Assembly: GCA_947644625.1 (NCBI GenBank)
Contig: CANRZY010000001.1
Location: forward strand, 1-64,000
DNA length: 64,000 bases
Source: an uncultured Pseudoflavonifractor sp.
GTDB taxonomy: Bacteria; Bacillota; Clostridia; Oscillospirales; Oscillospiraceae
Reading direction: 5' to 3'
A program made the position numbers and the translations under genes. Below are positions 1 to 64,000 of the stretch, one piece after another. The notes below the pieces were generated by a model, which saw only the letters and a program-made list of their open reading frames with translations, did not search any database and was not told where the DNA came from. Position 1 is the first letter of the stretch; each line of letters opens with the position of its first letter.

Positions 1-151
1 GGTGGCTGTCAATTCGACAAAGTTTCTTTGTGATACTTTACCGCACATGAGCATTCGCACATAAATTGTCTTTATATAATACAGGGAAGAGCGCAATCTA
101 ATATGGCTTTACGCAAAGAAAGAGCCGCATTTTTGACATTACACGCAAAAA

Positions 152-1417
152 TCACCTTACAAAAGTGGTAGCAGCGGCCCGGTGAATGGGCTGGTGGGGC
201 TGCTCCAGGCGCAGACCCACCAGATATCCTCCGACAGCCAGCAGTACGGCAATAGCTATTGCCGTCAGGAGCAGACTCCACCGAAAGGGCACCGGAGCGT
301 TGAGCCCCTGACCACCGGAGGTAAGGCTCATCCCCGGATAGGCCTTGGGGATGGAAAGGCTCCTCCTTTTTCCCCCGCCATCCCGAAAACGCACTCTCCA
401 ACGCCATTCGTTCTCCCGGAATACCTCCAGATCCTCCATAGGCATTACTGTCATGGACAGAATACTGCCGGGATAGATGGCGCCGCTCTCCACGTCGGCC
501 ATAGCCCGGCGGATATTGGCCTTGGCCCGCTCCCGCTCGTCCTCGTCCAGCCGATCCCAGGTCAGAAGCCGGAGTGCCCCGCTTTTGTGGGTAAAACGGT
601 ATGTATCATTCTGATTGAGCTGCGCAAGGAGTACCCTCCACAGTTTTCCCGTTTCCGTACGGATATAGACCGTTCCGGAAGGTTGAACAAGCCCAAGAAA
701 GGGAAGCAACACAAAAAATATGGTCAGAAATACTCCCAGCATAGCGCCCATGGCAGCAAGAACCGGCGCCATGGATTCATCCGGCATCGCCAGAATCAGA
801 AGGAGGATGGCAAAGGCCAGCTGGGAAAACAGGGACAGCAGTATGCTGGCCTTCAAGGGCCGGATCCACTGCTGTTTTGCGATATAGAGCTCCCCTGTTC
901 CCCCCACCTCCCGGTTCTCCTGCCGGGCCTGCCGGGTCATGTTCTCCAACAGCGCCGGATTTACATAACTTTGAAGCCCCCGGCGGCAGGCAAGTACGCC
1001 AAAAAAGCTGAACAGGATAGGGATCAGAAAGAACAGCGGTTCTTCCCTGACCCCATAGGGCCAGGTCAAAAATACGGATACCGCTCCTGACACGGCCAGG
1101 GAGCATACCAAAAGGACGGCCAAGGCGTACCCGCTCTTTCGCGCGCCACGGAAAAGGCGATAGCCCTTCCTGGCTCCAAAGGGGATCAGCAGGGCCAGCC
1201 AGCCGGACACAAAACCGAACAGGCCCGTCAAAAGGGTGGGAAGGGCTCCCACCACAGCTCCCAAAAGGGCTCCCAACGCTCCCAGGGCGTAGCTGCTCAT
1301 GGACTCCGGCTGCCCTTCCGTCCCATTTTCAGGAGCGAAAACACCGCCTCTCCCCGTTTCAGCGGACCGATCCCAGGGATCGTAGCCGCTTCCGTTCTGT
1401 CGGCCCCAACCGTTCAT
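152..1417 (-). CDS. Multi-pass membrane protein of unknown function
   Basis: ORF with several hydrophobic segments; ATG at 1417 preceded by a GGAGGA-type RBS; supplied ORF starts further upstream. Confidence 0.6.
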   Translation of the reverse strand: MNGWGRQNGSGYDPWDRSAETGRGGVFAPENGTEGQPESMSSYALGALGALLGAVVGALPTLLTGLFGFVSGWLALLIPFGARKGYRLFRGARKSGYALAVLLVCSLAVSGAVSVFLTWPYGVREEPLFFLIPILFSFFGVLACRRGLQSYVNPALLENMTRQARQENREVGGTGELYIAKQQWIRPLKASILLSLFSQLAFAILLLILAMPDESMAPVLAAMGAMLGVFLTIFFVLLPFLGLVQPSGTVYIRTETGKLWRVLLAQLNQNDTYRFTHKSGALRLLTWDRLDEDERERAKANIRRAMADVESGAIYPGSILSMTVMPMEDLEVFRENEWRWRVRFRDGGGKRRSLSIPKAYPGMSLTSGGQGLNAPVPFRWSLLLTAIAIAVLLAVGGYLVGLRLEQPHQPIHRAAATTFVR

Positions 1418-1477
1418 ATTTTTCCTCCTCCGCACATTTTTTCTTATTCTATCCCATTTTCTTTGGAAAGGCAACGA

Positions 1478-1518
1478 AAAAGCCCGGCGTCCGCTTAAAA
1501 ACGGAGCCGGGCTTTCTA
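1478..1518. terminator. Intrinsic terminator hairpin
   Basis: aaaagcccggc...gccgggcttt inverted repeat with T tracts between convergent-spaced genes. Confidence 0.7.
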
Positions 1519-1542
1519 CTCAGGGTTCTATACCGGAAGGAC

Positions 1543-2967
1543 TCAGGCTACCAGGAAGAACTTCACCAGGAACAGCGCAGAGATCACATAGGTAAGCGCG
1601 GATACCTCCTTGGCCTTACCGGAAAACACCTTAATTACGGTATAGGCGATCAGTCCCAGGCCAATGGCGTGACCAATGGAGCTGGAAATGGGCATGGCAA
1701 TGAGCATCAGGGCCACGGGCACCATCTGGTCCATATCGTTGAAATTCACGTTCTTCAGACCCATGAGCATCAGCACACCCACATAGATGAGGGCGGCGGA
1801 AGTGGCAGCGGCGGGGATGATGGCGGCGATGGGGGCGATAAAGGTGCAGGCCAGGAACAGTACGCCGCAGGTCAGGGCGGTAAGGCCGGTCCGTCCGCCG
1901 GCCTCTACGCCGGAAGCGGACTCCACAAAGGTGGTGACGGTGGAAGTGCCGGTGCAGGCTCCGGCCATAGTACCTACCGCGTCGGCCAACAGGGCCTCCT
2001 TCATGTTGGGCATATTGCCGTCCTTGTCCACCATGCCGGCCCGGGAGGCGGTACCCACCAGGGTGCCGATGGTATCAAACATGTCGATCATGCAGAAGGT
2101 GATGACCAGGGTGACGATGGTGAACCCGCCAATATCCAGGAAGCCCTGGAAGTTGAACTTGAAGAAGGTGGTCTCCATCATGTCCTTCACAGGAGGAACA
2201 AAGGAAGCCCCGGACAGAGCGGCAAAGGGATTCTGGCCCAGGACCGTGAAGGACCCAACCCAGTAGAGAACGGAAGCCACCAGCATACCCAGCAGCACCG
2301 CGCCCTTGACCCCCTTCTTGGCCAGCAGCACGATCACGAACAGGCCCACGAACATGGTGACCACGTTCAGCACCATGGCGCTGTAGCCGGAACCCATGGT
2401 TTTCTCGGCGGTGGAGGCAGTGAGAGCGCCGAAGAAATCCCGCATCACAAAGAAAGGACCGCCGTTTTCAGAGTATACACCGGCGTTGGAGCCAAAACCG
2501 ATGTTCATCAGCATAAGGCCAATGGCGGGGGCGATACCCAGCCGGACTCCCAGAGGAATGGCCTCCACGATCTTCTCCCGCACATTCAGTACCGACAGGA
2601 TCAGAAAGATAATACCCTCAATGAGGATAATGACCAGCGCCGCCTGGAAGGAGGCTACATAGCTCATGCCGGTCAGACCCACGATATTGGCGACCACCAC
2701 GGCAAAAAAGCTGTTGAGGCCCATGCCAGGAGCCAGGCAGAAGGGCTTGTTGGCGGCAAAGGCCATAACGAACATGGCGATGGCGGAGGCCACGCAGGTA
2801 GCCATAAACACGCCGTTCCAAAGGTTCTGCCCCTCGGCGCCAAAGCCGGTAAGCAGATTGGGATTCAGGGCGATGATGTAAGCCATCGTCATGAAGGTGG
2901 TCAGGCCCGCTACGATCTCGGTCCTGACTGTGGTACCGTTTTCTTTGAGCTTAAAAATTTTTTCCAT
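1543..2967 (-). CDS. NCS2 family nucleobase (guanine/hypoxanthine-type) permease
   Basis: MEKIFKLKENGTTVRTEIVAGLTTFMTMAYIIALNPNLL..., typical AzgA/PbuG-type N-terminus; RBS ggaggggt; the upstream ORF extension is leader RNA. Confidence 0.9.
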   Translation of the reverse strand: MEKIFKLKENGTTVRTEIVAGLTTFMTMAYIIALNPNLLTGFGAEGQNLWNGVFMATCVASAIAMFVMAFAANKPFCLAPGMGLNSFFAVVVANIVGLTGMSYVASFQAALVIILIEGIIFLILSVLNVREKIVEAIPLGVRLGIAPAIGLMLMNIGFGSNAGVYSENGGPFFVMRDFFGALTASTAEKTMGSGYSAMVLNVVTMFVGLFVIVLLAKKGVKGAVLLGMLVASVLYWVGSFTVLGQNPFAALSGASFVPPVKDMMETTFFKFNFQGFLDIGGFTIVTLVITFCMIDMFDTIGTLVGTASRAGMVDKDGNMPNMKEALLADAVGTMAGACTGTSTVTTFVESASGVEAGGRTGLTALTCGVLFLACTFIAPIAAIIPAAATSAALIYVGVLMLMGLKNVNFNDMDQMVPVALMLIAMPISSSIGHAIGLGLIAYTVIKVFSGKAKEVSALTYVISALFLVKFFLVA

Positions 2968-3019
2968 TTCTACCCCTCCAAATTTCTTTCGGCGTCTCGG
3001 ACGCGGGCAGAAACGGAAC

Positions 3020-3062
3020 CAAAAAAGCAAGCACGGGGACCCACACACAATAGTCCCCGCGT
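3020..3062 (-). terminator. Riboswitch expression-platform terminator
   Basis: minus strand CGCGGGGAC-loop-GTCCCCGTGC followed by TTGCTTTTTT. Confidence 0.75.
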
Positions 3063-3065
3063 CCA

Positions 3066-3140
3066 TTTCGCTCGGTAGCTGCCGGATAGGCCGCCAGTAG
3101 AAACTCAGGGTCCATTTCACCCCGATTATACCGAAAGTTA
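3066..3140 (-). ncRNA. Purine riboswitch aptamer, guanine/hypoxanthine type
   Basis: minus strand TTTCGGTATAATCGGGGTGAAATGGACCCTGAGTTTCTACTGGCGGCCTATCCGGCAGCTACCGAG; P1 CGGTA/TACCG, conserved GTTTCTAC J2/3, C-T-A in J3/1. Confidence 0.85.
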
Positions 3141-3318
3141 TTGAGTTGCGAGTACACTGTACCATACCCCGGCAAAAATTGCTACTGTGTATTTCGACAA
3201 GAAGCGTCCCCCTGCCACAAAAAGAATCGTACAAATCGGGAGAAAATTGCTTTTTTTCCCTTCCTGTGCTATAGTAACCTCAGTCTGTAAAGAACCTCTT
3301 CCGATCGGAGGGACCCCC

Positions 3319-4119
3319 ATGAAAGTACATGATTTTGCCAGGTATCTTGGCCTTCCGGACAGTAAGGTCCGCTACTATGACCGTTCGGGACTTGTCCAGG
3401 GAGGACGGCAAAAAGAGAATAACTACCGGGATTTTACCCGGGAGGACGCTTTGAATATCTATCACGCCAATATGCTGCGCAGCTTCGATATGGGCGTGCG
3501 GCAGGCTTTGGACGCCCAGCGGCAGGAGCTTTCCCACATCGACGAGTGGGTGGAAGGGCACGTCCGGCAGTTGGAAAAGTCCATCCTACAGCAGGAAATG
3601 CGTCTGCATCGCCTGCGGGAAATGCAGATCTACTTTTCCGAGATCCAGTCCCGAAAAGGACAACTGGCCCGGAACTATGTGGACGACAGCTTTAACGTAT
3701 GGAATTTTGGCCACACCTCTCCCCTTTCCCCGGCAGAACACAGAGCCATCCAGCTTCTGGCCGGAAATATGCCCTTTTCCTACATCGCAATCCGGGTCTC
3801 CCGGGAGAGCCTGCTCTCCCAAGGAGACGACCTGGACGTCAGCATTGGCCTTGGGATCCTGGAGCAGAACCGGGCCAAACTGGCCCTGGAGCTTCCCCCA
3901 GAGATCCCCAGGTCTCCGGGAGGCTCCAAGATCAATCTGCTGATGGAGCTCCACGATCCTTTTGCCATGACCAAGGGGGATTTGGCCCCTTTATTGGAGG
4001 AGCTGGACCGTCGGGGACAGATCCCCCGTTCCGACCTGGTGGGCCGGATCTTTATCAGCTATATGAAAAATAGCGACTTTGTTCACGGGGTAGCCCTGGG
4101 CTTTTTTGAGGAGGAGTAA
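3319..4119 (+). CDS. MerR family transcriptional regulator with long C-terminal effector-type domain
   Basis: MKVHDFARYLGLPDSKVRYYDRSGLV...NNYRDFTREDA, MerR HTH; RBS ggaggg; promoter-like TTGCTT-N17-TATAGT at about 3247-3275. Confidence 0.85.
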   Translation: MKVHDFARYLGLPDSKVRYYDRSGLVQGGRQKENNYRDFTREDALNIYHANMLRSFDMGVRQALDAQRQELSHIDEWVEGHVRQLEKSILQQEMRLHRLREMQIYFSEIQSRKGQLARNYVDDSFNVWNFGHTSPLSPAEHRAIQLLAGNMPFSYIAIRVSRESLLSQGDDLDVSIGLGILEQNRAKLALELPPEIPRSPGGSKINLLMELHDPFAMTKGDLAPLLEELDRRGQIPRSDLVGRIFISYMKNSDFVHGVALGFFEEE

Positions 4120-4130
4120 AAGGGGCCCCC

Positions 4131-4161
4131 TTGACCTGAAAGCTGCTTTCAGGTTTATACT
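4131..4161 (+). promoter_or_regulatory. MerR-type promoter: TTGACC-N19-TATACT with 21-bp palindrome ACCTGAAAGCTGCTTTCAGGT
   Basis: -35 4131-4136, -10 4156-4161, 19-bp spacer; perfect 10-bp arms at 4134-4154. Confidence 0.85.
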
Positions 4162-4220
4162 TATTTCCAGCGAGGGTGGTTTTACCTCCCAAAACCTCCA
4201 CTGGGATCTTTTTGGGCAGA

Positions 4221-4257
4221 CAAGTGGTACATGGAAGCTGGATCCATGTACCACTTG
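4221..4257 (+). promoter_or_regulatory. 15-bp perfect hairpin in the 5' UTR of the first reductase gene
   Basis: CAAGTGGTACATGGA-agctgga-TCCATGTACCACTTG. Confidence 0.65.
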
Positions 4258-4295
4258 CCTTTTCCAAGGGAAATAAGTAAAAGGAGAGAAATTGT

Positions 4296-6722
4296 ATGAA
4301 AAAAAGGATCACAGCCCTGGCACTGGCCTGCGTTATGGTTCTGGGGACGGCCGCTCTGGCGGCTGGAACAGAGAAGACCATCTCTGTTACCCCCATGGAC
4401 ATGACCATCAACGGCCAGGCCGTCACCCCCACCAAGACCAACGGGGAAGCCGCCCAGGTGTTTGCCTACGACGGCGCTACCTACGTGCCCCTTCGCTACC
4501 TCAGCGAGCTTTTGGATATTGAGGTGGTATGGGACAAGGATCATCCCAACACCGCCGCGTTGGTGAACGTGCCCGGCTTCACCGCTCCCGCCAGCGGTGC
4601 CTTCACCGGGACCGGATCCGGCTTCGGCGGCGAGGTAAAGGCGGTTATCACCGTAGAGGGCGGCAAGATCACCGCCTGTACCCTGACCGGGGAGGGGGAG
4701 ACCCCCGCCATCGGCGGAGCGGCCCTTCCTAAGCTGGCCGAGCAGGTGAAGGCCGCCGGCAGCGACAAGATCGACGGCGTATCCGGGGCCACCGTGACCT
4801 CCAACGCTGTGAAGACCGCCGTGGCCGCCGCCCTGGCTCAGGCTACGGGGAATGGCTCCGCCCCTCTGACTTTGAAGGACGGGACCTACACCGCCCAAGC
4901 CCGGGGCTTTGACCTTCTCACCCCCGTTTCTGTCACCGTAACTGTCTCCGGGGGCAAGTTGTCCGCCATTGAGATGGGAGACAATAAGGAGACCATGGGC
5001 ATGTCCGCCTGCGTCAAGGAGCTGCTGATCCCCCGGATCCTGGAGCACCAGAGCCTGGCGGTGGATGCCATCACTGGAGCCACCGCTACCTCTATCGCGG
5101 TAAAGACCGCCGTTCGGTATTGCTGCAAGCAGGCCGGAGCCAGCGAGGCCGCCCTCTACACCGCCATTCCCACCTCCACTGCCCAGGAAAGCTACACCGT
5201 GGATGTGGCCGTGGTGGGCATGGGCGGCTCCGGCTCCGCCGCCGCTCTCTCCGCCGTCCAGTCCGGCGCCACCGTCTTTGCCATCGACAAGGCCGGCAAA
5301 TGGGGCGGCACCAGCACCATTACCTCCGGCCCCGCTGCCGTCAACGCTCCCAGCCAGGTGGCCGCCGAGTATAAGGAGTGGGCCGATCCCATCACCAAGG
5401 AGACCCGGGTCAAGAAGGCCGGGGAGAACTTGGTAGACCGGGACGCCCTCTACAAGGATTGGACCGAATACACCACCGTGGACGGCAAGCAGCACGCCAA
5501 GACCGATGTGATCGCTCTGGAGCTGGATAAGTCAGGCGAGACCCTGGACTGGCTCATGGACAACGGCTTCCAGTTTGACCCAGCCAAGGGCTTCGTGGGC
5601 GGCAAGTGGGGGATCTTCACCTCCTACTCCGGCAACAAGGCCCTTACCGAAAGCTTCTTTGCCTCCCTCTATAAGGCCTTTACCGACAAGGGTGGCAAGT
5701 ATCTGCTGGAGACCGAGGGCACCGAGCTTCTTACCGAGAACGGCAAGGTGGTGGGCGTCAAGGCCGCGAAGGCCGACGGCACCCAGGTCACCATCCATGC
5801 CAAGAGCGTCATCCTGGCCACCGGCGGCTTCGGCGGCAGCCAGGTGATGATGCAGCAGTACCTGGGCGAGTCCTGGCAGCTTTACGGCATGGCCCAGAAT
5901 ACCGGAGACGGCGTACGGATGGCCACGGCGTTGGGAGCCAATACCTACAATGCCGACATGCCTCCCATGTCCCACTTCGTGGCCCCCTACCAGATCATGA
6001 CCGCCTTCTCCCCCGCCGACAACGACATCCCCTACGGCCTGGTTGCCACCGGCGAGTCCCTGGCCGTGGATCAGGCGGGCGTACGCAAAATGGCAGAGTC
6101 CTCCCTTGCCATGAACGCCTATACCATGGGCGCTAAATACTACACCATCTGGTCCAAGGAGCAGATCGACGTTCTCCGTTCTCAGGGCCTTTCCGCCGCC
6201 GCCTCCGGCCGCTATCTGAGCCAGGGCGGGGTCAAGGCCGATACTCCCCTTACCAACATCGACGCCGTCATTGACGAGGGCGTAAAAATGGGCTTCATCT
6301 ACAAGGCCGACAGCCTGGACGCTCTGGCCAAGGCCATCGGCGGCAAGATGAACGCCGAAACCCTGAAGTCCTCTGTCAAGGGATATCAGGAGGCCGCTCA
6401 GGGAACCGATCCCTTGGGCAAAAAAGCGGAGCTTTTTGCCCGGATGGGCGCTCCCACCTCCGAAAGTGAATACTATGTGGCCATTACGGGCGCTCCCTAC
6501 ATCTACAGTACCTGCGGCGGACTGGATGTAGACGCGTCCATGCGGGTCCTGAATAAGACCGGCGCTCCCATTGAGGGCCTTTACGCCGTAGGCACCGATT
6601 CCATGGGCGTACTCTTTACCAACACTAAGGGCTACGCCAACTATGGCGGCATAGCCCAAGGCTACGCCTTTGTTTCCGGAAAGACCGCCGGCGCTGAGGC
6701 CGCCAAGTTTTCCGGTAAATAA
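4296..6722 (+). CDS. Secreted flavoprotein reductase: signal peptide, stalk (Cu_amine_oxidN1-like) domain, two FMN-binding domains, FAD_binding_2 reductase domain
   Basis: MKKRITALALACVMVLGTAALAAG signal; AYDGATYVPLRYLSELL stalk; flavinylation motifs DGVSGATVTS and DAITGATATS; FAD motif VVGMGGSGSAAALSAVQSGATVFAIDKA. Confidence 0.9.
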   Translation: MKKRITALALACVMVLGTAALAAGTEKTISVTPMDMTINGQAVTPTKTNGEAAQVFAYDGATYVPLRYLSELLDIEVVWDKDHPNTAALVNVPGFTAPASGAFTGTGSGFGGEVKAVITVEGGKITACTLTGEGETPAIGGAALPKLAEQVKAAGSDKIDGVSGATVTSNAVKTAVAAALAQATGNGSAPLTLKDGTYTAQARGFDLLTPVSVTVTVSGGKLSAIEMGDNKETMGMSACVKELLIPRILEHQSLAVDAITGATATSIAVKTAVRYCCKQAGASEAALYTAIPTSTAQESYTVDVAVVGMGGSGSAAALSAVQSGATVFAIDKAGKWGGTSTITSGPAAVNAPSQVAAEYKEWADPITKETRVKKAGENLVDRDALYKDWTEYTTVDGKQHAKTDVIALELDKSGETLDWLMDNGFQFDPAKGFVGGKWGIFTSYSGNKALTESFFASLYKAFTDKGGKYLLETEGTELLTENGKVVGVKAAKADGTQVTIHAKSVILATGGFGGSQVMMQQYLGESWQLYGMAQNTGDGVRMATALGANTYNADMPPMSHFVAPYQIMTAFSPADNDIPYGLVATGESLAVDQAGVRKMAESSLAMNAYTMGAKYYTIWSKEQIDVLRSQGLSAAASGRYLSQGGVKADTPLTNIDAVIDEGVKMGFIYKADSLDALAKAIGGKMNAETLKSSVKGYQEAAQGTDPLGKKAELFARMGAPTSESEYYVAITGAPYIYSTCGGLDVDASMRVLNKTGAPIEGLYAVGTDSMGVLFTNTKGYANYGGIAQGYAFVSGKTAGAEAAKFSGK

Positions 6723-6813
6723 CCGTTTCCTTCCCATCCCGCAACCCGGCCTGCCCATGGGACTCTTCCCATGGGCAGACCGCTCTTTTCGCAAACACTT
6801 TTCACAAACCCAC

Positions 6814-6844
6814 TTGACCTGAAAGCAGCTTTCAGGTTTATATT
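6814..6844 (+). promoter_or_regulatory. MerR-type promoter: TTGACC-N19-TATATT with 21-bp palindrome ACCTGAAAGCAGCTTTCAGGT
   Basis: same palindrome as at 4134-4154 (differs only at the centre base); palindrome 6817-6837; 19-bp spacer. Confidence 0.85.
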
Positions 6845-6918
6845 TTTCTTAAGCAAGATCCATGCTCTGTGTCCCAAATCATTTGACCAACCGTCAAAAA
6901 GTAAAGGAGAGAAATCGT

Positions 6919-9174
6919 ATGAAAAAAAGGCTCACCGCCCTGGCCCTGGCCTGCACCATGGTCCTGGGCACCACAGCTCTGGCCGTGGGAGGGTCCAAGA
7001 CCATCTCTGTTACCCCCATGGACATGACCATCAACGGCCAGGCCGTCACCCCCACCAAGACCAACGGAGAACCCGCTGAGGTCTTTGCCTACGACGGCGC
7101 TACTTACGTGCCCCTTCGCTATCTCAGCGAGCTTCTGGACATTGAGGTAGTATGGGACAAGGACCATCCCAACACCGCTACCCTGGTGAATGTGCCCGGC
7201 TTTACTGGCGGGACCAAGTTTACCGGCACTTCCGTCGGTATGCAGGGTCCCCTCACCGTGGAGCTGACGGTGGCGGATGGTAAGATCACCAACGTGGCCG
7301 TCACCGAGAGCAAGGAGACCGCTTACCTGGCCGATGTGGCCATGGAGCGCATCCCTGCCCAGATGGTGGAGCACCAGACCACCACCGTGGATACCGTTAC
7401 CGGCGCTACCTTCGCCTCCAACGCCATCATGCGGGCTGCCACTGAGGCTGCCAAGGCTGCCGGACTGGACATGAACGCTCTGAACGCCAACGCCTATCAC
7501 GCCCAGCCCGGCAAGGCCGAGACCTGGGACACCGACGTTCTGGTCATCGGCGGCGGCGGAGCCGGCCTCAGCGCCGCTATCTCTGCGGCCCAGAACGGCG
7601 CCAAGGTCACCCTGATCGAGAAGAGCTCCTTCCTGGGCGGCAACACCTTCATGGCTGGCGGCGCCTTCAACGCCGTGGACCCTGAGGCTCAGGCCACCCG
7701 CATTCTCAGCCAGTCCGAGAAGAACACTCTGGACGGCTACCTGAAGCTGACCAAGAAGGACGCCGACCTCCACTTCGACCTGTTCCCCGAATGGGTTCCC
7801 GTTCTGGAGCAGCTCCAGAAGGATATCAAGGCCTTCTACGCCGCCAACAAGGGCAAGACTCCTGAGAAGGATATGCCCGGCTTTGACTCCATCTCCCTGC
7901 ATATGTGGCACATCTACATCGGCGGTCTTCGCCAGATGGCCAACGGCACCTGGACCGCTTCCAACATCGACCTGGCCCGGACCCTGGCTGAGGGCGCTCT
8001 GGACGCCTACGAGTGGACCGGCACCCTGGGTACCGTGAAGACCGCCTCCCGGGCCGGAGCTCCCCTATCCACCGTACTGGGCGCTATGTGGCAGCGGACC
8101 CATACCCATCCCACCAAGGAGACCCGGATCCTGGATCTGAAGAACGCCGCCGAGAAGGAAGGCGTGGTCATTTACACCGAGACCAAGGGCACCGAGCTCA
8201 TTACCAAGAACGGCAAGGTCGTAGGCGCCAAGGCTGAGAAGGCCGACGGCACCCCCATCACCGTCAACACTGCCAAGGGCGTGGTCCTGGCCTGCGGCGG
8301 CTACTGCGCCAACCCCGCCATGGTCAAGGAGTATGACCAGTACTGGGGTGACAACCTGTCCGCCACCACCCTCTCCACCAACGCTGGCACCAATACCGGC
8401 GACGGTATTAAGATGGCCATGGCCATTGGCGCCGACACGGTGGATCTGGGCGTTTCTCAGATGATGCCCTCCTCCTCCCCCCTGAAGGGCACCATGACTG
8501 ACGGCATTTGGGCCGACGCTGCGGAGCAGCTGTGGATCGGCGCCGACGGCAAACGTTTCGTGGACGAGTACGCCGAGCGCGACGTGCTGGCCAAGGCCTC
8601 CATGGAGCAGCCCGACGGCATCTTCTATATCATCTACGCCGGCAGCGCCATGCGGGAAGGCAAGGATAAGTGCCAGGGCACCAGCTACACTGCCGGCGGC
8701 ATGGGCGGCACCGTCCAGGCCATGGTCGAAGGCGGCCACATCTGGTACGGCAAAGACCTGAAGGAGTTGGCCGAGGCCACCAAGACTCCCGCCGGCGGCG
8801 CCACCTCCTCCTTCACCGAGGAGCAGCTGCGCTCCGTGATTGAGCAGTACAACAGCTATGTGGAGAATCAAAACGATCCTGACTTCCACAAGGGTAACCT
8901 GAAGGGCTACATCGACCTGGAGTACATTGAGAGCCACGACGACGTGGGCATCTGCATCAGCCCCCGGAAGGCCTCTTTGCACCACACCATGGGCGGCGTG
9001 AAGATCAACACCGAGGCCGAGGTCATTGACACCAATGGCAAGGCCATCTCCGGCCTGTGGGCCGCGGGCGAGGTCGCTGGCGGCGTCCACGCGGGCAACC
9101 GTCTGGGCGGCAACGCCATCGCCGATATCTTCACCTTCGGCCAGATCGCTGGCAAGAGCGCTGCCGGCAAGTAA
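6919..9174 (+). CDS. Secreted flavoprotein reductase, fumarate-reductase-like: stalk domain, one FMN-binding domain, FAD_binding_2
   Basis: shared N-terminus; DTVTGATFAS flavinylation motif; VLVIGGGGAGLSAAISAAQNGAKVTLIEK; HHTMGG and GNRLGGNA motifs; start with RBS aaaggag at 6919. Confidence 0.9.
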   Translation: MKKRLTALALACTMVLGTTALAVGGSKTISVTPMDMTINGQAVTPTKTNGEPAEVFAYDGATYVPLRYLSELLDIEVVWDKDHPNTATLVNVPGFTGGTKFTGTSVGMQGPLTVELTVADGKITNVAVTESKETAYLADVAMERIPAQMVEHQTTTVDTVTGATFASNAIMRAATEAAKAAGLDMNALNANAYHAQPGKAETWDTDVLVIGGGGAGLSAAISAAQNGAKVTLIEKSSFLGGNTFMAGGAFNAVDPEAQATRILSQSEKNTLDGYLKLTKKDADLHFDLFPEWVPVLEQLQKDIKAFYAANKGKTPEKDMPGFDSISLHMWHIYIGGLRQMANGTWTASNIDLARTLAEGALDAYEWTGTLGTVKTASRAGAPLSTVLGAMWQRTHTHPTKETRILDLKNAAEKEGVVIYTETKGTELITKNGKVVGAKAEKADGTPITVNTAKGVVLACGGYCANPAMVKEYDQYWGDNLSATTLSTNAGTNTGDGIKMAMAIGADTVDLGVSQMMPSSSPLKGTMTDGIWADAAEQLWIGADGKRFVDEYAERDVLAKASMEQPDGIFYIIYAGSAMREGKDKCQGTSYTAGGMGGTVQAMVEGGHIWYGKDLKELAEATKTPAGGATSSFTEEQLRSVIEQYNSYVENQNDPDFHKGNLKGYIDLEYIESHDDVGICISPRKASLHHTMGGVKINTEAEVIDTNGKAISGLWAAGEVAGGVHAGNRLGGNAIADIFTFGQIAGKSAAGK

Positions 9175-9198
9175 TCGCGTACCACCTCCTTACCATAG

Positions 9199-9243
9199 CC
9201 AACGGGCCCGGCGGGATGATCCCGCCGGGCCCGTTGGCTTTTT
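9199..9243. terminator. Strong terminator hairpin
   Basis: aacgggcccggcggga-tga-tcccgccgggcccgtt + ggcttttt. Confidence 0.8.
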
Positions 9244-9254
9244 ATGAGAATAAT

Positions 9255-9282
9255 GTAGGGGAGGGGCAAGCCCCTCCCCTAC
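9255..9282. repeat. GTAGGGG-type palindromic repeat
   Basis: GTAGGGGAGGGGC-AA-GCCCCTCCCCTAC. Confidence 0.75.
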
Positions 9283-9328
9283 GGGCCTGTTCTCCGATTT
9301 ATAGTGAAGGGCCCTGTCAGGCTCCAAA

Positions 9329-9446
9329 CAGGTCAGGACGTAGGGGATCCTAAGCCCTCCGACTCCGCAAAACAGCCGCCGGGGCAAAGGGCATGCCCCT
9401 CTGGCTGTTTCGCTCCGCTCCGGTCTTAGCCTCCCCTACTGACCTG
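9329..9446. repeat. Long composite palindrome (MITE/REP-like) bounded by CAGGTCA...TGACCTG
   Basis: nested pairs CAGGTCA/TGACCTG, GTAGGGGA/TCCCCTAC, CTAAG/CTTAG, AACAGCC/GGCTGTT, GGGGCA/TGCCCC. Confidence 0.7.
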
Positions 9447-9458
9447 TTCTCCACCCTT

Positions 9459-10316
9459 CTACGCCAGCAGGTCAGGACCGGGCAGGTCCATCTCCCGCTT
9501 TCTCCCCGCAGAGAGAGCCAGCTTGGCGCTGAGGGTCTCCCGATCCCCGGAGGCGATCACGTCCCGATACCCCTTCAAATGCTCCACCAGGGTATCCAGA
9601 CATGTGGTAAGAGCCGGGGCGTTCAGGGAAAACAATTGGGTCCAAAGCTCCACATCCAGTGCCGCAACGCGGGTACAGCCCCGGAAGGAGCTTCCCTCAA
9701 AGCCCCGGCAGGTAAAGAGGTTCTCATCATCGCAGACGCTGACGGCAATGATGTGCATCATTTGGCTGGTATAAGCCAAAATCGCGTCGTGCTTTTCCGG
9801 GGTGGTCTTCACCACATCCCGGCAGCCTATATGTTCCGCCATACGCTCCATCAGGGCAATATGCTCCGCTGTACTGGTCTCCCGGGGCGTAAGGATCAGA
9901 TGGGAATGCCGGAACATCTCGGCAAAGGCGTGTTCGATCCCGGAAAATTCCGTACCCGCCATGGGGTGGCAGCCAATAAAGTCCACCTCCCTGGGAAGGC
10001 ATTCCGCCCCAGCCATGATGGCCGACTTGACCCCGCACACATCGGTGACCAGACTTCCCGGCTTAAATTCCTCCCTGTGCTCCCGAAGAAACGCCACGAT
10101 CCCGTCAGGATCCATACACAGCACGGTCACATCGGCCTGGGGAAGCGCGTCCTCCAGTTCCAACGTAGCCCGGTCTCCTACCCCGTGGGCGTTGGCATAG
10201 TCCACCGTAGCCTTCCGCCGGGCCGCGCCGACGATCTCGTAATCCTCAAATCCTTTAAGGGCCATGGCAAGAGAACCACCGATCAGGCCCAGGCCCACAA
10301 CAAGGATCTTCTTCAT
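9459..10316 (-). CDS. tyrA: Prephenate dehydrogenase
   Basis: MKKILVVGLGLIGGSLAMALKG Rossmann start, GCHPMAGTEFSG motif. Confidence 0.9.
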   Translation of the reverse strand: MKKILVVGLGLIGGSLAMALKGFEDYEIVGAARRKATVDYANAHGVGDRATLELEDALPQADVTVLCMDPDGIVAFLREHREEFKPGSLVTDVCGVKSAIMAGAECLPREVDFIGCHPMAGTEFSGIEHAFAEMFRHSHLILTPRETSTAEHIALMERMAEHIGCRDVVKTTPEKHDAILAYTSQMMHIIAVSVCDDENLFTCRGFEGSSFRGCTRVAALDVELWTQLFSLNAPALTTCLDTLVEHLKGYRDVIASGDRETLSAKLALSAGRKREMDLPGPDLLA

Positions 10317-10320
10317 TTTC

Positions 10321-11337
10321 TTACACCTCTCTCCCCACGCACCCGGCCACCGTGGCCGCCTTTTCCATCAAGGCCTGGAACTGCTCCGGCGTAATGGACT
10401 GCTGGCCGTCGCACAGGGCATGGATGGGATCGTTATGGACCTCGATGATGAGGCCGTCGCACCCTGCGGCGATGGCGGCCAGGCTCATGCGCTCCACCAT
10501 CCAGGCCTGACCGCTGGCGTGGGAGGGATCCACCATAACGGGAAGATGGCTCTGCCGCTTCACCGCCAGCACTGCGGACAGGTCCAGGGTATTCCGGGTA
10601 AATGTTTCAAAGGTACGGATGCCCCGTTCACAGAGGATCACATTGGGGTTGCCTCCCGCCAGAATATATTCCGCCGACATCAGCCATTCCTCGATGGTAG
10701 AGGAAAGCCCCCGTTTCAGAAGAATGGGCTTATTTGTCTTGCCCAAGCGCTTCAAAAGGTCAAAATTCTGCATATTCCGGGCCCCTACCTGGATCACATC
10801 CACATGCTCGGCAAAGTAGTCTACATCGTCGGTATTCATGATCTCCGTGACCACAGGAAGGCCGGTGGCCGCCCTGGCCTTCTCCAACAGCTCCAACCCG
10901 TCGTAGCCCATGCCCTGGAAAGCATAGGGACTGGTCCGGGGCTTGAAGGCCCCGCCCCGGAGGACCTGAGCTCCCGTCTCCTTCACCACTTCAGCAATGC
11001 CGGTGATCTGCGCCTCGCTCTCTACCGAGCAGGGCCCTGCCGCCACCAGCAGCTTCTTCCCCCCCACGGTAACCCCAGGGGCCAGCTCCACCACCGTATC
11101 GTCGGGATGGTACTTCCGGTTGGCCTTCTTATAGGGCTCGCTGACCCGCATGACCCGTTCTACCCCAGGCAGGGATTCCATCTTTTCGGTATCGATCCCG
11201 GCGGCGTTGCCCTCAGCGCCCAAAATGGTGGTCTCGGAACCCTTGGAGATCATCACCTTCACGCCGCCCTTTTCCATCTCCAGGATGGCGTGGTCCAGCT
11301 CCTCGCGGGTAAAACCCGGCTTCATAATAACAACCAT
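10321..11337 (-). CDS. aroF: 3-deoxy-7-phosphoheptulonate synthase (AroF type with N-terminal regulatory domain)
   Basis: MVVIMKPGFTREELDHAI..., VAAGPCSVES, LRGGAFKPRTSPYAFQG, PVMVDPSHASG. Confidence 0.95.
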   Translation of the reverse strand: MVVIMKPGFTREELDHAILEMEKGGVKVMISKGSETTILGAEGNAAGIDTEKMESLPGVERVMRVSEPYKKANRKYHPDDTVVELAPGVTVGGKKLLVAAGPCSVESEAQITGIAEVVKETGAQVLRGGAFKPRTSPYAFQGMGYDGLELLEKARAATGLPVVTEIMNTDDVDYFAEHVDVIQVGARNMQNFDLLKRLGKTNKPILLKRGLSSTIEEWLMSAEYILAGGNPNVILCERGIRTFETFTRNTLDLSAVLAVKRQSHLPVMVDPSHASGQAWMVERMSLAAIAAGCDGLIIEVHNDPIHALCDGQQSITPEQFQALMEKAATVAGCVGREV

Positions 11338-11363
11338 ACTTCTCTCCCCTTTCCAGAATTCAC

Positions 11364-11398
11364 AAAAAAACGCGGCCGCCCATTTCGGGCTGCCGCGT
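11364..11398 (-). terminator. Attenuator terminator upstream of aroF
   Basis: minus strand ACGCGGCAGCCCGAAATGGGCGGCCGCGTTTTTTT. Confidence 0.85.
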
Positions 11399-11431
11399 TA
11401 TACCACTGTCTCGGCAGGTCCATTTTGGGCA

Positions 11432-11497
11432 TTACAAAAGGCCGCTATTGCGATCATAGCGGTAATAGGAGTAATACCCATGATTTTGCTTTCCCAT
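11432..11497 (-). CDS. Tyr-rich attenuation leader peptide MGKQNHGYYSYYRYDRNSGLL
   Basis: 21-codon ORF with five Tyr codons in seven residues, between promoter and terminator of aroF-tyrA. Confidence 0.85.
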   Translation of the reverse strand: MGKQNHGYYSYYRYDRNSGLL

Positions 11498-11521
11498 TTT
11501 CTGCACCTACTTTCCAAGGAT

Positions 11522-11550
11522 ACTTTAGCACTTTTTGGTGTGAAAGTCAA
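11522..11550 (-). promoter_or_regulatory. Promoter for leader-aroF-tyrA
   Basis: TTGACT-N17-TAAAGT on minus strand. Confidence 0.75.
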
Positions 11551-11636
11551 GGGGGAAATTTCTTGAATTTTCAGAGAATTATGATATGATATAGAAAACC
11601 GATATCTTTACTCTGTTTTATAAGGAGGCTTATCCC

Positions 11637-12059
11637 ATGAAGATCTCTACCCGTGGACGCTATGCCCTCCGGCTCATGCTGGATATTGCCCTTACCGGTG
11701 GGGATGGCCCCGTTTCCCTTCGGGATGTGGCCCAGCGGCAGGACATCTCGGATAAATACCTGGAACAGATCATTACTCCCCTGGGCCGGGCGGGGCTGGT
11801 CCGCAGCGTTCGGGGTGCGGGAGGCGGCTACCTGCTGACAAGAATGCCGGAGGAATATACCGTGGGGGAGATCCTTCGGGTCCTGGAGGGCAGCCTGGTC
11901 CCCGTCAGCTGCGCCGAAGCCAAGGGCTGCTGCGGCCGGGCAGAGCAGTGCGTGACCCAGGAGATCTGGGAGGAGATCGGGGCGGCGGTATCCTCGGTGG
12001 TGGATCATATCACCCTGGCGGACCTGGTGGATCGGTACCATAAAAAGCAGGAAAGCTGA
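11637..12059 (+). CDS. Rrf2 family transcriptional regulator
   Basis: MKISTRGRYALRLMLDIAL..., GGYLL, Cys cluster CAEAKGCCGRAEQC. Confidence 0.9.
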   Translation: MKISTRGRYALRLMLDIALTGGDGPVSLRDVAQRQDISDKYLEQIITPLGRAGLVRSVRGAGGGYLLTRMPEEYTVGEILRVLEGSLVPVSCAEAKGCCGRAEQCVTQEIWEEIGAAVSSVVDHITLADLVDRYHKKQES

Positions 12060-12227
12060 TCCTCCAGGCAAAGGCTGAGCAGGATAGTCCCTGTCTGCGG
12101 GAAGGTATCCTCTTTGGCCACGGCTTTTCCGTTCACGGTAACGGCGCCGTCAAAGAGCGGGATCTCCGTCTTACTCTCCGCCCTCCTTTTGCAAATTCCC
12201 GTTTATTCTTCCCCCCTTTTCCCAAAC

Positions 12228-12265
12228 CAAAAGCCCCGGCTCTCTATGAGAGCCGGGGCTTTTGC
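12228..12265. terminator. Terminator hairpin
   Basis: aaaagccccggctctc-tat-gagagccggggctttt. Confidence 0.8.
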
Positions 12266-12313
12266 CTGTGCTGTACTTGCCAAGCGTGGGCCGCAGGGCA
12301 GGCGAGGGTAAGA

Positions 12314-13825
12314 TCAGATCATCTTCTTCATCTCGTCATAGACGAACTGGACCTTGGGTCCAACAATCACCTGAACAGCAGTCTTGCTGGGACGGATGAT
12401 GCCGGAGATGCCGGAGGACTTGATCTTCTTCTCGTCTACCAGCAGATTGTCCTTGACCTCCAGACGCAGCCGGGTAATGCAGTGGTCAAGCTCAGTCACG
12501 TTGGCCTTGCCGCCCAGACCTTCAAGAATGATCTTGGCCATGGCGGTGTAGTCGTTGTTGGCAAGCTCGATCTTCATCTCGCCGTCCTGGTCGTCGTCCT
12601 CACGGCCGGGGGTCTTCAGATCCCACTTCTTGATGGCGATATCAAAGACCAGGAAGAAGATGATAAAGGCCGCGATGCCCAGAGGAATAATGAGCCAGGT
12701 CTTGGCATGAGCCGGCAGGGAGGCGGAGAACAGCAGGTCGGTGGCGCCGGCGGAGAAGGAGAAGCCCGCCCGGAAGCCCAGGGCTACGGTAATCATAGCA
12801 AAAATAGCATAGAGCAGGGAGTAGACTACATACAGGGGGAAAGCCAGGAACATGAAAGCAAACTCAAAGGGTTCGGTAACGCCGCAGATAAAGGCACAGA
12901 TAGCGGCGGAGCCCACAATGCCCATGGCATACTTCTTCTTATCACTCTTGGCGTTCTTGATCATAGCCAGGGCAGCGCCGGGAATACCGAGCATCATGGA
13001 GGGGAAGAAGCCAGACATGTACTGACCAACAGACCAAGAAATGTTCTTGCCCATCAGTTCCCGAGTGATGATGCCGCTTTCGCCGCCCCAGTAAGCGCCC
13101 AGGTCACCCAGACCAATGGTATCAAACCAGAACACATTGTTTACCGCGTGGTGGAGGCCGGTGGGAATCAGCAACCGGTTCAGGAAGGTATAAATGCCAA
13201 CACCCACAACATCCAAATTAGCAATGGCAGAGCCGAGGGTTACCAAAACGCTGAAGATAACGGGCCACACGAACAGCAGGATGGCAGAAGTAAGAATGGA
13301 GACCACGCCAGTGACAATGGCCACGCTCCGCTTACCAGAGAAGAAAGCCAGGAAGTCGGGCAGCTTGGTACTCTTAAACTTGTTGTAGCAAGCGGAGCCG
13401 ATAATACCAGCCAGAATGCCAATGAAGGGATTGGCAATTTTGGAGTAAGCCACAGCCCAAGTTTCGTTGGAAGCCAGTCCGGGGGCATAATCACCAGCAG
13501 CGCTAACAAGAGTAGTGATCATCAGCCAGGACACCAGGGCGGCTACGCCGCCGGTACCATCATTGTCCTTGGAAAGGCCAACACCCACACCGATGGCAAA
13601 GAGGATTGCCATGTTGTCGATGATAGCACCACCAGCCTTGATCAGGAAAAAGCCGACAGAGTAAGGTATACCAGAAGTAGCATACCCCAAGCCTTCGGCC
13701 ACACTGGCACCCATCATGTAAGCGGGGCAGAGCAAATAGCCAATGCCCATCAGGATACCGCAGATGGGGAGCACGGCGACAGGCAGCATCAGCGCCTTGC
13801 CGAGCTTTTGAAGCTTTTTCATCAT
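12314..13825 (-). CDS. nagE: PTS transporter subunit IICB, N-acetylglucosamine/glucose family
   Basis: MMKKLQKLGKALMLPVAVLPICGILMGIGYLL..., C-terminal IIB DHCITRLRLEVKD; located with nagA/nagB; no IIA domain. Confidence 0.85.
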   Translation of the reverse strand: MMKKLQKLGKALMLPVAVLPICGILMGIGYLLCPAYMMGASVAEGLGYATSGIPYSVGFFLIKAGGAIIDNMAILFAIGVGVGLSKDNDGTGGVAALVSWLMITTLVSAAGDYAPGLASNETWAVAYSKIANPFIGILAGIIGSACYNKFKSTKLPDFLAFFSGKRSVAIVTGVVSILTSAILLFVWPVIFSVLVTLGSAIANLDVVGVGIYTFLNRLLIPTGLHHAVNNVFWFDTIGLGDLGAYWGGESGIITRELMGKNISWSVGQYMSGFFPSMMLGIPGAALAMIKNAKSDKKKYAMGIVGSAAICAFICGVTEPFEFAFMFLAFPLYVVYSLLYAIFAMITVALGFRAGFSFSAGATDLLFSASLPAHAKTWLIIPLGIAAFIIFFLVFDIAIKKWDLKTPGREDDDQDGEMKIELANNDYTAMAKIILEGLGGKANVTELDHCITRLRLEVKDNLLVDEKKIKSSGISGIIRPSKTAVQVIVGPKVQFVYDEMKKMI

Positions 13826-14009
13826 AATGTAATTTTCCTCCTCACAAAATCTCTCACACATGTTTTGGAGCCTATCTTATCCAAAAGCCGCCGGCCCACA
13901 GCGGCAAAGGATACAAAGAACATCCGGAGAAATTTCTCCGGTTCGAGACAGCCCAAGGCTGTCTCAATGACGGTTTGCTCCCGGCCTGAAGGGTGGGAGC
14001 CACAGGACG

Positions 14010-14267
14010 TCAAAGGTTTTCCTTCAGAAAGGTTTCCATCCCGGAGGCAGCTTCCTCCTCACGGTCACCTTCACAGGTAACGGTGATCTCCATCCCCGCT
14101 TTCGCTGCCAGGCGCATGATGGACATCAGACGCTTGGCATCGGCAGCGCCGGAGGGAGCCGTAATGGTGATTTGGCAGGGATAGGCCATGGCGGCCTTGG
14201 CCAGCATCCCGGCGGGCCTGGCATGGAGGCCCATGGGATCCTGGATCACGTGGGTAAAACTTTTCAT
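14010..14267 (-). CDS. ptsH: HPr family phosphocarrier protein
   Basis: MKSFTHVIQDPMGLHARPAGMLAKAA (His-15 site GLHARPA). Confidence 0.93.
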   Translation of the reverse strand: MKSFTHVIQDPMGLHARPAGMLAKAAMAYPCQITITAPSGAADAKRLMSIMRLAAKAGMEITVTCEGDREEEAASGMETFLKENL

Positions 14268-14313
14268 GGAAGACACCTCTTTTTGCCGTATAAGGCAAGA
14301 AATGGGGGAAGCC

Positions 14314-14844
14314 TTATTTCTCCAGCTCCAGGACCAAATCGCCGGGGACAACATCCTTACCTACATGGGATTGGATAGAAGAATAGTCGTCGCTGTTGCA
14401 GATGACCACAGGAGTGATCACATCATACCCCTCGGCGGCAATGGCTTCAAAGTCAAACTCAATGAGAAGCTGACCCTTTTTTACCTTGTCGCCGTTATGG
14501 GCGTGAATGGTGTAATGCTTTCCCTTCAGCTCCACCGTATCCAATCCCACGTGAATAAGAATCTCAGCGCCATCGTCGGAGACCAAGCTCACCGCGTGGC
14601 CGGTCTCGAACATCATGTCTACCTTACCGTCACAGGGGGATAGGACCTTTCCCTCCGTGGGCTTGACGGCGATACCTTTGCCAAGGATCTCCTGGCCAAA
14701 GGTGGGATCGCTGACCTCAGAAATGGGAACGGCCTGCCCGGCTACCGGGGCAAAGACCTGGATGGGACCAGCGCTTTTGGCAGAAGACTGAGGATCGTCG
14801 GAGCTCTGACCGAAAAGCTTTTGAAAAAAGCCCATGGGAATCAT
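14314..14844 (-). CDS. crr: PTS glucose-type IIA component
   Basis: GHAVSLVSDDGAEILIHVGLDTVELKGKHYTIHA. Confidence 0.9.
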   Translation of the reverse strand: MIPMGFFQKLFGQSSDDPQSSAKSAGPIQVFAPVAGQAVPISEVSDPTFGQEILGKGIAVKPTEGKVLSPCDGKVDMMFETGHAVSLVSDDGAEILIHVGLDTVELKGKHYTIHAHNGDKVKKGQLLIEFDFEAIAAEGYDVITPVVICNSDDYSSIQSHVGKDVVPGDLVLELEK

Positions 14845-14889
14845 TCCTTTCTGCTTTGTTCAGAATAAAACACAATCGATTCTATGCTA

Positions 14890-14918
14890 ACTATAACAGG
14901 ATTTATTCAAATTGTCAA
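14890..14918 (-). promoter_or_regulatory. Promoter for crr-ptsH-nagE
   Basis: TTGACA-N17-TATAGT on minus strand. Confidence 0.75.
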
Positions 14919-14967
14919 CATTTTCCGACAGGGATACGAGGAATAATGGATAAAATGCACAAACATT

Positions 14968-16089
14968 TTAAAGCAGCTCTCCGCCGATATAGACGGCCTG
15001 ACGTTCCAGCTTACCGTCGCAGATCACAAAATCAGCCAACTTTCCGTTGCGGATAGAGCCGATCTCCTCCAGCATACCCAACTCGTGGGCGGGATTCCAG
15101 GTAGCGGAACGAACAGCCTCCTCCAGGGAGATCCCCATACCGACGGCGGTAGTCATGCAATCATAAAGGTTGGTAGCCGATCCGGCAATGGTGCCGTCAG
15201 CCAGGGTGGCTTTCCGGCCCTTGATAAAGACCTTCTGACCGCCCAGGTCGGATTCCCCTTCCGGCATACCGCAGGCCCGCATGGAGTCCGAAATCAGGCA
15301 GATCCGGCCGGGAAAGAGCTTAAAGGCCATCCGGACGGCGCTGGGGTGGATATGGACCCCGTCGGCAATCAATTCGGCGTAGACGTTTGCCCGCTCGGAG
15401 CCCGCCCCGATGGGACCGGGGGTTCTGTGATGAATACCGGGCATGGCGTTATACAGGTGGGTCAGATGGGAAGCTCCCGCGTCAAAAAGGACTGAGGCCT
15501 CCTCATAGGTGCAGTCGGTATGGGCAATGGATACTCTGGACACTTTGCTTGCCTTTTGGGCAAACTCTGCCGCGCCGGGAAGCTCGGCGGCCAGATCCAC
15601 GATCTTCACCAGTCCGCCGCAGCCCTCATTCAACTTTTGAAAAGCCTCAAAGTCCGGGGCCTTCAGATAGGCGGCGTTCTGGGCGCCTTTTCTCTTTTCA
15701 GAGAAAAAGGGGCCTTCCATATTGACGCCCACAAACCGGGCCGAGCCCTTATCCCGATTGTCCGCCACCCTCCGCCCCACGGCAAAGGCCTTTTCCAGCA
15801 CCTCATAAGGAAGGGTCATGGAGGCGGGAGCGAAGGAGGTGACGCCGCAGCGGCCGTTGTAAGCGGCCATCCGCCGCAGGCCCGCTTCATCGCCGTCGGA
15901 AAAGTCAGCCCCCGAATTGCCGTGGGTATGGATATCCACAAGGCCGGGGATCACATAAGCGCCCTTCAGGTCAATGGCGCCGGGCTTCTCCTCTCCCAGC
16001 ACATTGGTAAAACGGCCGTCCTCCACCGAAAAGCAGCCCAGCTGGAACCGGAAGCTTTCGGTATAGATCATCGCGTTTTTAAAATCCAT
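14968..16089 (-). CDS. nagA: N-acetylglucosamine-6-phosphate deacetylase
   Basis: GLVDIHTHGNSGADFSDG, THLYNAMPGIHHRTPG. Confidence 0.95.
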   Translation of the reverse strand: MDFKNAMIYTESFRFQLGCFSVEDGRFTNVLGEEKPGAIDLKGAYVIPGLVDIHTHGNSGADFSDGDEAGLRRMAAYNGRCGVTSFAPASMTLPYEVLEKAFAVGRRVADNRDKGSARFVGVNMEGPFFSEKRKGAQNAAYLKAPDFEAFQKLNEGCGGLVKIVDLAAELPGAAEFAQKASKVSRVSIAHTDCTYEEASVLFDAGASHLTHLYNAMPGIHHRTPGPIGAGSERANVYAELIADGVHIHPSAVRMAFKLFPGRICLISDSMRACGMPEGESDLGGQKVFIKGRKATLADGTIAGSATNLYDCMTTAVGMGISLEEAVRSATWNPAHELGMLEEIGSIRNGKLADFVICDGKLERQAVYIGGELL

Positions 16090-16104
16090 CGTTACCCTTC
16101 TTCC

Positions 16105-16827
16105 TTACAGCAGGGACAGAGCGTCCTCGTCGGCAACCAGGGTGAAATCCTTGTGGAACTGAAGGATGGAGGCAGGCATATGGGGGGTGATGGGACCGAA
16201 GAAGGCGGCCTTCACGGCCTCAGCCTTGGCTTTTCCGGAGGCCACCATCAGTACCCGCTTGGCCTGCATGATGTCATAGGTCCCCATGGAGATGGCGGTC
16301 TTAGGAACGTCGTCAATGCTCTCAAAGAACCGCTTGTTGGCCTCCAGAGTGCTCTCGGTAAGGGTGACCACATGGGTGCCCTTGGAGAACTCCTCATCAG
16401 GCTCATTGAAGCCGATGTGACCGTTGTTGCCCAGGCCCAGCAGCTGTAGGTCGACACCCAGAGTCCGCAGAAGGGTATCATACCGGCGGCACTCGGCAGC
16501 CATATCCTTGGCGCAGCCGTCGGGCAGATTGATCTTCTCAGGGTGGATGTTGATGGAGTCAAAGAGATTGTGGTGCATGAAATAGTGGTAGCTCTGGTCA
16601 TGGTCGGGGTTGAGACCCACATACTCATCCAGATTGACGCTGGTAACATGGGAGAAATCCAGGTCGCCCTTCTGATACCACTTGATGAGCTGCTGATAGG
16701 TGCCCACGGGGCTGCTGCCTGTGGCCAGACCCAGCACGCAGTCGGGCTTCAGAATGACCTGGGCGGAGATAATGTTGGCCGCGGCGCGGCTAAGCTCCTC
16801 ATAATTTTTGACACGGATGATTCTCAT
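16105..16827 (-). CDS. nagB: Glucosamine-6-phosphate deaminase
   Basis: LGLATGSSPVGTYQ, LLGLGNNGHIGFNEP. Confidence 0.95.
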   Translation of the reverse strand: MRIIRVKNYEELSRAAANIISAQVILKPDCVLGLATGSSPVGTYQQLIKWYQKGDLDFSHVTSVNLDEYVGLNPDHDQSYHYFMHHNLFDSINIHPEKINLPDGCAKDMAAECRRYDTLLRTLGVDLQLLGLGNNGHIGFNEPDEEFSKGTHVVTLTESTLEANKRFFESIDDVPKTAISMGTYDIMQAKRVLMVASGKAKAEAVKAAFFGPITPHMPASILQFHKDFTLVADEDALSLL

Positions 16828-16832
16828 AATAC

Positions 16833-18449
16833 TTAACCCTCACTTTCACAGACTGCCCGGCGGACCTTCAAGATCGACGCCGCCGCCACGGAGAGCTCGT
16901 CGATCTTGTTTTCCATAAAGAAGGGGGTCAGGTTGGTGTTGGCCCCCGCTTCGCCGCAAATGCCTACCCAGATCCCGGCGGCATGGGCGTTTTTGGCGGT
17001 GATCTCGATCATCCGGCGGATGGCGGGATCCTCAGAGTTAAAGATATTGCTCACCTTGGCGTTCATCCGGTCGGCGGCCAGGGTGTACTGGGTAAGATCG
17101 TTGGTTCCGATGGAGAAAAAGTCCACCAGCTTGGCAAGCTCGTCGCTCATAACCACGGCGGCGGGAGTCTCGATCATCACGCCGATCTTAATGTCGTCGG
17201 AGACGGGGACCCCCTCGGCCTTCAGCTCAGCCTTCAGGTTGTTCAGCAGATCTTTGGATTTCATTACCTGGGTCACGCTGGTAATCATGGGGAACATGAT
17301 GTGAAGGTTGCCGTAGGCCGAAGCCCGCAGCAAAGCCCGCAGCTGGGTCCGGAAGATCTCCGGCTGGTCCAGGCAGATCCGAATAGCCCGGTAGCCCATG
17401 GCGGGGTTTTCCTCATGGGGAATATGGAAATAGGGAGCCTGCTTGTCGCTGCCCAGATCCAAGGTGCGGACGATGACTTGGTTGGGAGCAAAAATCTCCA
17501 GGACCTTTTTATAGGCCTGGAACTGCTTTTCCTCCGAGGGGAAGTCGGGAGAGTCCAGGTAAAGGAACTCACTGCGGAACAGGCCCACGCCGTCGGCTCC
17601 GGCCTTTTTGGCGTCCTCGGCGTCCTTGACGCTTCCGATGTTGGCGCAGACATGGACATGGTGGCCGGACTTGGTAATGGCCTCCTTATCCTTATAGTGC
17701 TGAAGAAGGACCTTCTGCTCCTCAAAATCCGCTTTTTTCTTGGTATAAAGGGCAAGCTCGTCGGCGTCGGGGTTTACAATGACCTCTCCGCTCTGACCGT
17801 CCATGGCCACGGTGCCCTCCTGGGGCAGCTTGTCAAACTCGTCCCCCATACCCACGATACAGGCAATGCCCATAGAGCGGGAAAGGATGGCGGAGTGGGA
17901 GGTGGTAGAGCCATTGCGGGTAACGCAACCCACCACATATTTCTTGTCCAGCTTCACCGTCTGACTGGGGAGCAGATCATCGGAAGCGACAACAATGGGT
18001 TCCTTTGGCATGGGAGGAGTGTCGTCCAGACCTTTGAGGATACGGATGAGCCGCCCCGATACGTCCTGAACGTCGGCGGCCCGGGCCCGCATGGTCTCAT
18101 CGTCGATGGCCTCAAACATATCGTGAAGCATATCCCCAGTCTGCTTGACCGCCCACTCGGCGTTGCAGCCGGAGGCCACCAAGCCGGAAACTCCCTCGCA
18201 GAAATCCAGGTCCTCCAGCATCATCCGGTGGATGTCGAAGATCATAGCCGCGTCGGCGTCTTTTTTCAGAGTGTCCTCATAGAGAGCGGTGAGTTCGTCA
18301 GTGGCCCGGTGCTGGGCGTCGGCAAAGCGGACACTCTCTTTTTCCGGATCTCTACCGGTGAGGTGTTCCACTGACAGGTCCACCGTCTCCATATGCCACA
18401 GTCTCGCGACAGCAATCCCCTCCGCCGCGCCGATCCCCTTCAGCTTCAT
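16833..18449 (-). CDS. ptsI: Phosphoenolpyruvate-protein phosphotransferase (EI)
   Basis: MKLKGIGAAEGIAVARLW, GSTTSHSAILSRSMGI, GVGLFRSEFLY, VGICGEAG. Confidence 0.95.
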   Translation of the reverse strand: MKLKGIGAAEGIAVARLWHMETVDLSVEHLTGRDPEKESVRFADAQHRATDELTALYEDTLKKDADAAMIFDIHRMMLEDLDFCEGVSGLVASGCNAEWAVKQTGDMLHDMFEAIDDETMRARAADVQDVSGRLIRILKGLDDTPPMPKEPIVVASDDLLPSQTVKLDKKYVVGCVTRNGSTTSHSAILSRSMGIACIVGMGDEFDKLPQEGTVAMDGQSGEVIVNPDADELALYTKKKADFEEQKVLLQHYKDKEAITKSGHHVHVCANIGSVKDAEDAKKAGADGVGLFRSEFLYLDSPDFPSEEKQFQAYKKVLEIFAPNQVIVRTLDLGSDKQAPYFHIPHEENPAMGYRAIRICLDQPEIFRTQLRALLRASAYGNLHIMFPMITSVTQVMKSKDLLNNLKAELKAEGVPVSDDIKIGVMIETPAAVVMSDELAKLVDFFSIGTNDLTQYTLAADRMNAKVSNIFNSEDPAIRRMIEITAKNAHAAGIWVGICGEAGANTNLTPFFMENKIDELSVAAASILKVRRAVCESEG

Positions 18450-18598
18450 AATACGACACTCCCTTTTTTTAAGTGGTATAACAGCAGTATATCTTACCCG
18501 CAGGATTTTGATTTGTTGCAACGATAACAAATTATACCATATCTTTCGTGCAGAATGCAAGAGGGAGTCGGAAAAAGGAACAGGGCTCTTTGTCAGAA

Positions 18599-20125
18599 TC
18601 ATACAGGGGAGGAAAAAACGCCGTTTTTGGAACCATGAAGCAGCCCCTGGGCCGCCATGGCGCAAAAATAGATCAGGATACCGAATAGAAAACAGATAAG
18701 ACACAAGGCTCCCCCATCCAGACCTGCGGAGAGAAGAACGTTGAAAAGAAGCCTAGCACACAATCCTGAAAGAAGGGCGGCCAGACCGGGCCCCACCAGC
18801 CAGGGAAAGAGCCGGGGCCTGAGAGCGATGACCCGGCGCAGGGCGTTCCAGTGGAGGATCACCCCCAGCACCGTGCTGACCAGCAGCGAGTCCACATACC
18901 CCCGTAGGCCCACGCCGGGAAGGCCCATCCGGTACCAGGTGAGAAGAAGCTGTACCGCTCCGCAGATGAGACCGTGGCAGGCGGTAAGGCTCTGTTTTCC
19001 CAAGGCGTTCAGGCATATGGCAAAGACCGATTCCAGACAGGAGAGGGCCACCGCCACGGCCAGGGGAAGGGCAAAGCGTCCCACGGCCTCCTCCCGAAAG
19101 AGAAGACGCCCCAAAGGCTGAGCCAGCACGGCCAAAAGGGCGCTGGAGGGAAAAAGGAGAAAGGCGGCGGCGGTGACGGCCTTGTTTGCCTGTCGGCGGC
19201 AGCGTTCCCACTGTCCCAAGGCAGCGGACTGGGCCATCCGGGGGAGCAGGACCAACCCCATGGCGGAAATAAAGGCGGTGGGCAGCGTGAGAAGGGGCAG
19301 AGTCATGCCGCACAGGATCCCAAAATCACTCATGGCAGAGCTTACATTTTGTCCCGCCTGGACCAAGCGTTGAGGAATAATAACGGCGGTGGCGGCTCCC
19401 ATCAGATTTCCCAGAAGGGAGGTCAGGCCGATGGGGATGGAAATATGGAGGATCTTCTTTGCAAGGCTTTGCCGCGGCACTCCTTCCCCAGATCGTTTCT
19501 GCCCCATAAACCGGTGGTAAAGAAGGGTAAGGGCGGCGGCGGAAAAGACCTCGCACAGGATCATACCGCAGACGATAAGTCCCACCGTCCGTTCCGGGTT
19601 TTGAGGCAAAAACCACCATAAAAGCCCCAGTACCGCCCCGGCCCGGATCAGGGGCTCACAGATCTCCGTAAAAGCGGGGGGACGCACATTCCCCGAACCG
19701 TAAAAGAAGTGCTTATGGATGTTTTCGATCCCGGTGAGAAGAACGCAGGGCAGCAGCAGAAGAAGCCCCAACCGGGACCGGGCGTCTCCCAGCAGATGGA
19801 CAGAGACAGCGTCGGAAAAGGGAGCCACCGCCAGTGCCACTGCCCCAAACGCAGCCAAAAAGCCCCATAGGCAGGTTCTCAGGGTTTGGTGGGCCGCCTT
19901 ATCGTTTCCAGTGGCCCGGTACCGGGCGGACAGATTGGAACAGGCTGCCGTAAAGCCTACCGCAGTCAGGGACATCAGTACGGAGGAGACGGGCAGGACC
20001 AACTGGTAAAGGCCCATGACCTCCGCTCCCACCATCCGGGAGAGGAAGACCCGGTAAACAAAGCCCACCGCCTGGGAAAAAAGGCTGACGGCGGTCAGAA
20101 GCACAGTGCTTCGCAGCGCGGACAT
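18599..20125 (-). CDS. Polysaccharide/lipid flippase, SpoVB/MATE-like
   Basis: multi-pass membrane protein: STVLLTAVSLFSQAVGFVYRVFLSRMVGAEVMGLYQLVLPV. Confidence 0.8.
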   Translation of the reverse strand: MSALRSTVLLTAVSLFSQAVGFVYRVFLSRMVGAEVMGLYQLVLPVSSVLMSLTAVGFTAACSNLSARYRATGNDKAAHQTLRTCLWGFLAAFGAVALAVAPFSDAVSVHLLGDARSRLGLLLLLPCVLLTGIENIHKHFFYGSGNVRPPAFTEICEPLIRAGAVLGLLWWFLPQNPERTVGLIVCGMILCEVFSAAALTLLYHRFMGQKRSGEGVPRQSLAKKILHISIPIGLTSLLGNLMGAATAVIIPQRLVQAGQNVSSAMSDFGILCGMTLPLLTLPTAFISAMGLVLLPRMAQSAALGQWERCRRQANKAVTAAAFLLFPSSALLAVLAQPLGRLLFREEAVGRFALPLAVAVALSCLESVFAICLNALGKQSLTACHGLICGAVQLLLTWYRMGLPGVGLRGYVDSLLVSTVLGVILHWNALRRVIALRPRLFPWLVGPGLAALLSGLCARLLFNVLLSAGLDGGALCLICFLFGILIYFCAMAAQGLLHGSKNGVFSSPV

Positions 20126-20204
20126 GGTATGCAGAAAAAGCCCCCCTCTCACGAAAAAGCCTATGAAGAAGGGATTGTCCCATATGTGGGAAACCGGACC
20201 GCCG

Positions 20205-20233
20205 TTGACAATATCTCCAAAAATGTCTACAAT
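20205..20233 (+). promoter_or_regulatory. Promoter for the DUF554 gene
   Basis: TTGACA-N17-TACAAT. Confidence 0.75.
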
Positions 20234-20288
20234 AGCTTCGGTCTACAAGGAAACTGCTTTTGATCGTCAATTCAAAGGAGGGAACGCC

Positions 20289-21005
20289 TTGTTCGCTGTA
20301 TTTATCAATATGGCCGCAGTCCTTCTGGGCAGCGCTCTGGGCCTTTTGCTGAAGGGCCGCTTTTCTCCCCGCACCGGCTCTGCGTTGATGAAATGTCTGG
20401 GGCTCTGTACCCTTGGTATTGGCTTTTCCTCCCTGCTGGGGACGGCGGATACCCTTTGCGTCATTCTCTGCATGGTCCTGGGCACGCTCCTGGGGGAGCG
20501 GATCGACATTGAAAAGTGGATGGACGGACTGGGAGAGGCCTTAAGGCGAAAGCTGGCGAAGAGAGATACTGGGGAAAGCCGCTTTGTGGAGGGCTTTGTC
20601 ACCGCCACGATGGTCTACTGTGTGGGGGCCATGTCTATTAACGGCTCCATCGCCGCAGGGCTCTACGGAGATTACAGCGTCATTATTTCCAAAAGCGTAC
20701 TGGACGGAGTGGGCGCCATTACCTTTGCCGCCGCTATGGGGATCGGGGTAGCCTTTTCGGTGGTCCCCATCCTTCTCTATCAAGGAGGAATCACCCTTCT
20801 TGCCGGAGTGGTGGGACCCTATCTGCCGGGTCCCGTCATTACGGAAATGAGTGCCGTGGGAGGAGCCATTATCGTGGGGATCGGCCTCAACCTGCTGGAC
20901 CTGCCCAAGGAGAAGCTGCGGGTGGGCAATATGCTTCCGGCCATCTTTCTGCCCATCCTGTATATCCCGTTGACAAACGCCCTATCCGGGCTCTTGGGAC
21001 GGTGA
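20289..21005 (+). CDS. DUF554 family membrane protein (TTG start)
   Basis: FAVFINMAAVLLGSALGLLLKGR..., GTLLGERIDIEKW; ggaggg RBS before TTG. Confidence 0.8.
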   Translation: MFAVFINMAAVLLGSALGLLLKGRFSPRTGSALMKCLGLCTLGIGFSSLLGTADTLCVILCMVLGTLLGERIDIEKWMDGLGEALRRKLAKRDTGESRFVEGFVTATMVYCVGAMSINGSIAAGLYGDYSVIISKSVLDGVGAITFAAAMGIGVAFSVVPILLYQGGITLLAGVVGPYLPGPVITEMSAVGGAIIVGIGLNLLDLPKEKLRVGNMLPAIFLPILYIPLTNALSGLLGR

Positions 21006-21013
21006 GGGCAGGG

Positions 21014-22348
21014 ATGAACGCCGTGATACCGCCCGGAGCGGAGAGGATCCTGAAAACGCTGACCGGTGCCGGGTATGAGGCTTACCTGGTGGGAGGCTGC
21101 GTGCGGGATCTTCTGCGGGGAGTTCCGCCCCAGGATTGGGACATCTGTACCTCCGCCCTCCCGGAGGAGACCGGGGCCGCTTTCAAAGGCAGGCGGATCG
21201 TGGAGACCGGACTAAAGCACGGCACGGTCACCATTTTAGATGGGGAGGATGCCTATGAGGTCACCACCTACCGCAGCGACGGGCCCTATTCCGACGGCCG
21301 GAGGCCGGACCAGGTGCGGTTTGTCTCCGAGTTGCGGGAGGACCTTTCCCGGCGGGACTTTACTATGAACGCCATTGCCATGGACCTGAATGGAACGCTG
21401 TACGATCCCTTTGGCGGGGAGAAGGATATCCGGGCCAGGCGGATCCGCTGCGTGGGGGAGCCTGTTCGTCGTTTTCGGGAGGACGGACTGCGGGTCATGC
21501 GGGGTCTTCGTTTCGGAGCCACGCTGGGATACGGGCTGGAGGAAGAGACGGCAAGGGCCATCCACACCTGCCGGGCCATGCTTGACCATGTGGCGGCGGA
21601 ACGGATCCATACAGAATTATGTAAACTAATGACAGGAGAAGCGGCGGGGCGGATCCTGCGGGAATTTCCGGACGTGCTGTGGCAGTTCTGGCCGGAGCTG
21701 GAGCCTCTTTATACCATGGAGCAGCGCAATCCCTGGCACTGCTGGAACGGTTGGGAGCATACCCTTCACGCGGTGGAGGCGGCTCCGGCGGAGCTTGTCC
21801 TCCGGCTCACCATGCTCCTGCACGACATCGGAAAGCCCCGGTGCAAGTCCACCGATGAGAACGGATCGGATCATTTTTACGGCCATCCCAACGTGGGAGC
21901 GGAGATGGCCGATCACATGCTGCGGAAGCTGAAATTTGAAAACCGGATCCGGCAGCGGGTGGTCACCCTTATCCGGTACCATGATATGGATTTGCCCGAC
22001 GAGCCCCGGACCGTCCGCCGCTGGCTGGGCAGGCTGGGGGAGGAACCCTTCTTTCAGCTTCTGGAGGTCAAACGCTCCGACGCCCTGGCCCAGAACAGGG
22101 ACAAGGCCTGGGAACACCTGGAGCGGTGGGAGGCCGTCCGGAGCCTGGCAAGGACTCTGACGGCGGATGGACAATGCCTGTGCCTGAAGGATCTGGCTGT
22201 AAACGGAAAGGACGCTTTGGCTGCGGGGATCCCGCCGGGACCGGAGGTGGGAAAGGCGCTGACCGCTCTTTTGGAGCGGGTCCTGGACGGAGCGCTTCCC
22301 AACCAGCGGGAAGCCCTCCTGAACGCGCTGAGGGAGATCCAGACGTAA
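21014..22348 (+). CDS. cca: CCA tRNA nucleotidyltransferase
   Basis: AYLVGGCVRDLLRGVPPQDWDICTSA, RRDFTMNAIAMD, HD motif LLHDIGKP. Confidence 0.92.
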   Translation: MNAVIPPGAERILKTLTGAGYEAYLVGGCVRDLLRGVPPQDWDICTSALPEETGAAFKGRRIVETGLKHGTVTILDGEDAYEVTTYRSDGPYSDGRRPDQVRFVSELREDLSRRDFTMNAIAMDLNGTLYDPFGGEKDIRARRIRCVGEPVRRFREDGLRVMRGLRFGATLGYGLEEETARAIHTCRAMLDHVAAERIHTELCKLMTGEAAGRILREFPDVLWQFWPELEPLYTMEQRNPWHCWNGWEHTLHAVEAAPAELVLRLTMLLHDIGKPRCKSTDENGSDHFYGHPNVGAEMADHMLRKLKFENRIRQRVVTLIRYHDMDLPDEPRTVRRWLGRLGEEPFFQLLEVKRSDALAQNRDKAWEHLERWEAVRSLARTLTADGQCLCLKDLAVNGKDALAAGIPPGPEVGKALTALLERVLDGALPNQREALLNALREIQT

Positions 22349-22357
22349 AACGAACGA

Positions 22358-22403
22358 TAAACCGGCCCGCTGTCCTTTGCTGGACAGCGGGCCGGTTGTT
22401 TAC
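22358..22403 (+). terminator. Terminator after cca
   Basis: aaaccggcccgctgtcc-tttgct-ggacagcgggccggttgttt. Confidence 0.8.
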
Positions 22404-22654
22404 CGGAGAGATAAATAGGAATTTATGGCGGGTGGTTCCATCCCTGGCGAGCGGCCGTAAAGGTCGTTCCTTCGATTGCAACGGACGACCGGGAGCGGTC
22501 GCCTTTTTCACCGCCGCTGCGGCCTCTTTATGGCGCTCCACTGTACCCTCCGTCCTTTTTGCCGTTATGATCCTCTACAGCCTTACCTTTTTGATTCTGC
22601 TCCAGAGCCTCAACCGGAAAAACGGCGCTTCCCTGTTGAGGAGGCGCCGTTTCT

Positions 22655-24157
22655 TTATTGTCTCTCTCCCGTCATGGTCTGCTCCACAATGCTCTCCATG
22701 ATCTCATAGCTCATCTGCCCCGTCAGGTAACCGAACACATTCCCATCCCGGTCGATCATAAAGGTGGTGGGAAAAGCGCCAATACCGTAGCCATCAAAAA
22801 GACTTCCCTCCGTATCCATCAGCACCGGATAGGTATACCCGTTTTCCTCCAAAAAGTCGGCGATCTCCTCCGCCGTTTTCTCTCCTCCGATCTCCGGTCC
22901 GGCCACGCCCAAAACGATGAGGGCCTCCTCCCCCTCCCGCTCATAATTTTCATAGAGTCTCTGTATCTCCGGCAATTCTGCCTTGCAGGGGGAACACCAG
23001 GTAGCCCAAAAGTTAAGGAAAATGGTTTTTCCCTTATAGTCTTCCAGAGAATGGCTGTTTCCAAACTGATCTGTAAGCGTGAAATCCAGGGCGGGGATGG
23101 CGTCAGGATCCGCCGTGGGCTCAGGAGATGCCTCCGGCTCCTGAGACGGGCCGGGCATAGGAGAGGGTTCCGCTTCAGGGGAGGGCGTAGGCGCCGCCTC
23201 CGGCGAGGGTGCTGGCTCAGGGGACAGCGCAGGTTCCGGGGAGACCTCCGCCTCCAGGGATGGCGTAGACGCCGGGGACGGGGTGGGCGTTGGCTCAGCG
23301 GTGGCGGAAGGGACAGGTTCCGGCGTGGGAGAGGGTTCCTGACTGGCCTGCGGAACCGGAAGGCTTTCCTCCGGGGAGGGTGGGCTGGGAAGGGTCTCCA
23401 CCGCCGCAGAGGGAGTGGGCTGGTCGGAAAGCTCGGAAATCCAGCCGGACAGCCGGTCCATCTGCCCGGTGAGCATCAGCGCTCCCATCAGGATCATCAG
23501 GACGCCCCCCGCCTTCACAGTATACCGCATACCCTTACGGTGGGTCTTGAAAAACTCCAGCAGCGTGGAGGTAAACAGTCCCACCGCCAGGAAGGGCAGA
23601 ACAAAGCCCAGGGTGTAGACCCCCATAAGCGCCATACCCGCCATTCGGGTGGAGGCAGAGGCCGCCATCAACAGAACACTGGTCATGGCGGGGCCTACGC
23701 AGGGGGTCCAGGCAAAGCTGAAGGTAAAGCCCATCAAGAGGGCCGTCAGGGGCGACATGGCCATTTTATCCAACCGGAAGGGAAGCCTCAGCTCCCGGTC
23801 CAAAAGGGCGGAGGAGCCAAAAATCCCCAACTGATAAAGGCCGAAGAGAACGATCAGGACCCCTCCCACCTTCACAAAAATATCCTGCCCCTTCAGAAGG
23901 ACGCTGCCCAGGGCAGAGGCTCCCAGCCCCAGCAGCACAAAGGCAAAGCTGACTCCCAGTACAAAAAACAGGGTATGCAGCAGCACCTTCTTCCGGTCAT
24001 ACCGGATGATCCCATCCTCTCCCCGGACCCCGGTCCCCCCGGAAAGATACCCAATATAGAGGGGGAGCAGGGGCAGCACACAGGGGGAGAAAAAGCTGAG
24101 AAGGCCCTGAACAAATACGGTCAGAGCGGGAACGCTCACATTAACGTGGAAACCCAT
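22655..24157 (-). CDS. Fusion of CcdA-like membrane domain, Pro/Glu/Ser-rich linker and TlpA-like thioredoxin domain
   Basis: N-term LSFFSPCVLPLLPLYIGYL; linker rich in PSPE/PEP repeats; C-term FLNFWATWCSPCKAELPEIQ. Confidence 0.88.
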   Translation of the reverse strand: MGFHVNVSVPALTVFVQGLLSFFSPCVLPLLPLYIGYLSGGTGVRGEDGIIRYDRKKVLLHTLFFVLGVSFAFVLLGLGASALGSVLLKGQDIFVKVGGVLIVLFGLYQLGIFGSSALLDRELRLPFRLDKMAMSPLTALLMGFTFSFAWTPCVGPAMTSVLLMAASASTRMAGMALMGVYTLGFVLPFLAVGLFTSTLLEFFKTHRKGMRYTVKAGGVLMILMGALMLTGQMDRLSGWISELSDQPTPSAAVETLPSPPSPEESLPVPQASQEPSPTPEPVPSATAEPTPTPSPASTPSLEAEVSPEPALSPEPAPSPEAAPTPSPEAEPSPMPGPSQEPEASPEPTADPDAIPALDFTLTDQFGNSHSLEDYKGKTIFLNFWATWCSPCKAELPEIQRLYENYEREGEEALIVLGVAGPEIGGEKTAEEIADFLEENGYTYPVLMDTEGSLFDGYGIGAFPTTFMIDRDGNVFGYLTGQMSYEIMESIVEQTMTGERQ

Positions 24158-24236
24158 ATATTCACTCTCTTTTCTCTATTTTTACGGTCTCCCCTTCCCG
24201 CTGTCCGCAAGGTATCAGGGATCCCTTTTTACAGCA

Positions 24237-24277
24237 AAAGGAAACGGCAGAGCCAATGGCCCTGCCGTTTCTTTTAT
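24237..24277. terminator. Terminator hairpin
   Basis: aaacggcagagcc-aat-ggccctgccgtttctttt. Confidence 0.7.
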
Positions 24278-25932
24278 ACCTCCATAATAACGGGCAGGAT
24301 CATGGGATTGCGTCTGGTCTTTTTGAAGAGATAGCCGCTCAGCTCGTCCCGGATATCGCCCTTGATGGCGTTCCAGTCCCAACGGTTGGCCCGCTGACTC
24401 TTTTCCAAAGCCTCCAGCGCCACCGTCTTTAATTCCTCCATCAGTCCCTCGGACTCCTTCACATAGATAAAGCCCCGGGTAATGATGTCGGGTCCGGATA
24501 GAAGTCCGCCGTCCTCGGCAGAAACGGAGCAGACCACTACGATCATGCCGTCCTCCGCCAGGTGCTTCCGGTCCCGGAGGACCACAGCTCCCACATCGCC
24601 CACTCCATAGCCGTCCACAAATACCCGGCCCGCGGGAACCACGCCGTTGATCTTCACATTGTCCCGACCCACCTCGATCACCTTGCCGATGTCGGAAATA
24701 ACGATGTTCCGGGGATCCATTCCCATCTCCTGGGCCAGCTTGGAGTGGACCTTCAGATGCCGCTGCTCTCCGTGAACAGGGATAAAAAACTTCGGCTTCA
24801 GGAGAGCGTGGATGATCTTCAGCTCATCAGCGCAGGCGTGGCCGGAGACATGAAGCTCCCCCTGCCGCTCATCCACCACCTCGGCCCCCTTGCGGTATAG
24901 CTCGTTGACCACGCTTCCAATGGCGTTTTCATTGCCCGGAATGGCGGAGGCGGAGAAGATCACCCGGTCTCCGGCCTGGATCTCGATCTGCCGGTGGGTG
25001 TTGAAGGCCATTCTCGTCATGGCGGACATGGTCTCCCCCTGACTGCCGGTGGTGACCACGCAGATCTTGTTCTTGGGAAGGCCTTTGATCTGATTTATGT
25101 CAACCAAAACCCCAGAGGGAATGCTCATATACCCAAGCTCGGTGGAAACCTTGATGGCGTTCTCCATGCTCCGGCCGGTAATGGCCACCTTCCGGCCATA
25201 CTTGGCCGCCACCGAAATGATCTGCTGGATCCGGTCCACATTGGAGGCGAAGGTGGCAATGATGATCCGCTCCTCACAGCCCCGGAAGAGGGCGTCGAAG
25301 GAAGCCCCTACGCTCCGTTCCGACTTGGTGTAGCCCGGCCGCTCCACATTGGTGGAGTCGCACAGCAGGGCCAGGACCCCCTCCTTCCCCAGCTGACCCA
25401 GCCGGGCCAGGTCGATCATATCCCCGGAGACGGGGGTGGTGTCGATCTTAAAGTCTCCGGTGTGGACGCATACTCCCAGGGGGGTGCGGATAGCGAAGCC
25501 CACCGCGTCGGCGATGGAGTGGTTCACATGGATAAACTCCACTCCGAACCGGCCCGCCTTCACCGTCTCCCCCGCCTCGCAGGTGATGAGCCGGGTCTTG
25601 CCCAGCAGATGGTGCTCCTCCAGCTTCAGCTTGATGAGCCCCGCCGACATCCGGGTGGCGTAGACGGGTACGTTCAGCTCCCGGAGCAGGTAGGGGAGAG
25701 ACCCGATATGGTCCTCGTGGCCGTGGGTAATAAAGATCCCCCGGATCTTGTCCCGGTTCTTGATAAGATAGGTAAAATCGGGAATGACCACGTCGATACC
25801 GTACATATCGTTGTCGGGAAAGCCCATACCGGCGTCCACCACAATGATATCGTTTCCGTACTCATAGACGGTCATATTCTTGCCGATCTCATTAAGGCCG
25901 CCAAGAGAGATGATTTTCAATTTTTCTGCCAT
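24274..25932 (-). CDS. rnj: Ribonuclease J
   Basis: MAEKLKIISLGGLNEIGKNMTVYEYG, THGHEDHIGSLPYLL, SGHACADELKIIHALLKPKFFIPVHGE; trimmed start at 25932. Confidence 0.95.
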   Translation of the reverse strand: MAEKLKIISLGGLNEIGKNMTVYEYGNDIIVVDAGMGFPDNDMYGIDVVIPDFTYLIKNRDKIRGIFITHGHEDHIGSLPYLLRELNVPVYATRMSAGLIKLKLEEHHLLGKTRLITCEAGETVKAGRFGVEFIHVNHSIADAVGFAIRTPLGVCVHTGDFKIDTTPVSGDMIDLARLGQLGKEGVLALLCDSTNVERPGYTKSERSVGASFDALFRGCEERIIIATFASNVDRIQQIISVAAKYGRKVAITGRSMENAIKVSTELGYMSIPSGVLVDINQIKGLPKNKICVVTTGSQGETMSAMTRMAFNTHRQIEIQAGDRVIFSASAIPGNENAIGSVVNELYRKGAEVVDERQGELHVSGHACADELKIIHALLKPKFFIPVHGEQRHLKVHSKLAQEMGMDPRNIVISDIGKVIEVGRDNVKINGVVPAGRVFVDGYGVGDVGAVVLRDRKHLAEDGMIVVVCSVSAEDGGLLSGPDIITRGFIYVKESEGLMEELKTVALEALEKSQRANRWDWNAIKGDIRDELSGYLFKKTRRNPMILPVIMEV

Positions 25933-26342
25933 TTGTTCTTGATTACACTCCTTTAAAAATATACAGGGATGGTTGGTAGGAAGGAAAGGAGCGTATACAA
26001 AATCCAGGCCAGAAGGCCTTTCGGTGCTACCCCGCCCTGTATCGCCGGATAGCGGAAAGGCCTCCTCGCCGGAAGCTCCCATCCATAGTCGCTTATCATA
26101 AGCGCCGAAGCGCGTAAAGCCGTTTCAGTAGAACTCGGTTGGTATAGTATACCACACATCAATGGAAAAGTATACCATAAAAAAGGAAAAAGGCAGGGGA
26201 AAAAGGGGAGGCGCTCTGGGCAGGTTGTCGGTCCGGGTAAATTTTCCTTTGTCAGAAAAGCTTCACATTTTCTTTATCTCCCCGAAAAGAAAACTTGAAG
26301 CATTCCTGTTACACTGGTCTCACCAAAAAAGGAGGCCAGGCT

Positions 26343-27110
26343 ATGGAACCCATCCTGAACGTACACGGTCTGCAAAAAACCTATGGCGGCAGGGGAACCT
26401 GCACCAAAGCCCTTCAAGGGCTGGACTTCCGGGTCTTTCCCGGCGAGTTTGTGGGCGTCATGGGACCTTCGGGCAGCGGAAAAACCACCCTTCTGAACTG
26501 TATCTCCACCATCGACCATCCCACCGCCGGATCCATCCTTGTGGATGGATCAGAGCTCACCGCCCTGAAGGGCAAGGCTCTCAGCCAATTCCGCCGGGAG
26601 AAGCTGGGCTTTATCTTTCAGGACTGTAATCTTCTTGACACCCTTACAGGCCTGGAAAACATAGCCCTGGCCCTTACCATCGGCGGCGCCGAGCCCCGCT
26701 CGGTGGAGCGCCGGGCCCGGGAGGCCGCCCGGCTTTTGGGCGTGGAGGAGGTATTGGATAAGTTCCCCTACCAGATGTCGGGCGGCCAGCAGCAGCGGGT
26801 AGCCGCCGCCCGGGCCATGGTGACAGGCCCCGCCCTTATCCTTGCCGACGAGCCCACCGGAGCCCTGGACTCCAAATCTACGGGAATGCTGCTGGGACAG
26901 CTGGACAAGCTCAACCGGGAGGAGGGGGCTACCATATTGCTGGTGACCCACGACGCCTTTACCGCCTCCTGGTGCCGCCGGATCCTCTTTCTCCGGGACG
27001 GGGAGCTGTACCGGGAGCTTCACCGGAGAAGCATGGACCGCAAAGCCTTTTTCCGGGAGATCCTTTCCGTGGTAAGCGAACTGGGAGGTGACAGCGGCGA
27101 TGTCCTGTAA
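26343..27110 (+). CDS. ABC transporter ATP-binding protein (BceA-like)
   Basis: GPSGSGKTTLLNCI, QMSGGQQQRVAAARAM, LADEPTGALDSKS. Confidence 0.9.
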   Translation: MEPILNVHGLQKTYGGRGTCTKALQGLDFRVFPGEFVGVMGPSGSGKTTLLNCISTIDHPTAGSILVDGSELTALKGKALSQFRREKLGFIFQDCNLLDTLTGLENIALALTIGGAEPRSVERRAREAARLLGVEEVLDKFPYQMSGGQQQRVAAARAMVTGPALILADEPTGALDSKSTGMLLGQLDKLNREEGATILLVTHDAFTASWCRRILFLRDGELYRELHRRSMDRKAFFREILSVVSELGGDSGDVL

Positions 27111-28953
27111 GCTGGCTTTTCGGAACGTAGGGCGGAGTATCCGGGACTATGCCGTTTACTTTCTCACCCTCACCTTTGGTGTATGCCTTTTCTATACGTT
27201 CAACTCCCTGGGGGACCAAAGCGTTATGAAGTTCCTGGCCCAAAACGATAACCCCAATGTGGAGGGCATTTTTCTGCTTATGGGCGTCTTTTCCGCCTTT
27301 GTGGCGGTGGTTTTGGCGGGGCTGATCCTCTATGCCAACCAATTTTTGATGAAGCGGCGGAAGCGGGAGCTGGGGACCTACTTTTTGTTGGGAATGGACT
27401 CCGGACGCGTCTCCCGCCTGCTGGTGCTTGAGACGCTTTTGATCGGCCTTGCCGCCCTTATCTCCGGAGTGGCCTTGGGGGCGCTGGCCTCCTGGGCCCT
27501 GGATAAGCTGACGGTATCCATGTTTCTGGCGACTCCGGGAGAAATTTTCAGCTTTACCCTCTCCCGGCCGGCGGTGGGCAAGACCACCCTTTACTTTGGG
27601 ATCATCTTCCTTTTGGTCATGGCCTTTACCGGGGTAAACGTATCCCGTTCCCGGCTGATCGGGCTGATCCGCTCCAACCGGACCAACGAGGAGGTCGCCC
27701 AGCGTCCCCTGGCCCTGGCTGTGGCGCTGTTTTTGCTGGGGTGTGTATCCCTGGGGACCGCCTACGCCATTTTGCTTGTCCGGGGGCTGCTCCGGATCGA
27801 CCTTCTATGGTTTCTTATGCTGGGCCTGGGGACTCTGGGGACCTTCCTCATCTTCCGCTCCCTGTCCGGATTTTTGCTGCGTCTGACAAAGGGGCATCCG
27901 GGATACTATAAGGGACTCAATATGTTTGTCCTGCGCCAGTGGAGCGGAAAGGTCCACACCAACTGCGCGTCCAATACCGTCATATCCATCCTTTTACTGC
28001 TGGCTATTGGAGTCACCGCCTGCTCGGTGGGACTCAATGACACCATCACCTCCGCCGTGGGAGGCCAGAGCCCTTACGACCTTACCGTTTTGAACTACGG
28101 GCGGAATGGGGACTATGAGCAGGCCGATGTTTCCGCCCTTTTTCTGGCCGCCGGGGTGGATCCCCAGGCTGTCTTTTCCAAGGTGGAAAGCGTCACAGTC
28201 TACTACAACAACGAAACGGCTACAGGCTTTCCTGAGGCGGGCTTTTACGCCGCTATCAGCCTTACTGCCTATAACTCCATTATGGAAGGGCGGAGCCTTC
28301 CCTCTTTAAGCCCGGAGGATATCCCCTGCCCCACGCCCGATCCTATTGTCAACGGCCCCGCCGCCGACGGCGTGGTGGTGGTCTCCGACGAGCTGGCCTC
28401 CCGTTTGGTCCCCCGCCGCCAGGTGGTGAATATCAACTACCGGGGGGACGCAGCCACGGTAGACGCTTTGGTACGCCAGACTCTGGAGGGGGCCCAAGAC
28501 TTTACAGGCGGACTGGATATCATGATAAACTATAAGCTGGATAATTACTACGACTTGATGGGCGCCAAGATCCTGGTGCTCTATATGGGGCTTTATCTGG
28601 GGCTGGTGTTTCTTCTCACCGCCGCAGCGGTGCTGGCCCTCCAACAGCTCTCCCAGGCTGCGGACAACGCTCGGCGGTATAAGCTTTTGAGCAGGCTGGG
28701 CGCTTCCGAGACCATGCGCCGGAAAGCCCTGATCCGGCAGGTGGCCCTTGCCTTCCTTCTCCCCCTGGCCCTGGGAGTGATCCACGCTTTTGTGGGAATG
28801 AAGGCAGCCAATGAGGTCATTCAGGTCATGGGAAGGGTGGATTCCGTCCATTCCAGCCTTTTGACGGCGGGGCTTCTGCTGCTTATCTACGGAGGATATT
28901 TCCTGGCAACCTGCTTCGGCGCCTGGCGGACCGTCAGGACCGGGGAGGACTAA
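27100..28953 (+). CDS. ABC transporter permease (BceB/FtsX-like)
   Basis: MSCKLAFRNVGRSIRDYAVYFLTLTFGVCLFYTFNS; overlaps the ATPase ORF; long extracytoplasmic region. Confidence 0.88.
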   Translation: MSCKLAFRNVGRSIRDYAVYFLTLTFGVCLFYTFNSLGDQSVMKFLAQNDNPNVEGIFLLMGVFSAFVAVVLAGLILYANQFLMKRRKRELGTYFLLGMDSGRVSRLLVLETLLIGLAALISGVALGALASWALDKLTVSMFLATPGEIFSFTLSRPAVGKTTLYFGIIFLLVMAFTGVNVSRSRLIGLIRSNRTNEEVAQRPLALAVALFLLGCVSLGTAYAILLVRGLLRIDLLWFLMLGLGTLGTFLIFRSLSGFLLRLTKGHPGYYKGLNMFVLRQWSGKVHTNCASNTVISILLLLAIGVTACSVGLNDTITSAVGGQSPYDLTVLNYGRNGDYEQADVSALFLAAGVDPQAVFSKVESVTVYYNNETATGFPEAGFYAAISLTAYNSIMEGRSLPSLSPEDIPCPTPDPIVNGPAADGVVVVSDELASRLVPRRQVVNINYRGDAATVDALVRQTLEGAQDFTGGLDIMINYKLDNYYDLMGAKILVLYMGLYLGLVFLLTAAAVLALQQLSQAADNARRYKLLSRLGASETMRRKALIRQVALAFLLPLALGVIHAFVGMKAANEVIQVMGRVDSVHSSLLTAGLLLLIYGGYFLATCFGAWRTVRTGED

Positions 28954-28956
28954 AGA

Positions 28957-28994
28957 GAAGCCGCGCCCCCTTTCAAAAGGGGCGCGGCTTCTTC
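28957..28994. terminator. Terminator hairpin
   Basis: agaagccgcgcccccttt-caaaaggggcgcggcttctt. Confidence 0.8.
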
Positions 28995-29020
28995 CATATT
29001 TCTTTTTGCCTGCGGCAAGC

Positions 29021-30499
<1,479 letters not shown>

Positions 30500-31702
30500 T
30501 TACCGCCCCGGATACTCCTGAAGGGCGGTCTTGATCCGTTCCAGGGCGTCCACCACCCGCTGGTCGTCCCGGTACACCCCCAGTACGATCCGCAGATGAC
30601 CCGCCCCACCGGGGCCATAGTTCACCCCGTCATTCACCGACACCTTCGCCTTCTTCACCAGATAGGCTGCAATGTCAGAGGAGCTTCCCAGGGCGGACAC
30701 GTCCACCCAGCACAGGAAGCCGGACTCCGGCAGATCGCAGCTGACCCCTGGAATGGAATTGAGGATCTCATAGGCCTTATGACGGCGGAACTCATAGGCC
30801 CGCTCAAACTCCGCCATAAACTCCGGCTTCTCCAGGGCCGCCAGCACCGCCCGCTGGGCTGCGGTGGAGGTGGCGCCGATAACCGCCACCGCGTTGGCAA
30901 ACATGGCGTCCATGATCTTATCGTCACATACCACGTAGCCCACCCGCAGACCGCTGAGGCCCATGCCCTTGGAAAAGGAAAACACCGTCACGGTGCGCTC
31001 AAACATTCCCTCCATGGCTGCCGGCGTCAGCATTTCTGCGCCATAGGTAAAATCCTCAAAGGCTTGGTCGCACACCAGAATCAGGTCATGGCTGACGCAT
31101 ATCTCCCGCAGCGCCTCCAGGGAGGCCCTGTTATAGACTGTGGTGGTGGGGTTATTGGGGTGGGTCAGCAGCACCATCCGGGTCCGGGGGGTGATCCTGG
31201 CCTCCAACGCCTCCCGCTCCAGCTGATACCCGTTCTCCCGGCGAAGCTCCACCGGTACGGGAACGCCCCCCATGATCTCCACATCCAGAAAGTTATTGGG
31301 ATAGCTGGGGCAGGGGATCAACACCTCGTCCCCCGGATGAACAAAGGGCAGAATGGAAAAGTAAAGTCCGCTGTCAGAGCCCGGCGTAATGATAATATTC
31401 CGCGCAGGGTCTACCTGTAGCCCGTTCTGCCGCCGCAGCTTTTCCGCCAAACGCTCCTTCAGAGCGGCACTTCCGATGGGGGCGGTATAGTGGGGAGCGC
31501 TCTCGTCCCGGACGGCGGCAACGTAGGCCTCCTCTACATGCCTGGGCATGGACCGGTCGGGAATAAAGGGATCCGCCCACCCCATCATTGCCACGCCCTG
31601 CTTCTCCAGCTCCTGGTAAGCGCCTCCCACGTCGGCCTTCTCCACCGTGGAAAACAGCCCCCCCACCGCTTTTGCGAAGGCCGGGATCATCCTTTCCTTC
31701 AT
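30500..31702 (-). CDS. PLP-dependent class I/II aminotransferase
   Basis: LLTHPNNPTTTVYNR, VFSFSKGMGLSGLRVGYVV (PLP Lys). Confidence 0.9.
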   Translation of the reverse strand: MKERMIPAFAKAVGGLFSTVEKADVGGAYQELEKQGVAMMGWADPFIPDRSMPRHVEEAYVAAVRDESAPHYTAPIGSAALKERLAEKLRRQNGLQVDPARNIIITPGSDSGLYFSILPFVHPGDEVLIPCPSYPNNFLDVEIMGGVPVPVELRRENGYQLEREALEARITPRTRMVLLTHPNNPTTTVYNRASLEALREICVSHDLILVCDQAFEDFTYGAEMLTPAAMEGMFERTVTVFSFSKGMGLSGLRVGYVVCDDKIMDAMFANAVAVIGATSTAAQRAVLAALEKPEFMAEFERAYEFRRHKAYEILNSIPGVSCDLPESGFLCWVDVSALGSSSDIAAYLVKKAKVSVNDGVNYGPGGAGHLRIVLGVYRDDQRVVDALERIKTALQEYPGR

Positions 31703-31727
31703 GTCATTCTCTCCCTTCATTCAGAAA

Positions 31728-31757
31728 ATAAGGGGAGCCCGCGGGGACTCCCCTTAT
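31728..31757 (-). terminator. Hairpin between PTS gene and aminotransferase gene
   Basis: ataaggggagcccgcggggactccccttat. Confidence 0.5.
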
Positions 31758-31790
31758 CCCATTTATGACGCCGCTATTTTCTTCAAAAGC

Positions 31791-33167
31791 TTATTTCTCA
31801 TTGGGCTTCCAGAACAGGAAGGTCAGCGCGGCCGCCACAATAAAGGCGATGGCAAAACACATCATAACCAGGCCGCAGTTTACAAAGGGAGCCTCGCCGC
31901 CCATGAACATACCGAAGCTGAGGAAGGAGGGGCCGCCCATGGCGTACGCCTTCAGCCGCAGGATCCCAGCCACCGCGCCTCCCACGGCGCCTCCGATCAT
32001 ACCGAAGAAAAAGGTCTTGCCCTGGGGAACGTTGACGCCGTAGATCACCGGCTCGGTAATGCCGGTGCAGGCCGCAATGCAAGCGCTGGCAGCGTTAGCC
32101 CGCAGCTTTTTGTCCCGGGCCTTCAGCCACACGCCGAAGGCGGCGCCGGCTTGCCCCATATTGGCGCTGCCGGAGGTGGGGGAAACATAGTTGAAGCCGT
32201 TGGTACTGATCATCTGTGTCAAGACGGGTACCATGCCGTGGTGGATCCCCAGCACTACCATGGCGGAGTAGATTCCGCCGTACACCAGGCCGGCCACCCA
32301 GCCGCCGTTGGCAAAGAGCCAATTCACGCCGTTGGCCAGAGCCTCGCCGATGGCGTAGGTCAGAGGGCCAACGGTCATCAGGACCACGGGAGTGGTCACA
32401 ATAATGGTAAGGGCGGGAACCAGGATGATCTTCAGCGCTCCAGGGATGATCTTATCCAGGAACCGTTCTATGTAAGAGGCCAGAATGATGGCGCATACAA
32501 TAGGCAGCACAGAGGAGCTATAGTTGATCACCCGGAAGGAGATGCCCAGGAAGGTGGAGCTCGACGTACCGCCGGAAAGCAGGTTGGCCCAGGCGGGCGC
32601 CATCATGGCCGCGCAGATGGTGAGCGCCACATACTCGTTCATCTTAAATACCTTGGCGGTAGAGTTTGCCAGCAGGAACGGAATAAAGGTAAAGACCGCC
32701 ATAGAGATGGTAACGATATGAGAAAAGGTGGGGCTGGAGGTGGATGCGCCGAAGGCCATCGCCACCATGATACCGGCAGACAGGATGCCGCAGCCGGCCA
32801 GAGCCGGAACAATGGGGTTGAAGATCTTGGCCACCGTCTCAAAGAACCGGGTCAGCAGCCCGCCCTTTTTGTTTTTGAGGCTGTCCTTCAGATCCAGATT
32901 TTCATCAATGGCGGCCTCCTCCGCCACGCCGGTAAGCTTGATGAACTCCCGGTACACATTGGAAACCTCCGCTCCAATAACCACCTGGATCTGGGTAGCG
33001 CCGTCAATGACGGAGAGGACTCCGTCCACCTCTTTCAGCGCATCCACATTCACCTTTTGCCGGTCCTTGGGCGTCACCCGCAGCCGGGTGGCGCAGTGGG
33101 CCGCCTGGGCGACATTTTCCTTCCCGCCGAATCCCGCAACAATGTCTGTGACAGAGATCTTTGCCAT
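31791..33167 (-). CDS. PTS transporter subunit IIBC (beta-glucoside/sucrose family), no IIA domain
   Basis: IIB AAHCATRLRVTPKDRQKV followed by multi-pass IIC; ends without IIA. Confidence 0.85.
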   Translation of the reverse strand: MAKISVTDIVAGFGGKENVAQAAHCATRLRVTPKDRQKVNVDALKEVDGVLSVIDGATQIQVVIGAEVSNVYREFIKLTGVAEEAAIDENLDLKDSLKNKKGGLLTRFFETVAKIFNPIVPALAGCGILSAGIMVAMAFGASTSSPTFSHIVTISMAVFTFIPFLLANSTAKVFKMNEYVALTICAAMMAPAWANLLSGGTSSSTFLGISFRVINYSSSVLPIVCAIILASYIERFLDKIIPGALKIILVPALTIIVTTPVVLMTVGPLTYAIGEALANGVNWLFANGGWVAGLVYGGIYSAMVVLGIHHGMVPVLTQMISTNGFNYVSPTSGSANMGQAGAAFGVWLKARDKKLRANAASACIAACTGITEPVIYGVNVPQGKTFFFGMIGGAVGGAVAGILRLKAYAMGGPSFLSFGMFMGGEAPFVNCGLVMMCFAIAFIVAAALTFLFWKPNEK

Positions 33168-33203
33168 GTTCTTTTCCTCCTCTATTATTTATTAATTGAC
33201 AGA

Positions 33204-33578
33204 TCAGCGGATCGCAATAACTTCCACTTCTGCCAGTGCTCCCTTCGGTAGTTCCTTTACCGCCACGCAGGAACGGGCGGGCTTGGAGGTAAAGTATCCT
33301 CCGTATACCTCATTGAAAGCGGCAAAATCGCCCATATCCGCCAAAAAGCAGGTGGTCTTTACCACATCGGCCTGTGTGTACCCTGCCTGGGTAAGAACGG
33401 CGTCAATATTCTTCATGATCTGTCTGGCCTGACAGACGATATCCTTCTCCACCAGGCTGCCGGTGTCGGGATCGATGGGCATGGTCCCCGACAGGTACAG
33501 GATTCCTCCTGCCTCTACGGCCTGAGAATAAGGGCCGATGGCGGCAGGCGCTTTGGGGGTACTGATGTATTCCAGCAT
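33204..33578 (-). CDS. ridA: RidA family (YjgF/YER057c/UK114) reactive imine deaminase
   Basis: APAAIGPYSQAVEAGGILYLSGTMPIDPDTG, EVEVIAIR. Confidence 0.92.
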   Translation of the reverse strand: MLEYISTPKAPAAIGPYSQAVEAGGILYLSGTMPIDPDTGSLVEKDIVCQARQIMKNIDAVLTQAGYTQADVVKTTCFLADMGDFAAFNEVYGGYFTSKPARSCVAVKELPKGALAEVEVIAIR

Positions 33579-33595
33579 AGCGTTTCCTCCTTATT

Positions 33596-33776
33596 TGAAT
33601 GAAATATTTTTCATTCATTTAATATCTGGAGTTTATCAGCGTTCCTCCTCTTTGTCAATAGGTGAATAAAATATTTTTTATTCATTCTCCATTTTTGACG
33701 ATATGTACAAAAAATATTTCATTTATTGTGGAGCTCGACGAACATTTAAAAATTTGAATAAAATATATTTCACTTT
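33596..33776. promoter_or_regulatory. Cluster of AT-rich palindromic operator-like sites
   Basis: 33596-33617 TGAATGAAATATTTTTCATTCA; 33663-33684 TGAATAAAATATTTTTTATTCA; 33755-33776 TGAATAAAATATATTTCACTTT (half site); weaker site near 33708-33728. Confidence 0.75.
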
Positions 33777-33831
33777 ATTTTTTCCCCTCACCATGGTATA
33801 ATTTTGTAAAATACAAAGTTGGTGATCCCAT

Positions 33832-34485
33832 ATGAAGCTAACCCATGTTGACAAAGCGATCCTGGACTCCTACATTCCTATGCTGGACGGTATGGCGGCC
33901 TATCTGTCCGATTGTTTTGAGCTGGTGCTTCACTCCCTGGAGGACTATGAGCATTCGGTGGTGTGTATTCACAACGGCCACCATACCGGACGGACAGTGG
34001 GCGCGCCCATCACCGACCTTGCTCTGAAAATGCTGGATGAAATCAACCGTGGCCATGAGGGGCACATCGTTTACTTCAGCCGCAATAAAAAGGGAGAGCC
34101 CTTGAAGTCCACCACCATTGCCATCCGGGGGGAGAATAATCGCATTATCGGCCTATTGTGCATCAATATGTATCTCAACACCTCTCTGGCCGATTTGTTT
34201 TCCGCTTTTTCCCCCAATCATCAGTCCAATTCCGCCGGAAGCATCTCCGAGTCCTTTGCCCAGGATACCTCCGACCTTATACGCACCGCCCTGGAGGAAG
34301 AACGTCTTCGGGTACTGGGGGACACCCGGATCCTGCCCTCCAACCGAAATAAGCTTATTGTAGAGGCTCTCTACAACCGGGGGATATTTCAGATCAAGGA
34401 TGCTGTAGTCCTGGTCGCCGATATGATGGGCATTTCCAGAAACACCATTTATATGCACATACGAAATTATAAGGGGAAGGTGTGA
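33832..34485 (+). CDS. YheO/DauR-like transcriptional regulator (PAS-like domain + C-terminal HTH)
   Basis: LDSYIPMLDGMAAYLSDCFELVLHSLEDYEHSVVCIHNGHHTGRTVGAPITDLAL; C-terminal IKDAVVLVADMMGISRNTIYMHIRNY. Confidence 0.85.
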   Translation: MKLTHVDKAILDSYIPMLDGMAAYLSDCFELVLHSLEDYEHSVVCIHNGHHTGRTVGAPITDLALKMLDEINRGHEGHIVYFSRNKKGEPLKSTTIAIRGENNRIIGLLCINMYLNTSLADLFSAFSPNHQSNSAGSISESFAQDTSDLIRTALEEERLRVLGDTRILPSNRNKLIVEALYNRGIFQIKDAVVLVADMMGISRNTIYMHIRNYKGKV

Positions 34486-34546
34486 TCCCACCCCTGCGTC
34501 AAAGCGCGCAGCTTCACGGAACTCCATAACGCAATATGGGACAATA

Positions 34547-34579
34547 AAAAGGCAGACGCCCAGGCGTCTGCCTTTTTAT
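34547..34579. terminator. Bidirectional terminator
   Basis: aaaaaggcagacgcc-cag-gcgtctgccttttt. Confidence 0.85.
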
Positions 34580-34589
34580 TACGTCTTAC

Positions 34590-35399
34590 TCAATCATTGT
34601 CGGCGGAAGGAGCCCTTTGCCCTCCCCTTCTCCCTGTCTGCGGAAGCTCTTCCGCATAGGGCCTCCGGCGGTGCTCTATGGGCTCCCAAGCCGTCAGAGG
34701 GAGGCGCTGCATAGAGCCGAATATCCGCTCCTTCAGTCCCGGATACCGCTTTTCCAGCTCCCGGACCAGCTCCTTTACCTCCTGGCGCTTGGTATAGCCG
34801 TCGGCGGGGCAGGGATTTTTCACAATGGGCAGGGCGTTGCGTTTTGCCGCCCCCTGAACCATCCCCTCCCCACAGTAAAGAAGGGGTCTTATCTGGTTGA
34901 TCCCTGTCCTCGTCAGGTCGGTGACCGGCTGAAAACAGGAGATCCTCCCTTCATAAAAAAGGGAAAGAAAAAAGGTCTCCACCGCGTCATCGAAGTGATG
35001 ACCCAGGGCGATCTTACGGATCCCCCTCTCCACCAGGGCGTTATGAAGCGCCCCACGGCGCATTTTGGCGCACATGGAGCAGGGATTTTTCTCTTTCCTC
35101 AAATCAAAAACAATATGACTGATCTCCGTGGGGATCAGGGTAAAGGGCACATCCATGCTTTCGCAGTATTCCCGCAGGGGTCTAAAATCGGCAGGGGCTC
35201 TTCCCTCCGCCGCTCCCAGGTCCAGAGTGACGGCCTCCACGGTAAAGGGCTTGGGATAAAAAGCGGAGAGCTTGGCAAGCGCCGCCAGCGTCACCAGGGA
35301 GTCCTTTCCTCCGGAAACTCCCACCGCCACCCTGTCTCCCGGCTGGATCATGTCGTAGTCCTCCACACAGCGGCGGACCAGGGAGAGTATTTTTTCCAT
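34590..35399 (-). CDS. PP-loop ATPase, TtcA-like tRNA 2-thiocytidine biosynthesis family
   Basis: VAVGVSGGKDSLVTLAAL PP-loop; CSMCAKMRRG; GHHFDDAVETFFLSLFYEGRISCFQP. Confidence 0.88.
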   Translation of the reverse strand: MEKILSLVRRCVEDYDMIQPGDRVAVGVSGGKDSLVTLAALAKLSAFYPKPFTVEAVTLDLGAAEGRAPADFRPLREYCESMDVPFTLIPTEISHIVFDLRKEKNPCSMCAKMRRGALHNALVERGIRKIALGHHFDDAVETFFLSLFYEGRISCFQPVTDLTRTGINQIRPLLYCGEGMVQGAAKRNALPIVKNPCPADGYTKRQEVKELVRELEKRYPGLKERIFGSMQRLPLTAWEPIEHRRRPYAEELPQTGRRGGQRAPSADND

Positions 35400-35512
35400 C
35401 TTTTAGACCCCCAAAAATCAAAAATCAAAAGAGAGCATTCAAGCGATTATCAAAGAAAATAAGAGATTTTAATAGATTTCAACTTTCAAAACGAAAAAGT
35501 CTTAAAAATCCG

Positions 35513-35541
35513 TTGACAGGCTGGCACAGCGGTATTATAAT
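35513..35541 (+). promoter_or_regulatory. Consensus promoter for rplM-rpsI
   Basis: TTGACA-N17-TATAAT, perfect consensus hexamers. Confidence 0.9.
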
Positions 35542-35543
35542 AC

Positions 35544-35577
35544 AAAACGCTCCGAACGTCCAGGTTCGGAGCGTTTT
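35544..35577 (+). promoter_or_regulatory. 14-bp perfect hairpin at the start of the rplM leader RNA
   Basis: AAAACGCTCCGAAC-GTCCAG-GTTCGGAGCGTTTT. Confidence 0.75.
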
Positions 35578-35629
35578 CCAGTGTAAAATCGCTCTTTTGA
35601 CTGAGAGCATAGGAATTGGAGGTTTCACC

Positions 35630-36061
35630 ATGTCCACTTTTATGGCAAACAAGGGCAACATCGTCCGCAAGTGGTACGTCCTTGACGCGGCCGACAAGCC
35701 CCTGGGCAAGACCGCTGTGATCGCCGCCGACCTGCTGCGGGGCAAGCGGAAGTGCGAGTACACCCCCCACGCCGACTGCGGGGACTACGTCGTCATCATC
35801 AACGCCGAAAAGGCGGTACTCACCGGCAAAAAGCTGGAGCAGAAGTATTACCGCCGTCATTCCGGCTGGGTGGGAGGCCTGAAGGAGACCCAGTACGCCA
35901 CCCTGATGAAGGAGAAGCCTGAGCTGGCTATGAAGCTGGCTGTCCGCGGCATGATGCCCCGGAACACCATCACCAAGGATTCCCTCTCCCGGCTCCACAT
36001 CTGCCGCGGCAGTGAGCACCAGTATGCCGCCCAGAAGCCCGAGCCCTGGACCATGGACTAA
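35630..36061 (+). CDS. rplM: 50S ribosomal protein L13
   Basis: NIVRKWYVLDAADKPLGKTAVIAADLLRGK; RBS ggagg; trimmed start. Confidence 0.95.
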   Translation: MSTFMANKGNIVRKWYVLDAADKPLGKTAVIAADLLRGKRKCEYTPHADCGDYVVIINAEKAVLTGKKLEQKYYRRHSGWVGGLKETQYATLMKEKPELAMKLAVRGMMPRNTITKDSLSRLHICRGSEHQYAAQKPEPWTMD

Positions 36062-36075
36062 GGAGGTAACGGAAT

Positions 36076-36480
36076 ATGTATAAGAGCAAGAAGCCTTACC
36101 TGTACGGCACCGGCCGCCGGAAGTCCTCTGTGGCCCGGGTGCACCTGTTCCCCAACGGCACCGGCGCCATCACCATCAACGGCCGTGACATCGACGATTA
36201 TTTCGGCCTTGATACCCTGAAGCTCATCGTTCGCCAGCCCCTGGTCACCACCGACCTGATGGGTAAGGTGGACATTGATACCACCGTCTCCGGTGGCGGC
36301 GTTACCGGCCAGGCCGGCGCCATCCGTCACGGGATCGCCCGTGCCCTGCTGGAAATGAATCCCGAGTACCGTCCGGCTCTGAAAGCCGCCGGTTTCCTCA
36401 CACGGGATCCTCGTATGAAGGAGCGGAAGAAGTACGGCCTCAAAGCCGCCCGCCGCGCGCCTCAGTTCTCCAAGAGATAA
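36076..36480 (+). CDS. rpsI: 30S ribosomal protein S9
   Basis: [13 protein letters not shown]..., C-term [24 protein letters not shown]. Confidence 0.97.
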
Positions 36481-36494
36481 TCTGTTCTATTCAG

Positions 36495-36527
36495 AGGTAC
36501 CACCCATTGGGTGGTACCTCTTTTTTG
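36495..36527 (+). terminator. Terminator after rpsI
   Basis: gaggtaccaccca-ttgggtggtacctctttttt. Confidence 0.85.
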
Positions 36528-36652
36528 CGCCAAATGAAACAGCCTCTCTTTCCAGGCTGTTTCTATGCTATAAAAGGATACGATCAGGATTTCTGCCTCA
36601 GTTCCAGCCTGTGTTATGGCCTAAACACCCTTTAGTCCTTTCCAAAATTATG

Positions 36653-37837
36653 TCAACCAATCTCCCCGGTGAGATACCGCCAGGTATATTCGGCATGGAG
36701 GGCGGCGGCAATGGGAAGGGCCCTCTCATCCATATCCACATGGCCGTTATGGAGGGGGTATTGGGTGTGGGGGTCGTCGCTGCGGGTCCCCACGTAGGCG
36801 TAACAGCCGGGGACAGTAAGGAGGAACTCGGCAAAGTCGTCCCCACCCAGGGAGATGGGCCGGTCGGTAATGAGGGCCTGAGCGCCAAAAAGATCGGTCA
36901 CCACCTGCCCCGCCTCCTGGCAACCCAGGGCTGGATTAATGAGGGGGGTGGCGTAGTCGGTCCACTCCACCCGCGCAGTGCCGCCGTAGAGCCCGGCGGT
37001 CTGGGCGCAGAGGGCGTTCATCCAGTCCTGCACGTTCTTCCGGGTCTCGGTGGTCATAGCCCGGACGGTCCCCTCCAGCACGGCGTTTTCCGCCACAATG
37101 TTGTAGGCGTCTCCCGCCGTCAGCTTCCCCACCCCAATGACCAGGGGATCCACCGGGGAGGTGCGTCGGGTCACCAGAGCCTGGAGCCCCACCACGATCT
37201 GGCTGGCAATATAGAGCGCGTCCGTCCCCAGATGGGGGGTGGACACATGGGCAGCCTTGCCCTTAACAGTAATTTTAAAGTGGTCCACGCTGGCGTTGTT
37301 GGGGCCTTGCTTCACTCCAACCGTACCCACCGGAAGATCAGAGGCCACATGGACCCCAAAGACCCGGCCGGATCCCTCCAAAAGCCCCTCCCTCACAAAC
37401 ACACGGCCCCCATAGCCGATCTCCTCGGCGTGCTGGAAGAAGAGGCGGACCTCTCCGCCAAATTCAGCCCTATGGGCAAAGAGGAGCTTCGCCCCTCCCA
37501 GAAGTCCGGCGCCGTGGCAGTCGTGACCGCAGGCGTGCATAATCCCCTCCGCCTGGGAGCAATATGGCAGCTCCCGGTTCTCCTCCTGGATGGGCAGGGC
37601 GTCGATATCCGCCCGGAGGGTCATGACCCGATCTCCAGGCTTTTCCCCGTGAAAAATGGCGTAAACGCCGGAGCCATCCACCCGCTTATGGTCGGTAATG
37701 CCGATGGCGTCCAATTCTTTCTCGATCCGCTCGGCAGTCCAGAACTCCTGACGGCTCACCTCAGGGTGCATATGGAACTCCCGGCGCAGGGAAGAAAGAT
37801 AGGGAGCCAGGCCTCCCGCCTCTTTTCGAAACTCCAT
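36653..37837 (-). CDS. M20 family amidohydrolase (N-acyl-L-amino acid amidohydrolase-like)
   Basis: MHACGHDCHGAGLLGGAKLL; LRREFHMHPEVSRQEFWTAE; GGDDFAEFLLTVPG; trimmed start 37837. Confidence 0.9.
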   Translation of the reverse strand: MEFRKEAGGLAPYLSSLRREFHMHPEVSRQEFWTAERIEKELDAIGITDHKRVDGSGVYAIFHGEKPGDRVMTLRADIDALPIQEENRELPYCSQAEGIMHACGHDCHGAGLLGGAKLLFAHRAEFGGEVRLFFQHAEEIGYGGRVFVREGLLEGSGRVFGVHVASDLPVGTVGVKQGPNNASVDHFKITVKGKAAHVSTPHLGTDALYIASQIVVGLQALVTRRTSPVDPLVIGVGKLTAGDAYNIVAENAVLEGTVRAMTTETRKNVQDWMNALCAQTAGLYGGTARVEWTDYATPLINPALGCQEAGQVVTDLFGAQALITDRPISLGGDDFAEFLLTVPGCYAYVGTRSDDPHTQYPLHNGHVDMDERALPIAAALHAEYTWRYLTGEIG

Positions 37838-37862
37838 GATAAAGCCTCCTTTAAAAAATAAT

Positions 37863-37933
37863 GTAGGGGAGGAGCTTTCCCCTCCCGTAGGAAATGACCG
37901 ATCCTGAACGGGAGGGGAAAGCCCCTCCCCTAC
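37863..37933. repeat. GTAGGGG-type long inverted repeat, 26-bp arms with 25/26 match
   Basis: GTAGGGGAGGAGCTTTCCCCTCCCGT (37863-37888) and ACGGGAGGGGAAAGCCCCTCCCCTAC (37908-37933). Confidence 0.85.
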
Positions 37934-37981
37934 GATCCCGAAAAAAGAGGCGGGCAAAGCCCGCCTCTCTCTGTTTTTCTC

Positions 37982-38794
37982 TTAATACTCGAAGGCGGGG
38001 ATATAAAGTCCCTTAAAAATCTCCTCAATGGCCTTGGCAGTCTCTGCGGTTTGATAAGCATTCAAAACCTTTTGGTAGGTCTCATTCTCCAGATCGGCGG
38101 TCCGCACGGCAATAATGTTGATATAGGGGTTATCACTGCCCGGCTCTACCTGCTCGGTATAGATGGCGTCGTCCAGGCTCAGACCGTTATCCGAGGCGTG
38201 AGCGCCGTTAACGAAAGCAGCGGCCACATCGGGAATGGCGGAGGCGGTGTAGGCGGCCTCCATCTCCACGAACTCCAGGTTCAGGGGGTTGGAGGTGACG
38301 TCCTTCTGTTCGGGGGTGTAGCCTGCGGCAGGGTCCACCTCAATGAGTCCAGCCGACTCCAGGATCTTATAGCAGCGGCCCCCGTTGGTAGCGTCGGAGG
38401 GAAGGGCGATCTTGTCCCCCTCCTTGATCTGGCTGACGTCGGTGATCTTGTCGGAGTAGAGGGACAAGGGCGCGATGATGGTGTCGCCCAGCACAGAGAG
38501 CTCAAAGCCCATATCGGCAATCTCTTTATTAAGGTAAGCCTTATGCTGGAAGGCGTTCATATCGATCTCCCCGGCGTTCAGGGCGTCGTTGGGCATATTG
38601 TAGGCGGTATACTCCACCATCTCGCATTTGATGTTATCCTTCTCCAGCAGCTTGTTGACGGTATCCCACTGCTCATTGTTTGAGCCCACTACACCCACCT
38701 TCACCACGGCGGCTTCCTTCTTTCCGCCGCAGGCAGCAAGGGACAGGGTGAGCAGAGCGGCAAGGGACAGGGTCAGGATCTTTTTGATTTTCAT
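37982..38794 (-). CDS. metQ: MetQ/NlpA family methionine ABC transporter substrate-binding lipoprotein
   Basis: LTLSLAACGGKKE lipobox; DMNAFQHKAYLNKE; DNPYINIIAVRTAD. Confidence 0.92.
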   Translation of the reverse strand: MKIKKILTLSLAALLTLSLAACGGKKEAAVVKVGVVGSNNEQWDTVNKLLEKDNIKCEMVEYTAYNMPNDALNAGEIDMNAFQHKAYLNKEIADMGFELSVLGDTIIAPLSLYSDKITDVSQIKEGDKIALPSDATNGGRCYKILESAGLIEVDPAAGYTPEQKDVTSNPLNLEFVEMEAAYTASAIPDVAAAFVNGAHASDNGLSLDDAIYTEQVEPGSDNPYINIIAVRTADLENETYQKVLNAYQTAETAKAIEEIFKGLYIPAFEY

Positions 38795-38832
38795 AATGAA
38801 TTCCTCCTATTTCCTTTTCAGGGATCACAAAT

Positions 38833-39510
38833 TTAATGGGTCGCTTTCTCTGCAATGCGGTTGCCCGCAGCCTGAATGATACTGACCATGATCAGAATGA
38901 TGATAATGACCGTATAGGCTACATCCATCTGCCGCCGCAGGCCGTATGTAATGGCGAAGTTGCCCAGGCCGCCCGCGCCAATGGCTCCCGCCATGGCGGT
39001 AAAGCCGATCAGGGAGACCAGAGTAATGGTCCCGCCCCGGACAATGCCGGGAACGCTTTCCTTCAAATAGACCCGCCACAGGATGTCCCAGGGCGAACAG
39101 CCCATGGAGGCGGCGGCCTCCACCAAACCGGGTGAGACTTCCGACATGGCGCTTTCCACCTGTCGGGCAAAGAAGGGAACCGTCCCGAAAAGTAAGGGGA
39201 TGATGGCTCCCTTCACCCCTGACGCGGTACCGATCACCAGCCGGCTCAGGCCCAGCATGATAATAGCCAGCAGAATGAAGGGGATAGAGCGGAACAAGTC
39301 AATGACCTTTCCCACCACAAGGCTCACAAAGCGGTTTTGCAGCACCCCTCCCGGCTTACAGGCCACCACTGTTACGCCCAGGACCAGACCCAGAAGAAAA
39401 GATATGGGGGCGGAGATCAAAAGCATCTGCATGGTCTCCACAACCGCCTTCCAGAGAAGGTCCGGCTTACTCATCACATTTGGGATGATGGAATTCAAAA
39501 ACTCAGCCAC
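38833..39510 (-). CDS. metI: Methionine ABC transporter permease
   Basis: MetI-like RSIPFILLAIIMLGLSRLVIGTASG; EAAASMGCSPWDILWRVYLKES. Confidence 0.93.
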   Translation of the reverse strand: MAEFLNSIIPNVMSKPDLLWKAVVETMQMLLISAPISFLLGLVLGVTVVACKPGGVLQNRFVSLVVGKVIDLFRSIPFILLAIIMLGLSRLVIGTASGVKGAIIPLLFGTVPFFARQVESAMSEVSPGLVEAAASMGCSPWDILWRVYLKESVPGIVRGGTITLVSLIGFTAMAGAIGAGGLGNFAITYGLRRQMDVAYTVIIIILIMVSIIQAAGNRIAEKATH

Positions 39511-40537
39511 GCTTCAACACCTCCACCATCACATTTTTCTCACTCAAGTAACCAATGGCCTCGGCGACTCTGTCTCCGCTGATAATGGCTACCAGACCGC
39601 CCAGGGGTTGACCGTCGATGATCTCCACATTGCTGAACACAATGCTCACATCCACGTCAAAGCGGCGGGATATCTCGGAGATGGTGGCCTCGCTGGTGTT
39701 GCTTTGGCTGTAGTTGAGCCGGGCCACGATCTCCCCAGTCTTTACGGCCACCAGAGGATCCCCCGCAGCGATAAGCTCGTCGATCTTGCTCAGGTTGGAG
39801 GTGGTGGCGATAAAGGAACGGGTCACCGGCTGCTGGGGATTGGCAAAGACGTCAAACACCGCTCCCTCCTCCACCACATGGCCACCGTCCATCACCGCTA
39901 CCTTGTGGCAGATCTCCTTGACCACTGCCATCTCGTGGGTAATGACCACCACGGTGATCCCTGTCTTTTGATTGATATCCTTAATCAGGCGCAGGATGGA
40001 CTGAGTAGTCTGGGGATCCAGGGCAGAGGTGGCCTCATCACAAAGCAGCACCTTGGGATCGCTGGCCAGGGCCCTTGCAATGGCCACCCGCTGCTTCTGA
40101 CCGCCGGAGAGTTGGGAGGGGTAGGATCCCGCCTTGTCGGGCAGATCCACCAGCTCCAGAAGCTCCTTTACCTTGGCGGCGGTTGCCTCCCTGGAAAGTC
40201 CGGTCCCCTTCAGGGGAAAGGCTACGTTCTCGGCTACGGTGCGGGAGGGCATCAGGTTGAACTGCTGGAAGATCATGCTGATCTTCTTCCGCTCCTGACG
40301 CAGCTCCCGCGACCGCATTCGCGTCAGCTCCCGGCCATCCACCGTCACTGTCCCGGCGGTAGGCTTCTCCAGCAGGTTGATACACCGGACCAGGGTGGAC
40401 TTGCCCGCCCCGGAATAGCCGATGATGCCAAAGATCTCGCCGGGTGCGATATGTAACGTCACATCCTGCACGGCGTGGACTCCGGTGTCCTCGCTGCCAA
40501 AGGTTTTGCTGACATGGTCCAATTTGATCACGTTCAT
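39503..40537 (-). CDS. metN: Methionine ABC transporter ATP-binding protein
   Basis: MNVIKLDHVSKTFGS...GYSGAGKSTLVRCINLLEKPTAG, LSGGQKQRVAIARAL, C-terminal NIL/ACT-like domain. Confidence 0.93.
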   Translation of the reverse strand: MNVIKLDHVSKTFGSEDTGVHAVQDVTLHIAPGEIFGIIGYSGAGKSTLVRCINLLEKPTAGTVTVDGRELTRMRSRELRQERKKISMIFQQFNLMPSRTVAENVAFPLKGTGLSREATAAKVKELLELVDLPDKAGSYPSQLSGGQKQRVAIARALASDPKVLLCDEATSALDPQTTQSILRLIKDINQKTGITVVVITHEMAVVKEICHKVAVMDGGHVVEEGAVFDVFANPQQPVTRSFIATTSNLSKIDELIAAGDPLVAVKTGEIVARLNYSQSNTSEATISEISRRFDVDVSIVFSNVEIIDGQPLGGLVAIISGDRVAEAIGYLSEKNVMVEVLKRG

Positions 40538-40634
40538 TCCCTCTTTCTCAAAGTGGGCTATATGGACAGGACCGGCGGGTACCTTGGCCCTACAACTCAA
40601 TCGGCGCGTCTGGGAGGCCTCGCCCTACAGGGGC

Positions 40635-40670
40635 AAAACAAAAGCGGGAAGCGCTTACGCGCTTCCCGCT
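40635..40670 (-). terminator. Attenuator terminator upstream of metNIQ
   Basis: minus strand AGCGGGAAGCGC-GTAA-GCGCTTCCCGCT (40643-40670) + TTTGTTTT. Confidence 0.88.
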
Positions 40671-40699
40671 TCCTGAAACCAGCCAAAAGCCGTGATTTC

Positions 40700-40792
40700 T
40701 CAGAATTTCCATGCGGAGGCGCGCAAAATCGTGGGCATCGGCATCATCGCCATGTCCATTCCCCGCATCATCATGCCATAACCGTGTGTCAT
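40700..40792 (-). CDS. Met-rich attenuation leader peptide MTHGYGMMMRGMDMAMMPMPTILRASAWKF
   Basis: 30-codon ORF with 9 Met codons; AGGAGG RBS; lies between promoter and terminator of metNIQ. Confidence 0.85.
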   Translation of the reverse strand: MTHGYGMMMRGMDMAMMPMPTILRASAWKF

Positions 40793-40830
40793 GATCGGCG
40801 CGCCTCCTTCCTGAGTGAAATGATTTTTTG

Positions 40831-40862
40831 TTATACTACCATCTCGGTCCTGTTTTGTCAAT
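40831..40862 (-). promoter_or_regulatory. Promoter for leader-metNIQ
   Basis: minus strand TTGACA-AAACAGGACCGAGATGG-TAGTAT (17-bp spacer); coordinates approximate. Confidence 0.75.
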
Positions 40863-40883
40863 AGGAAATTTTCACGCAGGCCT

Positions 40884-42368
40884 TCAACCCTTGGAAATGG
40901 TAAAGATAGCCGTAGGGCCGTCGGCGCCGCCGATGGCCTCCAGAGCGGCCTCCTCCCCCATCTCAGCCGCCATCATTTCCATAAGATCCACCACGTTGGC
41001 CCCGGCGGGAGGCTCGGTGGCGGGAGCGGTCTGACCCTGGGCGTAGCTGCCGCTCATGGTCAGCTCCATGGTCATAAGCCCCGCCGCGTCCATGTGCATC
41101 TCCGCCATCATCTGGTCTTTGTCGTCCATAGAGGTGGTCATATCCATGGAAACGGTCATGCCCTCCTCCTGGGCCTCCATAGCCATACCAATGACATAGG
41201 CCGTCACAGTGTCCTGCTTCATGGTCATGGTAAGGACTAAAGTGACGGTGACGCCGTTCTCCTCCAGCTCCAGCACAGCGGTGTAGTCGTCCTCTTCCTT
41301 CAAAAAGCCCTCATCGGAAACGGCGGCTACCACGTCCTCCACCGTACTCTTCACCGTGTCATAAGCAGCAGTGGAATCGGTAAGAGACAGCGTGGAGAGA
41401 GATTGCTTCACAAGGGCGGTGTAATCCAACTCTTTGGCGGCGGCCATAAGCTGGGTCCAGTCCATTCCCATCTGCTCCATCATAGCGGCCATATCCATCT
41501 TATACCAGTCTTCCCCGTTCATGCCGGCGGCGGCCATAAGTTCCCCCTTCATATTCATGTAAAGGGTCCCCAGGCCCATATCGCCCCGCATGGAAAGGTC
41601 AACGCCCTCATTTTTGAGGGCGTCCAGCATGGCCTCGTCCTCCGCGGACAGGCTTACCTCCTCCCCGGTCAGCAGAGATACGCTCTTGATAAGCTGGGAA
41701 AGATCCATTTTCATGTTCATATCCATGCTGAGCTTCGCGCTGTCCTGCATCGTGCCCTCCAGAGAGCCGTTCAGGGTCATGGGCATGGCCATCATGGTCA
41801 TGTTGGCATCAAAGTCGGCCTTCATATCCCAAACGCCTTCGTTATACTTTTTGGAGTAGTCCATCAGCTTCTCCAGATAGGTGAAGCTCTTGCCCTCCAG
41901 AGCGTTGTCCACCACCTTGTCGGTATCCACGATGATGGCGGTGGACCTCGCCTGGTCCCAGCCCACAGCGCAGCCAAAGGCCTGGGCTGCAAAGCGGACA
42001 GGGACATAGGTCCGCCAGGTGGCGGAGTCCACATAGGGAGCCACATCCATAGTGATGGGGGTGGTTGTCTCCCCTTCGGTAACGGTGGCAGTGGCCTCGT
42101 TCAGGGTCATAGTGAGGGTCTTGCCGTTCCTGGCGGCGGTAATAACGCTTCCCTCGCTGGAGACCTCCGCGCCCATGGCCTCAAAGACGGCCCGGAAGGG
42201 CAGGAAGGTGCGCTGGTCCCTCACCTGGGGCACAGCGTCGGTAAAGCTCAGGGGAGCGCCGTCCAACTGGACGGTGATTGCCGTCTCCCCGGCGGCCAGG
42301 GCGGCGGTGGCGCCCAGCAAAGCCCCGGCCATGCCCAGGGCCAACAGCCAACGGATCGTTTTTTTCAT
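40884..42368 (-). CDS. Secreted stalk-domain (copper amine oxidase N-terminal-like) protein with IGGADGPTAIF C-terminal tail
   Basis: signal peptide MKKTIRWLLALGMAGALLGATAALAAG; TFLPFRAVFEAMGAEV and YVPVRFAAQAFGCAVGWD repeats; C-term EAIGGADGPTAIFTISKG. Confidence 0.8.
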   Translation of the reverse strand: MKKTIRWLLALGMAGALLGATAALAAGETAITVQLDGAPLSFTDAVPQVRDQRTFLPFRAVFEAMGAEVSSEGSVITAARNGKTLTMTLNEATATVTEGETTTPITMDVAPYVDSATWRTYVPVRFAAQAFGCAVGWDQARSTAIIVDTDKVVDNALEGKSFTYLEKLMDYSKKYNEGVWDMKADFDANMTMMAMPMTLNGSLEGTMQDSAKLSMDMNMKMDLSQLIKSVSLLTGEEVSLSAEDEAMLDALKNEGVDLSMRGDMGLGTLYMNMKGELMAAAGMNGEDWYKMDMAAMMEQMGMDWTQLMAAAKELDYTALVKQSLSTLSLTDSTAAYDTVKSTVEDVVAAVSDEGFLKEEDDYTAVLELEENGVTVTLVLTMTMKQDTVTAYVIGMAMEAQEEGMTVSMDMTTSMDDKDQMMAEMHMDAAGLMTMELTMSGSYAQGQTAPATEPPAGANVVDLMEMMAAEMGEEAALEAIGGADGPTAIFTISKG

Positions 42369-42545
42369 AAGGATCCCTCCTGTGGTTCATAAGATACCGC
42401 CATTATAGACCCTTCTTCCTTGAAATGCAAGAAAGGGAAGGATATACCAGGAGAATTGTCCTTTTTGAACAAAAAGGACATCCCGCCCCAGGGGGCGGGT
42501 ACCGCCGGGGATCTTCGCCCAATGGATTGCAATTTTTGGAAAAGC

Positions 42546-42575
42546 AGTGTAAAATAATATAATCTGTTTTACACT
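42546..42575 (+). promoter_or_regulatory. Palindrome overlapping the -10 element of the PNP gene
   Basis: AGTGTAAAA-TAATATAATCTG-TTTTACACT, 9-bp perfect arms; coordinates +/-1. Confidence 0.65.
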
Positions 42576-42596
42576 TTGGAAAGGACGGTCCCTCCT

Positions 42597-43421
42597 ATGA
42601 GCCATTCCTTCGCCCAGTATCAGGAAAGCGCCAACTACATTTCCTCCCGCCTCAAGGGCTTTGTCCCAGATATCGCCATGGTCCTGGGCTCCGGTCTGGG
42701 CTTTTTGGGAGATGAGGTGGAAAGCCCTGCCGTCATTCCCTATGGGGACATTCCCCATTTTAAGGTCTCCACTGCTCCCGGCCACGCCGGACAGTTGGTG
42801 TGTGGAACTCTCTCCGGCAAAAAGGTAGCCGTCATGCAGGGCCGAATGCACCATTATGAGGGTTACTCCTTTGAGGAGGTCAGCTACGCCGTCCGGGTAT
42901 TGAAGCTGGTAGGCTGCTCCACGCTTCTTCTCACCAACGCCGCCGGGTGCGTCAACAGGGATTGGAACGTGGGCGATATCATGCTCATCACCGACCACAT
43001 CAAGTTCTTTTTGGAATCTCCCCTCCGGGGAGAGAACCTTCCCCAGTTCGGCCCCCGCTTCCCCGACATGTCCCACGTCTACACTCCCGCCCTTCAGACC
43101 GCAGCCCGTCAAAGCGCAAAGGAGCTGGGTCTTCCCTTGCGGGAGGGGGTGTACTGCTACTTTCCTGGCCCCCAGTTTGAGACCCCGGCGGAGGTCCGTG
43201 CCGCCCGGATCCTGGGCGCCGACGCGGTGGGCATGTCCACCGCTCCCGAAGCCATCACCGCCGCCCACGCGGGGATGAACGTGCTGGGCTTTACCCTTCT
43301 TTCCAACATGGCTGCCGGGATCCTGGACCAACCCCTTTCCGGGGAGGAGGTCAACGCCACGGCGGAGCGGAGTAAAGGAAAATTCTCCCAGCTTATTTTA
43401 AAGTGTCTGGAAAAGATATAG
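42597..43421 (+). CDS. Purine-nucleoside phosphorylase
   Basis: IAMVLGSGLGFLGDEV, HYEGYSFEEV, LLLTNAAGCVN, MSTAPEAITAAHAGMNVLGFTLLSNMAAG. Confidence 0.93.
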   Translation: MSHSFAQYQESANYISSRLKGFVPDIAMVLGSGLGFLGDEVESPAVIPYGDIPHFKVSTAPGHAGQLVCGTLSGKKVAVMQGRMHHYEGYSFEEVSYAVRVLKLVGCSTLLLTNAAGCVNRDWNVGDIMLITDHIKFFLESPLRGENLPQFGPRFPDMSHVYTPALQTAARQSAKELGLPLREGVYCYFPGPQFETPAEVRAARILGADAVGMSTAPEAITAAHAGMNVLGFTLLSNMAAGILDQPLSGEEVNATAERSKGKFSQLILKCLEKI

Positions 43422-43470
43422 GATTATATAAACCGACATCCCCTATACCTTCCTTTCCAAAGGAGTTTAT

Positions 43471-44769
43471 ATGAATATCCTCTTTCAAAACGTTACCGCC
43501 CTGCTGATGGATCCGGCCCGGACCGTTCTTTCCAACGCCTATATAGCGGTGGAGAAGGGCCGGATCGCCTCGGTGGGGACCGAAAAGCCTGCCGGATGCT
43601 TTGACCGGACCATCGACGGCAAGGGCGGGATCCTGATGCCTGGCCTTGTCAACTGCCACGCCCACACCGCCATGACCGCCATGCGGGGATACGGGGACGG
43701 CCACGACCTGCACGCTTGGCTCCATGACTATATTTTTCCCGTAGAGGCCCGTTGGGACGACCGGGCTATCCGCGCCTGCACCGACCTGGGACTCATGGAG
43801 ATGATCGCCTCGGGCACTACCTGCCTTGCCGATATGTATATGCGCATGAATACCGTGGGACAGGCTATGGCCGACGCGGGCATTTCCGCCAACCTCTGCA
43901 ACGGCGCCATTTTCTTTGGCGAGGAATTCTCCCCCGCCGCCTGTGACGACTGCCGGAAGCAGGAGGAGCTTTTCTCCGCCTGGCACGGCTATGACGACGG
44001 TCGCATTCAGGTGGACGCCGCCCTCCACGCCGAATATACCTCCACCCCCGCCCTGTGGGATTGGATCGCCGACTTTGCCAAGAGCCGCGGCCTTGGTATG
44101 CACGTCCACATCTCTGAGACCCGGAAGGAGCACGGGGAATGCAAGGCCCACTGGGGCAAGACCCCCATAGAGGCTCTGGCGGAACGGGGCGTTTTTGACG
44201 TTCGGGCCATTGCCGCCCACTGTGTTTTTACCGAGCCTGAGGATTGGGCCATTATGGCCCAAAAGGGGATCTCCGCCGTCCACAATCCCGCCTCCAACCT
44301 GAAGCTGGGCTCCGGGGTGGCCCCGGTGGGACAGCTTTTAAAGGCGGGAGTCAACGTGGCCCTGGGCACCGACGGGGTATCCTCCAATAACTGCACCGAT
44401 CTTTTTGAAGACATGAAGCTGACGGTCCTCCTCCAGAACGGAGTCCATGAGGATCCTTTGGCTCTCGCTGCATGGGACGCGCTGGAAATGGGCACCATCC
44501 ATGGTGCAAGGGCCTTGGGCCGGGAGGCGGGAGCCATTGCTCCGGGACTTTGGGCCGACCTCATCCTTCTGGATCCTGACGCGGTCAACCTGATCCCCTG
44601 CCATGACGCGGCCAACAACATCGTCTACTCCGCCCATGGCTCCAATGTGAGATTGAATATGTGCCGGGGCAGGGTCATATATGAACAGGGGGAGTTTCTT
44701 ACCATTGACAGGGAAAAGACCCTGGCCGAGGTGAGGGGCTACGCCATCCCGCTACTGTTCGGAAAATGA
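43471..44769 (+). CDS. mtaD: Amidohydrolase, 5-methylthioadenosine/S-adenosylhomocysteine deaminase family
   Basis: LMPGLVNCHAHTAMTAMRGYGD, MHVHISET, GTDGVSSNNCTDLFEDM. Confidence 0.88.
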   Translation: MNILFQNVTALLMDPARTVLSNAYIAVEKGRIASVGTEKPAGCFDRTIDGKGGILMPGLVNCHAHTAMTAMRGYGDGHDLHAWLHDYIFPVEARWDDRAIRACTDLGLMEMIASGTTCLADMYMRMNTVGQAMADAGISANLCNGAIFFGEEFSPAACDDCRKQEELFSAWHGYDDGRIQVDAALHAEYTSTPALWDWIADFAKSRGLGMHVHISETRKEHGECKAHWGKTPIEALAERGVFDVRAIAAHCVFTEPEDWAIMAQKGISAVHNPASNLKLGSGVAPVGQLLKAGVNVALGTDGVSSNNCTDLFEDMKLTVLLQNGVHEDPLALAAWDALEMGTIHGARALGREAGAIAPGLWADLILLDPDAVNLIPCHDAANNIVYSAHGSNVRLNMCRGRVIYEQGEFLTIDREKTLAEVRGYAIPLLFGK

Positions 44770-44822
44770 AAGCAGGGCCGGATGATCCATCCGGCCAAAT
44801 CGTCCCAGGAAAGGCTGTGGAA

Positions 44823-46460
44823 ATGTTGTCTGAATCCCAAAAAAAGAGCACCTTCTTTGGGGGAGCCGCCATTCTGGCGGTGAGCTCCATCCTGGTAAAG
44901 GTCATCGGCGCCATCTACCGGATCCCCCTGGGCCGGATCCTTCCCGACGACGTGATGGGAGATTATAACGCCGCCTACAATATCTATAATCTCTTTCTCA
45001 CCATCTCCACCGCAGGACTGCCTGTGGCCCTCAGCAAGTCTATCTCCGAGGCCAACGCTCTGGGCCGGAAGAACCAGGTGGAACGCACCTTCCGGGTGGC
45101 CCTTACCACCTTTCTCACCCTGGGACTTATCAGCTTTTTCTGCATGACCGTGCTGGCCGCCCCCCTGGCCCAGCACGCCATCAGCAACCCCAAGGCGGTG
45201 AACTGTATCATCGCCCTGGCCCCCTCGGTGCTGTGCGTATGTATCATGTCCGCTTTCCGGGGCTATTTCCAGGGGCATTTCAATATGGTCCCCACCGGAG
45301 TATCCCAGATCATTGAGGCGGGCTCCAAGCTGCTGGTGGGCCTTGCCCTGGCCGTATTTTTTATGAAGCAATTCGGGGAATTTTACGGCTCGGTGGGCGC
45401 CATTATCGGCGTCTCCTTCGGAAGCGTTGTGGCTCTTCTTTTCATTATCGTCCTCTACTTCCGCCAGCGCAGCCGCTCCCGCCAGGAGCGCTCCGGGGAT
45501 CAGCCGGATCCTTCGGGGACCATCTTTGCCAATCTGATGCGCCTAGCCATCCCCATCACCTTGGGCTCGGCAGCCACCTCCATCGTCACCCTGATCGATA
45601 CCAAGCTGGTCAACAGCCAGCTTACCACCGTATTTCAGAAGGTGGACGGCCTTCTTTTGAATCCCGACGGCACCGGTCCCGCCCTGGACGCCGCCAGGAG
45701 CCTTTACGGGATCTACTCCAAGACCATGTCCATCTATAACCTCCCCTTCTCCATGATGGTCCCCCTCACCGCCTGCATCATTCCCGCCGTGTCCGCCGCT
45801 CTGACCCGCCGGGACCGGAAGGAGGCCCAACTGGTCAGTGAGTCCGCCCTGCGGATCGGCCTTTTGGTGGCCCTTCCCATGGGCATGGGACTCTTTGCCC
45901 TGGGCGGGCCCATCATGGGCTTCCTCTTCCCCGCCATTGACGTGGACATTGCCGGGCCCCTTCTCTCCGTGCTGGGTCTTGCCTCCATTTTCGTAGCGCT
46001 TCAGCTCCTTTGCAACTCTATTCTTCAGGCCAACAACATGGTCAATCTTCCCATTGTGGCCGTGGTGATCGGCGGGATCGTCAAAATCATTGTCAACTAT
46101 ATTCTGGTGGGCAACCCGGAGATCCGTATCAACGGCGCTCCCGTAGGCACCCTTTGCTGCTTCATTGTGGTGGATCTGCTGGAGATCCTTATTATCCGCC
46201 GGGCCATCCCCAAGCCCCCCAGCGTCCTCCGGGCCGCCGCCAAGCCCCTTCTGGCCTCCCTGGTCATGGGCGCCGCCGCCTGGGCCTCTTACGGGCTTTT
46301 CCACCGTTTCCTGGGCAACTCCCTGTCCACTGTGGGGGCCATCGGCATTGGCGTTGTAGTCTACACCGTTCTTGTTCTGGCCCTGCGCACCATTACAAAA
46401 GAGGATCTGGCCCTTATGCCCAAGGGAGATAAGATCGGCAGGATCCTTCACATAGGGTAA
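44823..46460 (+). CDS. Polysaccharide flippase, YabM/SpoVB-like MATE family
   Basis: FFGGAAILAVSSILVKVIGAIYRIPLGRILPDDVMGDYNAAYNIYN. Confidence 0.85.
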   Translation: MLSESQKKSTFFGGAAILAVSSILVKVIGAIYRIPLGRILPDDVMGDYNAAYNIYNLFLTISTAGLPVALSKSISEANALGRKNQVERTFRVALTTFLTLGLISFFCMTVLAAPLAQHAISNPKAVNCIIALAPSVLCVCIMSAFRGYFQGHFNMVPTGVSQIIEAGSKLLVGLALAVFFMKQFGEFYGSVGAIIGVSFGSVVALLFIIVLYFRQRSRSRQERSGDQPDPSGTIFANLMRLAIPITLGSAATSIVTLIDTKLVNSQLTTVFQKVDGLLLNPDGTGPALDAARSLYGIYSKTMSIYNLPFSMMVPLTACIIPAVSAALTRRDRKEAQLVSESALRIGLLVALPMGMGLFALGGPIMGFLFPAIDVDIAGPLLSVLGLASIFVALQLLCNSILQANNMVNLPIVAVVIGGIVKIIVNYILVGNPEIRINGAPVGTLCCFIVVDLLEILIIRRAIPKPPSVLRAAAKPLLASLVMGAAAWASYGLFHRFLGNSLSTVGAIGIGVVVYTVLVLALRTITKEDLALMPKGDKIGRILHIG

Positions 46461-46559
46461 CATAACTCCGCCTTTTGCCAATGTTATGGTAACAAAGGCA
46501 AAAAATTCAGTAATTTCAAGGGTTTTTTCCGAAAAAACCCTTGCAGTTGGAGGCAAAAT

Positions 46560-47348
46560 ATGATAGATTTTGTAAGGAAAAATTCCTATGACCTGAAGGA
46601 CCTGGAGAAAATCGTCTCCATCCTCCGCGCTCCGGGGGGGTGCCCCTGGGATGCCGAGCAGGATCACAAAAGCCTGCGCCGGGCCCTGCTGGAGGAAAGC
46701 TGTGAGGTCATTGAGGCCATCAATGAAGAGGACCCCGATCATTTGAAGGAAGAGTTGGGCGACGTGCTTCTCCAGGTGGTCTTTCACGCCGACATCGAGC
46801 GGGAGGAAGGCCGTTTTGACCTGAACGCTGTAGCCGACGGGGTCTCCAAAAAGCTGATCTTCCGCCACCCCCATGTTTTTGGGGATGTGGAGGTAGCAGA
46901 CAGCGCGGAAGTGCTGGTAAACTGGGACGCTTTGAAGCGGCAGGAAAAGGATCAGGAGACCTACACCGACACCCTTACCGCCGTGGCAAAGTCCCTCCCC
47001 GCCCTGTGGCGGGCGGAGAAGGTGCAGAAAAAGGCGAAAAAGGCCGGTTTCGACTGGCCGGACTGTACCGGTGCGGTGGACAAGCTGTCTGAGGAATTGG
47101 ACGAGCTGAAGGAGGCTATTGCCCAGGGGAGCAACATGGAGGAAGAACTGGGCGACCTTCTTTTCTCCGTGGTCAACGTCTCCCGGTTCCTGAAGGCTGA
47201 CCCAGAAGAAGCCCTGAACACCGCCACCGAGAAGTTTATTTCCCGCTTCGCCAAAGTGGAACGAATGGCTCTCAGCCAGGGAAAGGATATGGCCCAAATG
47301 TCCTTGGAGGAGCTGGACAAGCTCTGGGAGCAGGCAAAGCTGACTTAA
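46560..47348 (+). CDS. mazG: Nucleoside triphosphate pyrophosphohydrolase MazG
   Basis: LRAPGGCPWDAEQDHKSLRRALLEESCEVIEAI, ELGDVLLQVVFHADIE. Confidence 0.95.
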   Translation: MIDFVRKNSYDLKDLEKIVSILRAPGGCPWDAEQDHKSLRRALLEESCEVIEAINEEDPDHLKEELGDVLLQVVFHADIEREEGRFDLNAVADGVSKKLIFRHPHVFGDVEVADSAEVLVNWDALKRQEKDQETYTDTLTAVAKSLPALWRAEKVQKKAKKAGFDWPDCTGAVDKLSEELDELKEAIAQGSNMEEELGDLLFSVVNVSRFLKADPEEALNTATEKFISRFAKVERMALSQGKDMAQMSLEELDKLWEQAKLT

Positions 47349-47411
47349 CGGCCAAACGGCCTTAAGTATATTTGGTGGAATACCGCCGAGAAAAAATAGG
47401 AGGAAACAACA

Positions 47412-47687
47412 ATGAACAAAGCTGAACTCATCAACGCCGCCGCCGACAAGGCCGGCCTGTCCAAGAAGGACACTGAGACTGCCGTCAACGCCATGATCGA
47501 CGTGATCACCAAGGCCCTGGCCGACGGTGACAAGGTCCAGCTGGTCGGTTTTGGCTCTTTTGAGGTCCGCAGCCGCGCCGCTCGCGTGGGCCGCAACCCC
47601 AAGACCAAGGAGACCATCAATATTGCCGCTTCCAAGGTCCCCGCTTTCAAGCCCGGCAAGGCTCTGAAGGACATCGTGGCCGGCTAA
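47412..47687 (+). CDS. hup: HU family DNA-binding protein
   Basis: [52 protein letters not shown]. Confidence 0.97.
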
Positions 47688-47705
47688 GCGCTTTTCTTTT
47701 CACGC

Positions 47706-47738
47706 AGAACGGCTCCGGGAAACCGGGGCCGTTTTTGT
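47706..47738 (+). terminator. Terminator after hup
   Basis: aacggctccggg-aaa-ccggggccgttttt. Confidence 0.7.
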
Positions 47739-47768
47739 TCCAATTCCCTTTTCAGGAGGTAGCTTTGT

Positions 47769-48011
47769 ATGCGGCTTGACAAGTGGCTCAAGAATTCCCG
47801 CTTAATCAAACGGCGCTCCATCGCCAACGAGGCCTGCGACGCGGGTAAGGTCACCGTGGGCGGCCGGGTGGTCAAAGCCTCCTACGAGGTAAAGCCCGGA
47901 GACGTGCTGGAGCTGAAATTCGGCGAACGCCTCACCCGTGTCAGGGTCCTCTCCGTCCAGGAGATCGTAGGCAAAGCCGACGCCGCGGAGATGTATGAAG
48001 AGGTGCGGTAA
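47769..48011 (+). CDS. rqcP: S4-domain RNA-binding protein (RqcP/YabO family)
   Basis: MRLDKWLKNSRLIKRRSIANEACDAGKVTVGGRVVKASYEVKPGD; next to yabM/mazG as in Bacilli. Confidence 0.88.
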   Translation: MRLDKWLKNSRLIKRRSIANEACDAGKVTVGGRVVKASYEVKPGDVLELKFGERLTRVRVLSVQEIVGKADAAEMYEEVR

Positions 48012-48029
48012 ATGGGAATTTATGGCGGG

Positions 48030-48110
48030 AGGTGCAAGCGGGCCGGTTTAGAACCGGCCCCTACGAAAGGAGTACGGTATGTAGGGGCGGGTTCCAAACC
48101 CGCCCGCCCA
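48030..48110. repeat. Pair of GTAGGGG/CCCCTAC-type palindromes
   Basis: GGGCCGGTT-TAG-AACCGGCCCCTAC and TGTAGGGGCGGGTT-CCA-AACCCGCCC. Confidence 0.65.
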
Positions 48111-48160
48111 GGCATGGGACCACCCACCTATAAATTTTTATTTTCCCCTCATTTCACAAA

Positions 48161-48200
48161 ACGGTCCCCCTGTCCAAACCAGGACAGGGGGACTGCATTT
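48161..48200 (-). terminator. Terminator hairpin of the reductase gene
   Basis: gtccccctgtcc-aaacc-aggacagggggac. Confidence 0.75.
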
Positions 48201-48217
48201 TTATTCCTTCCGCTTGC

Positions 48218-50323
48218 TTATTTCGCTGCGGCGTTGGCGCCGGCGATCTTGCCGAAGGTCAGGGCGTCGGGCACGGCGTTGCCGCCCACCCGGTTGGTAC
48301 CGTGGATACCTCCGGTGACCTCACCGGCGGCGTACAGGCCCGCGATAACCTGGCCCTTGGTGTTCAGGACCTCAGCGTTGCCGTTGATCTCCAGGCCGCC
48401 CATGGTGTGGTGGACGCAGGGAGTGAAGGCTACAGCGTAGAAGGGCCCCTCCTCGATGGTGTTCTCCCAGAGGGTACGGCCGAACTCGTCGGGCTTACCG
48501 GCTTTCACCAGCTTGTTGAACTCAGCGATGGTGGCCTCCAGAGTATCAGCGGGCACGCCGATGGTCTCAGCCAGCTCGGCCAGGGTCTCGCCCCGGTAGA
48601 TCATACCGTATGCCACCTGGCCGTCCAGACCGGCCTGAGCCATGCGGAGGGTAGCCTCCTTATTGTCGCAGATCCCGTAAAACATCTGGTTGGTCTGAGC
48701 CAGAGCGCCGGCGGCCAGCACGTCACGGCGGCCATCCTCTGCCACATACCGCTTACCCTCCTGGTTGACGAAGGCGGTACTGTTCACGTAGCCGGAGATA
48801 CCACCGCCTGAGACGGAGTTCAGCGGCATCAGCTGGATCCAGCCCATGCCCACCAGGTTGGCGTCCACACCCAGGCCCATGGTGATTCCATCGCCGGTGG
48901 CGCCGGGGGTGTTGTTGGTGCCCAGCTTATCAATGTTCTCCCACTTATTGCCTTCCGCGTTGTACTCAGTGCGCATTTCCACGTTGGCCGCAAAGCCGCC
49001 GGTGGCCAGGATCACGCCCTTATTGGCGGTGACGGTGACCGTCTCACCCTTGGCGTTGGTAATGACAGCTCCGGTCACCTTTCCATTGGTATTGACCAGG
49101 CTTTCCGCCTTGGTGTCCAAGTAGATCTTGACGCCGGCTTCCCGGGCGGCGTTCTCCAGAGCGGCCACGATCTGAGCGCCGCTGGCGTCGGGAGTGGTCT
49201 GGTGAGACCGGTTCCACAGGGCGCCCACCACGGTACTCACCTCGTCGGACCAATTGACGCCGTTGTCGGTGAGCCAGTGGAGGGTATCCAGGGTGTTGGT
49301 GGTCAGGGTGCGGATCTGGGACACGTTGCCCAGGTAGTCGCCCGCATCCAGGGTCTGGAGGGCATGCCACTCAGGAGTGTCAAAGAGGTTGGTGCGGCCG
49401 GACTTCTTGTACTCGTCCCACTGCTTCTGGACGTCGGCTTTCAGCGCGGCGTGCTCAGAGCTCTCGTCCTTGTGGGCCAGAAGGCCCTCCACAGTGGTGG
49501 AGAGAGACTCGGTCATGGGGTTACCGGCCTGCCCCTCGGGGTCATAGGTGTTGAAGGCTCCGCCGCAGCGGAAGGTGTTGCCGCCCAGGGCAGACAGCTT
49601 CTCTACCAGGACCACGTTGGCACCGCCCTGAGCTGCGGACAGGGCGGCGCTGAGGCCGGCTCCACCGCCGCCTACCACCAGAATGTCAACGGTGGAGGTC
49701 TCCAGGGCGTCGATCTTCTTCTCCCCCACGGGAGCGGCCTTCAGGGCCTCCACATTGCCGCCGGCCAGCTTGACGCATTCGGCCACGGCGTTCAGGATCG
49801 CATCGGAAGTGAGGGTAGCGCCGGAGATGGCGTCCACACCCAGGCTCTGGTACTCCACAATGGCGCTAGGGATGGTCTCAAAGGCCGCGTCGCTGATGCC
49901 CTGGGTCTCGGCATGGCCCGTGACCTCCACCTTGGTGATGGCGCTATCCGAAAAGGTGACCGCCAACTCCACCAGGCCGTTGCGTCCCTGGGCGCTGGCA
50001 CTGTAAGTACCGGCCTTGTAGCCCTCCGCGGGAGCGGTGAAGTTCGGTACGTTCACCAGTGTGGCGGTGTTAGGATCATCATTGTCCCATACCACCTCAA
50101 TATCCAAAAGCTCGCTGAGGTAGCGAAGGGGCACGTAGGTAGCCCCGTCGTAGGCAAATACCTCGGCAGGGGTCCCGTCCGACTTGGTGGGGGTGACGGC
50201 CTGTCCGTTGATGGTCATATCCATGGGGGTAACGGAGATGCTCTTCTCCGCACCGGCCGCCAGAGCGGCTGTCCCCAGGACCATGACGCAGGCCAGGGCC
50301 ATGGCTGTGAAACGTTTCTTCAT
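48218..50323 (-). CDS. Secreted flavoprotein reductase, fumarate-reductase-like: stalk, one FMN-binding domain, FAD_binding_2
   Basis: MKKRFTAMALACVMVLGTAALAAGAEKSISVTPMDMTING; DAISGATLTS; ILVVGGGGAGLSAALSAAQGGANVVLVEK; HHTMGG; GTNRVGGNA; trimmed start 50323. Confidence 0.9.
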   Translation of the reverse strand: MKKRFTAMALACVMVLGTAALAAGAEKSISVTPMDMTINGQAVTPTKSDGTPAEVFAYDGATYVPLRYLSELLDIEVVWDNDDPNTATLVNVPNFTAPAEGYKAGTYSASAQGRNGLVELAVTFSDSAITKVEVTGHAETQGISDAAFETIPSAIVEYQSLGVDAISGATLTSDAILNAVAECVKLAGGNVEALKAAPVGEKKIDALETSTVDILVVGGGGAGLSAALSAAQGGANVVLVEKLSALGGNTFRCGGAFNTYDPEGQAGNPMTESLSTTVEGLLAHKDESSEHAALKADVQKQWDEYKKSGRTNLFDTPEWHALQTLDAGDYLGNVSQIRTLTTNTLDTLHWLTDNGVNWSDEVSTVVGALWNRSHQTTPDASGAQIVAALENAAREAGVKIYLDTKAESLVNTNGKVTGAVITNAKGETVTVTANKGVILATGGFAANVEMRTEYNAEGNKWENIDKLGTNNTPGATGDGITMGLGVDANLVGMGWIQLMPLNSVSGGGISGYVNSTAFVNQEGKRYVAEDGRRDVLAAGALAQTNQMFYGICDNKEATLRMAQAGLDGQVAYGMIYRGETLAELAETIGVPADTLEATIAEFNKLVKAGKPDEFGRTLWENTIEEGPFYAVAFTPCVHHTMGGLEINGNAEVLNTKGQVIAGLYAAGEVTGGIHGTNRVGGNAVPDALTFGKIAGANAAAK

Positions 50324-50370
50324 ACGAGTCCTCTCCTTTTTCTGTTCATAATTTTGTGGCATTTTGCCAA

Positions 50371-50412
50371 AATGAACGAATTCATTATACACCTGTTGTT
50401 TTACTTTGTAAA
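50371..50412 (-). promoter_or_regulatory. Promoter TTTACA-N17-TATAAT with operator-like palindrome AATGAATTCGTTCATT
   Basis: minus strand; palindrome 50371-50386 overlaps the -10 (50384-50389). Confidence 0.65.
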
Positions 50413-50542
50413 TTATAACTTTGCTCTTTTTCCTCCAAAATTTCAAAAAGAAACGCCGGACCGTGGAAGCCCTCTCCTCCGGTCCGGCCCTGTCCCGCAG
50501 GGACGGACTGTCAGCCGCCCCCGCAAAAGCTTTTTCCCATGA

Positions 50543-52459
50543 TTACACCATCAGAGAGCATACCAGTTCGGTGTATTTCGCCGTATCCTCCACCGGGAGG
50601 CCCGCAATGATAAGGGCCTGGTCATAGAGAAGCCTGGCATACTTTTTCGCCTTCTCCTGATCCTGGGCCACCGCCTGGCAGAGCGCGCCGTATACCTGGC
50701 TGTCGGCGTTCAGCTCCAGCACCCGCAGGGCCTTCATGCCGCCCATGGCTTCCCCCTCCATTTTCTGGAAGTATTTCTCCATTTCCAGACTCATAGGTCC
50801 ATCGGCAGAGAGGCACACCGCCCCGGAGCGCAGCACCCTGGAAAGGCGCACATCAAAGACCTTGTCCCCCAGGGTCTCCTTCACAAAGTCCAGCACGGGC
50901 CTATTGGCCTCCGCCTTCTTCTCCGCCTGAGCCTTTTCCTCCTCGCTTTCGGGAAGGGCGTCGGCAGCGGAGGCATCCTGGAAGGGCTTATCGCCATAGC
51001 TTCCCAACGTCTGGGCCACAAACTCGTCTACCTCGTCGGTAAAGTAAAGGATCTCGTACCCCTTCTCCAACACCCGCTCAGCCTGGGGAAGCGCCTTGGC
51101 CATCTCCACCGTCTCGGCGCAGAGATAGAAGATCTTCTCCTGGCCCTCCTTCATCCGCTCCACATACTCCTGAAGGGTGGTCAGCTCCTCCCCCTGGGAG
51201 GAGGGGAAGAGCAACAGGTCCTGAAGGACCTCCTTCTTCGCCCCGTACTGGTTCACCGCGCCGTACTTCAACTGCCTTGCAAAGCCCTTCCAGAACTTCA
51301 GATACTTCTCCCTGTCCTCCTTCTGCATTTTGAGAAGCTCCGCCTTCACCTTCTTCTCCACGCTTCCTTCAATGATGTGGAGGGCCCTGGTATGCTGAAG
51401 GGTCTCCCGGGAGATGTTGAGGGGAAGGTCGGGGGAGTCCACCACTCCCTTGACAAAGGAGAAGTGGTCGGGGACCACCTCAGGGCACTTATCCATAATA
51501 AGCACACCGGAGGAATAGAGCTGAAAGCCCTTTTCATAGTCCTTGGAGTAATAGTCATAGGGGGCGTGGGAAGGGATAAAGAGCATGGCCTTGTACTCCA
51601 TCTGTCCCTCGGCGGCAACATGGATGGTACAAAGAGGCTCCTCCCAGTCGCCAAACTTCTCCCGGTAGAACTGGTCGTACTCCTCCTTCTTCACCTTGCT
51701 CTTGGGCCGCTGCCACAGGGGAACCATGGAGTTAAGGGTCTCCCACTCCCGCACCGTCTCATACTCAGGCTTGTAGTCCTCCCCCGCGTCGGCGGGGCGT
51801 TCCTTGGCCCGGCTATGCTCCATCTCCATGCGGATGGGGCTGTGAACATAATCGGAGTACTTCTTCACCAGCTCCTGGATCCGGTACTGGTCCAGATACT
51901 CGCTGTATTTCTCCTCGTCGGTATCCTCCTTCATATGAAGGATCACCTCTGTACCCACATCGTCCTTGTCGCAAGGCTCTACGGTATAGCCGTCGGTCCC
52001 GTCGCTCTTCCATTCCCAGGCTTCCTCGCTTCCATGGGCCCTGGATCGGACGGTCACCCGGTCGGCGACCATGAAAGCGGAATAAAAGCCCACGCCGAAC
52101 TGGCCGATGATGTCCACGTTTTTGGCCTTCTCCGCCTTATCCATCTCCTGCTTGAACTGGAAGGAACCGCTGCGGGCGATGGTGCCAAGGTTCTGCTCCA
52201 GTTCCTCCTTCGTCATGCCGACGCCGTTGTCGGTGATGGTCAGAGTACGGCTTTCCTTGTCCGGCACAATGGTGATCTGGAAATCCTTCCGCTTCACCTT
52301 CACCGTGTCGTCGGTAAGGGCCTTATAGCTGAGCTTGTCCACCGCGTCGCTGGCGTTGGACAGCAGCTCCCGAAGAAAGATCTCCTTATGGGTGTAGATG
52401 GAGTTGATCATCAGATCCAACAGCCGCTTGGACTCCGCCCTGAATTGCTTCTTTGCCAT
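50543..52459 (-). CDS. htpG: Molecular chaperone HtpG (Hsp90)
   Basis: MAKKQFRAESKRLLDLMINSIYTHKEIFLRELLSNASDAVDKL, QFGVGFYSAFMVADRV. Confidence 0.97.
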   Translation of the reverse strand: MAKKQFRAESKRLLDLMINSIYTHKEIFLRELLSNASDAVDKLSYKALTDDTVKVKRKDFQITIVPDKESRTLTITDNGVGMTKEELEQNLGTIARSGSFQFKQEMDKAEKAKNVDIIGQFGVGFYSAFMVADRVTVRSRAHGSEEAWEWKSDGTDGYTVEPCDKDDVGTEVILHMKEDTDEEKYSEYLDQYRIQELVKKYSDYVHSPIRMEMEHSRAKERPADAGEDYKPEYETVREWETLNSMVPLWQRPKSKVKKEEYDQFYREKFGDWEEPLCTIHVAAEGQMEYKAMLFIPSHAPYDYYSKDYEKGFQLYSSGVLIMDKCPEVVPDHFSFVKGVVDSPDLPLNISRETLQHTRALHIIEGSVEKKVKAELLKMQKEDREKYLKFWKGFARQLKYGAVNQYGAKKEVLQDLLLFPSSQGEELTTLQEYVERMKEGQEKIFYLCAETVEMAKALPQAERVLEKGYEILYFTDEVDEFVAQTLGSYGDKPFQDASAADALPESEEEKAQAEKKAEANRPVLDFVKETLGDKVFDVRLSRVLRSGAVCLSADGPMSLEMEKYFQKMEGEAMGGMKALRVLELNADSQVYGALCQAVAQDQEKAKKYARLLYDQALIIAGLPVEDTAKYTELVCSLMV

Positions 52460-52506
52460 CTTGTGTGCGCCTCCATATATGATACATTTTTTTAAAGCAA
52501 AATAGG

Positions 52507-52533
52507 TTAGCACTCTTTTCTTAAGAGTGCTAA
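52507..52533. promoter_or_regulatory. CIRCE element (HrcA operator)
   Basis: TTAGCACTC-TTTTCTTAA-GAGTGCTAA, exact consensus with N9, just downstream of TTGAAA-N17-TATGAT on minus strand. Confidence 0.95.
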
Positions 52534-52726
52534 CCTATCATAATACTTCGCATAACAATTTTCAAGGGAGTTCAAAGAAAGTTTACAATTTACGGTTTGA
52601 CGTTTCCAAGGACGGTCCTTCCCGGCGAAAGATCGTCCTTCTCATTTTTGGTACGCCTTCCACACAACATTGATTGCGCTTTGGGAGAAAATGGCTTATA
52701 CTATCTCTATAGAAAGGATGATCCCT

Positions 52727-53506
52727 ATGCTTCTTCATCTTCTCGCCGTGGGCGATGTGGTGGGACAGGGCGGGCTGGAGTTTCTGGATCGCCACCTGCG
52801 CTCGGTGAAAAAGCTCCACAGCGTAGACTTTACCGTGGTCAACGGAGAAAACGCTTCGGGGGTGGGCGTGACCCCCCGGCAAGCCCAGGCCATGCTGGAC
52901 GCCGGGGCGGACGTTGTCACCCTGGGAAACCACACCTGGAACCGCTTACAGATCAAGGACTTTCTGGAGGAGTGTCCCTATATCCTCCGGCCCGCCAACT
53001 ACCCCAAACACCTTCCCGGCCGGGGCTATGGGGTCTATCCCGGCCCCCAGGGGCTTCGGATCGGCGTCATAAATCTTATTGGGCGGCTGGAGCTTCCCCC
53101 CCATAACGAAAGCCCCTTCCTCGCCGCCGACGCCTTCCTAAAGGAAGCCGACGCGGACATTGTAGTGGCGGACTTCCACGCTGAGGCCACCAGCGAGAAG
53201 GGAGCCATGGGCTATTACCTGGACGGACGCTTCCAGGCAGTGTGGGGCACCCATACCCATGTGCCCACGGCGGATTGTCAGGTCCTACCTCAGGGGACGG
53301 GCTTTGTCACCGACCTTGGTATGACGGGTCCCGCCCGCTCGGTGCTTGGGATCCGCCCAGAGCAGTCGGTAAACCTGTTTTTGGGCGGTCTTCCCCAACG
53401 GTATGAGGAGGCAGAGGGTCCCTGCAAGCTGAACGCCGTCCTCTTTTCCATTGACACGGAGACGAAGAAGTGTGTTTCCGTGGAGCGGGTGGATATTCAA
53501 GAGTAA
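52727..53506 (+). CDS. ymdB: YmdB family metallophosphoesterase
   Basis: LLAVGDVVGQGGLEFL, VVNGENASGVGVTP, TLGNHTWNR, GTHTHVPTAD, TDLGMTGP. Confidence 0.92.
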   Translation: MLLHLLAVGDVVGQGGLEFLDRHLRSVKKLHSVDFTVVNGENASGVGVTPRQAQAMLDAGADVVTLGNHTWNRLQIKDFLEECPYILRPANYPKHLPGRGYGVYPGPQGLRIGVINLIGRLELPPHNESPFLAADAFLKEADADIVVADFHAEATSEKGAMGYYLDGRFQAVWGTHTHVPTADCQVLPQGTGFVTDLGMTGPARSVLGIRPEQSVNLFLGGLPQRYEEAEGPCKLNAVLFSIDTETKKCVSVERVDIQE

Positions 53507-53519
53507 GGAGGTCCCTTCC

Positions 53520-54602
53520 ATGCTTCACATTCTACACGCCGCCGACCTCCATCTGGACGCCCCCTTTGCCGCTTTGACCGCGGAGCAGGCCCGGCAGCGG
53601 CGGGAAGAGCAGCGGCTTTTGCTGGACAAGCTGGCCGATACCGCCATAGAGCGGGGGGCCGACCTGTTGGTGCTGGCCGGAGACCTTCTGGATTCCGCCC
53701 AGACCTACCGGGAGACCGCCCAGGCTCTGGCCGCCGCCCTGGGGCGGATCCCCGCCCTGGTGGCCATTTCTCCCGGCAACCATGACTTTTACGCTCCGGG
53801 GAGCCTTTATGCCGCCCCCATCTGGCCTGAAAACGTGCTGATCTTCCGGGAAAGCGGCGTTCAAAGGGTGGATCTGCCCAAGCTGACCCTCTATGGCTGC
53901 GCCTTTACCGGTCCCTTCCGGGACACATCCCCTCTGGCGGACTTCCACGCCCTGGACAAGAGCAAGCCCTCGGTGATGGTCCTTCACGGCGATGTGGACG
54001 GCGGGGGCCGCTATGGTTCCATCCTCCGAAGTGAGATCGCCCAAAGCGGCCTTACCTACCTGGCCCTGGGCCACATCCACGCCTGTAGCGGCCTTCAAAG
54101 GGAGGGCGGCGTCTATTGGGCTTACCCCGGCTGCACCGAGGGCCGGGGCTTTGACGAGCTGGGGAACAAGGGGGCCTTGTGGGTCACCGTCGATGATACC
54201 GACACGGTTTCTGCGGAGTTTCTCCCCCTGTGCCGCCGCCGCTACGAAATCCTGGAGTGCGACCTGACGGGCAGGGACCCCCACAGGGCCGTGGCTGACA
54301 CCCTGGCGCCGGGAAGCCGGGAGGACATATGCCGTCTTGTCCTCACCGGGGAAGCCCATACCCCAGATCTTTCCGCCCTGACCCAGGCCGCCGCCCCCTT
54401 CCGCTGGGCGGTGACGGTCCGGGACCACACCCGTGTCCCCCGGAACCTTTGGAGCCGGGAAGAGGAAGACAGCCTGACCGGCCTTTTCCTCCGGGACATG
54501 CGCCGCCGGATCGATGAAGCGGAGGGGGAGGAGAAAGCCCTTCTGGAAAAAGCGGTCCGATTCGGGCTTTCCGCTCTGGAAAACGGGGAGGATATACCAT
54601 GA
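53520..54602 (+). CDS. DNA repair exonuclease, SbcD/YhaO-like metallophosphoesterase
   Basis: LHAADLHLDAPF, LAGDLLDS, ISPGNHDFY, LHGDVDGG, ALGHIHA. Confidence 0.9.
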   Translation: MLHILHAADLHLDAPFAALTAEQARQRREEQRLLLDKLADTAIERGADLLVLAGDLLDSAQTYRETAQALAAALGRIPALVAISPGNHDFYAPGSLYAAPIWPENVLIFRESGVQRVDLPKLTLYGCAFTGPFRDTSPLADFHALDKSKPSVMVLHGDVDGGGRYGSILRSEIAQSGLTYLALGHIHACSGLQREGGVYWAYPGCTEGRGFDELGNKGALWVTVDDTDTVSAEFLPLCRRRYEILECDLTGRDPHRAVADTLAPGSREDICRLVLTGEAHTPDLSALTQAAAPFRWAVTVRDHTRVPRNLWSREEEDSLTGLFLRDMRRRIDEAEGEEKALLEKAVRFGLSALENGEDIP

Positions 54603-56857
54603 GGATCATCGAAATGACCGCCACCTTTGGAACCCTTCACAAGGCCAAGCTCCGGCCCGGTCCAGGCTTTACCCTGATCCTGGCCCCCAATGAGGCCGGA
54701 AAATCCACCTGGGCGGCTTTTCTCCGGGCCATGCTCTATGGCTTTCCCCCCCGCGACCGGGACAAGGAGGGCCACCTGGCGGAGAAAAACCGCTACCAGC
54801 CCTGGTCCGGAGCTCCTATGGAGGGGACATTGACCCTGGAGCGGCAGGGCCGAAGCCTCACCCTCTACCGGGGCCCCAAGGGCTCCACGCCCTGGGGGAC
54901 CTTCTCCGCGGTATGGACCGCCACCGGAGAAGCGGTGGAGGGCCTTACCGCCGAAAACTGTGGAGAGGCTCTGCTTGGCGTCTCCCGGGAGGTATTTGAG
55001 CGCACCGCCTTTGTGGGGCAGGGAGAGATCTCCCTCTCCCCCAGCGCCGACCTGGAAAAGCGGGTGGCGGCTCTGGCTACCTCAGGGGAGGAGGACGTAT
55101 CCTTCTCCCAGGTGGAGCGGAGATTAAAGGATTGGCTCAACCGGCGAAAGGTCAATAGCCGGGTGGGCCTCATTCCCGAACTGGAGGGGGAGCTTTCCAC
55201 CGTGGAAAGCTCCCTGGAGCGGCAGGGGGAGCTGCTTCGCCGGGCCCAGGAGGCCCGGCAGGAAACGGAGCGTCTGGAAGCCGAAAAGACCCGGCTGGAG
55301 GCCCAGCTTCGCTCCCATGCCGCCGCTTCGGAGGCCCGGCGGGCCGAAATGCGCAGACAGGCCCAGAAGGACTATGACGAGGCCCTTGCCCAACTGGAGG
55401 CCATGGAAAAAACCGCCCAGGCTCTGCCCCCTTCCGAAGAGCTGCGCCGGGTCCAGGGGGATCTGGCCTATCTCAACACCCTTACCGCCAATCTGAAAAT
55501 GTCAGAGAAGGCGCTCCCGGAGGCAAGGCAGCGGGCGGACCAAGCCCAGCAGGCCGTCCGGGACGACCCCCTGTTTGGAAATCTGGACGCCGCTCAGGCC
55601 GCCGCCAGAGGGCAGCGGGACCAGGAGCTGGCTCAGGAGCTGGAGCGAAAAACACAGAAGAGTCCCTCCCCCCTGCTTCTGCTGCTCCTGCCCCTTTTGG
55701 CCTCCCTCTTTCTTACCGTCTTGGCCTATCTCCGCCCCCGTGACCCGGCTACCTCCTTCCCCTGGTGGAGCGGCCTGGCTCTCTTCCTTCCCATCCTATG
55801 GGGGGCGGCCCTTTCGACCGTCCTGCCCCTGTTTCTTCTCCGGCAAAGCCGGAAAAAGAAGCTCTCCGCCCTTCTCGCCCATTATGAGGCCCAAAGCTCC
55901 CAGGACATCCTGACCCGGTGCTCCTCCTACCAACAAAAATGGACCGCCGCCCAGGAAAGCCGCCGGGAGCTTCAGACGCTGGAAACGGAACGGGACAAGC
56001 TTGCCGCCCAGCAGGAGGAGCTGACCGCCCAGCTTCTGGATTTTGTCCACCCTTTTGCCAGCGAAGTCACCGATCTCTTCGGCGTCTCCGCCGCCCTCTC
56101 CCGTGCCTTGCAGCAAGGGGAGCGGTACGCCCTTGCCAAAGCGAAGGCGGAACACGCCGGGAAGCTTCTCTCCGCCCTTCCCTCCCCCGCCGCTGTGGAG
56201 GAGGGCAAAGCCTTTGCCCCCATCCCCCAGGGGGATCCGGCGGAGCTTTCCGCCCAATTGGGGGCGGTGAACGGGGACCTGCGCCGCACCGGTGACGCCG
56301 CCGCCCGGCTTCAGGGGGAGCTTACCTCCCTGGGAGACCCGGCGGAGCTGGAGGCCCGGCGGAGCCGGCTTTTGGAGCAGCTGGACCTTCGCCGGGGAGA
56401 GTACGCCGCCATTACCGCCGCCCTGGAAAGCCTGAAGGCGGCGGATTCCCGCCTGCGGGAGCGGTTCTCTCCCGCCGTCAATCAAAAGACAGGGGAATAC
56501 CTCCGCACCCTCACGGGAGGGAAATATGACAAAGCCTCCCTCACCCGCCAGTTCCAGGCTCTGGCCCAGGAGAGGGGGGAGACCGCCTCCCGGCAGGACC
56601 TTTCCCTTTCCGGCGGCGCTGCCCAGCAGCTCTACCTGGCCGCCCGCCTTGCCATGTGCGAGCTGGCCCTGCCCCCGGAGGAGCCCTGTCCCATCCTGCT
56701 GGACGACGCCCTGGATGCCTTTGACGACGACCGGGCCAAACTGGCCCTCCAGTGTCTTTTGGAGATTTCTCAAAAACGACAGGTCCTTCTTTTCTCCTGC
56801 CACAGCCGGGAAAAGGATCTGCTCCAGGGGACCGGGGCCTCTGTGATCGAGGGATAG
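54599..56857 (+). CDS. AAA/SMC-like ATPase, YhaN/SbcC-like partner
   Basis: LAPNEAGKSTWAAFLRAMLYG Walker A; coiled coil; SLSGGAAQQLYLAARLAM; ILLDDALDAFDDDR; 4-nt overlap with exonuclease gene. Confidence 0.88.
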   Translation: MRIIEMTATFGTLHKAKLRPGPGFTLILAPNEAGKSTWAAFLRAMLYGFPPRDRDKEGHLAEKNRYQPWSGAPMEGTLTLERQGRSLTLYRGPKGSTPWGTFSAVWTATGEAVEGLTAENCGEALLGVSREVFERTAFVGQGEISLSPSADLEKRVAALATSGEEDVSFSQVERRLKDWLNRRKVNSRVGLIPELEGELSTVESSLERQGELLRRAQEARQETERLEAEKTRLEAQLRSHAAASEARRAEMRRQAQKDYDEALAQLEAMEKTAQALPPSEELRRVQGDLAYLNTLTANLKMSEKALPEARQRADQAQQAVRDDPLFGNLDAAQAAARGQRDQELAQELERKTQKSPSPLLLLLLPLLASLFLTVLAYLRPRDPATSFPWWSGLALFLPILWGAALSTVLPLFLLRQSRKKKLSALLAHYEAQSSQDILTRCSSYQQKWTAAQESRRELQTLETERDKLAAQQEELTAQLLDFVHPFASEVTDLFGVSAALSRALQQGERYALAKAKAEHAGKLLSALPSPAAVEEGKAFAPIPQGDPAELSAQLGAVNGDLRRTGDAAARLQGELTSLGDPAELEARRSRLLEQLDLRRGEYAAITAALESLKAADSRLRERFSPAVNQKTGEYLRTLTGGKYDKASLTRQFQALAQERGETASRQDLSLSGGAAQQLYLAARLAMCELALPPEEPCPILLDDALDAFDDDRAKLALQCLLEISQKRQVLLFSCHSREKDLLQGTGASVIEG

Positions 56858-56926
56858 GTTGCTTTTTTCTTTCTTTTGGGCTATAATGGCCCAAAAGGTA
56901 TTGCCGCCTTGATTGGAGTTGATCCC

Positions 56927-57541
56927 ATGTCCGAAGAAACCATCCTTCCAACCGAAAGTCAGGAGCCGGAGAAAAACTCCGGTGCGGAAAAAGGCTCCTT
57001 TAAGCTGGACCTGTACTACTGGACCCAGGCTCTGGTATTCGTCCTTGTAGGGCTGATCCTGATTTGTACCCTGGTGGGCCGGGTCATCGGGGTGGTGGGC
57101 TCCTCCATGGTGCCCACCCTTCACGACGGCGACCTGCTCCTGCTGCAATCCCTGGGCTATTCCCCTAAGCAGGGAGACGTGGTGGTCCTGCGCAAGCCCG
57201 GCTTCCCCCCTCCCCCCCAGGATACCGCCCCCATCGTCAAGCGGGTCATTGCCGTGGGAGGACAGCATGTCCGGGTGGATTACGCCACCTCCTCGGTCTA
57301 TGTGGACGGGGTGGCCCTGGACGAACCTTATATCAATGAAATCATGGTGGACCGTTACGGATTTGAAATGAACGTGCTGGACGTAACGGTACCGGAGGGG
57401 TCCATCTACGTCCTGGGCGACAACCGCAACAATTCCTCCGACAGCCGCCACGAAGCCCTGGGCACTGTGGACCAGCGGTATGTGCTGGGAAGGGTCTTAT
57501 GCGTCATGCTTCCCTTCAGCGACTTTGGCCCGGTGGATTGA
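56927..57541 (+). CDS. lepB: Signal peptidase I
   Basis: VVGSSMVPTLHDGDLLL, VKRVIAVGG, VLGDNRNNSSDSR. Confidence 0.95.
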   Translation: MSEETILPTESQEPEKNSGAEKGSFKLDLYYWTQALVFVLVGLILICTLVGRVIGVVGSSMVPTLHDGDLLLLQSLGYSPKQGDVVVLRKPGFPPPPQDTAPIVKRVIAVGGQHVRVDYATSSVYVDGVALDEPYINEIMVDRYGFEMNVLDVTVPEGSIYVLGDNRNNSSDSRHEALGTVDQRYVLGRVLCVMLPFSDFGPVD

Positions 57542-57561
57542 CGCCCTTTTCTCCAAACACA

Positions 57562-57597
57562 AAAACCCCGGCGGCTTTGTGAGCCGCCGGGGTTTTT
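57562..57597 (+). terminator. Terminator after lepB
   Basis: aaaccccggcggctttgtgagccgccggggttttt. Confidence 0.85.
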
Positions 57598-57678
57598 GCG
57601 TTCCCTCCCCTTGCAAGGCTGGGCCCGGTCTGTTATGATAGGGGAAGCCAGCGAAGAAACGAAAAAGGAGCAAACGAT

Positions 57679-58509
57679 ATGAGCCGTGCCGACGAAATTT
57701 TTCTCCAGAACTGCCGGGATATCCTCTCCAGGGGCGTGTGGGACACCGATCTGCCCGTCCGCCCCAAATGGGAGGACGGAACGGCTGCCCATACCGTAAA
57801 GCTCTTCGGCATCGTCAACCGCTATGACCTTCAGGAGGAATTTCCCATCCTGACCGTTCGCCGCCAATACCTGAAAAGCGCCGTGGACGAGCTTCTGTGG
57901 ATCTGGCAGAAAAAGTCCAACAACATCCACGATCTGGGAAGCCGCGTCTGGGACGCCTGGGCCGACGAGACCGGCTCCATCGGCAAGGCCTACGGCTACC
58001 AGTTGGGGGTAAAGCACCACTACCCCGAGGGGGACATGGACCAGGTGGACCGGGTGCTTTACGACCTGAAGCACAACCCCTCCTCCCGGCGGATCATGAC
58101 AAACCTCTATAACCACCACGATCTCAGTGAGATGGCCCTCTATCCCTGCGCCTACTCTATGACCTTCAATGTATCGGGCAACGTCCTCAACGGCATTCTC
58201 AACCAGAGAAGCCAGGACATGCTCACCGCCAACGGCTGGAACGTGATGCAGTACGCCGCCCTTCTCATGGTGCTCTCCCAGGTCTCCGGCCTGGTCCCTG
58301 GGCAGCTAGTCCATGTCATTGCCGACGCCCATATCTATGACCGCCACGTCCCGGTCATTGAGGAGCTTTTAAAGCGGGAGCCCTACCCTGCCCCTACCGT
58401 TACCCTGGATCCCACCGTCACAGACTTTTATGCCTTTACCAAGTCCAGCTTCACATTGGAGGGGTACCAATACCACGAGCTGGAGGGAAAAATCCCTGTG
58501 GCGGTATAA
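57679..58509 (+). CDS. thyA: Thymidylate synthase (divergent active-site motifs)
   Basis: ELLWIWQKKSNNIHDLGSRVWDAWADE, YPCAYSMTFNV, NQRSQDMLTANGWNVMQYA, ADAHIYDRH. Confidence 0.92.
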   Translation: MSRADEIFLQNCRDILSRGVWDTDLPVRPKWEDGTAAHTVKLFGIVNRYDLQEEFPILTVRRQYLKSAVDELLWIWQKKSNNIHDLGSRVWDAWADETGSIGKAYGYQLGVKHHYPEGDMDQVDRVLYDLKHNPSSRRIMTNLYNHHDLSEMALYPCAYSMTFNVSGNVLNGILNQRSQDMLTANGWNVMQYAALLMVLSQVSGLVPGQLVHVIADAHIYDRHVPVIEELLKREPYPAPTVTLDPTVTDFYAFTKSSFTLEGYQYHELEGKIPVAV

Positions 58510-58542
58510 CGGAAATATTTTATGTAAACTGAGGTGGATACC

Positions 58543-59031
58543 ATGAATGCCATTGTGGCGGTGGACCAAAACTGGGCCATTGGGAAGGGCGGAGACCAGC
58601 TTTGCTACATTTCCGCCGATCTGAAACGGTTTAAAGAACTGACCCTGGGCCATAGCGTGATCCTGGGACGGAAAACCCTTGCCACCTTTCCCGGAGGACG
58701 GCCCTTGAAGGGGAGGAGGAATCTGGTCCTTTCCCGGGATCCCTCCCTTGAGATCGAAGGCGCGGAGGTGTACCATGACATAGAAGCCCTTCTTGCCCAA
58801 GCCCCGGAGGATAGCTTTGTTATCGGGGGAGAGAGCGTTTACCGGGCACTTCTGGACCATTGCGATACTGTGTATGTCACAAAGATCGCCCACTCCTTCC
58901 CCGCCGACGTCTGGTTCCCCGATCTGGACGAAGACCCGGCCTGGCAGAGAGCCCATGAGGAAGAGCCCCTGGAGGAAAAGGGACTCGCCTTCCGGTATGT
59001 GACCTATGAGAGGGTGAGACCGTGTATTTAG
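58543..59031 (+). CDS. folA: Dihydrofolate reductase
   Basis: MNAIVAVDQNWAIGKGGDQLCYISADLKRFKELTLGHSVILGRKT. Confidence 0.93.
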   Translation: MNAIVAVDQNWAIGKGGDQLCYISADLKRFKELTLGHSVILGRKTLATFPGGRPLKGRRNLVLSRDPSLEIEGAEVYHDIEALLAQAPEDSFVIGGESVYRALLDHCDTVYVTKIAHSFPADVWFPDLDEDPAWQRAHEEEPLEEKGLAFRYVTYERVRPCI

Positions 59032-59594
59032 ATGATATTCGGGCCTATATCCCCCAAACCCCGGCAGAGGAAGCGGACAAGAAGCAGATATTAAGTTATG
59101 TAAACCAATTTCCTGATACCATCCTGACCCGTGAAAATCCCATCGCCCATATCACCGCCTCCGGCTTTATTCTCAGCCGGGATGGAAAATGGGTCCTGAT
59201 GGCCCATCACAATATCTTTCAGGTGTGGGCCTGGACGGGAGGCCACGCCGACGGGGAGGGGGACCTTCTCGCCGTAGCCCTACGGGAAGCACGAGAGGAG
59301 ACGGGAGCCGGACACATTCTCCCCCTCTCCCCCGCCATCGCCTCGGTGGAGATCCTACCCGTCTGGGGCCATGTGAAGCGGGGAAAATACGTCTGCGCCC
59401 ACCAGCATCTGAACATATCCTACCTCCTTACCGCCGACCGGGACGGCCCTCTTACCGTCCGGGAGGGGGAAAATACCGGGGTGGCCTGGCTTCCGGCGGA
59501 TAAGCTGCTGGAGCTAACCAATGAGTGGCAGATGGATGAGGTTTACATAAAATTGTTGGAGAGGGGCCGGGCCCTTTTAAAGGGCCTGGCGTAG
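59022..59594 (+). CDS. NUDIX hydrolase
   Basis: Nudix box GHADGEGDLLAVALREAREETGAG; GTG start overlaps folA end. Confidence 0.9.
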   Translation: MYLDDIRAYIPQTPAEEADKKQILSYVNQFPDTILTRENPIAHITASGFILSRDGKWVLMAHHNIFQVWAWTGGHADGEGDLLAVALREAREETGAGHILPLSPAIASVEILPVWGHVKRGKYVCAHQHLNISYLLTADRDGPLTVREGENTGVAWLPADKLLELTNEWQMDEVYIKLLERGRALLKGLA

Positions 59595-59609
59595 CTTTGG
59601 CTGACAACA

Positions 59610-59655
59610 GGAAAGAGGGCCCTGCTTTCTATAAAAGCGGGGCCCTCTTTCCTGT
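59610..59655. terminator. Bidirectional terminator
   Basis: gaaagagggccctgctt-tctat-aaaagcggggccctctttc. Confidence 0.8.
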
Positions 59656-59677
59656 TTTGCTGTTATATGGGGGCTTA

Positions 59678-62191
59678 TTACTTGCCCAGCTTCTCCGCGA
59701 TCTCCTTGCCGCAAAGGTAGCCGGAGACCATGCCCCAGCCGTTGTTGGCTCCACCATAGGTAACGTAAGGCTTTTTCTCGGTAAAGAGGACGCCCATGGA
59801 GCTGGTGCCCACGGCGTAAAGGCCGTCGATCACGGTCTTACCGTCGCTCTTCAGGACCCGCAGGTGCTCGTCAATGTCCAGGCCCCCGCAGGTATCGTAG
59901 CAGTAGGAGGCCATGATAACGCAGTAGTAAGGACCACCCTCCACCTTATCCAGAAGAGCCGCGTCCTTGCCAAACTCCTTATCCACACCGGTCTCGCAAT
60001 AACCGTTATAGTCCTTGACGGTTTTGGCGAGGGTAGCGGGATCCATGCCAAGCTTGGTGGCCAGCTCTTCAATGGTGTCGGCCTTGACCACGATCCCAGC
60101 CTCCTCGGCGGCCTCCATCACCTTGTCTACCCGGGGAACGGGAACGCCGCCGGGGATCTGGTAACCGGAGCCCAGGAAAGCGGGAGAGGGGCCAAAGTTC
60201 TCCACCTTCAGGCCATTCTTGGCGATGTCGTCCAGCTGTGCCTGGCTCCAAATGGAGTAGTAGTTGGGGCCGGCGATCCAGGGATCCAGGAAGGATACGC
60301 CCGTCTCAGCTGCAAAGCGCTTGCCGGTCTTGTCCACGGCCAGGGAGTTGGCGCTCCAGCCCAGGTTGGCGGGCAGATCGGCCTCGGTCCACCAGGCGGG
60401 ACGGCCCAGGACCTCGCCCACCTTGCCCTCCACAAAATGCTGACCAAACCGGGGATCAGCGGTGAGCCAGGTCTCGGTGCCGGAGTTGTGGACCTCGGGA
60501 GCCATGCTGTTATTGTAGGTGCCGGCGCCGATGGCCAACGCGGCCTCAAACATCTTGCCGTCGTTCTGGAGAGAGCCCACCTGCTTCCACTGGCCCTTGA
60601 TGGGGAAGTAGGTCTCATTGAGCATCTCCTCCACCAGCTCCGGATTGCCCGCGTAGCCGCCGCAGGCAATGACCACCGCCTTGGCGTTGATGGTGTACTC
60701 GGTACCGTCCACCAGGTTCCGTGCCTTGGCTCCGGTCACGTTGCCCTTGGCGTCGGTGAGGAGCTCATAGCCCTCGGTCTCCAGCATGTACTTGCCGCCC
60801 TTCTCGGTGTAGTGGCTGTAAATGCTGTCAAAATACTTGCCGATGGAGTCCTTGTTATACATGATGTCGTTGGGCAGCCACTGATACTTGGTGTCATAGA
60901 CATCGCTGGGGGTAAAGCCCCGGAGCGGCGTGGAGAACTGGAAGCCGTGCTCATAGACCAGCCAGTCCAGCACCTGGCCCGATTCATAGATCATCCGGTG
61001 AATGACCTCCTCCTTGCCGTCACCCTCGTCGTACTCCACCCAGGCCTTATACATCACGTCGGCGTCGGTGTAGTCCTTGCCGTTGTTGTGCTCGGCCTGG
61101 AACTTGGGGGGATTGACAAAAAGTCCCTCGGAGGTGATGGAGGAGGTGCCGCCGTACTTTCCGGCCTTGTCAATGGCCAGCACCTTCAGTCCGCTTTCCA
61201 CAGCGGACATGGCGGCGGTAGTACCGGAGCCGCCCATACCGATGACCAGCACCTCGGTGTCGATGGTCTCCTGTCCCCCCTTCTTTTCGGGGACCACCTG
61301 GAAGCTCCGGATGGCGCTCTCCTCGCTGCCCCCGGCCTTCAGAGCCTGAGCAAGAGCGGTGGCGGTAGCCATCTTAATGGCGTTGGAGGAAGCGGTGGCT
61401 CCGGTAATGGCGTCAACGGAGACGGACTGGTGCTCGATCATGCGGGGAATGAGCTTATCAATAGCGGCCTGAAGGATAGTTGGGGTGTCAGAGGTATTCT
61501 CCTTGTCCACAGTAATGGACAGGATCTTGTCCTCGGAAACCTCCACAGTTACATTCAGACCATCCCTGGCCCGGTAGCTTTCGGCATAGGCGGTATACTT
61601 GCCGGGAGCCATCTTTACCTCAGCGGCGGCGGTGCTGCCCGTGGCCTGAGAAAGGGCGGCGGCCACGGCGGCCTTCACAGCGTTGGAGGTCACGGTGGCC
61701 CCGGACACGCCGTCGATCTTGTCGCTGCCGGCGGCCTTCACCTGCTCGGCCAGCTTAGGAAGGGCCGCCCCACCAATGGCGGGGGTCTCCCCCTCCCCGG
61801 TCAGGGTACAGGCGGTGATCTTTCCGCCCTCTACGGTGATAACCGCCTTTACCTCTCCGCCGAAGCCGGATCCGGTCCCGGTGAAGGTGCCGCCGGCGGG
61901 AGCCGTGAAGCCGGGCACGTTCACCAACGCGGCGGTGTTGGGATGGTCCTTGTCCCATACCACCTCAATGTCCAAAAGCTCGCTGAGGTAGCGAAGGGGC
62001 ACGTAGGTAGCGCCGTCGTAGGCAAACACCTGGGCGGCTTCCCCGTTGGTCTTGGTGGGGGTGACGGCCTGGCCGTTGATGGTCATGTCCATGGGGGTAA
62101 CAGAGATGGTCTTCTCTGTTCCAGCCGCCAGAGCGGCCGTCCCCAGAACCATGACGCAGGCCAGTGCCAGGGCTGTGATCCTTTTTTTCAT
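59678..62191 (-). CDS. Secreted flavoprotein reductase: signal peptide, stalk domain, two FMN-binding domains, FAD_binding_2
   Basis: MKKRITALALACVMVLGTAALAAGTEK; DGVSGATVTS and DAITGATASS; VLVIGMGGSGTTAAMSAVESGLKVLAIDKA; trimmed start 62191. Confidence 0.9.
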   Translation of the reverse strand: MKKRITALALACVMVLGTAALAAGTEKTISVTPMDMTINGQAVTPTKTNGEAAQVFAYDGATYVPLRYLSELLDIEVVWDKDHPNTAALVNVPGFTAPAGGTFTGTGSGFGGEVKAVITVEGGKITACTLTGEGETPAIGGAALPKLAEQVKAAGSDKIDGVSGATVTSNAVKAAVAAALSQATGSTAAAEVKMAPGKYTAYAESYRARDGLNVTVEVSEDKILSITVDKENTSDTPTILQAAIDKLIPRMIEHQSVSVDAITGATASSNAIKMATATALAQALKAGGSEESAIRSFQVVPEKKGGQETIDTEVLVIGMGGSGTTAAMSAVESGLKVLAIDKAGKYGGTSSITSEGLFVNPPKFQAEHNNGKDYTDADVMYKAWVEYDEGDGKEEVIHRMIYESGQVLDWLVYEHGFQFSTPLRGFTPSDVYDTKYQWLPNDIMYNKDSIGKYFDSIYSHYTEKGGKYMLETEGYELLTDAKGNVTGAKARNLVDGTEYTINAKAVVIACGGYAGNPELVEEMLNETYFPIKGQWKQVGSLQNDGKMFEAALAIGAGTYNNSMAPEVHNSGTETWLTADPRFGQHFVEGKVGEVLGRPAWWTEADLPANLGWSANSLAVDKTGKRFAAETGVSFLDPWIAGPNYYSIWSQAQLDDIAKNGLKVENFGPSPAFLGSGYQIPGGVPVPRVDKVMEAAEEAGIVVKADTIEELATKLGMDPATLAKTVKDYNGYCETGVDKEFGKDAALLDKVEGGPYYCVIMASYCYDTCGGLDIDEHLRVLKSDGKTVIDGLYAVGTSSMGVLFTEKKPYVTYGGANNGWGMVSGYLCGKEIAEKLGK

Positions 62192-62218
62192 ACAATTTCT
62201 CTCCTTCCACAAATAACA

Positions 62219-62233
62219 TAGTTCACCGAACTA
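62219..62233. promoter_or_regulatory. TetR-operator-like palindrome TAGTTC-ACC-GAACTA
   Basis: 6-bp perfect arms around a 3-bp centre, about 12 bp downstream of the -10. Confidence 0.7.
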
Positions 62234-62244
62234 CGTTCACCCAA

Positions 62245-62273
62245 ATTATATCGAAAAGAAATTTTATTGTCAA
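62245..62273 (-). promoter_or_regulatory. Consensus promoter for the reductase gene
   Basis: minus strand TTGACA-N17-TATAAT. Confidence 0.85.
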
Positions 62274-62298
62274 TATGATAACGAAAAAAGAACCGCAT

Positions 62299-62330
62299 AA
62301 AAAAAGAGCCCCTGAGGCGGCTCTTTTTCT
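62299..62330. terminator. Terminator between TetR and reductase genes
   Basis: aaaaagagcc-cctgag-gcggctctttttctttt. Confidence 0.7.
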
Positions 62331-62332
62331 TT

Positions 62333-62938
62333 TCACTTCCGCGGCTTTTTCAGCAGCTCCAGCAGCCTGCCCAGGTGCTTATAGCCATAGGGCTTCAGGT
62401 CGATACTATCATGGTTCAGGAACCAGGTGACCAGGATCCCGTTGATGGTAACGGAGAACAGTTCAAAAAACTCCTCGTCGCTCATGGCGTTGGGGGAAAA
62501 TTCCCCTGTCTCCCGTCCATAGGCAAGGACCTTTCCCAAAAACTCCCGCTGTAGATGGACCCCCGCCTCGTCGTCGCCCACATTGTCCTCCAACTGGCCC
62601 AGCATCAGGGACTTAGAGAGAACAAAACCACTGCCTTCGATGCGCTCCATATATTTCTCCACAAAGTGGAGGTATAGCTCCCCGGCACTTTTGGCAGAGT
62701 CTATCTCACAGGCAGAGCCAAGATACTCGTTATGCTCCCGGTCCATCAGAACGATAATGTCCCGCTTGGCGCTGAAATACTGGTAAAAGGTCCCCACCGA
62801 CACTCCGCATTCCTTACAGATCCGGCTGATGGTCACATTGCGGTAACCCTCCTCGGCAATCAGCTCCATGGCTGTCCGCAACAGCTTTTCTCTTGTCTGG
62901 CGGGCCTGGATGTCCCGGCTGGTCAGCTTTTCTTTCAT
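62333..62938 (-). CDS. TetR/AcrR family transcriptional regulator
   Basis: RQTREKLLRTAMELIAEEGYRNVTISRICKECGVSVGTFYQYFSAKRDII. Confidence 0.92.
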   Translation of the reverse strand: MKEKLTSRDIQARQTREKLLRTAMELIAEEGYRNVTISRICKECGVSVGTFYQYFSAKRDIIVLMDREHNEYLGSACEIDSAKSAGELYLHFVEKYMERIEGSGFVLSKSLMLGQLEDNVGDDEAGVHLQREFLGKVLAYGRETGEFSPNAMSDEEFFELFSVTINGILVTWFLNHDSIDLKPYGYKHLGRLLELLKKPRK

Positions 62939-62951
62939 TCCGTTTCCTTCC

Positions 62952-64000
62952 TCAGTTAAAAATATCCCCGTCTTCGGCAAAGAGCCGCCTGACCTTTTCC
63001 ATCACTCCCTGGTGTTCCCGCTTCGTCAGGTTTGGGTCGGCCTCCAGCAGTCTTTCCGCCGCGTCCTGGGCCTCCTTGAGAACGCGGGTATCCCCCGCCA
63101 GGTCGGCGGCGCGGAGGGTGGGAAGGCCATGCTGGCGCTGACCGAAAAAGTCGCCGGGGCCCCGAAGCTCCAGGTCCTTTTCCGCTATCTTGAAGCCGTC
63201 GGTGGTTTTGGTAAAGTACCGAAGCCGCTCCAGAGTCTCGGAGGAGCGGTTCCCTGTCACCAAAACACAGTAGGACTGCCACTGCCCCCGCCCCACTCTT
63301 CCCCGGAGCTGATGGAGCTGGGAAAGACCGAAACGTTCGGCATTTTCAATGACCATCAAAGCGGCGTTGGGAACGTCCACTCCCACCTCCACCACGGTGG
63401 TGGAAACCAGCACGTCCAGCTCCCGGTTGGAGAAGGCGGCCATCACCGCCTCCTTCTCCCTTCCTTTCATCTTTCCGTGGACAAAGCCCACCCGGAGATC
63501 CGGAAAGACCTGCTCCGAAAGCACCTTGGCGTAAGCGGTCACCGCCTTCAGATCGGACCCTTCCCCCTCCTCCACAGCGGGGCAAATCATATAGACCTGG
63601 CGGCCCTGGGCTACATTCTTACGGACAAAGGTATACATTCTCTGCCGCTTGTCCTCCCCCACCAGGTAGGTCTCCACCGGAGTCCGTCCGGGGGGAAGCT
63701 CGTCCATGACCGTCACCTCCAGATCTCCGTAAATAAGCAGGGCCAGGGTCCGGGGAATGGGGGTGGCCGACATGACCAGCACATGGGGGGCCGTCCTGGC
63801 TTTGGAGCTGAGGGCGGAGCGCTGGCCCACCCCGAAGCGGTGCTGCTCGTCGGTAATCACAAGCCCCAGATCCCGGTACTCCACCCCCTCCGAAAGAAGG
63901 GCGTGTGTGCCTACCATAAGGTCGATCTCCCCCCGGTCCAGGGCGGAACGAGCCGCTTTCTTCTCTGCGGCCTTCATACTCCCCGTCAAAAGCCCCACCC
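62952..64000 (-). CDS. recG: ATP-dependent DNA helicase RecG, C-terminal part (runs off window)
   Basis: LMVGTHALLSEGVEYRDLGLVITDEQHRFGVGQR, VLVMSATPIPRTLAL, QLHQLRGRVGRGQWQSYCVL. Confidence 0.93.
   Translation of the reverse strand, partial: VGLLTGSMKAAEKKAARSALDRGEIDLMVGTHALLSEGVEYRDLGLVITDEQHRFGVGQRSALSSKARTAPHVLVMSATPIPRTLALLIYGDLEVTVMDELPPGRTPVETYLVGEDKRQRMYTFVRKNVAQGRQVYMICPAVEEGEGSDLKAVTAYAKVLSEQVFPDLRVGFVHGKMKGREKEAVMAAFSNRELDVLVSTTVVEVGVDVPNAALMVIENAERFGLSQLHQLRGRVGRGQWQSYCVLVTGNRSSETLERLRYFTKTTDGFKIAEKDLELRGPGDFFGQRQHGLPTLRAADLAGDTRVLKEAQDAAERLLEADPNLTKREHQGVMEKVRRLFAEDGDIFN

Follow-up and report, generated by a model that had tools for sequence, protein, structure and literature searches.

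A methionine-rich leader peptide ahead of metNIQ in an uncultured Pseudoflavonifractor: a very probable ribosome-mediated attenuator that alternates with the methionine T-box in related bacteria

How is the methionine transporter operon metNIQ controlled in an uncultured Pseudoflavonifractor species? In Firmicutes the usual regulator of methionine genes is the SAM-I riboswitch (RF00162), and 13 of the 16 genomes of the genus carry one copy each; in the three loci that were read, including the copy in the source genome, it precedes metK and not metN. The leader ahead of metN lies on the minus strand of the window, by which we mean the whole stretch of 64,000 nucleotides analysed. It matches neither the T-box (RF00230) nor a SAM riboswitch at gathering score nor any other Rfam family, which rules out a T-box or SAM riboswitch as the window leader. 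What the leader does contain is a short open reading frame rich in methionine codons followed by a terminator, for which the first-pass annotation had proposed a methionine-responsive leader-peptide attenuator. Comparison across genomes supports this proposal and indicates that the element very probably regulates metNIQ by ribosome-mediated transcription attenuation, with charged tRNA-Met as the signal.

The anatomy reported in that annotation is real base for base: a TTGACA-N17-TAGTAT promoter, an AGGAGG Shine-Dalgarno sequence, an open reading frame of 30 amino acids with nine methionines (codons 1, 7-9, 12, 14, 16, 17 and 19) and a perfect 12-bp intrinsic terminator hairpin with a GTAA loop and a U-rich tail (Table 1). 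The promoter is near-consensus (10/12) and shares the top score within the 6 kb scanned. Equally exact is the complementarity between the Shine-Dalgarno region (segment 1) and a stretch late in the reading frame (segment 2), which form a perfect 10-bp helix. The terminator 5' arm (segment 3) was named as a second partner of segment 2, which it can be, but instead of CGCGC/GCGCG plus CCGC/GCGG the pairing is better drawn as CGCGC, UCC and GC against GCGGGAAGCGCG, with ten pairs, one mismatch and one bulge. Pfam and NCBIfam identified the three genes downstream as MetN, MetI and MetQ; the NCBIfam scores fall under the curated cut-offs, but the assignment was kept because MetN carries a NIL domain and the operon has the standard order. 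A gene similar to the one upstream of the window leader (Table 1) also lies upstream of the leader in genome G009 (L146).

Table 1. Leader, operon and neighbouring features of the window, in window coordinates
Feature	Position	Strand	Remarks
Promoter	40833..40861	-	TTGACA 40861-40856, 17-nt spacer, TAGTAT 40838-40833, extended -10 TGG; read from sequence
Shine-Dalgarno sequence of leader ORF	40803..40808	-	AGGAGG; read from sequence
Segment 1	40798..40807	-	GGAGGCGCGC; overlaps Shine-Dalgarno sequence, complementary to segment 2
Leader ORF	40700..40792	-	MTHGYGMMMRGMDMAMMPMPTILRASAWKF; ATG at 40792, TGA 40702-40700
Segment 2	40715..40724	-	GCGCGCCTCC; within leader ORF, pairs with segment 1 or terminator 5' arm
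Small hairpin	40675..40699	-	GAAATC...GGTTTC; begins at leader stop codon, inside proposed antiterminator; from alignment A1 and folds
Segment 3	40659..40670	-	AGCGGGAAGCGC; terminator 5' arm
Segment 4 and U tract	40635..40654	-	Terminator 3' arm GCGCTTCCCGCT (40654-40643), then TTTTGTTTT, ending at 40635
metN	39503..40531	-	Methionine ABC transporter ATPase, GTG start; Pfam ABC_tran and NIL, NCBIfam
metI	38833..39510	-	Permease; Pfam, NCBIfam
metQ	37982..38794	-	NlpA/MetQ substrate-binding lipoprotein; Pfam, NCBIfam
Terminator-like hairpin	37946-37968	both	Between metQ and the M20 amidohydrolase gene
M20 amidohydrolase gene	36653-37968	-	Immediately 3' of metQ
Gene upstream of leader	40884-42368	-	Cu_amine_oxidN1 domain, methionine-rich second half, C-terminus IGGADGPTAIFTISKG
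Purine riboswitch	3056-3153	-	RF00167, 40.2 bits
CrfA (Caulobacter sRNA) match	9192-9317	-	39.3 against gathering 38 bits; probably chance

Could such a reading frame be an accident of ATG-rich DNA, as the upstream gene is methionine-rich too? Of 108 metN upstream regions, 34 contain a reading frame that is led by a Shine-Dalgarno sequence and has at least six methionines; by the same criterion there are none on the opposite strand of these 108 regions and on average 0.03 in dinucleotide shuffles. These controls and the conservation in other genera rule out a chance origin of this kind, and for the leader of the window itself chance is excluded by the comparison across genomes. RNA structure alone is an unlikely cause of the ATG codons, since the methionine density is maintained while spacing and sequence vary.

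A search with a leader profile, which was also the means of looking for further leader reading frames in the source organism, showed that each of the 16 genus genomes has exactly one methionine leader, without a paralogue. The codon pattern MMMxxMDMAM has 17 matches among 85,488 species, 16 of which are methionine leaders; 15 of these precede metN by 154-209 nt and one ends its contig. An odd match reads MMMMMMMDMAM (L133, 361-391) and lies away from metN in a Rhodospirillales MAG contig, unrelated to the leaders. Codon differences among the genus leaders amount to 174 synonymous versus 300 non-synonymous, and counts by codon position are uninformative. Within the genus the peptide stretch YGMMM..MDMAMMPMPT is well conserved, as would be expected if the methionine-rich peptide itself arrested the ribosome in response to free methionine or SAM, similar to TnaC and tryptophan. 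Arrest peptides usually retain fixed residues near the stall site, whereas the leader peptides of other genera have little in common beyond their methionine density, and stalling induced by the ligand would turn on an importer in times of plenty, which is the wrong direction. Such nascent-chain arrest is thus very improbable.

The first-pass annotation had suggested a search for methionine-rich upstream reading frames in relatives, and outside the genus 11 further genera of the family, represented by 18 genomes, proved to have leaders with a Shine-Dalgarno sequence and a terminator before metN. These leaders encode 29-43 amino acids with 6-12 methionines (for example MRHIVRIDNMMMGMMMRMGTMGMMMCAPKVDSPSFKSI and MRVFKAYSCMMAMMMYMFRMCPMMCAQNRRSLCFTAV) and have diverged almost unrecognisably in sequence. 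A Shine-Dalgarno-like sequence precedes all 33 metN leaders tabulated, as does a promoter of at least 10/12, for which the shuffles expect 0.28, and in 30 of the 33 a terminator was detected automatically 20-56 nt past the stop codon, the hairpins of L014, L058 and L069 being chosen by eye. Aligned across genera, the leaders share almost nothing invariant but methionine, which makes up 21-29% of the residues, while the C-terminal parts, the length and most residues vary; conservation of the methionine codons, on which the proposed attenuator had been made to depend, held in the form of a density that is kept as the rest diverges. Outside the genus cysteine accounts for 7.9% of leader residues, often in the order Met-Cys-Met (for example L058, L069, L073, L101 and L109), possibly reflecting co-sensing of cysteine or an effect of RNA structure. 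Upstream of metN in L016 and L047 are very short reading frames, MKRFVTTMMMR and MQTQTKKIALSMMMC, which end in MMMR and MMMC, respectively, with a promoter of 11/12 and a downstream hairpin with a U run; they may be minimal methionine leaders and were excluded from the counts.

Leaders of this kind extend beyond the family and beyond metN. Within the order they also occur before metN in another family (L157, L161), and in three genera of a third family they precede metY, the gene for O-acetylhomoserine sulfhydrylase (L156, L163, L165), with a promoter of 10/12 and a hairpin terminator. Since metY is a second, unrelated methionine gene with the same kind of leader, methionine is argued to be the signal. 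In the same three metY loci a small ATG-led frame, ATGGAAAACTATTTTGAAAAG..., starts right after the terminator, ahead of metY. A profile search of 399 genomes of the order recovered mainly similar leaders; divergent ones escape profiles and are revealed only by inspection upstream of methionine genes. Might the reading frame instead encode a small methionine-rich protein with a role of its own, for instance in metal binding, whose transcript the terminator simply ends? Its own promoter, Shine-Dalgarno sequence and terminator would suit such a gene, but the C-terminal parts, the length and most residues are unconserved, the frame always adjoins metN or metY, and a T-box takes its place in sister lineages, all of which leaves this explanation hardly credible.

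This replacement by T-boxes is widespread. Many metN genes in the same family carry a T-box; at E<0.01, 15 loci gave 16 matches. The T-box motif is present in 24 metN loci, 18 of which have GAAC-AUG, mostly at a constant distance, and the AUG specifier is visible in the alignments. No locus was found in which one metN has both a T-box and a methionine leader, and the T-box motif (GGTGGTACC.CG) is absent from all leader loci. On a MetN tree, made by a quick method with a short search, leader-bearing and T-box-bearing genes are interspersed, requiring at least six changes of the leader label, four of which are forced by well-supported branches. L101, which has the leader, groups with L104, which has a T-box (SH-aLRT 86), and shares its genus code with the T-box-bearing L017. 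Because both devices would read the charging of tRNA-Met, these lineages exchange the sensor but retain its input. In L060 a second T-box (626-869, plus strand) faces away from the metN T-box (404-160, minus strand) and is encoded on the other strand from metN.

How could the leader open and close the operon? RNA polymerase would start about 35 nt upstream of the leader ATG, with a ribosome trailing on the methionine-rich reading frame. When Met-tRNA is ample the ribosome would reach the stop codon and cover segment 2, the 12-bp terminator would form, and transcription would end. When Met-tRNA is scarce the ribosome would stall at one of the eight internal AUG codons. With a stall at the last of these its footprint would leave segment 2 free to pair with segment 3 around the small hairpin, blocking the terminator so that metNIQ is made; segment 2 follows the first base of this codon by about 14 nt, a spacing that would fit such a footprint. 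We infer that the leader is transcribed and translated, that the ribosome stalls, in which direction the operon responds, and which pairing serves as antiterminator.

Several lines of evidence bear on these pairings. In the genus alignment A1 the terminator is 98.9% paired and shows compensatory changes, with 12 double-changed cells as compared to 3.6 in shuffles, none of 500 shuffles being as high. Pairing reaches 94.5% in the antiterminator formed by the end of the reading frame and the terminator 5' arm, two of its pairs change on both sides, and its covariation score is attained by 4 of 500 shuffles, which, as in the terminator test, do not keep ancestry; covariation thus seems to lend moderate support to the antiterminator. 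When only the RNA downstream of a ribosome halted at the last methionine codon was folded, before the terminator 3' arm is made, the terminator 5' arm paired with upstream sequence at a mean of 0.78 in the genus and 0.75 in the others. Shuffling the intervening sequence lowered these values to 0.58 and 0.62, and placing the ribosome at the stop codon instead lowered them to 0.38 and 0.37. For 32 of the 33 leaders the value with the stalled ribosome exceeds the mean of their own shuffles; the averages are modest, with 11 of the 33 individually at p<0.1, and partly due to shared ancestry. As a family-wide statistic the duplex of leader end and terminator arm was rejected: in other genera only 1 of 18 leaders (L045) exceeds shuffles at p<0.05. 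On balance the folds and alignments slightly favour the specific antiterminator as drawn, segment 2 with segment 3.

Segment 2 also faces its other partner. In equilibrium folds of the whole leader the helix of segment 2 with the Shine-Dalgarno sequence outcompetes the pairing with segment 3 even when a ribosome masks the methionine codons. As judged from such folding models, this is where the proposed mechanism is weakest, and it implies that antitermination needs a Shine-Dalgarno sequence occupied by a second ribosome or a 30S subunit behind the first, or kinetic effects. The helix between GGAGGCGCGC and GCGCGCCTCC is stronger than its shuffled counterparts in 12 of 15 genus members (p<=0.05), which partly supports the sequestration suggested in the first-pass annotation, but no compensatory change was found and outside the genus the pairing is mostly non-significant. 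Sequestration as a general feature of the leaders was for these reasons rejected, and within the genus a functional role for it is somewhat doubtful. It could be imagined that the switch is not stalling at internal codons at all but whether the leader is translated or not, with segment 1 and segment 2 pairing in competition with translation and the supply of fMet-tRNA or the sequestration of the Shine-Dalgarno sequence setting the outcome. The perfect 10-bp helix, its dominance in equilibrium folds and its strength in the genus would agree with such a switch, which leaves unexplained why 6-12 internal methionine codons are retained amid general divergence and which shares the lack of covariation and of significance outside the genus; it is quite improbable. 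Within an attenuator that works by stalling, the helix has a plausible part nonetheless: segment 2 folded onto its own Shine-Dalgarno sequence should, in this genus, favour termination and make it the default when the leader is untranslated.

How does an attenuator work when the amino acid that it senses also starts its leader? Since methionine both initiates the leader and would be the amino acid that is sensed, a device with two phases is conceivable, in which a moderate shortage of Met-tRNA would stall elongation at the eight internal AUG codons and open metNIQ, whereas a severe shortage would also halt initiation on the leader, whereupon the Shine-Dalgarno sequence would fold onto segment 2 and shut transcription again. 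Taken jointly with a sensing of cysteine as well as methionine outside the genus, this reading is speculative and rather unlikely.

Attenuators with leader peptides for amino acids are textbook knowledge. The classical examples (trpL, hisL, leuL, thrL and pheL; Rfam Trp, His, Leu, Thr and Phe leaders) share with the element described here a short Shine-Dalgarno-led reading frame in which codons for the regulated amino acid are frequent, an intrinsic terminator, amino-acid genes downstream and, as predicted here, an overlapping alternative pairing. They differ in that the codon here is that of the amino acid with which translation starts, no Rfam family matches, the host belongs to the Firmicutes (Oscillospiraceae), and segment 1 is the Shine-Dalgarno sequence and not part of the codon run. 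The SAM-I riboswitch senses SAM, not Met-tRNA, and stands before metK in the loci read. Also comparable is the Met-specific T-box (RF00230), which in close relatives likewise takes the charging of tRNA-Met as input and a terminator before metN as output, but reads uncharged tRNA directly through RNA structure, has no leader reading frame and is absent from the window leader. A precedent for such a swap among Firmicutes is the histidine leader that stands in for a T-box at hisS in bacilli, differing in amino acid, genes (hisS/hisZ) and host (PMC2965389).

No methionine leader peptide has been reported for Clostridia in the open-access papers searched. A description of the element as little known thus appears fair, only single predicted methionine leaders having been found, in Streptomyces lividans and Campylobacter jejuni. 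The predicted metL of S. lividans precedes the same operon, metNIQ, but its peptide MSTTSDRTPATEATTTPGARCMCRRMCAF is leaderless, has three methionines including the start, no clear terminator and no visible similarity, and is known from one genome (PMC8079986). Methionine-codon leaders have likewise been predicted ahead of methionine genes in C. jejuni, namely MetL before metBA, whose initiation was observed by TIS profiling, and CJsORF19 (MMYQMR) before a D-methionine transporter gene; they belong to another phylum, and the former has 20 amino acids with three methionines and is confined to a few Campylobacter species while the latter has six amino acids (PMC3847290, PMC11955535). As far as papers could be searched, methionine-codon attenuators have so far been isolated predictions, while here the leaders make up a large family that recurs among gut Firmicutes and takes the place of the methionine T-box at the same gene, so that the exchange of an RNA that reads tRNA for one that is read by the ribosome can be tested in sister species. 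The sequence comparisons support well the view that these leaders represent a new lineage of a known kind of attenuator, one for which the comparative evidence is much stronger than for the earlier examples.
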